A DNA stretch of 64,000 nucleotides. Source: Nymphaea colorata. Lineage: Eukaryota > Streptophyta > Magnoliopsida > Nymphaeales > Nymphaeaceae. The notes under the pieces were generated by a model. That model made no database searches, was not told the DNA's origin, and was given only the letters and a program-made list of their open reading frames with translations. Both the position numbers and the translations under genes were made by a program. Below are positions 1-64,000 of the stretch, in pieces (positions within the stretch are counted from its first letter, which is position 1; the number at the start of each line of letters is the position of its first letter). The stretch covers positions 7,095,205 to 7,159,204 of the forward strand of contig NC_045138.2 of the NCBI RefSeq assembly GCF_008831285.2, given 5' to 3'.

Positions 1-52
1 GTGCTCCAGTGTCCAATCAATTACGCTATGCCCCTCGGGGCTATCTATTGCA
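1..52 (-). repeat. SINE-like fragment, truncated by the window edge
   Basis: The reverse complement contains a GGGGCATAGCGTAATTGATTGG-like block similar to the 5' (A-box side) part of other SINE-like copies near 4,700, 5,990 and 45,600. Only the end of the copy lies in the window. Assignment rests on similarity to these other copies by eye. Confidence 0.4.
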
Positions 53-1106
53 GGTGAGCATATCTCCATGAATCATATAATATGAACCAGATTCTCGATT
101 TACATTAGTTCATTATATGCATCCTTTATTTCTTATGGAAACCAGACTTATCTTCTTTTTGAACCGTATAATTCCATGTGTAACAGTAGGCATATGAAAC
201 TGAATGTTAAATTATGCACCTAATGCCAATGTATTAATATTTTTCTTTTTTTGGTGTCAGCGTCTGGAAGGTACATTTGTGTCACATGACATGGAGTCAA
301 GAAAATAATCAGTAAACGCCGGCATGAATCGAAGCAGTGGCCCACGGAACGTGGATTTTCTGGTCATATGGAGTCAAGATAATATTATTTCTATGTATGA
401 TATATGGTACCTTGCCTTTGGGTCCATCAAATTTTTACGTAACAAAGACATTGTGTAAATATATATGTTATAATATTAATTAGTAGCATTTGGTGAATGT
501 ATATGTCGACGGGGTAGGTATCTTTATCGACAATGACCTTATAACATTTACACTAATTTCATTACCTAAAGAGAAAAAAAGAGCATATCTAGCCTCAACG
601 CGTGAAAAGACGCATCCTACTTTGATTCATGTGGGCACTATAATTCTTTGTTTTAAGTGGTGTGACACAGTACAGTGTGCAGTTGCCTAGGACCCATTAA
701 CGGAGAGGGTATTTTTTTCTTTTTTTTTAAGAGGGTTTAAGGAAGTATGTTTCCATACATGCTTAAAACCATGACAAACTCATATTCGCCCTTAGATTTG
801 ATCCATACATTCGAAAATCTGTGATTCAAAATTTTTTTTTTTCTGTTTGGTATTCATTACGCAAAGAGAACTAGTATACTTTGTTCATGATTTTAAATTT
901 CTACTTGTTGCTAAGGTTATGGGATGAAGAAAATCACCAGATTATCAGTGGGACGAAGAATAATAATAGAACAAGACAGATAAGAGGTTAAAGAATAATA
1001 TTCTTTGTTCCAAAGTATATATCATGATTCTCAATCATGCATGTAGTATTGGCATCACTTTCTTCCTTCTTAATTATTGTGTGAATGTACAGTAAGCATG
1101 CCTTCA

Positions 1107-1107
<1 letters not shown>
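53..1107. other. AT-rich intergenic stretch, nothing recognised
   Basis: Only short chance ORFs are present (for example 490-690). I see no conserved motif, splice pattern or transposon end. Confidence 0.6.

Positions 1108-1157
<50 letters not shown>
1108..1157. repeat. Compound (TC)n-(TA)n microsatellite
   Basis: About nine TC dinucleotides run directly into about 16 TA dinucleotides. Such compound tracts recur through the window. Confidence 0.95.
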
Positions 1158-1161
<4 letters not shown>

Positions 1162-1340
1162 TGCTGCCAGATGCTGACAATTCAAAATTTGTCTATAATT
1201 TAACCTTTGTCAAACGCACCGTGAGTTGTCACTGGACACTAAACGTACTAGGCCCTTATAGCAGTTGAATTTTAACAACAGATTTCTAGTTTTTATCCAT
1301 CCAGTAACATACGGTGGTAAATCCCTTCACTTACCATGCA

Positions 1341-1416
1341 GACTAATGGTCCTAGACATGTAGGATTGTACTTTTTTTGACTAATGGTCCTAGACATGTA
1401 GGATTGTAATTTTTTT
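1341..1416. repeat. 38-bp tandem duplication
   Basis: The unit starting GACTAATGGTCCTAGACATG occurs at 1341 and again at 1379, each copy ending in a poly-T run. The copies are nearly identical, so the duplication is recent. Confidence 0.9.
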
Positions 1417-1577
1417 TTTACGCGACAAGAAACTTGATTTTTTTTGTTTCTTTCATATTTGAATATTTCGAGCCAGTTTATATACTTAGCTCTATCAAAA
1501 TGAAAAAAGTAATAGAGGGGAAGTTGGGAGGCAGGTTTTGCGAAATGCTAACTGTATAAGTACAAGAACTATGTAGT

Positions 1578-1740
1578 TTTTCAAGGGGTTGGTTTAATGG
1601 TTAGGGCATAGACTAGTAGGCAGTCAGTTTTTGTTTCGAATCATCAATGCATTAACTCTTTGCATTGAAAGTGCAAGTCATTAACATACAAGTTGAAGTA
1701 TAGTAGGAGCCGCCCCCCTAGCTAGTTATTGAAAGCAAGC
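1578..1740 (+). repeat. SINE-like (tRNA-derived) sequence
   Basis: TTGGTTTAATGG at 1589-1600 resembles a Pol III A box, and GTTTCGAATCA about 30 bp downstream resembles a B box. There is no full tRNA cloverleaf, so I read it as a SINE remnant rather than a tRNA gene. Confidence 0.45.
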
Positions 1741-1809
1741 CCTACGTCTTTAGGAGACGAGAGATTGGGTAAGAGCTTCACTCTTTTATGGATAGACGAT
1801 AGGATGAAA

Positions 1810-2590
1810 GACTCCTCCAATACAAGAACTATAAAATATGATAATGAAATCTATATAAAATTGACATAATCAATAGTTCACATGGTGCCACACGTAAAGT
1901 TATTTTTGCAAAATAAATGAATGAATATTTACATTTTGATTAATTAGATGTCCCTTCAATTATTTTAACTTTCATTTTCACTTAGAATATAGGAGAGAGA
2001 GAGGCACGAGTGTTCAATTTTTAAGTCTATTTTTCATCAGTAATAAACTTGTATTGACATCTCACCAATTAACTAAAAATTGAAGACCACAAAGCTTAAT
2101 TTGTCATTGTTTATTACCAAAAATGATACGCCAAACCCAGGAACCCGTTCATCATAATGAGCAAGTTCAAGTTATAGTTGTATGTTAAAACAAAGAAATT
2201 ACTCTGAAATTCGGAAGTCTAAAACATCTCTCAAAGGATTAAAAACAAAAAACTTTTAAAAAATAAGTAACAGCGGCCTGCACATTTTTGACTCCTCACT
2301 CAAGCATTGAAAAAACAAAAAAACTTTTTGACAAATATATCTCTTTTAATTTGCTAATTTTTACTTGCAAATTTTTAAAGTCTTGCTGTCAAACAGTTAC
2401 TAATCGCGCCTGCTGTAACGCTGTTCCTGTAGTAAATTACGGCAAGCTGACAATTCATTTTAGTGCTCTAGTAAAAGTTCAATTTTCTATCTTAGTAGTT
2501 AACCTTACAGATTGACTTCTTCCACCCAAATCCTGTTGCGCTTCTTGGTAGACCAGCAGAATCTCTCTCTCTCTTAGTAGCAATAGCAGT
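1810..2590. other. AT-rich intergenic stretch, nothing recognised
   Basis: No coding or transposon signature is visible. The ORF at 2288-2515 has no recognisable domain. Confidence 0.55.
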
Positions 2591-2591
2591 C

Positions 2592-2594
<3 letters not shown>

Positions 2595-2653
<59 letters not shown>
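2595..2653. repeat. (TA)n microsatellite
   Basis: Pure TA dinucleotide tract of about 59 bp. Confidence 0.97.
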
Positions 2654-2657
<4 letters not shown>

Positions 2658-2788
2658 GGATAGATGCAATTAAATATATTATCCGACTAGTTGCATTGGG
2701 CAGTATACTATGAAAGGTCGGAGGATTTCTATGCCCAAACAGGGATAGAAATCCACAAATCCTACACACATACATAGAGTATTTGGTA

Positions 2789-2867
2789 GATCCCAGACCA
2801 CTAGGTTAAGGATAAAATTGAGGTCGATTCAAATCAATTATTAGAAACATTTTTTTGTATAATGTAA

Positions 2868-2933
<66 letters not shown>

Positions 2934-3171
2934 ATAAAATTAAATTGTATACTTAAGCGAGTCATTTTTTTAAATTCAAGATGTTTCTATAATAATAAAA
3001 ATGGACGGCTCATCTGTCATCAAATTCTTAATAGTGGAAAAATCAACGGTTTTCTTAATTTTAACTTGAACTATGACATATACGTTCAAAACATTCGTAA
3101 ACACATTACAATGTGTCTAAAATATTTTTTGACGAAAATTTAAGAGGTCTGGTTTTTGTCTGGGATTTAAG
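2789..3171. mobile_element. Candidate MITE with internal (TA)n
   Basis: The left end TAGATCCCAGACC is roughly the inverse of the right end GTCTGGGATTTA. A 62-bp TA tract (2870-2932) lies inside. Similar sequence, including GAGGTCTGGTTTTT and the ATTATTA..ACATTTTTTT block, occurs at about 51,040-51,385, which supports a dispersed family. No target-site duplication was identified. Confidence 0.45.
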
Positions 3172-3549
3172 AATTACAATATATATATATATATATATAT
3201 ATACACAATTCCTTACTTTATAGAGTGATTATTCTTATACTAATTGTTTGCAGCCAAATCCTTATGAGTTGGCGTCCTAACATTCATACAAATAAAACTA
3301 AAGAGTTTCTTATACTTGATTACCTCCACATTTTGGATCCCGAGAATCATGTTGCTTCAAGTGGAGGCCTAGTTTTGCCTAGTCTTTTCATCATTTGATA
3401 ATTTAATCCGGACAAGGAAGATTCCATCCTTCCTTCTCATTCAATTATTAATTGTGGGACTTACAAAGCGTGCTTCAATGGTTCCAATACAGATTGGCAC
3501 GTCGGAATACATACGCATACATAAAGGTCACTATTTTGGGATGCTGGAC

Positions 3550-3830
3550 ATAGAAGCTTGATTCATTAAAGCTTGGCTCCTGAATAAGTTCGAACTGAGT
3601 CATTTGCTTAATGAGTCGAATTCGAGTTCATCAGTCAACTCATTCAAACAATCGAGTTAAGTTCGAGCTCAACACATAACTGCTGAGTCGAGCTCGAGCT
3701 TTAATAGAGTTTGTTGAGCCTTAATCAAGTCGATATATTCAAATGAACTGCAACCGCTGAGTTATTCTCAAGTTCGAGCTGAGTCAAGCTCGAGGTTTAG
3801 GTGGTTGTGATTAAATTGAACTTAAAATGG
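3550..3830. repeat. 'GCTCGAG'-type dispersed repeat
   Basis: Repeated GAGTCGAGCTCGAGC-like words, the same style of sequence seen at 11,066, 33,626, 47,247 and 53,949. Two of those have hAT-like ends. Boundaries here are unclear. Confidence 0.5.
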
Positions 3831-4179
3831 CTACATATACATATAAATATAAATATAAATAAATAAATAAACAAATATATATATAGTTCATAGATATTTC
3901 TATGGACTGTCTATGACCAGTGTGGAGATGCAAATACCGACGTGAGTCACACGTGGATGAGTATTTTATTACTTCCTCTCAAAAGGCACAAAGTCACAGA
4001 TGTGCTAAGCAAGTAGCCCTTGTTGCTAGATGATTTCTTTTGGTTATCAGCAAACAAGCTTTTAAATACATGAAAAATTTTTAGGAGATTGACTTGTCAT
4101 GCTTCCAGAAACCTACCCCTTATTGGGAGGCTAACTGTTCAACCCCAAAAAGTCAATATCGTGGATCACATCTGTACTG

Positions 4180-4180
<1 letters not shown>

Positions 4181-4249
<69 letters not shown>
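4181..4249. repeat. (TA)n microsatellite
   Basis: Pure TA tract of about 69 bp. Confidence 0.97.
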
Positions 4250-4253
<4 letters not shown>

Positions 4254-4479
4254 GTTTAGTTAAAAAAATATTAAAAAGTTGTTGCAGTTGTTCTAATTAA
4301 ATTTAGTTGTTTTGATCTCACAACCCTAGTTGTTTTGATCACATCTAATTGCTAAAATGTATTGAACATTATAAATTAAGTAGTTGATCTGATGCATGTT
4401 GAATCTTAATGCATTATATCCCTTTTATTTGTTAACAAATTGCAAAGAAGGCAAAAATATGAGAGAGAGGTATTTTATC

Positions 4480-4715
4480 CTATCATCCAGAAGGACAGCT
4501 AAAGCTCTCCCCAATGGTTTCTTCACTCCCAAGATCCAAGGCCGCATTGTTGCCTAATATTGGCCTCATGGCTGTCTAAAACAACTTGACCCACTGCCCT
4601 CATCCCATTATCATAGAGGGTAAGCCCCCATAAGAATCGAATTAGCAAAAAAAAACTTCACTTAATATAATACTAGCTCGATCAGCTACACTATGCCTTT
4701 TGGGACCATTGATGT
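4480..4715 (-). repeat. SINE-like copy
   Basis: On the minus strand, AAGGCATAGTGTAGCTGATC near 4,700 matches the A-box region of the copies at 19,440 and 45,600. The block AGAATCGAATTAGC near 4,640 could be the decayed B box in reverse. It is tRNA-derived in style and degenerate. Confidence 0.45.
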
Positions 4716-4725
4716 CTCCTTCAGC

Positions 4726-4901
4726 CAGTGGCGGAGCCATGATTTTTTAGTCATGGGGAACTTTCATTGATGACATAAATTTGGTGTGGGTATCTATAGT
4801 TTTGGAGTCATAACAATGTAATGTTGAGATATTATAGTTTGATTTTTAATGGGCTGATGTGGGCAGTGGCCCACCCCAGCCAACAAGTAGCTCCGCTCAT
4901 G
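4726..4901. mobile_element. hAT (Tip100-like) miniature element
   Basis: The left end CAGTGGCGGAGCCATGA and right end TAGCTCCGCTCATG are imperfect inverted repeats of the CAGNGGCGGAGC type known from Tip100-group hAT elements. The flanks TCCTTCAG and GTCTTCAG agree at six of eight positions, consistent with a decayed 8-bp target duplication. It has no coding capacity. Confidence 0.6.
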
Positions 4902-5414
4902 TCTTCAGGTGGCAGAGCTCTTGTTGACAGCATGCCGCCCTTTATAATATAGTATATTAAAAAGGCGGTCACGCTTAGACTTAGAACAAGTGAATTTAGA
5001 ATGAAAAGGTCAAGTAAGGTTTACTTTGGAACCAAATTGGAAGCTACAACTAAAAGAGCCTCATTTAAAATGGCAGCACTACCATTGTGAGAGGCAATTC
5101 ATAATAGCTTCTTTTGTATGGTAGGCCTCAAAAGTTTCCCTTATAATACTGTCTTACTTAAAATTGAAGCTTCATTTATTAGTAGCACATGCAATTGAAT
5201 GAGATGTGTAAATGGGATTTGCTAATGTTCCTGCACTTTTATTAAAGAATAAAGACGTGCTCAAGTGACCACATCAAGAGCTAATGACCCACTAACCTTA
5301 TTTACTTAAAAAATAATAAAAAAATCAAGAAAGCGCTTTTGTAGACAAACGAGAATTTACCCCCATGAGCTCAGTCACTTTGTTAAAAGGGAAATCGTCA
5401 TGAGAAGGGATTAG

Positions 5415-6010
5415 TGAGGCTTAGATCCTGAGTAGGATCACAAGTGAGCATGAGGTTTACAACCTACTGCCTAAGAAAGAAGCCCGAAAGCTCCCTATTC
5501 ACTCTACCACTAAGGTCTCCGGCAGCATTGGAAAGTAGGTACAGCATGGCTAAGCCTAGGCATCGGGCCGACCCGACACACGAAAACCCGGGCTCAGCCC
5601 GACACCTTAAACCCGAGTTCGAGTCAGAGCCCAGCCCGGGTCCAGCTCGATTAAATTAAAATATATATATATATTTAATATAAAATAATATAAAAATATA
5701 ATTGATCGTAATAAAATATTATAATTATATATATATATCAATAAAATATGTTATAAAAAAATTATCAAACCGAACCAGGATTAGTTGGGCCGGCCCGGTG
5801 CCTTTTTTTCAGGCCCGAGTCGGGCCGGGTACCGGATACCCATCGAGTACTTGACCTAACTCCTAACCATGGGTATAGCACACCATTCAAGGGGTGTTGT
5901 GATCCTATTATCTATGGTCTCATGAGAGTAGCACCCATAAAAATCGCAATGGCGATGTGCCATTATCGCCTACCTGGCCAATTATGCTATGCCCATTGAG
6001 ACTACGCCTA
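5415..6010 (-). repeat. SINE-like copy split by a hAT insertion
   Basis: The stretch near 5,447 (GAGCATGAGGTTTACAACC) parallels 45,416 (GAGCAAGAGGTTAACAACCC). The far side near 5,980 has the minus-strand GGGCATAGCATAATTGGCC A-box-like block. The halves are separated by the GC-rich element at 5,551-5,865, so the SINE is older than that element. Confidence 0.5.
5551..5865. mobile_element. hAT-like non-autonomous element of the 'GGCCCGG' type
   Basis: The left end TAAGCCTAGGCATCGGGCC matches the ends of the elements at 23,077 and 45,934. The interior is GC-rich at both ends and AT-rich in the middle, like the 23,077 copy. The flanks AGCATGGC and ACCATGGG agree at six of eight positions, a possible degenerate target duplication. 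The right boundary is approximate. Confidence 0.55.
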
Positions 6011-7505
6011 TGTAGGATTGAAATTGCATTTCTACACCAAAAAATGAATGTCAAAAGGAACATACCAATTTTGACCAATTTGCACACAATTGTGGCTTTG
6101 GAGCCAAAAGAGAGTTAGTGAATAGAAGTGAAGGTATATATTAAAAGGCATTTGGTAAGAACATTGTGGCTTTGGAACAGGATGTCCCATGACACATACA
6201 TGTTTCAAGATTATTATTTTAGAAAACATGACTTAATATTTACGTGCTATTTGATTGTTGAATTTAGAAAACAATATGCATAATCACCTCATGTTTTTAG
6301 AATTAAAACATGACCAAGGATAGAGCCAATATTTTTTAGGACGTCCAACAGTCGAAGACATCAACAAAATACAAAAATTCTGAAAATGTTTACAAGGGGT
6401 GCGACTATGTGTTTTTTTTTTTAAAAAAAAAAAATAATATGCTCCCGCTTCCTCTGACTCTAAACATGGTGTTTAAACGGTCAATTCTAACAACAATAGT
6501 TCCGACAACCTAATGTTCTTCTTACCAAATGTTAATTTGAGGTTTTACAGAAGCTGATTGAAAATTTAGATAAACAACATTTTGGGTGCTTAGAAAAACT
6601 AAAAGGCCCTTGAAAGCTCCCAAAAACATTAAAAAAGAATTATTTAAGGGCGCATTTGATAGCCATGGATCTCAAATCCAACCTTAGATCTACCTGAGAG
6701 AACCATGGTATTGTAAAAATTGGATGCAGATATAAACATAAAAATTGGATTCCGATTATATTCAGATTGTAAAATAGAATTTTAGGTTCAGATTTGGATA
6801 TGACTTTTATTTATTCGTATTCGAATTTGAATATATGAATATCTATAAAAAGACGAATATGATTAAGAATATTTCTGGTCCATTGACGATACGATACATA
6901 TCCAACCTCATGCATGATGTTTTGTTCAACAACCAGAGATTTTGTACTCTGAAGACCACGTGAAACATGGCCAATTACTGCATGCTATACATTGAATGTC
7001 ACAAAGGTTTGCCCAATTATTAGGCAAAAACTTGAGACTTGGAAATTATTATATTTTTTGGGGGAAAAAGCGAGATAGTAAACTGTTAAAGAAGAGCGTA
7101 CTTGACTAGTTTCAAAATAGTTGAAAGACAGTTGGACTGATTTGCATTATTTAAACGAACTCAAGAACAGCTTACCTTGAAGATAAGTTGGTTATTTGGA
7201 TTAGTTCATTCAACTTGGGTTAGTGAGAGCTTGGCTAAATTGATGGCGGGGTACTTTTGATTAGCTAAAATGTTGGCACATAAATTTCGCATTATATATG
7301 ACAAAAACTTCACTGTGTTTTTGTGTGTGTTATTATATAAATTCTAGGTGTGATTGCAAATATTCAAGAAGGAAACAAAGAAAGAAGAAAGCTATATTAT
7401 CAAACTTCCATGCTTTTAAAGCACGTTTAAATGCAAAGAAAGCAATAGAAAATCCAAGCACTAAATGAGGTTTTAATGATATATAAAAACTTATTTTGAG
7501 ACATC
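6011..7505. other. Intergenic stretch, nothing recognised
   Basis: AT-rich with poly-T/A runs near 6,412-6,432. No ORF shows a recognisable domain. Confidence 0.55.
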
Positions 7506-7679
7506 AGGGGGCAGAGCCAAGGTAGGGCTTGCTTGTGCCTTGGCCCCACATTAATTTTTTTTTTAAAAAAAAATCACTTGTTTTATATAAAAATTTTAAA
7601 AAATGATATTTGAGCTGTAGTCAAAATTTTGAAACTTTAATTTGGCCTCCTTATGAAAAATTTTTGGCTCCACCCCTGA
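7506..7679 (+). mobile_element. hAT (Tip100-like) MITE, family copy 1
   Basis: It starts CAGGGGGCAGAGCCAAGG and ends TTTGGCTCCACCCCTG, a terminal inverted repeat of the CAGGGGYGGAGCCA type. The AT-rich interior (AAAATGATATTTGAGC, GAAAAATTTTTGGC) is shared with the copies at 7,864 (inverted) and 15,731. Confidence 0.7.
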
Positions 7680-7863
7680 TTTGGATCATTCTTTTCCATG
7701 GTCATTTTCTTTTGTGTGCCCACTCACTAAATTAATAGATCAAAATATGGTTAGACACAACCAATACTGCATCCGGCTAATTGAATGTTGCTTGCTTACA
7801 TGCAAACTCAGATTCGGATTGGAATAAAAGAAACACTATCACACAGGGGTGGTCCAGTGAAGC

Positions 7864-8040
7864 CAGGGGTAGAGCCAGAAATTTTTCATAAGGTGAGCCG
7901 AATTAAAGGTTTTAAATTTTAGTTAGTGCTGAAATATCATTTTTTCAAAATTTTTATATAAAACAAGTGAATTTTTTTAAAATTTACTTGAAAAAAAAAT
8001 TGAGGTGGGGCCAGGGTCCATGCAAGCCCTAGCACCCTTG
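7864..8040 (-). mobile_element. hAT (Tip100-like) MITE, family copy 2, inverted
   Basis: It starts CAGGGGTAGAGCCAGAAATT, which is the right end of copy 1 in reverse, and ends in GCAAGCCCTAGCACCCTTG, the left end in reverse. A further partial end (GGGTAGAGCCAAAAAATT) follows at about 8,040, suggesting adjacent or nested insertions. Confidence 0.65.
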
Positions 8041-8099
8041 GGTAGAGCCAAAAAATTCGCTAAGAGGTACCAGTTATAAAATTTTTAAGAAGCACCAAT

Positions 8100-8842
8100 A
8101 TGTAAATTAAAAAAAAATCTTTGAAGGCTCAATATGAAAATAAGCATTTTTTTTTTGTCTGTGTGCGCAATTGCCGACACGATGCCCATAGCTACGTTTG
8201 TCTTCGCTGCCACAAATTCGAGTAACTTTTGAGACAGGGAGTGCTCTTATTTCAAACTCAAATGTATGATATTCATACAAAATTTATATCCTAAAGTTGA
8301 TGCCAATTTGATCTGCAACCCTTGAATGGCAGAGGCAAGGAGGGTTGTAAGATCTCATCCAGTATCATTTTTGTTTTGTGGTACAGGTCCGATTTAGACC
8401 GGCTTGCTCTTCAATCCATTTTGCAGTCCTTGCAGATCCGACCCATTTGTGTCCCTAGTGACATAATGGTGGGTCGGAACAAACACGGACCAAAGAAGAA
8501 TGCAATAAACCAAAACATGCCATCAAATTATTGCACAAAAAGCAGACAAACCCAGAAAAGAAAAGAACAAAGAACTGAGGACCCCTTCCCCCTCTTTTCT
8601 TCAGTAGCCACTTTATACTTTTGCACTTCTCACCAGAGATCCACCCTTACTTTAGTGCAGCTTCAGAGCCTTGCAGGTACCAGTATTGTATGCCCTGTAT
8701 GCAACCAAGACTAGTGCTAGATAAGATAATAGAAAGCATATGGTGGAATAAAATACCAAGTGAAAACAAATGAAACAAGACAAGATGGGGGGAGATACGA
8801 GGAAAAGGCAGAAGGCCTTCCCCTTTTCGCCTTGCCGTCAAA
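8100..8842. other. Intergenic stretch with an unrecognised ORF
   Basis: A 130-codon open frame runs from 8,322 to 8,714 but begins at TTG. It has no recognisable domain, signal or splice context. I do not call a gene. Confidence 0.5.
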
Positions 8843-9170
8843 GCCTGAGTTAGAAATTTTTTGTCGCAAGGGTCAAACTATAGTTTTAAAATTTTAACAA
8901 GAGTCGCAATAAAAATTTTTAAATTTTATATATATATAACTATTTTTTAAAATTTACATATAAATTTTTAAAGTTTTAAAAATCTGAATTGGCCAGTGAA
9001 ACTTAATAGGGAGTGTGGTACCTGTCAACCGCGTACATCTATCATCTGTAGTTAAATGAAGTAATGCCCACAGCTACCGATTTGCTAGTCAAGCTAGCTA
9101 CGCTAAAAAGGATTTGCATCTTCTAACGGGGAATGTATAAGTTCTGAAAAAATTCCTAGCTCCGCCCCTG
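8843..9170. mobile_element. Decayed hAT (Tip100-like) element
   Basis: The right end CTAGCTCCGCCCCTG (9,156-9,170) is the inverse of CAGGGGCGGAGCTAG. The left end, GCCTGAGTTAGAAATTTTTT, is degenerate. The interior is AT-rich non-coding. Confidence 0.5.
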
Positions 9171-11065
9171 TTCTCAGGTAATGAAAATGTGAATGATGGA
9201 CTTGTGTTGATGAGTTAGATGCATAATTTTCTGGCGAGATGTGCATTAGCTGTAGAATTTTGAAACGTCAACTGCTCCGGCTGTGGAGATAATCATTGAG
9301 ATGTTGTCCATGTGCTAAGGATTGAAAAAGAAATTTCAGGGGAAAAAATTTTCCTGCTCTTGGATCCTTTTGACTTGTATGTTCATCAAACGCCATGTAA
9401 TTTCTGAAGAAATTTTGACTCGTGGCGTTTTGGAGAAATTTAACTTGACCCCTGTAAAAATTTTGGAAAATATATCCGATTTGGAATTCATTTTGACATT
9501 TTCAATTAACAAAAGCTCCGCCGCAGGTTTGTCGTCACGGGACAAATGGCCGGCAAAAGGACTGAAGGCGCCGTCACATCTTGGACAGATTTCAGAACAT
9601 GGTATAGTGTTTGGGGGACCAGTTTGCAGGCACAATGAAAATATTGTGATTGTCAATAGCTAAGCAATGCTATCACATATATAATTGGCTCTTTGGGTTG
9701 CTTTCACCATAGCACATCTAAGCAGCACATGCTGGGCTAAGGCCCTTGTTTGTTTGATCCTATATGATTAAAAATTTCACCCAAGTTTATAATTAACCAA
9801 GTTCTTGTGCACATCATGTTATGCAACTCTTAGTAAATAATAAGCACATACTATGTCATTCATTTAGTGGTTCAATGTGGACTCACGAAAAAAAGATTGG
9901 GGATTTGGTCGCCCGTGGTCACTGTCATGCTTAGTACGTTATTTTTTTGGACTGCAAATGATGACAAACGCTGCTTTAGAGTTCAAAAGCGTAACTATAA
10001 GTTCACCAAGGTCTCGAAGCGACTCTAAACCCTAGGAGCAAAGAGCAAGGGAGTTTCAGACAATCGGGTTTTCTTCCACTCTCAAAATCAACATGATGCA
10101 AACAATTCTATGAAGCTAAAATATAAAATGGGTCCTATAAAATGTCCGTCGATTCCGAGTCTCAAGTGAAAATAAAAGAGATTTATCCAATTAAAGTCTT
10201 CTTCCAATTGGATTTCTCTTGACCAGCTTCCACTGTTAACTAGGTATGCAAATGAATATGGTATATCTGATTACAACCCAGTTTTGCATTCATTTAGTTG
10301 GATCTGATGAAGAGATTTGGATCTGAATACTAAATCAAATACATATTTAGCACAAAGACTCAAAACCGAACCTAGATCTAAGTACCATAATCAAATGGGA
10401 TACAATAAAGATTCATCCCAATTACATACAAATTAATGTCAAATTTTAAGCTACTTTGGATACAAAAGAACAGAATTCAAATCTTAATCTGAATTAAAAT
10501 CCCATCACATAACCTGATTAGATCAAACTTGCTTTCCTAAACAATCCGAATCCGAAACTCTTGCCTTCAAATCAACAATTGGACATTTCTCTAAAGCTAC
10601 AAAGTAGCCAGGAAAGTGATCTTTAGGGTCTCCCCATTTCAAGAGCTACTTTATAGTCGTACGATGGGAAATTTTATTGGTGTAATTTTGTAATCTGTCT
10701 TCCCTGAATCCAATGCATGAAAGGTTTTTTTATCTTTTTCTCTAAAGTTGTGGGCACGAGAAGTCCTATTTCCTTTTCTTTTTTTTTTTTTTTTTTTTTT
10801 AAAGAAAAGCTGCAGACAAGCACCACGGCCGACGTACTGATTTTCCTATTATAATAACAAAATGACCAAAATGCCCTTTTCAAAACAACGCTGAGTACAT
10901 ACATTAGATCCAGACACCGGATTTTCATTTGGGTACGATCTCATCTATTTTCATCAGTTTTTTTCTTGATTCTGTATTGATCCAACCGCAAAAATTTAAA
11001 CTTTGTATTGAAACCAATCTAGGCATTAGCTAAGTATATATATCCTTGAGGTGGTTGGCGATTAG
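9171..11065. other. Intergenic stretch, nothing convincing
   Basis: From about 9,322 to 9,663 both strands are open for over 100 codons, but the forward frame begins at TTG and neither product is recognisable. A poly-T run of about 25 lies near 10,778-10,800. The rest looks non-coding. Confidence 0.5.
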
Positions 11066-11495
11066 GGCTGCACAACTAGTTGAGATAACTTGGGCTTGAC
11101 TTCAATTTGTTCATAAAAGCTTGACTTGAGCTCGACTTGTTTATAAAAGAGTCGAGCTCAAGTTTAAATTTATGTTCAAAATGTTAAACAAGTCGTGTTT
11201 GAGTTGTAAAAATGTAAACTTGTCTCAACTTGACTGTATAAATGTGTGATATATTTTCTGTGGTTAAGTTAGCCTTTACGGGATATTTGGATGTAGAATA
11301 TGTACATTTTTCTATTGGAGTCTTTGTTAGACAGTCACTTATAGTTGAGTTAATTAAAAGAAATCAGTTAAATGACTTAAAAGAAACCATATAGACGACT
11401 CGAGCTCGAAAATGTTATATAGAGCTCAAGCTCGAGTCTTTTGACTTGAGTCAAGCTGGAGCTCAACTTCAGTTCAGTGTAGCTCTAGTTGGCGC
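11066..11495. repeat. 'GCTCGAG'-type dispersed repeat
   Basis: It begins ATTAGGGCTGCACAACTAG, similar to 33,626 (TTAGGGCCGCACAACTA). It contains several CTTGAGCTCGACTTG-like words. It is probably a decayed non-autonomous DNA transposon; no clear target duplication. Confidence 0.5.
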
Positions 11496-12051
11496 AATAG
11501 AAATGGTAATGATTCATCGAGGGTCAGTCTCCATTTCGTGTTTTGAGGATGTCAACTCTCTGCACCGTAAAAAATAAGGCAGCCATAACTAGATATCAAA
11601 AACAAGCTTCATACCCTATGATGACGGGAAAAGACGAAAGGGACTTTGGCTTTTACTCATCACTCTGGCATTCGTTAGACATACGTCGATATACATCTAT
11701 TGATATTATTCAAGGTTTAGATCTGGATCTGATGCACTTAATGCCCGACCCAGTTTTTAAACCAGTTCAAGTTGCAAAGGGGGGTAGCGCTGTCTTTTTC
11801 TCTAATAAGGTTACTGCTCCTGGCCCGTACAGTTGATCACAAGGCCTTGCCCGGACAAGTGACAATTTTCTATTTTGGCGTCACCCGAGTTGGAAGCTTG
11901 GCCTCTCCCTCCCGTGACACAACCTCCAAATCTCGCCACTGGGGCGATCCAATGCTTCAGCGAACCCACCGGGACTTGGTCCCCGAGACCAACCTATATG
12001 GGTCAGACGCGCCAAGCTCCAAAATAGATCTGCTTGTCAATAAAATAAAAG

Positions 12052-12054
<3 letters not shown>
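11496..12054. other. Intergenic stretch, nothing recognised
   Basis: Overlapping ORFs (11,543-11,836 and 11,772-12,155) carry no recognisable domain; the second runs into a TA repeat. Confidence 0.5.
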
Positions 12055-12128
<74 letters not shown>

Positions 12129-12146
12129 GAGAGAGAGAGAGAGAGA
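12055..12146. repeat. Compound (TA)n-(GA)n microsatellite
   Basis: About 70 bp of TA followed by about 20 bp of GA repeat. Confidence 0.96.
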
Positions 12147-12837
12147 TGGGTCTGATAGAGACATGTGAGTTCGCCCAGCTGGATCTGTCAAGACTAGGCC
12201 CACCCGAGATGGGTTCAATCAAACCACCACCATACATATTGACTGAACCCAGGCAGGTCCCTTTCTAATAATCAAATTGGCTACCAACTCTTCCTTGTTG
12301 GAATGCACGTTTTTCACCTTCAAGTTATATGCCAAATGCTGCTGCTGATGTATTAAGAAAAACCAGCTGCATTGAGAAATGAGAAGCTTATGTTCTCATC
12401 CTTTTTCCTCGCTTTTAGGGTTTAGAGTTGGATTTAGGGGCGCTTTTAGGGTTTAGAGTTGTGTTTGAGGCTGAGTCAGAAATTTTTCACGAGAAAAATA
12501 CTATTTTTCTTTTTTAAAATTTTTGTATAGATCAAATAAAAGTTTCTAAAATTTGGGGTCTCTGACAAAGAATTATGTCATTTCCCTCAAGCCAAAAACT
12601 ATATGTAAAAGACGATCAACGACATTTACAAAATAAAATTAAGAGGTTTGTGGAATTGGAGAAGGAGTGGAGTTTAGTCAACTGCAGGTCAAACGTCATT
12701 GTGGTCTTTTCAGGGCGGGGCTATGAACTTTCCTACTTTCATTTTTTTTTTTTAAATTTTCGAATGAAACTGCACCTAAGTCGAAAAACTTTAATACCAC
12801 ACTTCTAGAACTTGTGTCGTTGTGGAAGGGGTGACAC

Positions 12838-12912
12838 CCATGTCATTTGAACTAGTAACCTGTCCCTTACCAGCCACTTGTCCTATCCCGTGTGCCGAAG
12901 TTCCTCCAGGTA
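12838..12912 (-). repeat. SINE-like fragment
   Basis: On the minus strand a GGACAAGTGGCTGGTAAGGG block (A-box side) is followed by GGTTACTAGTTCAAATGAC (B-box side). It is tRNA-derived in style, with no cloverleaf. Confidence 0.45.
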
Positions 12913-13184
12913 GTGGTGATGACTTAAGATCTAATGCACCTGAGATGGAGAAATGACCAAAAAGTCCCTGGTTTATTAGGAAAACCCTTTTTTTAACTGA
13001 GCAAAAAAAGAGACCAATAAAACTACTTTTTGCCAAATGTCTAAAATATTCATTTCTTTTCTATAAATGGCCAAAATACATGGCATCGAAGCATGTGAGA
13101 CTAAAAGGTCCGAACATTTACTTGCGTAGTCGTCACCGAACATGCACGGCTCCCTAGTCCCCACTAGAGCAGTCTTAGCCTTTA

Positions 13185-13185
<1 letters not shown>

Positions 13186-13222
<37 letters not shown>
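13186..13222. repeat. (TA)n microsatellite
   Basis: TA tract of about 37 bp. Confidence 0.95.
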
Positions 13223-13225
<3 letters not shown>

Positions 13226-13601
13226 GGTACGGTAGGTAAAACTAGTGCTACCCGAGTTTCACATTCCGAGAATAATTTCGCTGTTCTTTTTAAAAAAAGG
13301 AAATTAATTAAACTTCTCTTTCACTTTCAATTTTTTAATATAATTATGGCGCACAAAAAGTCAATGATTTATCAATAAGTTTTTAGAAAAATTCAAAAGT
13401 TCCAAACAAATCAGGCAAAGGACTTGCTTTCTTTCTCTAAATGGTTACAATTGCAAGACCCTTTCCTCATCAACTACAACTACAACATTTTCCTTTTTAA
13501 CTTTCCAAGATTTTTTTGAGATTTTACTTCCAAACTCTTGATCTTCTTCAACTTAAATGTCCTAAGTCCGGCCGCCTCGCCAAGTCGGCGGAGCGGCGGT
13601 C

Positions 13602-13844
13602 ATGATGGCGGCCACCGCATGCGGATCCATCACCAAAATGGACTGCCAATCAGTAAAAACAGAGACAAGTACCAGTAACTGCAGTTGCTGCTGTCAACGC
13701 CATCTTTGGTACAATCCCTTCACTCAAACAATGATACATCAGAGCAGTTGGGAAACTGAGTTTGTTGATGAGATTCTGGTGGCATCATTATTCAACAGTG
13801 ATATACAACACACATCATGCCCACCTACCCCTCATGATAAGTGA
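13602..13844 (+). CDS. Possible small uncharacterised protein (80 aa)
   Basis: The ORF starts at an ATG-ATG pair followed by GCGGCC, after a short GC-rich leader (13,565-13,600) that stands out from its AT-rich surroundings. The product has a Cys cluster (NCSCCCQR, about residues 26-33) and an acidic patch (ETEFVDEILV), but I do not recognise a family. It lies about 230 bp downstream of the convergent DUF688 gene. It could be a real small gene, an exon of a longer gene, or chance. Confidence 0.25.
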   Translation: MMAATACGSITKMDCQSVKTETSTSNCSCCCQRHLWYNPFTQTMIHQSSWETEFVDEILVASLFNSDIQHTSCPPTPHDK

Positions 13845-14073
13845 TGATATTTCATTAGTCTTCCCCCACAATGGCGAAAACTGAACATATACATATCCAG
13901 ATTCTCTAATTTCTAGAAAAAGATGAATAATACTTCACTAAAGAGAAGTTATTTACTCGTGAACATTTACATATTCAACACCCAAATGTGCATTTTCCTT
14001 GATGCACATGAAAATTACATAGTAGATTCCAACACTTTTATGAAGAACACAATATGACATAATTCAGGGGGCT

Positions 14074-14673
14074 TCAAGCAGATTTGTTTGTCAACATATC
14101 ATAAGAACCTCTATAGGGTCTTGGTAGCAAGACCTGAGACTCTAGCACTGCACAGTTGGTCTTGCATGAAGCATAGAGCCTGTCCAAGTTGAGCCTACCA
14201 GCCCAAGATTTGCAGGCCTTGGGCCCCTTCCAGCAGTTCTCCGCCACTTGGTCCTTGGAGCACGCCACCAGCGCGGCGAAAAACGGGTCGTGGACCGTTC
14301 CGGCCGGCTTCTTCCTCCGAGATGCGAAGACCGAGTCGAAATTGAACCGGTTCGACGAGCCTCTGGGCAATGAGAAGAGTGGGGGAGGGGGAAGGTGCTT
14401 GCTGATCACATACACATGCCTGGATCTAGAAGATGTCAAGGTGGTGCAGGTGCCTTGTAGGTGCTTGGGAACACCAGGCTGGTGCTCCCATGAGAAGGGG
14501 ATGCCAGAGGACTCGAGGGGAGTTGTGGGGGAACCTTTTGAGGAGGAGAAGGAGCTCAAAGATGAAGAAGATGAGGACCTTGACCTGGTTTTCGACGACG
14601 GCGGCCGCGTCTTTTCCGCCGCCGGGAGCGGATTTCCGGGCTGCAAGTAGTCCTCCACCCTGCAGGAGTTCAT
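14074..14673 (-). CDS. DUF688-type protein, single exon
   Basis: Predicted 199 aa, molecular function unknown. The key signature is GIPFSWEHQPGVPK at residues 57-70, matching the 'IPF-WE--PG-PK' core of the plant DUF688 group. A Ser-rich low-complexity segment precedes it (about 31-48), followed by a Pro/basic stretch and a conserved-looking DPFFAALVACSKD (129-141). The start is the first ATG at 14,673; the frame is open back to 14,697 only through a TTG codon. A TATAAAG box lies about 100 bp upstream of the ATG, and the leader is pyrimidine-rich as usual in plant 5' UTRs. No membrane segment or clear signal peptide is visible. The opposite strand is open for 153 codons, which I treat as a compositional shadow. 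Confidence 0.82.
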   Translation of the reverse strand: MNSCRVEDYLQPGNPLPAAEKTRPPSSKTRSRSSSSSSLSSFSSSKGSPTTPLESSGIPFSWEHQPGVPKHLQGTCTTLTSSRSRHVYVISKHLPPPPLFSLPRGSSNRFNFDSVFASRRKKPAGTVHDPFFAALVACSKDQVAENCWKGPKACKSWAGRLNLDRLYASCKTNCAVLESQVLLPRPYRGSYDMLTNKSA

Positions 14674-14769
14674 TGAAAAGGAGACTGGAGACAGCAACAG
14701 AGGAGCACCAACAAAGGGGAGAGAAGATAAGTGGGGGATGAAGAATTAAATGTAAAGGAGAGCACATGG

Positions 14770-14776
14770 CTTTATA
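14770..14776 (-). promoter_or_regulatory. TATA box of the DUF688-type gene
   Basis: TATAAAG on the minus strand, about 100 bp upstream of the ATG at 14,673, with a pyrimidine-rich leader between them. Placement fits a plant core promoter. Confidence 0.55.
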
Positions 14777-15640
14777 GACATATTGGAGAAAGGCATGGCA
14801 AGTTGGTGCTTGTAATTATGTGAATAAACTATAGAGAACAAGGGGACAGGGTCCCCCCTCCCCTCCTCCACTGCCATAATATATTTAAATATTTATTTTT
14901 CATATCCATAGTCAGTTTGAATTCACAATGCTTGTTTTGTGGAAATATTTTATGTATAAAAGAAAATTCTGAAACTGGTTCTTTGGATCTTGACCCGATG
15001 GAGGATTCGGATTCGAACAGGTCTTGTATGGACTGATAACTGGTTTGTCCGGGTTGTGGATCTGGTATGAACCGGTACTGGTTCCAGTCTTTTGGATAGA
15101 GCAGACCCTGCTCTCCTGTGGCAGCCATGGTAGTGCTGGGTCACATGGATCTGTTCTCTGTTTTTGTTTTTATTGAAGAAGGCATATACCCACTTGTTTG
15201 TCTTCACATGGATCTGGATATCTGATCTACCTGTTCCGAGATAAAACAAAAGAAGTCATTAACAAATTCTACCTAGTAATAATTCTTGACACAATACACT
15301 TGCCGATCCATGATCCAATTTAGTTTGGGACCATTTTTTATGTTACCGTGGTAGGTTTGCTAGGCATCCTGTTCAGTAGAAAACACCTTTATGCTTCCCA
15401 AGTATGTTATAGATAAAAGCATGCTTTCTAGAGCTGGGAAGCCCAAAAAAAAAGGAAAGTTCTAATTAGTATATCAATTTTTGGTAATAGAAGGTTTGAG
15501 TAGGTGAAAAATTCCGATAACATGAATCATTATGAAAAGATAGTTGTGCCCTTTTATTTTTCCATATTTAGGTTTATTATATGGGAAATAACACTTACAT
15601 TGAGAGACTTAATCACTTGCTCGAGACATAAAACCCTATT
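14777..15640. other. Upstream region of the DUF688-type gene
   Basis: Minus-strand ORFs at 14,829-15,128 and 14,950-15,249 overlap in different frames and carry no recognisable domain. Any further promoter elements were not resolved. Confidence 0.4.
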
Positions 15641-15654
15641 AATTAGTGTCATAC

Positions 15655-15720
15655 CTTGCACAGAAAGTTGATGCTCATAGAATTCGAACCAACCAAGGCT
15701 GCTTGTCTAATGGCGAGGCC
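15655..15720 (-). repeat. SINE-like fragment
   Basis: On the minus strand a GCCATTAGACAAGCAGCC block precedes TTGGTTCGAATTC, a good B-box match. Confidence 0.4.
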
Positions 15721-15730
15721 TGGCTTCACT

Positions 15731-15918
15731 AGGGGTGGAGCCAAGGTAGTGCCCGCAAAGGCCCTGATCCCACCTCCAAAACAAAATTAAAAAATTTACA
15801 TGTAAATTTTAAAAAATTTCACCTGTCCCATATAAAATTTGGAAAAATGATATTTCGGCCCATGTCAAAATTTAGAAATTTTAATTCGGCTTTCCTCATG
15901 AAAAATTTTTGGCCTTCA
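15731..15918 (+). mobile_element. hAT (Tip100-like) MITE, family copy 3
   Basis: It starts TAGGGGTGGAGCCAAGGTAG and shares the interior AAAATGATATTTCGGCCC and the terminal ATGAAAAATTTTTGGC with the copy at 7,506-7,679, same orientation. The right terminal repeat is partly eroded. Confidence 0.65.
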
Positions 15919-18387
15919 CTAGGTCAACTCTTTTGGGGCTAAGTCAAGTCCCCTATTTAATTTTTGAATCATCAAATAATTTAAAGTCCTTTTAAAAGAA
16001 GTTTTACTTAGCTGGTGTGTGTAGTGTATCAAACTCGGAATGAACATCATAATACAATCATCATAATGTCCATTTTCTTTCTGTTCCATATAAGGAACAG
16101 ATGAGGACATACTTTCCCATACCTCAACCGAAAACTACTTGCAACAGATTGGATTTCAATCAGAGGTACCCTTCATCAGATTTGATTTATCAGATATGCA
16201 TATTTAAATATGAAAGCAGAAATACCTATCCCATGTCTGAAGCCAAATTTTGAAATTCAAAATCTGGATCTGATCCAAGTCTGACTTTTAAATTCACAGC
16301 CGGATTTTAATTTCACAACCGAGTCCATACTGCATCATAAAACTGACTTTAGATATAGAATATTTGCTTAAAACCAGATCCGATTTTGAATCGGATCAAA
16401 TTCTGCTCAGATATCTTTTTGAAGCCAAATGCAATCCCAAACCCGATTGGATGTCGTTTTTAAGTCCAAACTCAATCGAATTGCTTAATTGGATGTTAAT
16501 TTTTTTTCCCATATCCAACTTTGTTGAAGCAATTTGATCCAATCCATTGACATCCCCGGAAATCTTTCTTCCCATTTTTGTGAACTTCCCTTGCTCAATA
16601 TGCAAATGATTTGTTTCTGCTTTAGTTGCGGAGCCACACATATTTGGCTGAAGAGCACTCACCATATATTTGAAAGGTATTATACGTATAAATATGCAAA
16701 AAAATTAAGGTAAACTAATAAATAAACAAGGGGTCTTTATTAGACCGTATGGGCAATTGCCCACACATGTCTCTGCCCCTGCGTGCTTTTCATATCCTTA
16801 TGGTTAGGTCAGATCATTTAAGCAAGCAGGTTCATTTTAATGCGGCCGGGCCCGCGGGCTTAAACGGACCATAAAAGCTCCAGTATCGATCCAAACAAGA
16901 AAAGCCAATTTTGATAGATCCAAACACTAAGAACAAGCTTGTTGGTCCCTGAAAATGTTTCAGAACCATTTTTTATCAAATACAGCAAAAGTGGGCATAG
17001 TTAATTAAGCCTTTTCTTCTCTCAGAAGATGAAAGGGTTTTCTTAATGGCCAAAGGCACAATTTGCAATAAGCTTTTTCTGTGGTTTAACACTTTTCTTC
17101 ACACCGTTTAGAAAAATGCCAAAATTACTTGTTTCTATTTTCTAATTTTCATTTATGAATTATCTACTTTTTTTTATGTTGTTTTATTAGTTTCTCATTT
17201 ATTTTATTTTTTCTTAATTCTTAAGAATTTTATTTTTTTTTTCTTTTCCTTTTTTGTTCTGTGTTCTTCACGGTGTTATGCCCAAGAAAACCTCTCCTTT
17301 TAAAACATAAACATGAGTATGCTCCTTTATGCCCATCGTTTTCTCCTTTCCATTAATTTGGAAGCGTGGTTAGTAATCTTCGGACTTGGTATCCGTTCGG
17401 ACAGGCATATATATTCGCTGTTTTGTTTTTATTTGTTGAAAACAAACGAGGCATACATGTTGCAAGAGCTTAGAAGTCATTCCATATATGTAGGTAATTA
17501 AATATGATGCTAATGTATATATATTAAAAGTGTATGAAATAAAATGTGCATATCTTATTGTAATAATTATAAAGACAAACATAAAAGCAACTATAAAATT
17601 TAGGAATTTTTATCATTTTGGGTTCCCTTTTTGGTGATTCTCAACTAAAGTCTCATTTTCATGCAAGTTGACCTACGAACAAAGAATGGTAGCTGAAATA
17701 ATATATATATATATATATATAATCTCTTACCCTCTATCACCAAATTACATTCCTATCGTTCAAAGTAAAGTTTTCAATTTCTCAAATCCAGACTAGGCCT
17801 TTATTCGACAATTTTTTTTTTTTAAAGTTGTCTATATTGAAGAATTAAAAAGATGGCTCTTTTTTTTAAAGTACTTGAAAAAGTGAAAAAAAAAAAGAAA
17901 TCTCCTTAAATTTCATCATGGTCAAGTTAATGATAAAAAAAACTTTGTTGGGAATCACTCAATTGATTTGGCTGTGCCTCCTCAAATTGCATGGTGTCAA
18001 ACTAAGTTTTGGGCAAGTGAGAGGTTATTCTCTATCCAAACAAGAGCCAAAAGCTTTCCTACTTTCCTTTGTCCTCAGGGTCTAGAGATGTATTAGTACT
18101 AAGTTGTGAGACAACACCATGCTTCTGTTTGCATGTATATATATATATATATATATATATTTGAGCAAAATCTGTCACATTTTGGTTTTCGGATAAAATT
18201 TCTGTGATGCATAAGATTCATCAACCATACGGTGAAGATCATAGTTGCTACATAGAAAAATGAAGAAAAAAATTGAGGAAAAAACAGTAGGTGGGGGATG
18301 AGAAGAAGAAAGAAAATGGTCGAAACTAGTGGAAGCAATTCTTTTGTGTGCATATATATAACCCTTAGGTATGGGACAACAATTATG
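15919..18387. other. AT-rich intergenic stretch with small repeats
   Basis: It contains a short GC-rich hAT-like end fragment (about 16,836-16,900), a fragment of the GGGCAATTGCCCACACA type (16,749), and TA microsatellites at 17,700-17,721 and 18,137-18,161. No gene recognised. Confidence 0.5.
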
Positions 18388-18487
18388 GCTACTTAAATTC
18401 TTGTCAGGAATGATTTTATATAAAATATCAAGGCGTCCATGACTACTTAAATTCTTGCCGTGAATTATTTTAAATAAAATACCAAAG
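18388..18487. repeat. Diverged tandem duplication, unit about 50 bp
   Basis: The unit GGCTACTTAAATTCTTGTCA..TATAAAATATCAA is followed by GACTACTTAAATTCTTGCCG..AATAAAATACCAA. Confidence 0.75.
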
Positions 18488-18959
18488 TTTTTCCATGAGC
18501 TAATAATTTTTTATATATTAAGTGTATTTCAACCCGCAACATTGACATAATATATCATTCCAATCAAATAATTCCTAAAATCACAACATTACACAAAAAG
18601 TATGTTAGTTCTTGTTCCAGCCCAAGTGGTCTAACTTTTAATTTGGTTCTATGGGTGTGTGTATATGAGTAGATATATAACAGTTAGAGAACAAAAAAAA
18701 AGTAGAGAAAAACCATTTCGAGTTGTTTCATTTTGAAACTGGCTTTTCAAACTTTCCCTTTTCTCTTACTCTGCTACCTACCTTTCTCTCTGTCTGATAT
18801 GTGTGTCTAATTCTTTATTTGCAATGTTTATTACGTAGTGATTATAAATATGCTAAAATTTGGAGATTTACCTAACCCAAGGTATGGGATAACTAAAAAA
18901 GGTGTGCTTTCCTAGAAGATGATTTAGGATGTGACTCTTTAAATTGCCTTTTTTTTTTT

Positions 18960-19130
18960 CTACGGCCTCTAAGAGAGGCCACGAGCGCCCCCTGGGTTTA
19001 CATGACATGCTTTGGGACTTTTTATGGTTTAGAAATAAAACATACTGGGACGTAACAATGATCTCTTTAAGATTCAAACACGAGCACTTTGAGGAAAGGA
19101 CCACCTTACCACCCCTATGTGAGTGGTTGA
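18960..19130 (-). repeat. SINE-like sequence
   Basis: On the minus strand GGGGTGGTAAGGTGGTCC (A-box-like) precedes GTGTTTGAATCTT (B-box-like) at the usual spacing. A 3' GC-rich tail (GGGGGCGCTCGTGGCCTC) follows. The long minus-strand ORF over it (18,868-19,188) is not recognisable. Confidence 0.45.
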
Positions 19131-19369
19131 AATTCCCTTTTGACATGATTAAACTTGGTAGTGTTTTCAGAAATCTGAACAGTGTCATTAAATGATTACT
19201 TCCATACGTTTTGGGGTGAAATTTTTCGGTATAACTGAACCCATCAACTTATAACTAAAACTTCCTTCCTTCTCCTTGACTCCAGCTTCCAGTCTACTTT
19301 ATAGGGCCTGTTTGAAGAGACTGTCTACTGCCAACTTGGTATCATGCTCCACCAAATATGGCCCAAGAG

Positions 19370-19450
19370 CATGGCGCTTACGGGAATCGAACTAAGGACA
19401 CAAGGTCTTCGTGCCCACCAGTTCGATCAGCTTCACCATTCCCCTTGGGG
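19370..19450 (-). repeat. SINE-like fragment
   Basis: The minus strand has ATGGTGAAGCTGATCGAACT (A-box side), followed about 30 bp later by TAGTTCGATTCCCG, a near-consensus B box. The A-box side matches the copies at 4,700 and 45,600. Confidence 0.55.
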
Positions 19451-21670
<2,220 letters not shown>

Positions 21671-21689
21671 GCGCGCACACACACACACC

Positions 21690-22870
21690 CAGTTAGGTTA
21701 AAGGCAACAGCTGATGCCTTCAAAACAGATTGTTGAAGTACTTTTTTTTGTACAATATTCAAACACTATGAAAATGATCCTTAGAGTGATTTGATAGAAA
21801 ATATATACTAAATTAACTAAAGGTGCTTATTTGATCATTAAGAATTAATGCTGATGATAACATCAGAATGTTAAGTTCTTATGCAAATCTGTTACGAGCT
21901 CGGCCTCCAACTTTGAATACGAATTAGGAAAACGGAAAACGGAAAACGTTAATAGTTGATTAACATTGCTTTTTGTGAAAACAACTTGAATCGAAACATG
22001 TTTTATACTCTACTACTATTCAAAAATATCTTGGCATGTTTAGATATTGTTTAAAATGATTTTTAATAAGAATTTAAACGAACCATGTATGTACGTATTG
22101 AAATCAACAGGTTCCCTCTAGGGCCAGATGGTTACTTTTTATTTTGTGTCGCTAAAAACTGTCCAAAAGGTCAATTACTAAAAACCATAGCCAGGCAACT
22201 GAGTTTCATTTTGTGACGATCTTAGTGACAGAATTAAAAATAACCATCCGTCTGCAAAAGAAACCGACTTATTTCAATGCCTCTCTATACATGTATATAC
22301 AGGTCCACAGAGAAAGCCGACTGATTATATATATATACACACGCACTAGAGAGATATGACATGTCCATGCATTATGTTGCATTATGTTGACATTCTTCAC
22401 ATCGATGATCCACTATTCTAGCAATACCAGTCCTACAGTGCACCATTCAACAGTAACTAATTCACATGACAGTATAATCATCAATTCATGGAATCTGAAA
22501 GTAGTGAACACAGCAGAACTCGTCTAAATTGAATGTTCCACTGCTTTATAGCGTTTATAAAGTAACAAGTAATAAAAAAGTAACTATAATTAAATAACTA
22601 TGCGTTTATAAGAACCAAGTACATAACTACAAAATAATACTAACAAACAACATGCACTAGATTAGTCTAATTTTAGTAAACCACTTAAATTTATTTCTTA
22701 GTAGTACTGAGTAATAACTAAAACTGGTGTTGAATGAAACAGTCTAGATTTGGTTGCAGTACTTAACTCGTTGCCTCATTCATCGGTGATCCTAGTCAAC
22801 TCAGGCAATCCCAAGTCGGTTGCCGATGTTAGAAATCTATATTATGGGCCTATATATATATAATTCTGGG

Positions 22871-22871
<1 letters not shown>
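21690..22871. other. AT-rich intergenic stretch, nothing recognised
   Basis: A short GGAAAACGGAAAACG direct repeat near 21,930 and a small TA run near 22,325. No gene or transposon end seen. Confidence 0.55.

Positions 22872-22923
<52 letters not shown>
22872..22923. repeat. (TA)n microsatellite
   Basis: About 50 bp of TA. The preceding word GGGCCTATATATATA occurs twice (22,847 and 22,868). Confidence 0.95.
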
Positions 22924-22925
<2 letters not shown>

Positions 22926-23076
22926 CGGGATATCTCCACAAGCCCAACTTATGGTAATCTAATTAGTCTGAGTCTATGTCATCAATATTAGTATGGATTA
23001 TTTGTGTAGAAACCATAAAAAATCCATATCTAGTTTATGAAAGGCAAAACCGTCATTTGGACCTTCATAAATAGTC

Positions 23077-23359
23077 TAAGCATGGGCACCGAGCTGGTCC
23101 GCCGGTGGGTACCCAGTACCCGGCTCAACTCGTGCTCGGGCCCGCAAAAATGGGCACCGGGCCGGTCCAGGTAGGGCTGAGCCTGGGTGGGCCTGATAAA
23201 AAAATTTTAATATTTATTTTATTAATTTTTATACATAATTATAATACTTTATTACGATGAATTATATTTGAATATTACTTTATATCAAAAATATATTTTT
23301 TTAATTTAGTCGGGCCGAAACCAGTTTTGGGTGTTGGGCCGGCCCGATGCCCATGCTTA
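23077..23359. mobile_element. hAT-like MITE of the 'GGCCCGG' type
   Basis: The left end TAAGCATGGGCACCGAGC is the inverse of the right end CCCGATGCCCATGCTTA. GC-rich arms surround an AT-rich 130-bp core. The ends match those of the 735-bp element at 45,934. The 8-bp flanks (AAATAGTC and TTGTAGCC) agree only partly, so the duplication has decayed. Confidence 0.75.
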
Positions 23360-25212
23360 TTGTAGCCCCTAAAGCACAAGGGTTAAGAAAATTTTCATTG
23401 TATGATGTCCTTTATTCCATCCTAGAGGGTTTCGTGTTGTACCCTTGCAGCTTCCGGAATATCCACTGGGCCTTTTTTCACTTGTGCGATGGACATAGTA
23501 TGCTTTCGCCAACTTCTCAATGATCGACTCTTATGTTTTTGGTATGTGTACCCTTGTTTATGGTTTCAGCAGACAATGTAATATTGGTGCGATCAAGCTT
23601 AAAATCCTCAAAGCAGAGAACTTCCTGGTAGGCTGAATGTAGATTCCCTTACATGGAGAGCTACTTTCCCAAGAAAGAGAATACACAGACGTATCACTCT
23701 CGCCAAGGTTGAAGTTGTTCATTCTCTAAAAATGTTCCAAAATGAATAGCGAGTCACTCCTTTTTACTGAGTATATAGGCATGACGGGTCCATTATGAGA
23801 TCAAGCTTTTTGTCAAGGAACAGTCTTCTTTCAAGTTTGGAGGGATTAAACAGAAAATGTATTCATTCTTGTCAGGTCGATGGTTTTGTGAAAGAATTAG
23901 AAATTTCTTGTTGAAGGATACTATTAGTCATGTCGCAAATATTGCTTTAGGTACAAAACGGCAAGTTTTTTTGTGGAGTATAATATGAGAGAGTTATTTT
24001 TTTTTTGAAAAAATCTTGATAAATTTTAAAAAAACTAAAAATCAAATGTGAAAAATGTTAAAAAATGGTAATTGAAAAATGTAAAATATGTAAGAGAAAC
24101 ATGAACAGACGCAAAAAACGAAAAAGAGGAAAACTGCAAAAAAAAAACATGAAAAAACGTAAACAAACTTAAGAAAGAGGGGAATAAAATGTGTTTTTTT
24201 CGAACAAACATTTTTTTTTTCGTTTTTAGCGGCTGACTCTTTTTTAATGTTTTCTCGCGTTTTTTTTCAAATAAAACATGTTTTTCAATGAGAGTGCTAT
24301 TAATGAACCAAAATCTTTAAGGTTATGGTCATATAAATGATGAAATAATCATGAGCTATCAATATAGAAATATTTAAATTTATGTGTTCTTGTGCCCATA
24401 TGTGCCTCTACCACTGCGAGTCTGCCACAGATGCTCCCATCTTATTGAAATATATGACAAGTCTTCGAATGCCTAATCTGCATTTCAGACAATATCTTGG
24501 TGTATAATGCTTCTAATGCAGTTCGAAGAACACGTGGATATAGTTGGGCTGCTTGCTGCTTGTAGATTAATTTATCTGTGAATTCAAAAAAATATACACA
24601 TATTATAAAGGGACAGAAAAATCCTGTATAACCGATGCTTCAGCCTGTGTTAGAAAGGGAGGCAACCAGAAGTCAAAATTTTCACGTTTCTGTGATACAA
24701 AGACTAATATCCACCAACAAAAGAGATGAATGCCGATCAAAAGACCAACGTCGGAAGCATGTGAACCTTCAGTTTCTCTTTTTCTTTGCATTAAATAACT
24801 GCTGGCTTTGTTCTTTTTGTAGAAGATACACCTGGATGTGCAATTCGTTGTTCATGGATGTCATTATTCAGTAAGATCACATGCATATTTGTCTTCTAAA
24901 GAAATAATGTAAGCGCTTTGCAGCGATATCGAAGCACAAATGAAGTCAGCTGGAGATCGTACGCATTAAGCATCTTGATGGCTATTTTTAAATGACACTG
25001 AAGTAAAATGATCATTCTGGAAATTGTTGGATTTAATTCTCTTGTCCATTGAATTTATTTGGGCAACCAGAAGCAGAAAAGTGAAACGTCATATCACAAA
25101 CTTGAGTTCTGTCAATTTCATTCTGCAGCAGAGGAAGAAGCTTTTGCTTCCTGTTGGTTTATTTCTTGCTATGTACCATTTCCATCACCATGACCACTTC
25201 GTGATTTGCCGT
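23360..25212. other. Intergenic stretch, nothing recognised
   Basis: AT-rich with poly-T and poly-A runs (23,990-24,280). Part of 23,590-23,760 has a coding-like texture but is interrupted by stops in every frame, and I recognise no family. ORFs at 24,603-24,874 and 25,024-25,218 have no recognisable domains. Confidence 0.4.
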
Positions 25213-25550
25213 AGTTAGAAGGCAATGCATGAAATTCCTTCAATCTGAGAAGACCCAACTCAAAAGGTGGCAGTAAGTGGTAATCTGTTTTTACTTCTTA
25301 ATTGCAGTAACAGCTTAAGAGAAATCTTAACCAAGTTGCTTAACCAAATTTAACAACATAATATATGATTGATGATTTTGATAATGGAACAGATGATGCA
25401 TGTTTGCCTAAAGAGTTGCACGATTAGAAGACAATGCATGAAATTCCATACCTGCTTAAAAGACATCTAAGTGACTAAGTTGCTTAACCAAGTTTAATGA
25501 CGTAATTCATGATTGATGATTCTGATCATGGAACAGATGATACGCATGCG
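25213..25550. repeat. Imperfect tandem duplication
   Basis: GTTAGAAGGCAATGCATGAAATT (about 25,213) recurs near 25,424. AAGTTGCTTAACCAA..GGAACAGATGAT at 25,334-25,396 recurs at 25,477-25,540. The first copy carries roughly 65 bp more between the two blocks. Confidence 0.75.
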
Positions 25551-26119
25551 CCATTTGAGTGAACCGTGAAAGGATGTAATACTTTGTTGTTTCAAGTGCA
25601 ACAAATTATGGCATCATGCTATCTGCAATCACAATCAATGAGTTTCCAAGCCCAATCAATTGTCACAACGATAGAGAGAGAGAGAGTCACTGGCTGATGT
25701 TTGCTGTGGAGCATTCTCCAGTCTTACCTCCAGACTAAATGTGGGATTTAACTTCAGAATCTTCAGTAGCTGAGAGTGGATATTGCATCATCATACAAGT
25801 CTAAAGTTTAGATCCTTTTATTTTCAGTAATGAAGGGCTTCCACTTGTCCAAGGTTAATAAAGAATAGGAAGAATAATCCTTCAAGCACTCCATTTTGCT
25901 GAAGCCAGAGAATGAGCCAGCCAATGATCAAAGCGTACATTAGGAAATAAGGTTTCTTACAGCTTGGCATGGACAAATTCATTTCATCGAAAAATTATTC
26001 ACAATGTGCACACAATCTAACGTGTTACTTCTACAGAGAAGGCATGCTTATAGCAGAAGATAAAAACAAATTAGATCCATTGTTTTGTTGAGTTTTGCAG
26101 GAGACAATATTTACTTTCA

Positions 26120-26440
26120 TGCTTGATGTATGAAATAACAAATAAGTATAAGATAACAAAACATTTATGAGATAATGAACAGATGGATGTATGAGACAAC
26201 GCCAAATGAGATAACACCAAACATAAGTATGAGATAACAAAAAAAATTGAGATAATGAGACAGTAGACTGGATGAATGTATGAAATGTATGAAATAACAC
26301 TAAACATAGGTATGAAATAATGTTTAGGAGATAATAAAATATTTATGAGATAATAGATGGACGTATAGGATAACGCTAAACATAAACATAAAATAATGTT
26401 TATGAGATAATAAAATATTTACGAGATGATAAAATAATAT
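26120..26440 (+). repeat. GAGATAA motif array, left block
   Basis: Seven exact GAGATAA words plus several near variants (GAAATAA, AGATAAC) occur in about 320 bp, mostly as ATGAGATAA(C/T). Spacing is irregular, unlike a simple microsatellite. The same motif forms blocks at 28,740-29,240 and 31,740-32,300 around the FAR1-like pseudogene. Confidence 0.8.
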
Positions 26441-26767
26441 TATAAGTGGGACACAAAAATAAAAGCGTTGTTTTGTTGCTTAAAGGAATGTATTGGTCAT
26501 TACAATATGCATGTACCGACTGATAAATTTTACCTTTATCGAATCTCCAAATTGTATTTTGTGGTTCTCATTTTTATCCCTACAAAAGGTTTCTTTTTTA
26601 TTAAACATAGTTTTTTTTTTTGTCATACTTAAAATGATGGATGAAATTACATACAAAAAAGTGACATATATAACCAGATTCAGAGGCAAACTGCTTGTTA
26701 GAGGAATCTACAGCAACGTACCTTGAACGAGAAGAGCTTGACCAAACTCCAGCACCAACTTTCAACT

Positions 26768-27218
26768 AAACCAGCAAGATGGTGTTCATCAGTTGCGTTC
26801 ATGACAGTCTGTGTTTTGTCATATTTAGGATTGAATGTTCATCTCTCATGCTTGTCCAAAGGATTGGTGGTGCTCAGCCTGCGCCACCCTTAACTTTAGG
26901 AGACATCTGAAGTCGACAAAGCATGATGCGAGGGATGAATGGGCACATCGATTGACCTGACCAAGAGAGACTGCAGCGTTTGTGAAGGCAACGTGCCAAT
27001 AACTCACTTGGGGGGAATCAGCTGACGAGAACAAACAACATCAGGATGAGAAACCCACTCAATCACACAACAAAGGCCAGATGTCTCCTAAAGTTAAGGG
27101 TGGCGCAGGCTGAGCACCACCAATCCTTTGGACGAGCATGAGAGATGAACATTCAATCCTAAATATGACAAAACACAGACTGTCATCAACTCAACTGATG
27201 AACACCATCTTGTGGTTT
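26768..27218. repeat. Large near-perfect inverted repeat (foldback)
   Basis: The arm at 26,777-26,909 is the reverse complement of 27,078-27,210 with three mismatches in 133 positions. With one gap the pairing extends to about 26,768 and 27,218. The 168-bp spacer is unique sequence. I see no flanking target duplication and no protein similarity. A transcript of this locus would form a long hairpin. Confidence 0.92.
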
Positions 27219-28739
27219 GAGACATTGGAAAAGTGGAGGAGACACAGTTGCAAAAAGCCTAAATTTGTGAAGAAAGCCGTAAAATCTCTCCTCCCTCTTG
27301 CCCTCTGCAATAATGCCACGAACAAGCTTTGAACATCTGCCAAGGAAAACAAGCCGCCATTGATGTTGTCCTTGAAAAAATGACCAACTCCAGCAGCTAA
27401 TCGCCAGAAAGACGAGTGGCGCATCCTGTCCAAAATCTCAGTTTCGGAGGTAGTGGTTCATGCCTTGCGTATAGATGTCCAAAGACAAAATTTCCAAAGC
27501 CTGCTTGTTGACCATGTACTCTGCCTTATAAGAAAAGGCCCACGGATGGAACCAACAAAACTTGGGTTCCAGGAATAAGCCCGGGCATCACACCTAGTAT
27601 GCATTGCCGAAGCAAAGAGAGAGATCCCGATTGTCATGTTTGACAAATAAGAAAGAGAGAAAGAGTGAGCAAGAATGTAATTCAGGGAGAGTCCACTAGG
27701 TGCCAGACGACAATTGAGGAAGAGGCCCTTGATGCTAGATGTTAGATGCAAGAGGGAGAGTACATGGGGCACCGAATGATGGTCAAGGGAGAAACTAGGG
27801 CATGTAGAAGCGACCTCCTTTGAGAGAGAGAGTAGCTCTTGGATAGGGGGGAGAGAGAGAGAGACTTAGAAATAGTCAGAATAAAAGAGTCGACAATGAT
27901 GATGGTAGTTCACACGTGGTGACAATGGCTTTTCATGGACGGATCCTTGCAACAGGTACGGTAGGGTTTCTCGCAGTGGCATTTGGATGAGGTGAATGTC
28001 CGCACAACCTTGGGTGGAGACCAAGTTACGTGCACCACCCCATGGTAGCATATGCAGGGGGTCCCTACTATCTATATGTAAAGTTTCAGTATTGACCTCA
28101 GTGAACAAAAAAGAATATGTTCATATTTAATTGAATATCCTTATAAGATGGTGTGTACGTATAATGTTCGTTGTACAAAAAAAAGGCTCATTCACATATT
28201 TATTTGAATGCCCATGCATCGCAAGGACGCAACATATACGTACTTAACCTGCATTGCTTCACGCCGCATGCATTATTTTACACAAAAGAAGGAAGATGGT
28301 CAGGAAGCAGAAAAAACAAGAGAGAGAGGTTCATGCTAAAGGAAGGAATGAAGCAGAGATTGCAAGTAAAGAAAGCTTGATCTTGAAGCAGAAATAGCGT
28401 GATTGGTAACATAAACAAAAGATGGTGAGTTCACAACGATGTCAATGTGGTTTTTTGTTCGTGGACGTTAAATGAAAATTGTCATGGCTTCTATAGGGTT
28501 TGTTTTTTTCGATGGTTGGACATTCGAAAAAAATCGAAGGAGAACTTCTTGAGGAACCGAAGGAAAAGGTAATGGCAGAGCTTAAAATGGAAGAAAATGT
28601 TGATGCAACATGCAACAAGTGCATCCCAGTTCGTGGCAGATAATGTTACAGACGAAATAACGAGTGCATCACAATTCATATGGTAGATAATGTTACGATG
28701 TAGGTTTCAGATAGTTTGTTTGATATACTCAAATCATGG
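27219..28739. other. Stretch between the foldback and the FAR1-like locus, unrecognised
   Basis: Minus-strand ORFs at 27,191-27,433 (80 aa) and 27,458-27,772 (104 aa) have no domain I can name. Purine-rich GAGAGAGAG runs occur at 27,815-27,865. It may be interior sequence of the same large element or unrelated DNA. Confidence 0.4.
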
Positions 28740-29240
28740 CATAACAAATGCATGAGATAACAACTTTAGGAGATATGTTTATACATCCCAGTTTATCTCA
28801 TTATTTCGTAACTATTCCTCTCGTTATTGATTGATGGAATGAGAGAAGACACATGTACAAAGTAGGTGATAAGTAAACAGAGACAAGATTAATGTGATCA
28901 CGTAACAAAAGTAATTGCTACGAAGTAATAAGATAAAAACGAGTCTACCATGAAAGCTACAAAAGGTAACGAGAGAAAGAGATAACAACCCTTCTACAAG
29001 GGATAGGGTTAATTAAATTACATGAAATAAAGTTCATAAGTAAACAGAGACAGGATTAATGTGATCACGTAACAAAAGTAATTGCTACGAAGTAATAAGA
29101 TAACAACGAGTCTACCATGAAAGCTACAAATGGTAACGAGAGAAAGAGATAACAACGCTTCTACAAGGGATAGCGTTAATTAAATGACATGAAATAAAGC
29201 TCGATCGACGAACTTTATGGTGAGATAATTTTGAATGTTA
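28740..29240 (+). repeat. GAGATAA array with 165-bp tandem duplication, middle block
   Basis: Two near-identical copies of a roughly 165-bp unit lie at 28,871-29,036 and 29,037-29,201, sharing CGAGTCTACCATGAAAGC and GAGATAACAAC. The block holds four exact GAGATAA words. It ends about 20 bp before the first ATG of the FAR1-like pseudogene. The CGAGTCTACCAT word recurs in the right-hand array after the pseudogene. Confidence 0.85.
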
Positions 29241-29257
29241 TTTGATGGAAGGTACTT

Positions 29258-31572
29258 ATGAGTGAAACAAATAATTCGTGGGATAATGTTAAAATGTTAT
29301 TTGATCAATTAACTTTTTGCATTGCGGACGGCACAATGCGTGAAATCTCTACACCATTGGATGGCGACAAACAAGAGATTAAGTTCCTTTATAAGGAAAT
29401 GAAGTATCCCAAAGAACATGCTCTTTTTTATAGGGATGAAGTTTGATATGGAGAATACCGAAGAACGTGGTCACACTATAGGATTAAAATTTCTTATTGT
29501 AGGCATGGAGTTCGAGATAGAGGATCTAGAGGAACATGCTCCTATTGTAGGAGTGGAGTTTGATAAGGAGGACATAGCATACAGTTTCAACAATTATTAT
29601 GCTTTTCACATAGGGCATGGTTATGTCAAGGTCATATGTTTGTTCAAAATAAGGATGAAAGTAACCAAGCACAAGATTGATACAAAGTGTGATTGTGTTT
29701 CTAATTTGGAACTAGGAAAGAGTTTGAATGGAAAATATTGTATTTGCACAGTGACGATTGAACACAACCATCTGTTCGAAGATTGCCGCACGAGCTGAAT
29801 GTTGAGGTCGCATTGTAAATTGTCATCGTCACATGCTGAAATAAGTAAGTTGGTTGATGGTGCAGGTATTACACCAAGGTGGTCATAAGAATGTTTCATT
29901 TACATGCATGGATCATAGAAATCACTTGAGGAGAAAGAGGATAGAAACAATGAAAGGAGGAAAAATTATAGCATTGGTCGAATCTATTTAGAAAACGTTA
30001 AGCAAATGCACATGCTTCTACAACACCATTCAGATGGACGTGGATGGTTATGCTACAAATATCTTCTGGGCATATTTGATGTCGAGGTTAGATTATAGAT
30101 GCTTCAGCGATGTGCTTATTTTTGACACAACCGTGAAGGTTAATACCCATGGGTGGCCTTTTCCTCAGTTTATGAGGGTGAAGCATCACTCGAAAAGTTG
30201 CATTTTCGATGGTGCAGACTACTGAGATATTTATGTGATTGTTCAATATCAAGGCCATGAATAGGAAGCACCCTAAAGTCGTACTAATGTTGATAATAGT
30301 GCAATAGCAGTTGTAGTGACCCTCGTATGGCTAGAACCACATCATCATTTTTTGTTTGTGACATATATTGCAAAATGCAATGAATAACATAAGATACGTA
30401 ATGAATCTAAATAATGGCTTTAAGGAGAGTTTTACAACTTGTGACCTTAAGTGTGAAGATGGTGAACATTTGAATGTATGTGGAAACAAATGATTGAAGC
30501 ATATAACTTACAAGAAAATACGTGGCTTCAAAAATTATATAAGGACAAAGAAAAGTGGGCATTGACATATAGAAGACAATACTTATGTGCATGCATGACA
30601 AGCACGCAGATAATAGAGATCATGCACGCTGCACTGAAAAGGGGATTGTACTCTTGCTTACAAATATCTTGATTCATGAAACACTACGACATATTTTTGA
30701 ATGGTCTTAGGGACTATGAACTTGAATAAATGTCAAAGTATTTGTATGTCGGCCTCAAAGTCTAGGTATGAATATCCTTGACCGTGCTACAACTTTGTAC
30801 ACACCAACTGCATTTGAATGGTTTAAGAAAGAGACCATTTAAGCGACTAACTTTGACATAGAATTACATGTACAACAAATTTGCCGCATATATCTTGTGA
30901 TGAAAAGGAGGAGAGATTTGACTAAGATCAATGATGCGTTCGTGACCTACAACATTGAAACCAGTGATATCAAATGTTATTGCAAGCAATTTGAATTTAA
31001 AGGTATTTTGTGTTACATGATTTAAAAGCTCTCAATCGAGAGAACATTCAGGAACTACTAAAGAGATACATCCTAGGTAGATGGACTAAACATTTAAAGA
31101 TAGAGTTAATGAAGATTTCTCCAGAAATTCCTTCCTTTGATGGTAGTATATTGCAGACCTGGCAATAAGAAACAACCATACTTATGAATACATGATGCAG
31201 TTGGAGAACATAGTTGTAGACAATGTTTCAAATCTATGCTGTGATAGCAAGGCGACAATGAAAAGCCAGCTTGAAGCAGTAGGTCCCATCACCCTAGACC
31301 CTTCAAAGAAGAAGAAGAAGAAGAAGAAGAACCATGTTTCTACTAATATGGTGTTTGATGATTTCAAGAGGACGCTAGATCGGAGTTTGCATAGGATAAA
31401 AAGTGCTTTATATGACAGAGGTAGGAGTAGGAAAATCAAACAAAAAAATCATCCTCAAAAAGTTGATTATGTTTCACATACTAACGGTGCAATTAAGACC
31501 TGCATGTCGTCTACATTTATACATTTATGCAAGATGTATATGATCAAAACAGTTTTACAGAACTCTTGGTAA
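29258..31572 (+). pseudogene. FAR1/FHY3-related (MULE transposase-derived) pseudogene
   Basis: The parts of a FAR1-related protein appear in order but in shifting frames. A FAR1-type DNA-binding segment lies at about 29,550-29,798 (GVEFDKEDIAYSFNNYYA, then GKYCICTVTIEHNH). A MULE transposase segment is at 30,034-30,225 (NIFWAYLMSRLDY, FDTTVKVNTHGWPFPQF). A transposase C-terminal part is at 30,478-30,660 (MIEAYNLQENTWLQKLY). A SWIM-type zinc finger is near 30,970-31,090 (CYCKQFEFKGILC). Frames break near 29,440, between 29,798 and 30,034, after 30,225 and inside the SWIM finger near 31,015, where a one-base shift recovers a HDLKALNRENIQELL-like continuation ending GRWTKHLK. A Lys-rich tail ORF follows (31,192-31,572). 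It could be a dead host FRS gene or a dead MULE; the flanking repeat arrays favour a transposon. Confidence 0.85.
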
Positions 31573-31739
31573 GTTTTATATATTATACATATTTTGTATG
31601 TTTGAACTTTAAGTAGATTTTGACAATCGATTTTGTTTAATTGTTGCAGTACCGTATGGATTCAATTCGTCTTTCTCAATAGTAGTCAGCACTCGCAATA
31701 ATACACTAAACGATTTTGTAACAGCCATTCAGATAGAGA

Positions 31740-32300
31740 CGAAATAATGTGATAACTAACAAAGAAACCTGGTTATATGCTAAGGGCAGGAATAGACACA
31801 ACAATTCACACAATGACAAGAGTGAATGAGATAACAACGAGTCTACCATAACGAGATAATGCGATAATGACACGAAGGGCATGAATGAATACATGAGAAT
31901 GAGATAGCAACGCATTAGCCAAAAAGACGATAAGTATACAAAGACAAATTAATGTGATAACGATAAGAATGGATGGAATGGATACGACAATGCACACAAT
32001 GATGAGCGAATGAGATAACAACAAAAGGTGATAAGTAAATGGACACCCAAAAATATGAGAAATTAACATAACAAAATAATAAGATAATAACGAGTCTACC
32101 ATAACGAGAGAATGCGATAACAACAAGAAGGACATAAATGAACCCGACAAGGCATACAATGATGAGAGAATGAGATAACATTAGAAGACGATAAGTAAAT
32201 GGACACCAAAAAATGCAATAAATAAGATAATGACAGGAATGACAAGAATTAATGCATTAGACGAATTAATGTGATAATTAAATAAGAAAATGAGATAATC
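31740..32300 (+). repeat. GAGATAA motif array, right block
   Basis: Five exact GAGATAA words and many variants (GCGATAATG, AAGATAATA) occur in degenerate units of roughly 150-250 bp carrying CGAGTCTACCATAACGAG (twice) and CACAATGA(T/C)GAG. It shares CGAGTCTACCAT and GATAAGTAAA words with the block at 28,740-29,240, in the same orientation. Minus-strand ORFs here only translate the repeat. Confidence 0.82.
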
Positions 32301-33625
32301 ACATTTACAAATGCATTAATTAAAAGAAATGGTTACAAGGACGTGATATTAATAGAAATGGTTGCAAACATGATATTATTCAAATTTCAGTACATTTACT
32401 TATTTGAAGCAAGTTTCCAAAAGATCTTCTAATGCTATTGACAACATAAGCTTGGGTGAAGCTAGGTTTCTTTCTAGATGCTATTTCCTGCAATTATTTC
32501 ATCACGACATACTACAATCATAGTTGTTTCTTTGTTATGGACATTTTATTGGTAAAAGTTTGTAGTTCTCCAACGTGTTGATGTAGAAGACACGTCATGG
32601 GAAATATTTCTACAAAAGCACCAAAATATCTTAAGGAAATAAAAAGAAGTTATCTTAACAACAATTTAGGTTAAATTACATATCAATCTATAGAGGTATT
32701 CTGCAACTTGGTAGTCATGGGACATTGTTTTTCAACAAAAGTTTTTTGTTCCCTGCATGTGAAACAATGGGAACACAGGCCCCATTATTAGGGCTGAGCA
32801 TTGCCTAGTTAGGGCCGGGCTGGGGTTTGGCATTTAGTCCAGTCCAAGCTCATGATCTAAAATCTAAACTCTAAACGAAATCACATATTCAAGATCCTAC
32901 TCAAGCTACCTAGTCATGTTTGTTCTTTGACTTCGACTTGAACCAATAGCAGAGACAAAAATTTTGGCCGTAGGGGTTCTAATCCAAAACTTTCATGCTT
33001 GGAGGGGCACAAATATTTATAAATAATCAAATATTTGAATGCAACAACATGAAAATACATGTACTTTGTAGGGCAGGTGTAGACAATTGCGAACATCAGA
33101 CAACATGTGGCTCCACCATTGGCTTGAACCTTTCGACTAACCCAAATGAATGTAGATTCGTTATTTTTTTAAAAACTAATATAGTGATAATATTATTTTA
33201 ATAAATAAAAATTATCATATGGACTAGGCTGGGTTGGGGAATCAAGGATATAGCATACCTGGTCAGTAGGTAGTTACTATGCTTATTCCAATGGATGTTA
33301 TGCTCTTAAAGCTTTTTATATGTAAAGACACAATCCTGACATAGCCTTAAACCTTGGAGTCAAGGGGAAGGAGGCTTTTGGCCATAGTCTAGGCGGCCTA
33401 TAGTTCAGGTGGCTTCAATGATCCATGATTCATTTTGTTCTTTTAAGACCAACTCTAGCTTTGGTCGAGTTTCGTTGGGCCCTATCAAGGTCAGTCCAAG
33501 TTCGGACAGGCCAAACTTGGGCTCGAACCCGAGCAGGTTTCAGCCCTAACTCCGTTTCAAAATTGCCTTGACAAGAGGTTGAAGCGAGAAAAGTGTGAGA
33601 CTCACTTTTCATTTAAACAACTTTA
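32301..33625. other. Intergenic stretch with GC-rich repeat scraps
   Basis: Fragments of the 'GGGCCGGGC' type lie at 32,790-32,840 and 33,440-33,550. A GAGACAAAAATTTTGGCC..GTGGCTCCACCATTGG pair (about 32,951-33,120) may be an eroded hAT element. No gene recognised. Confidence 0.45.
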
Positions 33626-33910
33626 ATTAGGGCCGCACAACTATGGAGTATGGAGCCAGCTTGAGCTCCATTCCAATTCGTTCTTCAAAGCTCAACTCCA
33701 GCTCCATTCGTTTATGTCAAGTCCGTTCGACTATAAGAACTTGATTCTTTCAAACTTAACTCTGCTTAAATACATAATGAATGTTGAATTATAATGAAAG
33801 AATAGTTAAATGAGTAACAACTAAATGAGGTGAAACAAGATATGTTTAACAAAAACGAGTTAAAATGAGTTGAGTTTGAACTCGACGGTTTATTTATGAG
33901 TTGGGTTCAA
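33626..33910. repeat. 'GCTCGAG'-type dispersed repeat
   Basis: It begins TTAGGGCCGCACAACTATGG, like 11,066, and carries several AGCTCCA/CTCAACTC words. The right boundary is uncertain. Confidence 0.45.
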
Positions 33911-34306
33911 CTAGGATGATGTCTGCTTAATTTAGTGGTTGAAAACTTATGAAAACAATTATGTTGTTTGTTCCACTTGTAAAAGAAAATTTGCCACTTC
34001 GGTAGATGGGAACGCTAAATCCCTGGAAAAATGACGTTTCGAGGGGAGAGGGCCTGCTGAACAAGCAAGTTGGGAGCCTGCGAGATTCTCTCTCCAAGGA
34101 GGGGCAGCCGCAGCTTCAGCGTCATTCCGACCGAACGACTCCTCTTCCGCCAGAATCTGAGTTGTCCAAATTCATCTCTCTCTCTTTCCCCATTTTGAAT
34201 ACGCACGCACAGCCTCTCTCCTTTTCATGACTTTTTCTCTCTTCTGCTCCTCCTCCTTTCCTTCCTACCTTTCCCTTCTCGTCATCATCATCTGACTCCA
34301 TCTCTG

Positions 34307-36957
34307 ATGGCCTCCCTCTACAACTCTTCTCTTTCTGCTAATCACTCCGCCTTAAGAAGTGTGAGCCTCCCTCCCTCCCTCCCCCTCCCTCCCCCCCCCT
34401 CTCTCTCTCTCTCTCACACACACACATACACACACACACACACACACGCACGCACGCACACGCACACACACTGGCTCTGTCTCTCGCTGCGAATTGGGTT
34501 TGTCGTATATCGTGATTTTCCTATTGCATTTTGGGTTCAGGGTTGGAACTACTCTGGACGAGTCAAAGCTTTCAGGCGGAGCTCCAAGCTGCCGCTCTTT
34601 GGGTGGCGGAATCTCGAGAGTCAGAAACTGAGTAGAGGACGTGACATCGCCATGGAAGCGGTGGTCGATGGTGCCACAGAGTGCCTGGATGATTCGTTGA
34701 GGCCTCGAATTGGTTAGTATAAAAGATATGAAATTTCCGCACGGTTGCTTATTTTTTGGTCTGGCTTTTATTGTTAATGCTTTTCTTTTTTTTAATTTTA
34801 TTCTTGTTACGTCCTGCCGTTGGGGGATGAGACGTTTATGGGCAGTCTGGTTTCGCGGTGATTTTAGGTTTGGAGGAGAAGGAGCCAAGTGTCTCGACGA
34901 TCCTGACGAACTTCTCGTGTTCGTTTGATCCATATGATGCGCTTAGCACTCCTTTGTACCAGACCGCTACTTTTAAGCAAGTAATTCCCACTGCAGAATT
35001 CTGTATTTTCTTTTTGTAGAATTACATTTTTCTGGACATCGACCTTAGATTTTCGACCGTGAATCATTGAAAATGCTGATTACTTGGTTATGGTGCTAAA
35101 CGATCAAAATGCCATTTTCCCTTGTTTGTCTATATTCTTGTTCTTGTATTTCTAATTCTTTGTTTATCAACATAGAAACTTGTTTCCTACTCTTCCCTTG
35201 TTTGACTTTAGTTCGCATCAACGTCATTGTTGGTAATTAAGTATACTTCTCGGTTAAGGGTCTGGCCTGGTGATATGATCCCTTTACTTTGTACCAAATA
35301 TGAGCAAAATTCAAATGCACTGCAGCAAAACGAGCTGAAACTAGGGTGTGAATGAAAAGTGGGCTCAAGTATCCTGTATTCTGGTTCTATTGTTTGTGAT
35401 TGCTGGTTGAAATCTTGGTGCTATGCCATGGAAATTGATCTCTATTTGGATAATGGTTCTTCCATGTTTTAAACTTGCTTCCATATAAATACAAACATGA
35501 TGCCAACTTTTAAAAGCAGGGGGGGGTGGGGGGGTTTGACCATGAGCTGTTGGGTAAAGATCTTTTCATTTTTGTTCAACTCAGCCATCTGCAGTAGAGA
35601 ATGGACCTTATGATTATACCAGAAGCGGTAACCCAACTCGAGACACACTGGAATCGTGAGTTTCATTAGCCACTGTTTTCTTGGTTGCAGATTTTTATCT
35701 TATTACTGTGACTAACGCTTTGTGACTATCAGGCTTTTGGCAAAGCTCGAGAAAGCTGATCGTGCATTTTGTTTCACAAGTGGGATGGCTGCTTTGGCTG
35801 CTGTCACACATCTTGTTGAAGCTGGTAGGCGCGCTCTGTTAGCATGGATTCCCTTTCATCCATGCCACATTTTTCTTACTGTTTATTTGCCTGCCAAATG
35901 TAGGTCAGGAGATTGTAACTGGATCTGATATGTATGGTGGCTCTGATAGGTTGCTTTCAAGAGTTATTCCTAAAAGAGGAATAATGGTTAGGTTAGTCTC
36001 ATCTCTTTTTCTGTATTTCTGATAATGTATGCACATGCTTAAGCTGTACTACTTTCTAACACTATATGACACAGACGGATTGACACAAAGGATCTGGATG
36101 AGGTTGCTTCTGCAATTGGCCCAAAGACTAAGATTGTATGGCTGGAAAGCCCAACAAATCCACGTCAACAAATTTCTGATATAAGGGCAAGTTTTTGTCT
36201 TCTTAATGGTTTAGTAGTAAATGATAATGCCGTCTTGCTGCTTGTAATTTTTCCACAGTAGTGACTTATGTTGTGCCTGTAAAAAGTCTTGAGATTCATG
36301 CCAGACTTATGTTTTCATACTTCAACAATAATCAGTTGGAAGAACGGTGAGGATTGACTGCTCGGATCTAAATGTACGATCACCTCTCTTTCAAGTGACA
36401 AAATTGTGGTCCTTCTATTTTACGAGTTGGTCTAAATTTTCTATTTCTTCTAGTTAACTGTAGGAATTTGGAGTTGCATATATATTCTTTTATAAGTTGT
36501 TTTATTTCATAGTTGTGCATTGATTTTTATTGCTCTACAAGGGAATGTGTTCGTTTGTAGGTTGTGGCATTTTGATCGGCATAGTAAGCTTCCTGAGAGC
36601 AGTGAGTAGCCTCACCTTAGCCCTAGATATAACGTTTGTAGGTTGCTTTTAATACGTAGAGTCATACAATCATATCAACACAACTCAGTCTGATGGCTTT
36701 CATGTTACCATAAGAGGTCGTTTGATAATTGTCTCATTAGATAGAACGGATAGGACGTCTTGTCCACCACACCACTGTCCTGTCTGTCTTGTCAATAGTG
36801 TCTTCTGTCCACTGTTTGATAATTTTAAGAACATAAAACTATGTCCTTTGTGTCTAGTGTTTGAATTGCATCAATTTGTTTTTTTTTTTGTTCCACCCAT
36901 TGTTTGTGCTTGAACCAATGCTAGTGAGCATGCACGCATGTGTTTGTGTATATATAT

Positions 36958-37027
<70 letters not shown>

Positions 37028-38271
37028 ATTAAAAAAAAATAACACAAATTCTATATTGATAACTTGTTGATTACATGACTAAAAGAATTAACTTGTTACA
37101 AACATTCATCAAACATACAACAAAATTCATGATCCATCAAGTAATTATCTTCACCTCCATGTCCATCTTTTTTCTCTTTCATGACTTTCCACCTGCAAAT
37201 AAAAAAAAATCATACTTAAAATGATAAATCATCAATGAAACATGTACTTTCACCAAACGTTTTCTGTGCAAACATTTCACCAAACATTTTCTGTGCAACA
37301 AATATTCATCCTTGAACAGTCGGTGCAAAATATAGAAAGGCCCCAAATCTATTTATTCTTATTGTAATTCATGTATAGTTGGTGCAAAGGTTAATGGTTT
37401 GAAGCAAAACCCCAAACTAGACAATGCAAAAGGAAAGAAAACAACTGGTGTTCGTTATAATGTTACCTGAAAAACTAGTCATAATTTGCTCCAAATTTAA
37501 CAAATACAGATGAAATCAAGAGCTTTAAGAGCTTCACATTCCCGACACCCCTCTCTTGCCACTGATTTCCCTCTTTACTGAACCGATAAAGCTTCGCCTT
37601 CCTGAAAAAGACAATCATATCAGCATAAAACCCTTATGCTTGAAGAGACCTCAAGCCCAAACAAACGATCAGAAGGCTCCCTTCACTTACATATTGAGAA
37701 GAACTTCTTCGCCCTCCTCAAGCTTGACAATTGGCTGCACGACTGCTGCGGTGTCCTTGCAATCTCTCATGGCCTCTGATGTCACCTCCTCTAGCCCATT
37801 CCTCTCTGGATCCTCAGTGTCATGGATAATCGGTCAATCATGTGAGGCAAAGAGTTGAGGGCAAGAGTGACAGAGTGAGTGCCTCAGGAGGGATGAGAAA
37901 GAAGAAGCTGCAAAGATTAGGGATTCCAACCATTCCTAGCTCAAAACAGTGAGAGGGGGAGAGAGCGCAGCGGAAGAAGTTGAGGGAGGGAGAGAGGAGA
38001 GTAAGAAGAGTCGAGGGAGATCGAGTTGTGTACTGTCCTCTCCGTTCCTTGCTTACCATCGGAACACTCCAGGACACAGGCGAAATTTATACCCCCTGTC
38101 CCAATGTCCATCTTGTCCGCCCTGTCTTGCGGTCAGCGTTTGATGGTATTTTGAAAAAAAAGGAACTGATCGTTCTGTTCCTGCAGTTCCAGGCCTATCA
38201 AACGACCTCTAAGTTTGACTGAAAGTGAGAAGGATGTGTGATAAGCCTTAGGCTTCTCTCTCTCTCTTTCT

Positions 38272-38321
<50 letters not shown>

Positions 38322-38529
38322 TTTGTCTGAAATTCATGCCATTCAATTCTCCGTAGGCTTAAGCTTAGAGAGGTCCTTACTTCTTTGTTATTGGAGGAAG
38401 GGTAGATGTTACTACGAAATGAACCAAAGGAAGAGCGGAATGAATGCTTCTCTAATGAGGGAGAGGGAGACCCTCAATCCGAGATGTAGAGAAGGGAATG
38501 ATTTGAGATTTTGCTAAGTTCACCACCAT

Positions 38530-38566
<37 letters not shown>

Positions 38567-41500
38567 ACTGGATGGTTAAAAATAAAAAAATTTTCATAAA
38601 AAAACAGTTGTCAAATGAGTATTAGTGACAGTTTATTATGCAACAATAGTTTATGGTGTTTTTAGCAACAATTCGTGCCGCTTTTAGTGACATTTTTAAT
38701 TTTTAGCCCTCCAGAAATACCTGTCACACCACAGGACAGAATTCTCCTATATATATATATTTATTTACATATTGATGTACTTATTATACTGGCTTTTATG
38801 GCTAATCATCATTAGCCATGACTTTGTAACTTTATAATTTTCTTTCTGCTCTGTGTGTGTGTGTATTAAGACTTATTATATGCATAATTATCATTGTTAA
38901 TTTGCGGAGCCTTGCATAACAAATGCACAAATGAATTATATCTCTAATGAGAGCGAATAAAACAGCATGGCAGTTTTTATGCATTAATTATTGGTTATAT
39001 AATTCTATTGACACTTCAACAGACTTTCTGTATTTTCTCGGTGAAACTAAAAAAACAAATTATTCTTTGTTCTAAACTTGCTGAAATGCTGATAGACGTG
39101 AAAATCATGAAATAACCAGTTCATTTTGAAACTTCTTTAGATACTAATTCTGTGGCTGACATGCTCTTATTTGCGAGAAAGCAATAAAAAAATAATTGCT
39201 CATCTTGGTACCGTTATGCACTCCCAAATGTGCTAATCTTTTTTCTGGTGGGCACTGTTTCTGCATGGTCATGTATACTTGCACCAATTGAATTTTAAAA
39301 TATGAAACTTGTTCACTTCTTATTTTTCAGAAAATATCGGAGCTGGCTCATGCTCATGGTGCTTTGGTGCTGGTGGATAATAGCATTATGTCACCAGTTC
39401 TTTCCCGGCCATTAGAACTTGGGGCAGGTCTAGTTAACAGCCTTCTGATTTGATAAACATTGATGCCACTCTACGAATCTTGCTGGCGCAGTCTCTGAGT
39501 TCTGCTGACATGTCATGCTTTTTTTCCTTCTCTGTTTCAGATATTGTCATGCACTCTGCTACAAAATTTATAGCTGGACATAGTGACTTAATGGCTGGAG
39601 TTCTTGCTGTAAAAGGTGAAAGGTTGGTTGATAGCAGAATTGGTTGAAGATCTTTGTTGCCATAATGGGGAAAACATTGTTTTACCTTGTTTTTTCTTTA
39701 AATTCATAACCACAAGGAAGAAGAGACTCAGCGCTTCTTTCCTCTAGGAAAAAAAATTCATGTTTTGATATCTACAACCATGCATTTGCTGTTTTTGGAC
39801 GGCAAAGATTGATGATAATTGATAGGTGCCCTTGATTAACAGATCATGAAATTTAGGTTTAACAAGCAGTAGTAGCAGCAATCATGGTAGCAGAAATAAG
39901 TTCACCCTATTTGGCTATTTCAGATACACAATGTCTTCTTAAATGCAGCAGTGTTCATAATCTTGTTTTATTATAAATGTATGTTATAGTTATGAGAACC
40001 AAGAAACTCAGCAATGAAACAATTGATTCTGTGCTCTGTTTTTCCATACCTATTAATTTATGGATCTATGCTGTCAGCTAAGCACTAAACCCATTTCAAC
40101 AAGTTACCTCCCATTATAATGATGAGCAGCTCTTTGGGTTTTCAATGCAACTTTTGGACTTCGTACATGTCACTATGTTTAGTAAATGGTATGGGATTCA
40201 TGTGTGTCTTTTCTCTTAGGATATGAGCTTACTACATTAGTTTAATGCTGAAGTTAGGTTAGATAGAGATGGGGACGAAGAATTAAGTGATTCTGGAGAA
40301 GGAAAAACAACTAGACCATATGATCCTTTCAGCCTGTGCTAGGCTGTCTGCCCAGTTGTCAAATGGCACTGGCCTACCTGTGCAGTGTGTCTCTTAATTT
40401 CTAGAACAGGTCTAGCATACCCCTGTCAATATGAATGAGTTAGATGCTGCCTTGATTTATTATTATTACTGAATAAGAAGTAATTATTCACAGGAGTCAA
40501 GGATGCATGAAAAATAACTTGAAAAATATGACTAAGTTTATCCATGCAATTATATCAAGCAATTGTTCTGAATACTAATAGAAAAAACTAAGTTATGTTG
40601 ATACAAATAATCATACATTGATATTTTTAGATATAGTTCAAAGAGCTAATACAAACTAATGAACTTACAATTTGTCTTCATTAACAGTATTTTGGCCTTT
40701 TTATCGTAGTAACCCATGCTTAAGTTAAGGTTCATTGGAGAATGTTTTTTGGCCTTTTTATCGTAGTAACCCATGCTTAAGTTAAGGTTCATTGGAGAAT
40801 GTTTTTTATATTAATGGTGCAAAAATAATTATCTTGTTAAAAATATGAAAAGGTTAGGTGTATTTTTTATTCACATTAGTTCCGTCTTTTTGAATTGTAC
40901 ATAATACCGCCCTGTGGAGTCAAGTTACGAAGGCGTCAATTGTCTAGTTGGGTTGCGGATGAACTATAGTCAAAATTTCAGAAAAACAAAAAATTTAATA
41001 TATTGCTATTTTTTCTGCATCAAATTTTCAATCAGTTTTATGTTGGTCTCACTAGTGTATCTAGTGTCAGAAGTCACAACCGACTTATATCTGCAAGAAT
41101 GAGCTATTAAACTCTGGCGATTTTCATCTGGCTTGAGGAAATAAAAATTGGCAGAGAATGCCCAAACCTTTTTAGTCATAGTAGACGTTTAGTCTTGGCT
41201 AGCAAAACAAAAGGTGCTTGTGTGTAGTTGTAGTTTCAAGTTGCTCAATGCCTGATTGAGTATATAAAATGAGAGGAAGTGGAGGATTTTGAATGTTTAC
41301 TTTCTGAAAGAGAGTTTGTTTGGTGCATGTTGCAGTAGAACATTGTTGTGCAGCTATATGTCGGACATTTCCCTAGACTGTGGTGCACTACTTGAGTTGT
41401 GTCTTCGACATCCATTTCCTTGGTTAAGATTTTCAATTTAGAACGAGGAAAATGAAACTATAGTGTTAATTAGGTTAGTTAGAAAAAAATTATGCACAAT

Positions 41501-44239
41501 AATTGCTAAACCAACCCAAGAACACATATCTAAATTAAATTTTACTTTTATGCTTGTAAATCTTTATGGTTTTGCACTGTTAATTCTTAGAAGTTGGACC
41601 AATTGTTGAAAGGAAACTGGGCATAGACCTTGTTGCTTTTTCTTGTAAGAAAGATATCAGATAAATTAAATACAATACTCCAGAATGAATTCTTTGAGTT
41701 TATTACCTTTCAAATCAGTGCGAGGCTTACTAAGAAACTAGCTTATTTATGGAAAAGCTATATGATATTGAACTGATATGTGTTTTGTGTTGAATTAGAG
41801 CTGTTTTTTTTCCTCTTCTGCAACAAGCAGGTTCTTGTTATTATGTTTGTATGAATTACTAGATGAATTTATTTTACTACTAAGAATGCTTAAATCAAAT
41901 GTAAATATGAGAAGTTTATATCTTGCTGCCAATTTCATATCAGGCTTGCAGTGGTTCTAGAAATCATGCTCAGCCCATTGCATGAAAAGCATCCTAGTAT
42001 CCATGCTTCATTGATCTATTGAGTTGTTCCTTACAGATTATGGCACTTTCTTTATGTAGCTTCTAGATTTCATTTCTGCCCAAAAGCAGCAAGTTTATAT
42101 GATTTTCTACATTATATGGTCTCTGGTATTTCACTAATGTAAAATGTTTTGCTGCTTCTGTAGTTTGGCAAAAGAGATTTACTTCTTACAAAATGCAGAG
42201 GGCTCTGGCTTAGCTCCATTTGATTGTTGGCTATGCTTGAGAGGCATCAAAACAATGGCCTTACGAGTTGAAAAACAGCAGGTATACCCTGCTAAGCTTT
42301 TTTAAGTTTTACCTTTGGCTTCTGGAAACTATATATTTGTTTGTATATTGATGTCTGCCACTTTGTACAGAATTTCACATGAGGTAATATGCCATTGACG
42401 TTATGCTTGGTTGCTAATTGTTATTTATAGTGGTTGAAATTTCTTTCCTGGATGTTCCATTGGTTAGCCTGATAGTACCATAGTATGATTTAGTATCTTG
42501 ATGACTATGATATGGCAAAACTCATTGTTGAGACTTTTAGATTATTTCTTATTGTCCCTGTACCATATCACAGTCTATATTCAGACTTTGGTAAGGTACC
42601 TTTATCCTGCTGACAGCCTGTTTATGCAAAGTCAAATGAGATGGTCGTCATGCTTAATTTTTTGCTTTTTGGGGGCTGAGGGAGACAATGTCTATATATT
42701 GTTATGAACTGACTGATTGTTTTTATAAACTGCTTTTCTTTGGATGAATGAAGTTCCTTTAAAGGCAGAGCAGCTTGCATCCTTTCGCTGTAATACTCCC
42801 TTGACCTGAGGAAGGAATAATTACTTGAATTTGAAAGCGTTTTTGGTACTTGCGTGGGCAAAATATTTCAATATCCTGGGATGGTTAACTTCATAGTTCA
42901 TAGTACCTCAATATACAGACACCACCAGTAGTTAAAAAGCTGTAAATTTTTCTGAGGGAGATGTAGGTTTGACTGCAAGGAGATCACCTGGTAGATCATG
43001 TATTGGAAGTTGTAGCTGGTCAAGTTATTCACAAGTTATGAAGCACTTCTCACCGGTAATGTCAGTAGTTTAACCATCAGCCCATCATTGGATAAACCCC
43101 GTGGGCTGAATAAGAAAGGAAAAGTGGCAGGACACATTTTACCTTTGCATTCGCTATAATACCATTTGGCTTTAATGGTTGAGCGAATCCCCTTTTTGTT
43201 TTTCCTAATAAATGATCTCGTTTGAACTTTGAATGTTAGTTATTTGAGATGCTAATCTTGTGCAATAAGCTTAGATAATTTTCAGGTATTATATTTGTAA
43301 AATCTTCCATTAGTGTTTTTTGATTTATTAATGAGTAGTTTTATTTCTTTTTTGTCGACAGGAAAATGCGCATAAGATTGCCGAATTTCTTTCTTCTCAT
43401 CCTAGGGTGCAAAGAGTTTTCTATGCAGGTCTTCCTGATCACCCTGGGCGTTCATTGCACTATTCCCAGGTAGCTCAATTGACCACAAACTTGATAAAAA
43501 GATGGACTGGGAACATGAACAATAAAACTTTTCTTTTCTGTGAAAAATTCAGTCAAAAGGTGCTGGTTCTGTCCTGAGCTTTACAACAGGATCGTTGGCT
43601 CTTTCCAAGCACATTGTTGAATCCACAAATTACTTCAGTATTACTGTCAGCTTTGGTAATTCAGCTTCCATGTTCTCTTTTCTTAGCGACAACTGGCTTG
43701 CTTAAGTATTAACTCAATTTACTTATTTATTCTGAGCTATGCTATGCTGTATGTTCTAATAAATGACCATCATTAAGGTGCACTAGAAGCATGTTGTACG
43801 AGCACTACTATGAGCTGTTCTATTGTAGCTTATGTTTCTTCTAAAGCAGCCTTTTAGTACAATGTCCATGTCGAAAGTTCATATGGATATTACAGTCATC
43901 TGTATTGAAGTTTATTTTGGATATATGACAGTATCTGTCCTCTCCTGCTTCCATATGTGCCACAGAATCTAAACTGTAGTGATGATACAGTCTGGTTTGT
44001 TAACTTGATTGGAGTAATATCTGCCACAAACTTACAAGTTTCTTCGGTTATTATTTTCTACAGGTAGTGTTAAGTCTCTTATCAGCTTGCCTTGTTTTAT
44101 GTCACATGCAAGCATACCAACTTCAGTACGGGAGTCTCGGGGATTAAGTGAGGATCTGATCCGCATATCAGTGGGCATTGAAGATGTAGATGACTTAATT
44201 GCTGATTTGGACAGTGCTATCAGATCTGGACCTTTATAA
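34307..44239 (+). CDS. CBL: Cystathionine beta-lyase, plastid-type, 13 exons
   Basis: PLP enzyme that cleaves cystathionine to homocysteine, pyruvate and ammonia in methionine synthesis, in plastids. Exons: 34307-34360, 34541-34712, 34868-34980, 35585-35655, 35733-35824, 35904-35991, 36075-36186, 39331-39427, 39541-39622, 42164-42281, 43362-43469, 43553-43655, 44064-44239. Phases agree throughout and give 461 aa, close to the roughly 464 aa of the Arabidopsis enzyme. Residues 1 to about 65 look like a transit peptide. Key residues: Y124 and R126 in [11 protein letters not shown] (PLP phosphate), Y178 in MYGGSDRL (ring stacking), D250 in [10 protein letters not shown], and the PLP lysine K275 in [11 protein letters not shown]. 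The gene looks intact. Intron 7 (36,187-39,330) has a GC donor and holds a transposon; intron 9 (2.5 kb) has a 57-bp duplication. Residue roles are by family knowledge. Confidence 0.96.
34361..34540 (+). other. CBL intron 1, exitron-like, with CT/CA microsatellites
   Basis: The donor follows AGAAGT (AGT|GTGAGC) and the acceptor is GGGTTCAG|GG. The intron is 180 nt, a multiple of three, and has no stop in the flanking frame, so retention would add 60 residues inside the transit peptide. It carries (CCCT)n, (CT)n and (CA)n tracts at about 34,366-34,470. Splicing is the more likely reading because the retained segment is pure simple-repeat translation. Confidence 0.75.
36714..38209. mobile_element. 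PIF/Harbinger-type element in CBL intron 7
   Basis: The ends GAGGTCGTTTGATA and TATCAAACGACCTC form a perfect 14-bp terminal inverted repeat flanked on both sides by TAA, the 3-bp duplication typical of PIF/Harbinger/Tourist elements. It is 1,496 bp. It has no transposase and is therefore non-autonomous. It contains a compound (TA)n-(GA)n tract (36,950-37,025) and a captured RanBP1-like fragment on the minus strand (37,523-37,824). It lies wholly inside an intron and should leave the CBL reading frame intact. Confidence 0.88.
37523..37824 (-). pseudogene. Captured RanBP1-like gene fragment (two exons plus intron)
   Basis: RanBP1 binds Ran-GTP and assists GTP hydrolysis in nuclear transport. 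On the minus strand, 37,824-37,691 encodes a stretch ending [18 protein letters not shown], then a GTAAGTG donor. After an 89-nt intron with a TTTTTCAG acceptor, 37,601-37,523 encodes [15 protein letters not shown] followed by [12 protein letters not shown]. The codon split AT|G joins the exons in frame. The second block matches the start of the Ran-binding domain (family pattern K-YRFDKEGNQWKERG-GTVKLLK). The first exon is shorter than usual between IVKLEE and LL, and the rest of the domain is missing. There is no in-frame start. It sits inside the PIF-type element, so I infer transposon capture of a host gene by a DNA-level event, since the intron is kept. Confidence 0.85.
38266..38313. repeat. 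(TA)n microsatellite in CBL intron 7
   Basis: TA tract preceded by a (CT)n run; a second TA/TG tract lies at about 38,531-38,566 in the same intron. Confidence 0.93.
40691..40807. repeat. 57-bp exact tandem duplication in CBL intron 9
   Basis: TTTGGCCTTTTTATCGTAGT and the bases after it, through TTGGAGAATGTTT, are repeated with period 57 and no visible mismatch. Confidence 0.93.
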
Positions 44240-44294
44240 GCTGCATCATCCTATATTTAGGATATAATAGTGTTTTGCAGTTTCCAGTATGTTC

Positions 44295-44300
44295 AATAAA
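44295..44300 (+). terminator. Poly(A) signal of the CBL gene
   Basis: AATAAA 56 bp downstream of the TAA stop, in a T-rich 3' UTR-like context. Confidence 0.6.
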
Positions 44301-44539
44301 AAATTATGAGATTTTTCCAAGTAATTTTTTTCCTGGGTCATGTAGCTTCATCTATATCATGAATCAATAATTTAGCTATTTATGATGGCTTTTGTTTGCT
44401 GGCAGAGACTTGACCAAAACTGTGCCTATGATCATGAAAACGTATGCTTCTATCTAAATGACGCAATTTATGAGCTTTCATAGGGAATTCATTTTACTTA
44501 GAATGCTACTCCAACAGTCATCCTCTTTGCATTATCTCT

Positions 44540-45240
44540 ATCCACCGAAGACAAAACTGCTGGAGGACAGAGCCTCCTCCTGATATTAAAAGAAAAAATG
44601 AACTGTATACAAAATGAATAACAGAAACAGGAAGATCCCCACAATCTCAGAGATCCAGCTTCGGAGGTTGCAAGCCAGAAGGTACTTCCGTTGAAGGATT
44701 CATTTACACAATTTGCAATCTATGCTTTTGTATATATTAACAAGATCTTTGTTAAATTGGTCTCTACCCTCCATGCGATTATGTGACATATTTAACCAAA
44801 GATGCTGATTGGAAAAAACCGTAATCGGACTACTGTCAGCAGGATGGAACTCCTCCGAAAGTCTACTCCATGTATCCCTCAGCATGATGATTCCAGAAAC
44901 ATGTTATGGTCTACGGCATTTGCTGATCCTATAAACAGCATTCTTCTTCTTCACACTTGTGTGCAATACCGAAGCCATCTGAATCCATGAATCTTCCATA
45001 ACAGACCAATCTTCCACGTTATTCCCATATTGGCTCTCCCAGAGCTCTCTTTGGAGTAAACTCGAACCTTCCATTTTGTCGGTGTCTGTTTGTTGATCAG
45101 TGTCAAAGTGGTTGCAGTTTTTAGCTTGTGAAAGTGACCCATGAGATCAAGGGTGTAGTATGGTAAGTTGGCTGCTTGGATCATTACATCCCAACTCCTG
45201 CTTGCCAATGCAAACCAGAAGCGACCATTGATGAACTAAG
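44540..45240 (-). pseudogene. Possible decayed LINE-like remnant
   Basis: Minus-strand frames at 45,208-44,951 and 44,885-44,700 give coding-like segments (KWKVRVYSKESS; WSRLSEEFHPADSSPITVF, NQHLWLN) reminiscent of the region C-terminal to reverse transcriptase in plant LINEs. Frames are broken and no catalytic YADD motif is present, so this is tentative. A degraded host gene is equally possible. Confidence 0.3.
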
Positions 45241-45414
45241 CTCGAGATTTCCAAGTAGTTGCTAGATGCTGATCTTGGGCCTCATTTGTTGGATGGAACA
45301 TGGACTATAGTGATTGAAAACTTGATCTTGCTTTCCTAAAAGAAGATTTCAGAAAAATGCGATCTCCACACTTCCTTCAGATAGCATCTCATAGTCATTC
45401 AAATAGCACTTTCT

Positions 45415-45612
45415 AGTGAGCAAGAGGTTAACAACCCACTGCCCAGAAAAGAGGCTTGAATGCCCTACATTCCCCCTGCCCTCCAGGGTCCTAAGTTACC
45501 TTGGTTTCAACGATGGCAGCATTATACTACAACTTAAGTACCACACCGGGCTATCTTAAATGCATAAACATGCGCCCTATGCTGACCAGCTATGCTATGC
45601 ATTTTAAAGCAC
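45415..45612 (-). repeat. SINE-like copy
   Basis: The minus strand has GCATAGCATAGCTGGTCAGC (A-box side) near 45,600. The other end, AGCAAGAGGTTAACAACCC, parallels the copy at 5,447. Confidence 0.5.
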
Positions 45613-45925
45613 CTCCAGGTATCCTTTGAAAGCATGAAACTTTCACTGTGCAATTAACATTCAGAATTTAAATAATGGCCCCTGCCCTAACAAACAAGGA
45701 AACAAACTGTCGGGTTTTTTTGAATTGCGTGGAATTAATATATACCCATATTAGAATCCCACTGCGAGGGGCACGACTTTAACCAGAGAGTCGGAGGCTT
45801 GGACAAAATCATTTTTCATTTGTCGGAAGTAGGTTTCATTTAAGGGGAAACTCACTTCTCTAACAATTTATTTTGCTTCATAAGCAGGTTCCTTCAAGTT
45901 TTCTATTGTTTTATTCTTGTATTGA

Positions 45926-46676
45926 ATTACAATTAAGCCTGGGCACCGGGCTGGGCCGCCGCCGGGTACCCGGTACCCGGCCCGACTCGGTCCCGGGCCC
46001 GAGCCTTGCTTTTATAGTAGTCAGCCCGGCCCGGCCCGGTAACTAACGGGCCGGGCGCGGGCCAGCCGCTTTGATCGGCGGCGGCCCGCGAAGCCCGTTG
46101 TTTTTTTTTTTTTAAAATGAACTTCGTTACTCGTTAGGGACCTAGGGTTAAATAAAAATGAACTTGAGCTTAGAGAGTTAGGGTTTACCTTTCGGCCTTC
46201 CGTCGTCACCGTCGCCCGTCGAGACTCGAGAGATTGCATTTGCGGCATTGCCTCCTCTTCGCCCATCGGCTGCTCCTCCGGTCGTCGCCGTCGCCATCGG
46301 CTGCCTTCTCCGGTGACCGTGTGCCGGCTGCCGTGAAGGTCTTCAGTATGTAAACTATCAATGTGCCTATAAAAGAACTTGATACTCCATGGTGTTTCAT
46401 CATCTGAAGCTGTAAATTGTGTTGCCTCCTGCATTCGTTGTGTCTGAGTTTTTTCAATAACGGGCCGGGCCGAAGCCCATCTCAGCCCGCCCGGCCCGTT
46501 ATTAATCGGGCCAGGCCGAGCCTCGGGCCTTGACCGAAGCCCGAGGCCCGATATGACTTGGGCCCGGCCCAGCCCATTTAGAAACGGGCCGGGCCTCGGG
46601 CCGGCCCGTTTAGGTTATTGGGCTTCATTTTTACATTTTTATCGGGCCCGGCCCGATGCCCAGCCTTAATTACAAT
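45926..46676. mobile_element. 735-bp hAT non-autonomous element with perfect target duplication
   Basis: The element proper is 45,934-46,668. The left end TAAGCCTGGGCACCGGGC is the inverse of the right end CCCGATGCCCAGCCTTA, with two mismatches in the outer 16 positions. An identical 8-bp direct repeat ATTACAAT flanks it (45,926-45,933 and 46,669-46,676), the hallmark of hAT insertion. The GC-rich arms resemble those of 23,077 and 5,551. The interior (about 46,090-46,450) is not repeat-like and has two overlapping minus-strand ORFs (137 and 83 codons) with no recognised domain. Confidence 0.9.
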
Positions 46677-47246
46677 TTAAGCTTTTCACAATGATACACA
46701 ACAATATATTGGTTAGGTATAATTTAATGAATTTTTCATTGACCTTAACATATTTTTTTAATTATTTCCATATTTTTTATTTATTTATATGTGTTGCCGT
46801 TACTTTCTTCATTTATATTCTTCTTTGTTTTTGTGATTTTCCGCTGCTTTGTTTTGTTTTTGTTTTTTTGGCAAGCTATACATCACTTCCCGTATCAGCT
46901 CTTGTATCTATCGCGTAATTAACTATGGAGCAGATATTTTTTTCATGTATTTGTTACAGCTCTGGGAAGTCTATTTCTTCTTGCTTTCTGTTTGGTCGGA
47001 AGCCATTTTCCCATGAATAAAATGCCAATGTGAGAAAGCGCTTTCTAATGAGGGAGATAAAGCATGGCTTTCATGAAAAGAAAGCCTTTTTGAATTTATT
47101 GTATGGGGCCCCATGACATCATTTGATAAATTAACCTATCGGGGAAAGAGTTTCTTTCCTTTGATTATGTTGTCTTCTTTGGTAGGTTACAAACTGGTTG
47201 GCTCCCGAGATAGTTACCCTTTGTTGCCCGCCCAATACATAAAGCC
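46677..47246. other. AT-rich intergenic stretch, nothing recognised
   Basis: The 75-codon ORF at 46,691-46,918 is hydrophobic through T-richness and is not convincing. Confidence 0.5.
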
Positions 47247-47446
47247 CTAACCAGGGATATACAACGAGTGAGCCAAGCACGAGCTCAGCCAGCTTGAACT
47301 TGACTTGACTCACATATAGCTCGACTTGAGCTTTATGAGGTGCGCTCGAGCTCAACTCGTTTAAACTTGTCTTAACTCGAGCTGAGTTATATATGAGGTG
47401 AGCAAGCTCGAGTTGGCTCAACTCATTGAACATTCCTACCCCTGAC
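47247..47446. mobile_element. Small hAT-like 'GCTCGAG' element
   Basis: The left end CAGGGATATACAACGAGTGA resembles the inverse of the right end (CAGGGGTAGGAATGTTCAAT when reverse-complemented). The interior has repeated GAGCTCGA/CTCGAGC words. No target duplication found. Confidence 0.5.
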
Positions 47447-48073
47447 ATTTAGGGGGGTGTGAATGCTACCAGTCTAAAATCCTTAGAATTTGAGAACTGA
47501 TCAGACCTTCCGGCGTCAGATTTTAAATCAAACATTTTCTCAATACAAAAAAGGCAAAACAAAGAATTCAAGGATGAATCATGTTTGGTATCTTTAGTTT
47601 GATGACTACAAATTTTACCAACAGAACTTTTACCCCATCAGCAAATGCATGCTACATCAGATCTATGGATTTAAAATATGAAGTAATCAAACACCCACCT
47701 ATGGTCTTAACATGCACTGACTTTCATAAGAGGCCAGCAACATTAGGTTCTATAGCCGCTTACTAGTCAATAGCCCAACCAAGCGCACCGGACCAGTTGA
47801 GGGCGACCCAGTTTCTAACATGAAACATCCAATCTCATATTGATTTTCATTTTTTAGATCGCAGAGAAATGGACCGAATGCAGATCCAGTTCATGTGCTC
47901 ACAACCGTGAATAAAGTGGACACACAAAGATGGGTGGAAAGAAAAGGTGGAGCTGTGGGACTTGAATCCATATAGATATCTGCGTGGGCCTAACATGGCA
48001 ACAAAGGTTAAAAGAAAAAGGAAACAAAGAAAGGAAAAAGAAAAAGAAAAGCAAAAAGAAGAACCTCAACAAT
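47447..48073. other. Intergenic stretch, nothing recognised
   Basis: No domain in the ORFs at 47,581-47,766 and 47,947-48,144; a purine-rich run lies at 48,008-48,065. Confidence 0.5.
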
Positions 48074-48256
48074 CAGTGGCAGAGCTAAGTTTTGGCTGTC
48101 GTGGGCAATTGCCCACACAAGGTCTGCAGAATTTGCTTTATTAATACATAAAAACTTTATTAATTTTCAACTTTTTACATATGAGTGGTTCTTAAAGTTT
48201 AAAATTTGAAGCAACAGTACGTACCTCTTAGCTAAAAATTGTTAGCTCTGCCACCG
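48074..48256. mobile_element. hAT (Tip100-like) MITE
   Basis: The left end CAGTGGCAGAGCTAA and right end TTAGCTCTGCCACCG are inverted with one mismatch. The interior GGGCAATTGCCCACACAAGG is shared with scraps at 16,749 and 49,821. Confidence 0.7.
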
Positions 48257-48495
48257 ACATACATTGCCCAAGCATGCGAACACACTTTAGTCTGAGTCGA
48301 CGATTGAATTCCAATGAGGAACAAGAAGTCGAGAAAGTTAAAAATATCTAGCTCTGCCACCGACATAAGTCGCCCAACCATGGGAACACACTTTCAAAAT
48401 TTCTAGCTCTGCCACCGACATACGTCGCATGCTTGCGAACACACTTTGGTCTGAGTCGACGCTTAAATTCCGATGAGGAACAATAAGTCCAGAAC
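48243..48495. repeat. Three tandem copies of a transposon end plus flank
   Basis: CTAGCTCTGCCACCGACATA and the following CATGCGAACACACTTT occur near 48,243, 48,350 and 48,405. Copies 1 and 3 also share CTGAGTCGACG..TTCC(A/G)ATGAGGAACAA. The right end of the MITE was therefore duplicated along with its flank. Confidence 0.8.
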
Positions 48496-48814
48496 GCCAG
48501 AGTTTGGAACTGCCTGCATCGGTTGGTGTAAAAAATAACCACGAGCCAACCTTCTACAAGTCACTGTTCTAATTGACGTACCTAAGTTTCGGAAGGTTGG
48601 TATGAAGAGTGAACAACAAGAAACGAACAAATTTCTACAAATTTTATATAGCTTGAATGAGCATTTGATTTTTGAATCCAATTAGCCATGGTTGAATTAT
48701 TATTATATATATCCAATCTGTTACATTCTTTATACTTAACTTTCCCCACGTTGTTTCCGATTCCTTTTTACACATGGTATCAATCTCCAAAATAGAAAAA
48801 TTATAATAAAGAAA

Positions 48815-49090
48815 TTAAAGAGGCAAAACGCAGGAAATTTCACGACTGAAAAATTAGGATTTTGTTGAAAGCTTTTCAGTTTATAAAAGTGTTGAGTTTT
48901 ATTTCTTTTACTTTTTTTTTTGAGTAAAAGAAAAGAATGAGCGAATCTTTTGCCTTAACTTTTTTTTTTTTCAACCGTGTACTTAAATAAAGCAGCACGA
49001 ATGAGATAACGTCACTTTGGATGACAGAGAATTTCACTTTTCATGACTTATAGAGAGGAGATTTTACATAATAAACGGTCACCAAGCAGG
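48815..49090 (+). repeat. Dispersed repeat, copy 1 of 2
   Basis: It shares an ordered series of words with 58,760-59,020: AAGAGGCAAAA, GACTGAAA, GCTTTTCAGTTTA, GTGTTGAGTTTT, CTTAAATAA, GCACTTTTCATG-like and GAGATTTTA. Same orientation, about 9.9 kb apart. Element type not determined. Confidence 0.75.
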
Positions 49091-51839
49091 AAAGTACCAA
49101 TATTGCCTTCAACGCTCACACGTGTGCATGCGTGCACGCACACACACACACACACAAACAGAATGTACTGCAATTAAGTAGGGCGGAGCCAAAAATATTT
49201 TAAACACTCAATATATAGTTAATAAATTTTAACTTGACTCGTGGGGCTACTACATATAATGAAACGAAGTTTACTCAAATTACACTAAATTAAAGCTTCA
49301 AAGAATGGGCTTTGTGGAGCATACGCCCCAAAGAAAGAACACCTGCCTTCACCCCCACAACTGAGTATAACAAGCAGCTTACACAAAAAATGGAGTTGAA
49401 ACCAAATTGTTATATATACAAATTAACACAGAGAAAACATAAATTCAGTTTAATTTGTCCAAAACCCCGGTGACAAATAATCTTGATCAGTTGATCTTAA
49501 GATTATTACTTCTCATGACAAATTATGTGTGTGCGCGAGAGAGAGAGAGTCAGTAAAATAAGAAAGCATGCAAGTTTCAGAAATGCTTTAGAAGCTAATG
49601 TGTATGAATGGAGGTTAGGAGCGCATGATGGTGCTGATTATTTTGACATCTTTTCTCATGCAGTAATATGGCAATGCCTTTTAGAGGTTTTTTGATTTTG
49701 CAAGAACACTCTCTTAGTAGGGTCTGAGGGACAAGTAACAAATTTTATTTTTTTAAGGGTCATCGACATCTAAATAAAGAAGTTGCTCTGAGGTGTGAAG
49801 GAAAAAATAAGTATTTTTTTGGGCACTTGCCCACACAGTACCCACGCTTGTTTCTTAGAAGCTCGGGCAAATCAGTTTCCTGTTTCCATGTTGGTTCTTT
49901 GCAGTAATGATTCTAATGAAGGAAAAAGTTCGCCAAGATCATGATCATGATCATGATCTCAGCATGAGATGGGACCAGATTACGATCATCAAATTGCATC
50001 CCACTGCTACTATGAACTGCAACTCTGAAAAAGACAAGAAAAGAAAAAGGATGCAGCTCATTTTTTTTAGTTATTCTCTTTTTATATTTCATAAAAAGTG
50101 GGGCATTGTCTTTAAGTAAAGGGTGGACCTAAAAGGAATAATGTTCATAATTTCGAGAAAGTTGAAACAAGGGCATGGGCCTCATTTGTCAGCGCAAAGT
50201 ATGCGGGCAAAGTCGACCTTCGCACACCTCTTCAAATTATTCCAGTTTTCCTTTTTATATAGATCAACTTTTAGTCGTTTGGGATGAACTTGGTGTTTGG
50301 ATGTTACAAATTTAAGCACTAGGATCAAGTCACTAGTGAACCAAATACTGAATCTTTACCTTTTTAAATCTCAAGTTTGTCTCATATCACCACCCAACTG
50401 GAGAAGTTAGTTACATCATTATGCAACATATATAAGGCTGTGCATACATATATATATATATATATATAGGAAAATTGGTATATCGCAGACCACTGAAGTT
50501 AGGGAGAAAAACCACACTTCTTAAATATAAAAAATATTTTAAACAATATAGTAACATTCTAATGTGTTTATAAATATTAATTCAGCAAAGACCATGTCTT
50601 AGCTCAAATTGTTTTTAAAGAAATCATTAATTTTTACACTATTAAAAATCTGAAGCGATAAGAACCACTCATTGTTTGACAGTCAGAGGAACATGTTAAA
50701 ATCAACAAATGATTTAGTGTATGCTTCTCATCAACACATTTGAAAGACCATAATAGTTAGATTATACAGAAAAGTACTCCAATATTCATTTTTGAGTGGT
50801 CAGGTTTTCATCCTTGGCCTAATGATATGGCATTTACCAATCTCTCTCTCTTTCTCCGCCCTCTTACCAGGGGCCTCCTCGTGATCAGGATTCCTCTTAC
50901 CAGAAGGGAACCCCTCTCATCAAGGCAACGCAATTGACAATCTTTACTCATGCATGTGCCCCAATGCACACATTGGGCATGTTTGTGAGAGGCTGTTTAT
51001 ATATATATATAGATAGAGGGGGGCGGGGGGAGGGGGAGAGAGAGAGAGAGTTGGTAAATACTATACCATTTACCTAACAGACAAAAAATTAGGCCCATCA
51101 AAATTAATTATTAAAGCATTTTTTTTTGTAATTTAACCTTATAAAATATGATCTTAAGAGTAATTTAGTAAGAAACGTAGATTAAATTAATCATTTTTAG
51201 TTTAATAATATTTTTTTAATAATAAAAAAGTGAACTTCTCTTATTACATCAAAATTTTGATAGTAGAAAAACTTTTTTTTTTTTTTTTGCAAAAGGAACT
51301 TGAACTAAAACATGATTCATATTTTCGTGTTTATAAATACATTTGTTCAAAATACTTTTTAACACAAATTAAAGAGGTCTGGTTTTTATCCCTTACCCAT
51401 CTCTCTTTTTGATCTCCCTCTCTTTCTCTCTCTCTCTTTTATATATGTGAGAAAAAATCTAATGAATATTGTCTCATGACTAATCATTTAAGAACCGTTA
51501 CTAGAAAAATCATATACTATTGCAAGTATATTAAGTTGTCACTGTTATAGCATAAATCATTGCTAATACCATGTGGTTATCAATTTTTTAACCATCCAAT
51601 AACATCCAAAGTGGGTTAGGCATGAAATTTTTGTATGCCAATATAGTCATGACGAAAAATACCGCTGGTTAATAGAAAAATAAAAGTTTTTGTAGGGATG
51701 AAAAGGAAATTGAAAAAAGTATGGCTTTGGGATTCAATAAAGCTCAGAACGAATAATTATGTGATCAGTCCATATATATGGATATCGGTATCATCAATAG
51801 ACCCTCTAAGCAACAAAGAAGTGTCCTTGTTTTTGACCT
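49091..51839. other. AT-rich intergenic stretch with repeats
   Basis: It contains (CA)n at 49,139-49,156, an (ATGATC)n-like run at 49,940-49,958, TA/GA microsatellites at 50,451-50,469 and 51,001-51,047, and a relative of the 2,789 MITE at about 51,040-51,385. No gene recognised. Confidence 0.5.
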
Positions 51840-52035
51840 GCTCATGTGATTATCTTATATTCCTGTCATTATGTCATACCTCTATCGTTATCTCATACAC
51901 ATTATCTCATAATCTATCATGATTTCATACCATTTCATTAGCTTATACTCTCTGTCATTATCTGATACCACCCCTATCATTATTTTAGATGTTATGTGTA
52001 TGAGACAATAACAGATGTATGAGATAATGACAAAG
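51840..52035. repeat. TTATCTCATA motif array
   Basis: Several TTATCTCATA-type words and variants on the plus strand, then TATGAGATAATGAC at the right end. It is the GAGATAA motif in mainly opposite orientation, about 20 kb from the main arrays. Confidence 0.7.
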
Positions 52036-52884
52036 TTAAGAATGGTCGTTGTATACATGCAATGTTAAGACATCGAAGTAAATATGCATACTGGTAGTAG
52101 GGTCCATCATTGGCATGCACAGTGTTGTTCTGATTCAAAGACTAAGTTTGGGCTGCTGAATCAATATTGCAACTCATTTCATAGAAGAGTTAGTTTGAAC
52201 TTGACTATAACTCAATTCACTCACTAGGTTAAAGGCTCCTATTCCCATGAAGTCTATGGTAAAAGAAGAGTAAAGATGACCAATACGACATCACCAAAAA
52301 AGAGTTCCAACATCCTGCTTCATGCTGAGAATCTAAGCCCCTATTTTTCGAGATTGAGTTGCATGCACACTTTTATGCATGCAACAAATATACACGGAAA
52401 AAGGAAAGAAGTGAGATGGGGATATCTCAGATTTTTTTTTATAAAGGTATGTACATTTTAGTCTGTTAATATTTTTATAATTTCTTTTTTTGTTTAGGGG
52501 TGTGCACCTAACCAGTTTCGTTACCATTCTTTTCATCTTAAGGTATAAGGAATGCTTTCAATGTTTCTAGTAATGCCTCTACCATGATTCAACTTGCATA
52601 TCAATGTCTTTTTGTTTAAACAAACTACCTCATACAGGTATGCTACTGCATGAGCTGCTCGCCACGTTGAAGCATTAGCTAGTTTGCCATGAATCTCATT
52701 TTATCTTATGAACATATTATGCTGCTAAGATGAAAGACTCCCGATTGCTTTCATGCTTTATTTTTATTTCAGAAAACCATTTTTTTATTTTCTTTTTACT
52801 TAATCAAAACCACCTCAAGCTGAAATATCAAATCCTCCATGCTATTTTCATTCCTCTTAGTCGGAAACGAGTCAACTTTCACCT
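52036..52884. other. Intergenic stretch, nothing recognised
   Basis: The short ORF pair at 52,276-52,536 lacks any recognisable domain. Confidence 0.5.
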
Positions 52885-52965
52885 GGACATGCACCATTGA
52901 GATTTGAACCAACGATCGATCGCCTACCAGCCGTTGACCAAACAGCTGAGCCAAATTCCTCAGTC
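52885..52965 (-). repeat. SINE-like / tRNA-related fragment
   Basis: The minus strand has TTTGGCTCAGCTGTTTGGTC (good A box), then GTTGGTTCAAATCTC (good B box). The intervening sequence does not fold as a standard anticodon arm, so I do not call a tRNA gene. Confidence 0.55.
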
Positions 52966-53948
52966 TGGCCTGCTTTCGTCCGCAAAACTGCGGACTGTGA
53001 ACTGGGAGTTTGACAAGCCATTTGCCATGTTGGACAAGCCATTGTTTAAATTAAATACATCAAGCATGCAAATCTACATTGCCGCTTGCTCACGTCGACA
53101 CCCATACAAAATACTTTTTCTTTGGATTCTTTTGCACGCCGTGGTGCAGAAAGCAAGCTCAAAACGCCAACTTTTTTTATATGTAGTAATTTATCTGGAA
53201 AGACGCACCTGTACATGTTTGTGTACTACAGAATCAGCGCCATGAAAAATTCCAAAGCCTCCAGAAGGAAAAGAAAACTAGCTAAAGCTACATGTGGCAT
53301 CAGGAGTACATGAACAGTAGTTCCTGAATATATATACTAAAAGAATAGAGGTTGTTTTATTTAGTTTTGATTTTTTGCTTAATGTTTTCCTTATAATAAT
53401 GCTGCAATATGAACTTCTTCCACGCGTCAAACCAATCTGATATCTATTCCAATTAGGATGTGTATGATAACTCAGGATCTCACATCGAAGGCTAATCTCA
53501 AATACCTTTCATACTGTGAGACACAAGGCAAAAAAATATTAGATTTTTACCATTATAAAAAAAAAGAAGATTTGAGATCTCCAGTGTGTGTTATCCACAC
53601 ACACACACACACACACTAAAGATCTAAATTCTTATAAAAGTTCAGATTTCCGGTCGAATGAGAGGGGATACTCCCAACTTCAAATCTTCGAATAGGCAAT
53701 CCCCAGACCTGAGGTAAACAAACGCCCGTTAAGGTCTCCAAATTTTTAAATAAGAAATGTGGAAATAGATGTCATTTTGCAGCGGAAACCGGTTCCAGTT
53801 TCTGAATTTTTGTAATTTTTCTTACGGTGGGTCCATGTATTAGACCCTCAAACTGGCTGACTCATTTATAAATCCAACATCGACTGTTCTAGCATCAAAT
53901 TTGTATAGCCCTTCTCTATTCTATGACATGATACTTGCTTGAATTAAG
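52966..53948. other. Intergenic stretch, nothing recognised
   Basis: A (CA)n tract lies at 53,598-53,616. The ORF at 52,904-53,245 overlaps the SINE-like fragment and has no recognisable domain. Confidence 0.5.
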
Positions 53949-54925
53949 TAAGGCTATGCAATAAGTGGATTCAACTTGAGCTCGTCAACCCATTTGTTAA
54001 ACAAGTCGAGCTCATGCTTAAACTAGAGCTTATAAATGAATCGAGTTTGAGTTATATGCACTTGACTCAATTAAACTCGAGTAAGCTAGTTTAGTTTAGC
54101 CTATGTTTTCTTTTTTGTAATTTCCAATCAAAGGAAAGAGTCGAGTTGAAACTCAGTCTTATTGAGTACAGTTCTAGCTGACCTTGGACAACTAGTTTCG
54201 AGCTTTGAATAGAGTTCAGGGTGACCGAGCTTAAATTCAACTTGAGCTCGCCGACTTATTTGTTAAACAAGTCGAGCTCATGCTTAAACTAGAGCTTATA
54301 AATGAGTCGAGTTTGAGTTATATGCACTTGACTCGATTAAACTCTAGTAAGCTAGTTTAATTTAGGCTATGTTTTCTTTTTTGTACTTTCCAATCAAAGG
54401 AAAGAGATCCGGTCAAATGGTAGGTTCGTAATATCTCTTAAACAAGTCAAACTCGAGTTGAAACTCAGTCTTATCGAGTACAGCTCTAGCTGACCTTGGA
54501 CAGCTAGTTTCGAGCTTGAGCTGATCAAGATATGAGTTGAATAGAGCTCAGGGTGACCGGCCTTAAATTCAACTTGAGCTCGCCGACTTATTTGTTAAAC
54601 AAGTCGAGCTCATGCTTAAACTAGAGCTTATAAATGAGTCGAGATTGAGTTATATGCACTTAACTCGATTAAACTCGAGTAAGCTAGTTTAATTTAGGCT
54701 ATGTTTTCTTTTTTGTACTTTCCAATCGAAGGAAAGAGATCCAGTCAAATGGTGGGTTCGTAATATCTCTTAAAGAAGTCAAACTCGAGTTGAAACTCAG
54801 TCTTATCGAGTACAGCTCTAGCTGACCTTGGTCAGCTAGTTTCGAGCTTGAGCTGATCAAGATATGAGTTGAATAGAGCTCTGGGTGACCGAGCTTAAAT
54901 TCAACTTGGCTGGTGTACAGCCTTA
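53949..54925. mobile_element. hAT-like element with internal 332-bp tandem repeats
   Basis: The left end TAAGGCTATGCA and right end TGTACAGCCTTA are inverted with little mismatch. Inside lie three tandem units beginning ATTCAACTTGAGCTCG: 53,969-54,234 (266 bp, an internal deletion of about 66 bp), 54,235-54,566 and 54,567-54,898 (332 bp each, nearly identical). It is non-coding and belongs to the 'GCTCGAG' group. No clear target duplication. Confidence 0.7.
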
Positions 54926-56426
54926 AATGTAGTGTCATACAAGGGGCTAGATACTGGTTGACACCTAATTGCAAGAATTCTCACCTCTTTTAGAATTGAG
55001 ATACCTTCCCTTCAAGCCTCTGCCAACTCATATAAATAATTGGTTGTGAATAAACACTTATTTTCCACTTTTTTAGCGTACTTGATTTCAACTCCTTAGT
55101 GTTGCACCAAGAAGTCCGTCGCTGGTGCTTTGGTTGGTGGATCTGTCCAATACTTCATTTTCATTCTCTGATCTTTGTCAGAGACAGATAGAGAGAGCTT
55201 AAAATGCAGAGAAGTTTTCATGGAGCTTCCTGGTAGACAATGATGTAAGAAGAACCTATTCTTCAGTTTCCACCTGATCTGAGTGATACCCAATTGTTTT
55301 CTTGTGATTGGTAGCCTTTCCATAAGGCTGACATCCATTTCCCTCCTCACCCGGCCCCCCACTCCTTGCTTGTGTTTTCTTTTCAATAGAAAAAGATCTC
55401 AGGAAAAAGAAGGCCATTAAAGTTCAGCCCATAACCAAACAGAAGATTGCTGTGTAGCACTGTGAAAAACTCTCAACTTTTTCTCTCGAACAGTGTGGCT
55501 CGTGCAGTAGCCCAACCTTTCAAAAAAGTGAGGCAAATCTGCTCAAGGATATTGAGCCTTTTCAGAAGAAGGAATGCGAGGAAAACAGAACTCCGTGGCT
55601 CCATCTTTTCACTTAGGCAGTGAAGTTGTTCGGTAGAAACTAGAAGCACGCTGAAGAGGAGCCACAACGAGGCCGTAAGCGTCTTGCGGAAAAGAAAATA
55701 GATGATGCAAAGGTGGTAGAGTCTTGTACTCGAGGATGTTGACCCTGGGTAGCAAAAATGAATGCTAAAGGCAATGACTATGAAAAATGAACATGACTAT
55801 GTTCCAAAGAGACGTGGCATAGCTGGCCAGGCAAGTGTTGTTGGTGAATACTATTCCTAAAGCAGAAAAGATAAAGATCACGACCCTTAGTTGACCGGTG
55901 TACATTACATACCTCAACAAGATCCCAAAGCAACCCAAGACTTTGAGGCAGAAGGAATGAGAAGTCTTTGGGCCTCTTTTGAGAATGGTACATGGATTGT
56001 TAACCTAGCTCACCTAAAAAAAACTAACAAGTTTATAAGAAGTTCTATATATAAAAGCAAAATTTACAAGAAGATGCTTAAATCATTTGGGCAAATACTG
56101 TTTATTCATATTCATGTGAGCAACTGATGTTTAATTCTTTTGTTTCATACAAGATCTAGAAAGATCTATCCTTGTAATTTATGGGCAGCCTGAGGTTATT
56201 TAGGTAATTTCACTGAAACAAGACAAAGGAAGCTTCTAAGAAAGTTCTTCAACGGTGGCAGTTTTGCAATATAAGACACATGACAGGGGTTCTTTGTGAA
56301 GCCATGGCAAGATAAAAAGGACAAGAGAGTCCCAAGAGCAGGGAATGACAGTGTTAAGGAACACTGGAACAGCCAAAAGTCATAGAGAAAGAGAAACAGA
56401 AAAGGAAAGAGAGAAGGTGGCCAGCC
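54926..56426. other. Upstream region of the AAA-ATPase gene, possible gene debris
   Basis: Minus-strand ORFs at 55,096-55,386 and 55,473-55,667 have a coding-like texture but start at TTG and match no family I know. The last 90 bp before the ATPase ATG are purine-rich (GAGAAAGAGAAACAG), consistent with a 5' UTR. ATATAAGA near 56,269 is a possible TATA box. Confidence 0.4.
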
Positions 56427-58007
56427 ATGGAGATTTTAGCTCAGCTGTGGTCGTTCCTGGGACTGCTCACAGTCCTACAGAACGTCCTCCCCTCACAGCT
56501 CCTCACTCTCCTCCAGTCATGGTGGGAGTCGCTGCAGGACCTCCTCAACCCTTACTCCTACTTTGAGATACCAGAGTTTAATGGCTACTACGGCGTCGAC
56601 GTCAATGAGCTCTACCGGGTGGTGCACCTCTACCTCAGCACCCTCGACGGCGCCGCCTCCCGCCGGCTGACCCTCACCCGCCCCAAGAACTCAGGCCACA
56701 TCTCCTTCATTGTCTCCCCCAATCACACCGTCGAGGACTCCTTCCGCGGCCACCGCCTCTGGTGGACTCACCACGTCGAGACCGTGCAGGACTCCCTGGA
56801 AGAGAAGCGCAGCTTCTGCCTCAAGCTCGCCAAGGCCCACCGCAAGACCATCCTCTCCGACTACCTCGCCGAGATGTCGGCCCGCGCCGAGGAGTTCGAG
56901 CGCGTCTCCCGCGACCGCCGCCTCTACACCAACGGGGGCAACGCCTCCTGCGAGCTCGCCTGGGCCTCCGTCCCCTTCCGCCACCCTGCCACCTTCGACA
57001 CGCTCGCTCTGGAGCCCGAGCTCAAGCGCTCGTTGATCGATGACCTCACGGCCTTCGCAAACAGCAGGGAGTTTTACAAGAGGATAGGCCGGCCGTGGAA
57101 GCGGGGATACCTGCTTTACGGTCCGCCGGGCACCGGGAAATCGAGCTTGATTGCCGCAATGGCGAACTTTCTCCACTACGACGTCTATGACCTCGAGCTC
57201 ACCAAGGTCGCCGACAACTCCGAACTCAGGGCGCTGCTCATCCAGACGACCAACAAGTCGATCATCGTCATCGAAGACATCGACTGCTCGCTCGACCTGA
57301 CGGAAAGAATGGCGATGAACTCGAAGAAACCGTTGGGAGGGGGAAGTGGGAGCCGGAGGTCTGGTCGGTCGAGCTCGCTGGACTCAGGCGCCGGGGATCA
57401 GGACAGCCGGGTGACGCTCTCCGGGCTGCTCAACTTCACCGACGGCCTGTGGTCGTGCTGCGGCGAGGAGCGGATCGTGGTGTTCACGACGAACCACAAG
57501 GACAACATCGACGCCGCGCTGGTGCGGTGCGGCCGTATGGACATGCACGTCATGCTCCCGACCTGCGGCACCCAAGCGTTCAGGTCGCTGGCCTTCAACT
57601 ACTTGGGAGTGACCGAGCACGACCTTTTTCAGGCGGTCGACCGCTGCATGCAGGCCGGCGGCGCGCTGACGCCGGCGGAGGTCGGGGAGATCATGATTAA
57701 GAATAAGGACGATGCGGACGCCGCCATCAGGGCGGTACTCGTGGCGCTGCAGATGACCATCCTTCGCGGCCGCCGGGAGTGCCATGAAGCCGACGAGGAG
57801 GAATTGGTGGCGAGGATGGAAAAGAAAATGAGCAGCTTCTTCTTGGATCAGGCGACCACTGGAGGTGGCCACTCGGAAGTGTATGAGAAGCTGCGGAGTC
57901 CGGCGGACGGCGTGAAGGAGAAGGTCGGGGGAAGATGGCAGAGGAAGGTGAGGTGCTTTGTGAGGATGAAGATGCTGATGCGCTCGCCTTCTGTAAATGG
58001 CATCTAA
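56427..58007 (+). CDS. BCS1-like plant AAA-ATPase, intronless
   Basis: Predicted 526 aa, complete, of the plant AAA-ATPase group typified by At5g57480/ASD. The family is membrane-anchored by its N-terminus and thought to remodel proteins; the substrate here is unknown. A hydrophobic N-terminus (about 5-30) is followed by the AAA-associated domain (SYFEIPEFNGYYGVDVNELY, 44-63). The AAA core has Walker A GPPGTGKS (232-239, K238), Walker B IIVIEDID (279-286), sensor-1 N356 in VFTTNH, and the arginine-finger region LVRCGRMDMH (365-374). A glycine/serine-rich insert (303-324) lies between Walker B and the conserved LSGLLNFTDGLWSCCGEERI (331-350). The start is the first ATG after a purine-rich leader (GCCATGG context). 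The CDS is strongly GC-rich, giving long antisense shadow ORFs. No frameshift seen. Confidence 0.95.
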   Translation: MEILAQLWSFLGLLTVLQNVLPSQLLTLLQSWWESLQDLLNPYSYFEIPEFNGYYGVDVNELYRVVHLYLSTLDGAASRRLTLTRPKNSGHISFIVSPNHTVEDSFRGHRLWWTHHVETVQDSLEEKRSFCLKLAKAHRKTILSDYLAEMSARAEEFERVSRDRRLYTNGGNASCELAWASVPFRHPATFDTLALEPELKRSLIDDLTAFANSREFYKRIGRPWKRGYLLYGPPGTGKSSLIAAMANFLHYDVYDLELTKVADNSELRALLIQTTNKSIIVIEDIDCSLDLTERMAMNSKKPLGGGSGSRRSGRSSSLDSGAGDQDSRVTLSGLLNFTDGLWSCCGEERIVVFTTNHKDNIDAALVRCGRMDMHVMLPTCGTQAFRSLAFNYLGVTEHDLFQAVDRCMQAGGALTPAEVGEIMIKNKDDADAAIRAVLVALQMTILRGRRECHEADEEELVARMEKKMSSFFLDQATTGGGHSEVYEKLRSPADGVKEKVGGRWQRKVRCFVRMKMLMRSPSVNGI

Positions 58008-58759
58008 CAAAGAGTCGACCGCCATGATTTTTGAAGTTCTGCTTCTTGTGTAACAGTTGTCTCCTTTGTTAATTTGTACTAAATGAAGGGGAAGCATTAG
58101 ATGGAAGGCAGTGTGTGATTTTCTTCTGTTTTTTTCATTTTCTTCCTTTACTTCTCTGGCTGTGTAATTACTTACTAAGATAGCATGTAGTGATCCAGTA
58201 ACAACTGAAAACCTGTGATCTCAATTTGTTTCTTTCCTGGTTTTGCGTTACACAGATCATCTAGTCTTTCTGACCAGCGGCGCATTCTATTTGTCACATT
58301 CTGAAATCATTGGTCGAACAAAATCTGGTCTTGTGAAGTCGTGTTTTTTTTTACAGAAAAATTTATGTCTTCTCTGTTCCAAGCTGAAACAAAGAAAACC
58401 TTTCTGTGTGTGAAAGTATTAGATTATACACGGAAAATTAGTAATAAGGTTCCATTTGCTTCTAAGGATCTGTATGTTTGGGCAGAAAATTTTCTCAGCA
58501 AATAGATAAGAACATAGTATTTGAGAACTGAGAAGGAAATATGGACCAATGCGATACTGCTCATGGTGACATTTATACGAGCAACTTCTAATGACCATTA
58601 ATATTTGATGAAGTTGGATCGTGAATCCTGTTCGTCATCACTATGGTGCTTCTGATGTATTATATATAGCCTTTATATCTGATTTGGGCCCCCTTTATGT
58701 GTGACCCACAAAGATAAACAAACTACTGGTCGAACCTCAAATCTGAGGTAAATAAAGTT
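58008..58759. other. 3' flank of the AAA-ATPase gene
   Basis: T-rich sequence that probably includes the 3' UTR. No canonical AATAAA is evident close to the stop. Nothing else recognised. Confidence 0.45.
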
Positions 58760-59020
58760 TAAAGAGGCAAAAGGCAACAAATTTCCATGACTGAAACATT
58801 AGAATTTTAGTAAGAGCTTTTCAGTTTAAAGTGTTGAGTTTTCTTCCTTTTTCTTTTAAAGTAAAAGAAATGAATTAGCGAACGGCTTCTCTAACTTTTT
58901 TCCCCCACCCTTAAATAAGGCAGTAAGATTGGGATAACATGATTTGTGATGAGAAAATTGCACTTTTCATGGCTTGATAAAAGAGATTTTACGTGGCAAA
59001 GAGAATAAGCGGTCATACAT
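58760..59020 (+). repeat. Dispersed repeat, copy 2 of 2
   Basis: Diverged copy of 48,815-49,090 in the same orientation, with the same ordered words including GCTTTTCAGTTTA, GTGTTGAGTTTT and GAGATTTTAC. Confidence 0.75.
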
Positions 59021-60284
59021 GCTCCAGCTCGTGCATACTCTCTCCCTCGTTCCGCAAAAGGCATCTAGCATAACTCGTCGGGCAAGAGGCATGAGGAAGG
59101 GATATCTGGTTCCATTCTTGTGGGAGCTACTCTCATGATAGCATTGAGAGTTGGGCTGAGGGGTGCCACATGGGCACATACAGACAGAAATCAAGTAAGT
59201 ATAACAACATATACAACATATTCTTTAAGTTCCAAGAAGGGTTTTCATAATATAAAAGGTGTTATGGAAGAATGGCTGCAAAAAAGGGAAAACATTGTAA
59301 CATTAAACGAAGAAAGATTAAAATGTTGGTAGACCCCTGTACTGCATGGTTGACAAAGATAGGTAAAAAGAAAGATTTCATAAGGAAAAAATAAGGAAAA
59401 GAAGCGCTGCGGAGACAAAGAGGGGAAAGAGATAACTGTGCATGAGCGTGCGGGTGGGACACGGGTTAACCTCCTTGTAAAGCTCGGTATTTACTTTACT
59501 GTAACCCCAGTGGGAAAAAAGAGAAAAGAGGGGAAAGCCCTTCCTTTCTTGCTTTACCTTTTACTTTAGCCTGATAAGTGATGGGCGCCACTCATCACCT
59601 CCTAAACCATACCACTTTAGTTGCACAAAAAGCATATCCTACAAAGTCACTCCCCTCATGACTCTCCCTTCCTAAGAAAGGGTTGCCCTCGGTCAGTGGC
59701 TCACTGCTCATTCCTATCTGAAAAGGTTTCCCAACATTAGGCGTCTAAGCATATAGAAATTTAGAATTAAAGGTGCATTTTTAATCTCTTATAGAGCTGA
59801 AACTTTTGAAGCTTCTACTTGTGCCAGAGGCGATTGCTAATATTGTACTTCCCAACTTGGACCAATATGAAATCCATTTGGATGGCATGAAAGATCAGGT
59901 AGGAACTTTATTTTGGTGTCTAAGCGTGTGTTTGAATTGCACGGACGGCACACCGTCAGGAGTGGAGCTAAGGGGGCCCACATCAGTCCGGCCCCACTTC
60001 AACTGCAATTCAGACTTCCTCATGTAAAATTTCTGACTTCATCCCTATGTGCAGCATGCTATTGCACGTGGAAGATACCTCGAGGATGAAACCAGAAAAT
60101 CATGGACCCATATCCATGATTTTTTGTTCGACCTAAACAGGTCGGACATGTATCTGGGGACAAAAACTCTTGTCTATTAGGGCATTTTTTCTATCTGTGC
60201 AGATCACCACGCGTTGTGACATCATCTCTCTCACACCGCTTGCATTCGTCGGTCACCGCCTTTCGCATCGGTTGCCTCTCGCTG
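59021..60284. other. Intergenic stretch with a decayed hAT end
   Basis: At 59,957-60,050 a CAGGAGTGGAGCTAAGGGGG..CATGTAAAATTTCTGAC segment resembles the Tip100-like MITE family. No gene recognised. Confidence 0.45.
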
Positions 60285-60395
60285 GTCGCTGTTCACAACT
60301 CACCTCTTCCAGGTTGCCGCTCGCAACTCACCTGTCGCTGTTCACAACTCGCCTCTTCCAGGTCGCCGCTCGCAACTCACCTGTCGCCACTCACC
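60285..60395. repeat. 49-bp tandem repeat, GC-rich
   Basis: The unit beginning GTCGCTGTTCACAACTC and ending GCTCGCAACTCACCT occurs at 60,285 and 60,334, then again in part. It lies in a GC-rich stretch unlike the surrounding AT-rich DNA. Confidence 0.85.
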
Positions 60396-60780
60396 ATTCT
60401 CTGCTCACTGCTCGCCGCCGGGACCATGCAAGAATACGTCTCTCCCTCTCTAGATTGAGGGGCAGCAACTGGAAATGACATTGTAGCACTCACCCCCTCT
60501 CTGTGATATTCCAGTTTTGGAAAAGGAATCAGAACTCAATTTCGAAGATCTTTCTACTTTGCAGAAGCTCTGTAGCCCCTTTTTCTCGCATAATACATCA
60601 ACTAGTAAGCACCAGAAGAAGCGAGGGTTTTGGAAAGATCTAACAGAGGTAAGCTTTCCATAACAAAATTCTGGTAGCAACATTTTTGGTTTATCTTTAT
60701 CTAAGCAATAGTTTGATCCGATCCCTACATAATCTCTATTATCTCATTTAGAGATTTACCCAAAACTGTGTGACGCTCAT

Positions 60781-60884
60781 TATAAATATGTAGATCTGTC
60801 CTGAATACAAGTAAGTAAAAATTTCTCTTCTCTACATCACTTCATCTTGTCCTTTGCCATTACAAATTTATCATGGTATCAGAG
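60781..60884 (+). promoter_or_regulatory. Putative LTR 3' part and primer-binding site 1
   Basis: TATAAATA at 60,781 could be an LTR TATA box. The LTR would end TTTATCA at 60,873, immediately followed by TGGTATCAGAG (60,874-60,884), complementary to the 3' end of initiator Met tRNA as in most plant copia elements. The 5' limit of the LTR cannot be set without the other LTR, which is outside the window. Confidence 0.55.
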
Positions 60885-61183
60885 TACTCATTTTTGTTAA
60901 GGCTAATTGTCCAGCCGTTGACACCAACTATGTCAAGAATTGCTGTCCAGCCGTTGCAAATAAAATGGCAGATCCAAATCGACAGCCAGCCACATCAACA
61001 CGCAATCACAGGGATACAACATCCGCGGTTACGTGATAATCCTTCCAGATTGAATCATTTCCATATCAGTATTCTTAAATGTTTATCATTATTACCATAA
61101 CTTACAATTGTAACATACAAATGAATGTCAATATAAAATGAGTCGAACCTCACACGTTCAAGTCATTATCTTGTTTTCTGATA

Positions 61184-61196
61184 TGGTATCAGAGCC
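61184..61196 (+). promoter_or_regulatory. Copia primer-binding site 2 (tRNA-iMet)
   Basis: TGGTATCAGAGCC is a full 13-nt match to the usual plant initiator-Met primer site. It lies 563 bp before the gag ATG and 310 bp after primer site 1. The upstream sequence ends TTCTGATA rather than a clean CA. Confidence 0.65.
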
Positions 61197-61758
61197 ATTG
61201 CTCTAAATGAGCTTGAGAAACAATCGTTGGTTTCAACCTTCTGTCTAGTTCATGTTTGAATTCTGGCGTATGCCTGAGAAGTGTCCAAAATCGCTGAACA
61301 GAGGAAATACCGACTGTCCAGCGGCTCTTTAATCCACCGGCGTGATCAGATCCGGCCACAGGAGACGTCGAGCAAGAGGTAATCAGATTTCCAGGTGTTT
61401 GTAAATCATTCTTGCCCATTTTCAAAATTTTTGAAGGTTGCTCGAGTGAGCGCCTGAAATTTGAAGGTCTGACTTAGTGTTCTAGAGGTTCTGCAACAAA
61501 CAACAGGGGATCTCCATCACATCCTCTTTCCTGCCACAAGAGCCATCAAGCAAGAGCTCATCCGATTTCCAGGTGCCTGGAAATCATTCTTCTGCTAACT
61601 TGATTTTTTGGACCTTGCGTTGAGGAGATACAGATTTTTCTTTAGCAACCAGTTTTCTGGCCTTATTTGCAATCCAGCCTTCATTATCTGAAACAAAGGA
61701 GTTCGACTGAGAACTTGCTCCTTGCTGTGTATTATCTTCCTCTTTCTATTACTTATCT

Positions 61759-64000
61759 ATGGCGTCTGCCTCCAGCTTAGTGTCTATCAAGCTGAACAAA
61801 GACAATTATCTTCTCTGGCATGGTCAAATTCAAACGGTAATGCGCTCCCAAGGACTCATGAAATACGTCGATGGATCACTGCTTGCCCCATCACAATCCA
61901 TAGAAGCAGCAAATCGAATCGAAGAAAATCCAGCGTACGAATCTTGGCATCGCTCCGATCAGCTAGCTTTGAGTTGGATAATGGCGACGGTTTCGGAACA
62001 GGTGCTCGGCCAAATTCTTCATGTTGAAACTGCTCACGAAGCTTGGGTCGAATTGGAAAGATCTTATGGTACGCATACTCCTCTCCGTATCATGATGCTG
62101 AAGAAGGAGTTAAACTTTATCAAAAAGGACGGTGGTGACATGGTTTCCTACTTGGATCATGTGAAATCTCTTGCCAATACCCTTGCCACTGCTGGTCATC
62201 CGATCTCGACACCAGATTTAATTCAGATTACGTTGAATGGGCTTCCTGAAGAATATGAGAGCCTAGTCACATCTGTAACCACCAGTGCCACCATTGAAAA
62301 GCTCACTTTCAATGGTTTATACGACTTGCTGCTCAACCAAGAAAAGAGAATCCAGATTCTCAAGTCAAAAAGGTCTGTATCTACTACATCTGAAAATACA
62401 CATGTTGCGTTTATGGCCTACAGGGGACGAGGGAGAAATACTTATCGTGGAAGAAGAGGAGGTCGTTTTCAAAATCAAGGACGATTGGTACATCCTCTGA
62501 ATGCTGATCGCTTTCAAAATCTAGGACGATCAGTCCAATTTTATCCTCCTAATGCTGATAACAATGGTGGACAAAACAAAACAAAGTCAAGCGTTGAATG
62601 TCAATATTGTGGAAGGAAAGGACACATTGCAAGGAACTGTTGGGATGTCCCTAAAGCGTTCTCTGCCATGATGCTTGAAGAAGCCAATGACGAAACATGG
62701 TATCCCGACACTGGAGCAACAAATCATGTCACCATGGATGACTCCCAGATGACCGAAAAACAAGTCTTCCAAGGAGGCGAAGGTATAATTGTAGGCAATG
62801 GTTCTTCTATTCCAATTTCTTATGTTGGGAATATGGTGATCCAATCTAACGGTAGAGATCTTAAGCTTCGCCGAGTTCTTCATGCACCTCATATTACCAA
62901 AAACTTACTATCAGTAAGTCAATTTACATTAGACAACAACTGTACTTTTGAGTTTACTCCTTTTGGATTCTGTGTGAAGGATCTTCGGACAAGCAAAGTA
63001 CTGGTTCAAGGATCGAGGACACGAGTAGGCCTGTATGAGATTAAGCCACCAAGAAAGGAAGTGTTACTAGCAGATAAAAGCCAGCGTCCTACATCGTTTG
63101 ACACATGGCACCAACGGCTAGGACACACAAATAAAAGAACAATAGGAATTCTTCGTTCTAAAGGTTTTATTCAGTTCTCAAATAAAGAAGATGGAGTCTG
63201 TGAAGGATGTCTTATTGGAAAAGCTCACAAACTACCTTTCAAACCAGCCCTGCACAAAACGACTCGTCCTCTAGAGCTCCTTCATGCTGATGTCTGGGGT
63301 CCATCTCCATGTGAGTCAAGAGAAAATTTCAGTTACTATTTACTTTTAGTAGATGATTACTCTCGTTTTGACTGGTTGTTTCCCCTCAAGCACAAGTCAG
63401 ATGTGTTCAAAATGTTTGTTGATTTCAAATCTATTGTTGAGAATCAGCTGCAAGAAAAAATTAAGATTCTCCAATCAGATAATGGAGGAGAATTCATTAG
63501 CACTCAACTTGAAACTTTTCTAACCGAGCATGGCATCTTCCATCAGTTTTCCTGCCCATACACACCCGAACAAAATGGGTTAGTTGAAAGAAAGCACAGA
63601 CATGTTGTAGAAATGAGACTTTGTATGCTTAATTGGTCCAAGATGCCATCTCGTTTTTGGGTAGGTGCTTTTCAAACAGCAGTATTTATTATAAATAGGC
63701 TCCCTAGAAAACATGGCAGCCAACAGACACCATATGAGATCTTGTTCAAACATAGACCGGACTACTCGCTGTTTCAAATTTTTGGTGCAAGATGTTACCC
63801 TGTGTTAATAGCCTATACTCAAGACAAGTTGGAGCCGAAGACTAAGGCATGTGTTTTAATTGGATATGGCGTCAAACACAAGGGTTATATGTGCTTTGAA
63901 CCCAAAGAGAAGAAGATTTATATTAGTCGACATGTTTTCTTTAACGAGAGAAAACTTGGCTTCCAAGGATTAGAAATGGACAGCAGTCATAATCCTACCA
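61759..64000 (+). mobile_element. Ty1/copia retrotransposon, gag-protease-integrase ORF, runs off the window
   Basis: One frame is open for 747 codons from ATG at 61,759 to the window end. In order: a copia gag segment (NYLLWHGQIQTVMRSQ onward); a CCHC zinc knuckle CQYCGRKGHIARNC (281-294); the protease motif DTGA (D317) in WYPDTGATNHVT; the GAG-pre-integrase segment WHQRLGH (450-456) with CEGC (481-484); and the integrase catalytic residues D511 (LHADVWGP), D574 (SDNGGEF) and E610 (NGLVERKH), spaced D-X35-E. The protease-integrase order before reverse transcriptase marks Ty1/copia. RT, RNase H and the 3' LTR lie beyond the window. No stop or frameshift is visible, so this part looks young. 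Confidence 0.95.

Follow-up and report, generated by a model that had tools for sequence, protein, structure and literature searches.

Pack-MULEs keep the introns of the gene pieces that they capture, and MULEs have long terminal inverted repeats (TIRs) and target site duplications of about 9 bp. Tourist-like MITEs are non-autonomous PIF relatives with TAA/TTA duplications; MITEs usually stay below about 600 bp and lack host gene pieces. Pack-PIF families have been described in maize and rice, and the available part of that study presents a capture model of neighbouring insertions (Gisby and Catoni 2022, PMC8903248). A grapevine study of 2008, in the portion accessible, describes transduplication of exons and introns by PIF elements, the result sometimes being common to several copies (PMC2528002).

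Here we analyse an element of this kind in the window, the whole stretch of 64,000 nucleotides under study (G000:C1:7095205-7159204), which belongs to a host genome of 408 Mb. We favour, with a probability of about 0.93, the reading that it is a non-autonomous Pack-type PIF/Harbinger element: a stretch of RanBP1 was captured once and amplified, one copy came to lie in intron 7 of the gene for cystathionine beta-lyase (CBL), and the captured piece is decaying neutrally. The element, its ends and its host intron are as follows.

36714..38209, minus strand: PIF/Harbinger-type element of the Pack-PIF kind, non-autonomous, 1,496 bp, with the RanBP1 fragment on the minus strand (TIRs and target duplication, dispersed copies, left end common with transposase-bearing elements)
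36711..36713, unstranded: left target site duplication, TAA (flank inspection)
38210..38212, unstranded: right target site duplication, TAA (flank inspection)
36714..36727, plus strand: left TIR, GAGGTCGTTTGATA, 14 bp (inverted-repeat search)
38196..38209, minus strand: right TIR, TATCAAACGACCTC, the perfect inverse of the left TIR (inverted-repeat search)
36714..36863, plus strand: left 150 bp, 73-78% identical to elements that carry DDE_Tnp_4 (genome comparison)
36187..39330, plus strand: host intron, CBL intron 7, 3,144 bp, GC-AG boundaries (exon comparison)

The sequence-only reading had placed a 1,496-bp element with perfect 14-bp TIRs and TAA duplications at 36714..38209, and the element was located exactly there. 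In the window, its ends form the single perfect TIR pair of at least 12 bp with matching TAA/TTA flanks within 6 kb. Since a 12-bp TIR pair with such flanks arises in 5 of 60 windows simulated with a first-order Markov model, the pair alone is no proof, and dispersed copies are needed. The TIR sequence GAGGTCGTTTGATA did not occur in the papers searched. CBL exons flank the element on both sides, as judged by comparison with an Arabidopsis sequence. Six introns were counted before exon 7 of CBL, so the assignment of the insertion to intron 7 holds. We notice that the donor of this intron is GC (AGG followed by GCAAGT across the junction), with CAG at the acceptor.

Within the element, the RanBP1 homology is clear. 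Two minus-strand exons joined by an 89-nt GT-AG intron (37602-37690) are present as the sequence-only reading had claimed, and their joined peptide matches the Pfam profile Ran_BP1 (PF00638) with 50.2 bits and an E-value of 3.9e-13, the cut-off being 23.2 bits. The match covers profile positions 3-41 of 122, and the peptide also matches RanBP1/RanBP2 chains in the PDB. Searching the host genome with PF00638 gave 15 matches, including the element in the window and a further copy of it (C8b, see below). The search for a parental gene, which had been suggested along with the idea of capture, located a donor-type RanBP1 gene at C1:2055146-2055340, on the same contig as the window and 5.1 Mb from it. 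Exons, intron and 5'UTR all align there, and it is the sole gene that aligns at length. The alignment delimits the captured block and its parts.

37470..37931, minus strand: captured block from RanBP1, 462 of the original 604 bp remaining, with 5'UTR, exon 1, intron 1 and parts of exon 2 and intron 2 (donor alignment, G000:C1:2054788-2055391)
37821..37823, minus strand: position of the native RanBP1 ATG, put out of frame by a 1-nt deletion shortly downstream; the ORF here has 10 aa (donor alignment, translation)
37691..37823, minus strand: coding remnant of RanBP1 exon 1, with 1-nt and 24-nt deletions against the donor (donor alignment)
37602..37690, minus strand: RanBP1 intron 1, 89 nt, GT-AG, with a 10-nt deletion against the donor (donor alignment)
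37524..37601, minus strand: what is left of RanBP1 exon 2 after a 97-nt deletion took away its 3' part and splice donor (donor alignment)
37470..37523, minus strand: remnant of RanBP1 intron 2 (second donor alignment)

The block aligns in colinear order with positions 3788-4242 and 4338-4391 of the donor locus L024 (C1:2054788-2055391), at 75% identity over 455 columns with gaps and 85% over 54 bp. In the donor, the captured sequence is one unbroken genomic stretch of 604 bp. Two features had escaped the sequence-only reading: the native RanBP1 start is frameshifted, and the block (37470-37931) is longer than the two exons. Going by the alignments, the donor is either the RanBP1 gene that the host plant still carries or a close paralogue since lost; the latter is possible because the identity is only about 83%. 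Capture from a spliced mRNA is ruled out, since intron 1 is retained and the block extends into intron 2. An unspliced RNA may have served as the capture intermediate. We also notice that the block begins 23 bp past the start of the donor's TATA box (L024 3765 and 3788, respectively), near the likely transcription start.

The element search of the host genome yielded at least 61 matches, with 40 of 218 candidates scored. Many of these are simple-repeat or end-only matches, and the copy counts are lower bounds, with overlapping loci counted once (L016 with L001; L007 and L017 in L043; L008 in L025; L010 in L024). At least nine further full or partial copies carry RanBP1-derived sequence, and the flanking sequences are unrelated between the copy loci. 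Together with the window copy (W), at least seven copies have a long capture, the others being C10 (L002), C5 (L003), C2 (L004), C7 (L005), C8a (L006) and C8b (L043). Shorter RanBP1 remnants occur in at least three copies, C6 (L025), C9b (L028) and C7b (L027). In C9a (L026), the left part stands alone without the RanBP1 block. A pre-capture relative was not found among the copies recovered.

Both ends are kept in six copies found (W, C10, C2, C7, C8b and C9b), four of which have TAA on both sides (W, C7, C8b and C9b). The flanks of C2 are TTA and TAA, and C10 lacks the 5' duplication. At the other copies, the TIR ends are 0-1 base off those of the window element, except for the first base, which is missing from C10. 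The C2 copy adjoins a second PIF end (L004, about 1497-1501), one TAA lying between the two. This abutment demonstrates only that neighbouring PIF insertions do occur.

Comparing the copies with the donor revealed that the seven long copies have four deletions in common: 9 nt in the 5'UTR, 1 nt just past the ATG, 24 nt in exon 1, and the one of 97 nt. The last, which removes the end of exon 2 and its splice donor, is also present in C6. The 10-nt deletion in intron 1 is found in six of the seven long copies and in C9b and C7b; C8a has lost 13 nt there. Because the copies share the same deletions, the capture happened once and amplification followed. The deletions recur in the aligned copies covering them, and on this evidence they arose before the family spread.

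By Kimura two-parameter distance (K2P), the copies lie 0.18-0.21 from the donor and 0.03-0.20 from each other, with W, C10, C5 and C8b forming a close group. In the window copy, exon differences from the donor are spread over the three codon positions as 12/71, 11/70 and 16/70, and the intron differs at 14/89, about the exon rate. Transitions affect 29 of 80 CpG sites in this copy, compared with 20 of 170 other C/G sites, an excess in line with that of a methylated repeat. Other copies show it less strongly, for example 19/80 and 22/169 in C7. Read from the native ATG, the frame runs for 10-13 aa in each of the seven aligned copies. A spliced ORF of 68 aa from a later ATG is intact in two of the seven (W and C8b) and broken in four (C10, C5, C2 and C7); C8a lacks that ATG and has 46 aa from another. 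This pattern fits neutral decay, in which the RanBP1 piece would be a passenger with no selected protein. A protein function of the capture was rejected, as none of the seven aligned copies has the native start in frame and divergence is nearly even among codon positions.

Outside the captured block, the element holds two further features on its minus strand.

38085..38091, minus strand: TATAAAT motif upstream of the captured block, a putative promoter, present in 5 of the 6 aligned copies in which the region survives (copy alignment)
37096..37192, minus strand: possible last exon after a TTTATTTGCAG acceptor, with no Pfam match (ORF and splice inspection, copy alignment)

The possible last exon is at least partly kept in seven aligned copies, and divergence dips over it (p 0.067-0.090 in three 50-bp windows). 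We claim no selection here, because on visual inspection the sequence seems rich in AT and poor in CpG; its Pfam search was empty.

The superfamily was approached through the transposase. A genome search with DDE_Tnp_4 (PF13359) gave at least 150 matches, with 150 of 307 candidates scored. At 8 of 30 fetched DDE_Tnp_4 loci, we found the left 150 bp of the element at 73-78% identity, and the TIR at these eight lies after TAA/TTA with 1-2 mismatches from that of the window element. The left end is absent from the other 22 of the 30, within the flank of about 1.5 kb examined. Conversely, a transposase match lies about 1 kb inside 4 of 26 end-only places (25 left ends and one right end), in a comparison that used 13 hand-picked transposase rows. 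The element at C10:12497821 has two ORFs with DDE_Tnp_4 matches of 65.5 and 25.3 bits (cut-off 24.8). A second ORF upstream, common to several transposase loci, has no Pfam match; PIF elements carry ORF1 in that upstream place. The window element gave no match to the C10 transposase or to this second ORF (E 0.01).

In the C10:12497821 element, no right end turned up over about 6 kb, and the transposase-bearing relative on C13 likewise yielded none, so that neither of the two relatives followed supplies a complete autonomous partner. We notice that these C13 and C10 elements (L058 with L075, and L059 with L074) are about 97% alike for 3.6 kb and then diverge, with no recognisable right TIR. The features expected of PIF/Harbinger are a 3-bp TWA (TTA/TAA) target duplication, short TIRs on dispersed copies and a DDE_Tnp_4 transposase on same-ended elements, and we found all of them, the last for the left end only. 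The duplication, the TIRs and the left end common with transposase elements are thus the grounds for the PIF/Harbinger label, an identity that we regard as supported by sequence comparison and that agrees with the type assigned by the sequence-only reading.

Other RanBP1 sequences in the genome are of different kinds. Eight exon-2 fragments lie on G000:C7 between 2.2 and 25.5 Mb (L014, L015 and L018-L023). They fall into two groups: four have about 1.6 kb in common at 99% identity, and four are older (79-97% mutual identity) and align to donor introns. We rejected these fragments as part of the element family: they are a different set, although two of them align with about 95 bp of the element. 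A separate locus, L009 (G000:C189:17189-17548), on a contig of 27.8 kb, encodes a RanBP1 domain that lacks introns and has TAG in frame twice. It was rejected as the donor, having no meaningful DNA match to the plant gene, and may come from a contaminant in which TAG codes for an amino acid.

Could the TIRs have arisen by chance around an ordinary or processed RanBP1 pseudogene? The simulated windows show how such pairs appear, in 5 of 60 cases for 12-bp TIRs with TAA/TTA, but the introns are retained, and this reading, to which we give practically no credence, is refuted by the copies at unrelated loci that share the ends and the TAA flanks. Capture by a TIR element of another superfamily, such as hAT or CACTA, is very improbable. 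A GTTTG core is present in many plant TIRs, which would allow it; the duplication, however, has 3 bp (TAA) and not 5 or 8 bp, and the same left ends occur on DDE_Tnp_4 elements, so that this origin is disfavoured. About equally doubtful is the idea of a new chimeric protein gene, built from the captured exons and under selection. In the window copy, exons 1 and 2 are mutually in frame, and the 68-aa ORF with its ATG is present there and in C8b. Against this stand the short products of the native ATG in 7/7 aligned copies, the broken longer ORF in C10, C5, C2 and C7, the missing ATG in C8a, the almost equal differences among codon positions and the extent of the piece, which spans profile positions 3-41 of the 122 of the Ran-binding domain.

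The remaining alternative assigns the locus a regulatory role: sense RNA from the element's TATA motif would pair with antisense CBL pre-mRNA, and the double-stranded RNA would yield small RNAs of 21-22 nt with a dampening effect on the donor RanBP1. We consider it unlikely, albeit less so than the readings above. The RanBP1 piece is antisense to CBL, and therefore CBL intron RNA would be antisense to RanBP1. Exact 21-mers matching the first two exons of the donor number 3 in W, 13 in C7, 9 in C8a, 4 in C2 and 3 in C8b. These matches and the TATAAAT motif kept in 5/6 copies make a small-RNA effect on RanBP1 possible. By contrast, C10 and C5 have no donor 21-mer, and within the block exon and intron divergence are about equal. 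An extension with similarly low odds holds that the dispersed copies are an RNA source against the donor, in which host introns would contribute the antisense strand and C7 and C8a, having the most exact matches, would supply 21-22-nt RNAs tuning RanBP1. If the regulatory role were true, an intron of a methionine gene would take part in regulating nuclear transport, and the importance of the locus would grow if small RNAs tied the copies to RanBP1 expression.

We return to the favoured reading, the single capture by a Pack-type PIF element followed by neutral decay, and set out its course. An ancestral element took up one unbroken genomic stretch of RanBP1, as the retained introns and the donor gene show. 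The captured stretch gained several deletions before the family spread, as seen from those common to the aligned copies that span them. The element was then multiplied, and the shared ends suggest that this was most likely done by PIF transposase acting in trans from relatives with the same left end. One copy inserted into CBL intron 7 at a TAA, where the target duplication marks the event. The RanBP1 passenger appears to decay neutrally, its start out of frame, its 3' splice donor gone and its divergence nearly even over the codon positions. CBL presumably removes the element with the intron by splicing.

The window element resembles Pack-PIFs of maize and rice, which, in the available part of that report, are non-autonomous, have short TIRs and mostly TTA/TAA duplications, carry gene pieces and form amplified families, Zm-Pack-PIF cluster 18 being an example (PMC8903248). 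In the same part of the source, cluster 18 has an average length of 535 bp, a gene piece of 163 bp and 97% identity. The window element has 1.5 kb, 462 bp left of a 604-bp block, about 83% identity and a retained intron, in another plant and with another donor. Like it, the Pifvine-3 elements of grapevine are PIF elements with transduplicated genomic exons and introns (PMC2528002). As far as the accessible text of that study goes, their captured part lies beside canonical ORF1 and transposase regions, whereas the window element has no similarity to the transposase tested. Pack-MULEs, which are named in the available part of PMC8903248, likewise carry gene fragments between TIRs, and the window element is set apart from MULEs by its 3-bp TAA duplication and 14-bp TIRs.

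A literature search on RanBP1 captured by a transposon, judged by title and start of abstract, gave no related report. The earlier remark that capture is less often described for PIF-type elements is fair, yet such captures are in print in the portions of PMC2528002 and PMC8903248 available. The traits of Pack-TYPE elements are present here, namely a host gene fragment, aligned to the donor RanBP1, inside a non-autonomous TIR element, and a multi-copy cluster (at least seven long-capture copies and at least three shorter ones). As a case it is clean, with donor gene, captured block and a copy series of graded divergence within one genome, and it presents a PIF element taking an unbroken genomic stretch with introns that starts near the donor's likely transcription start. 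Gene-capturing PIF elements are already known from grapevine (2008) and from maize and rice (2022), and the present case is a real, ordinary further example.
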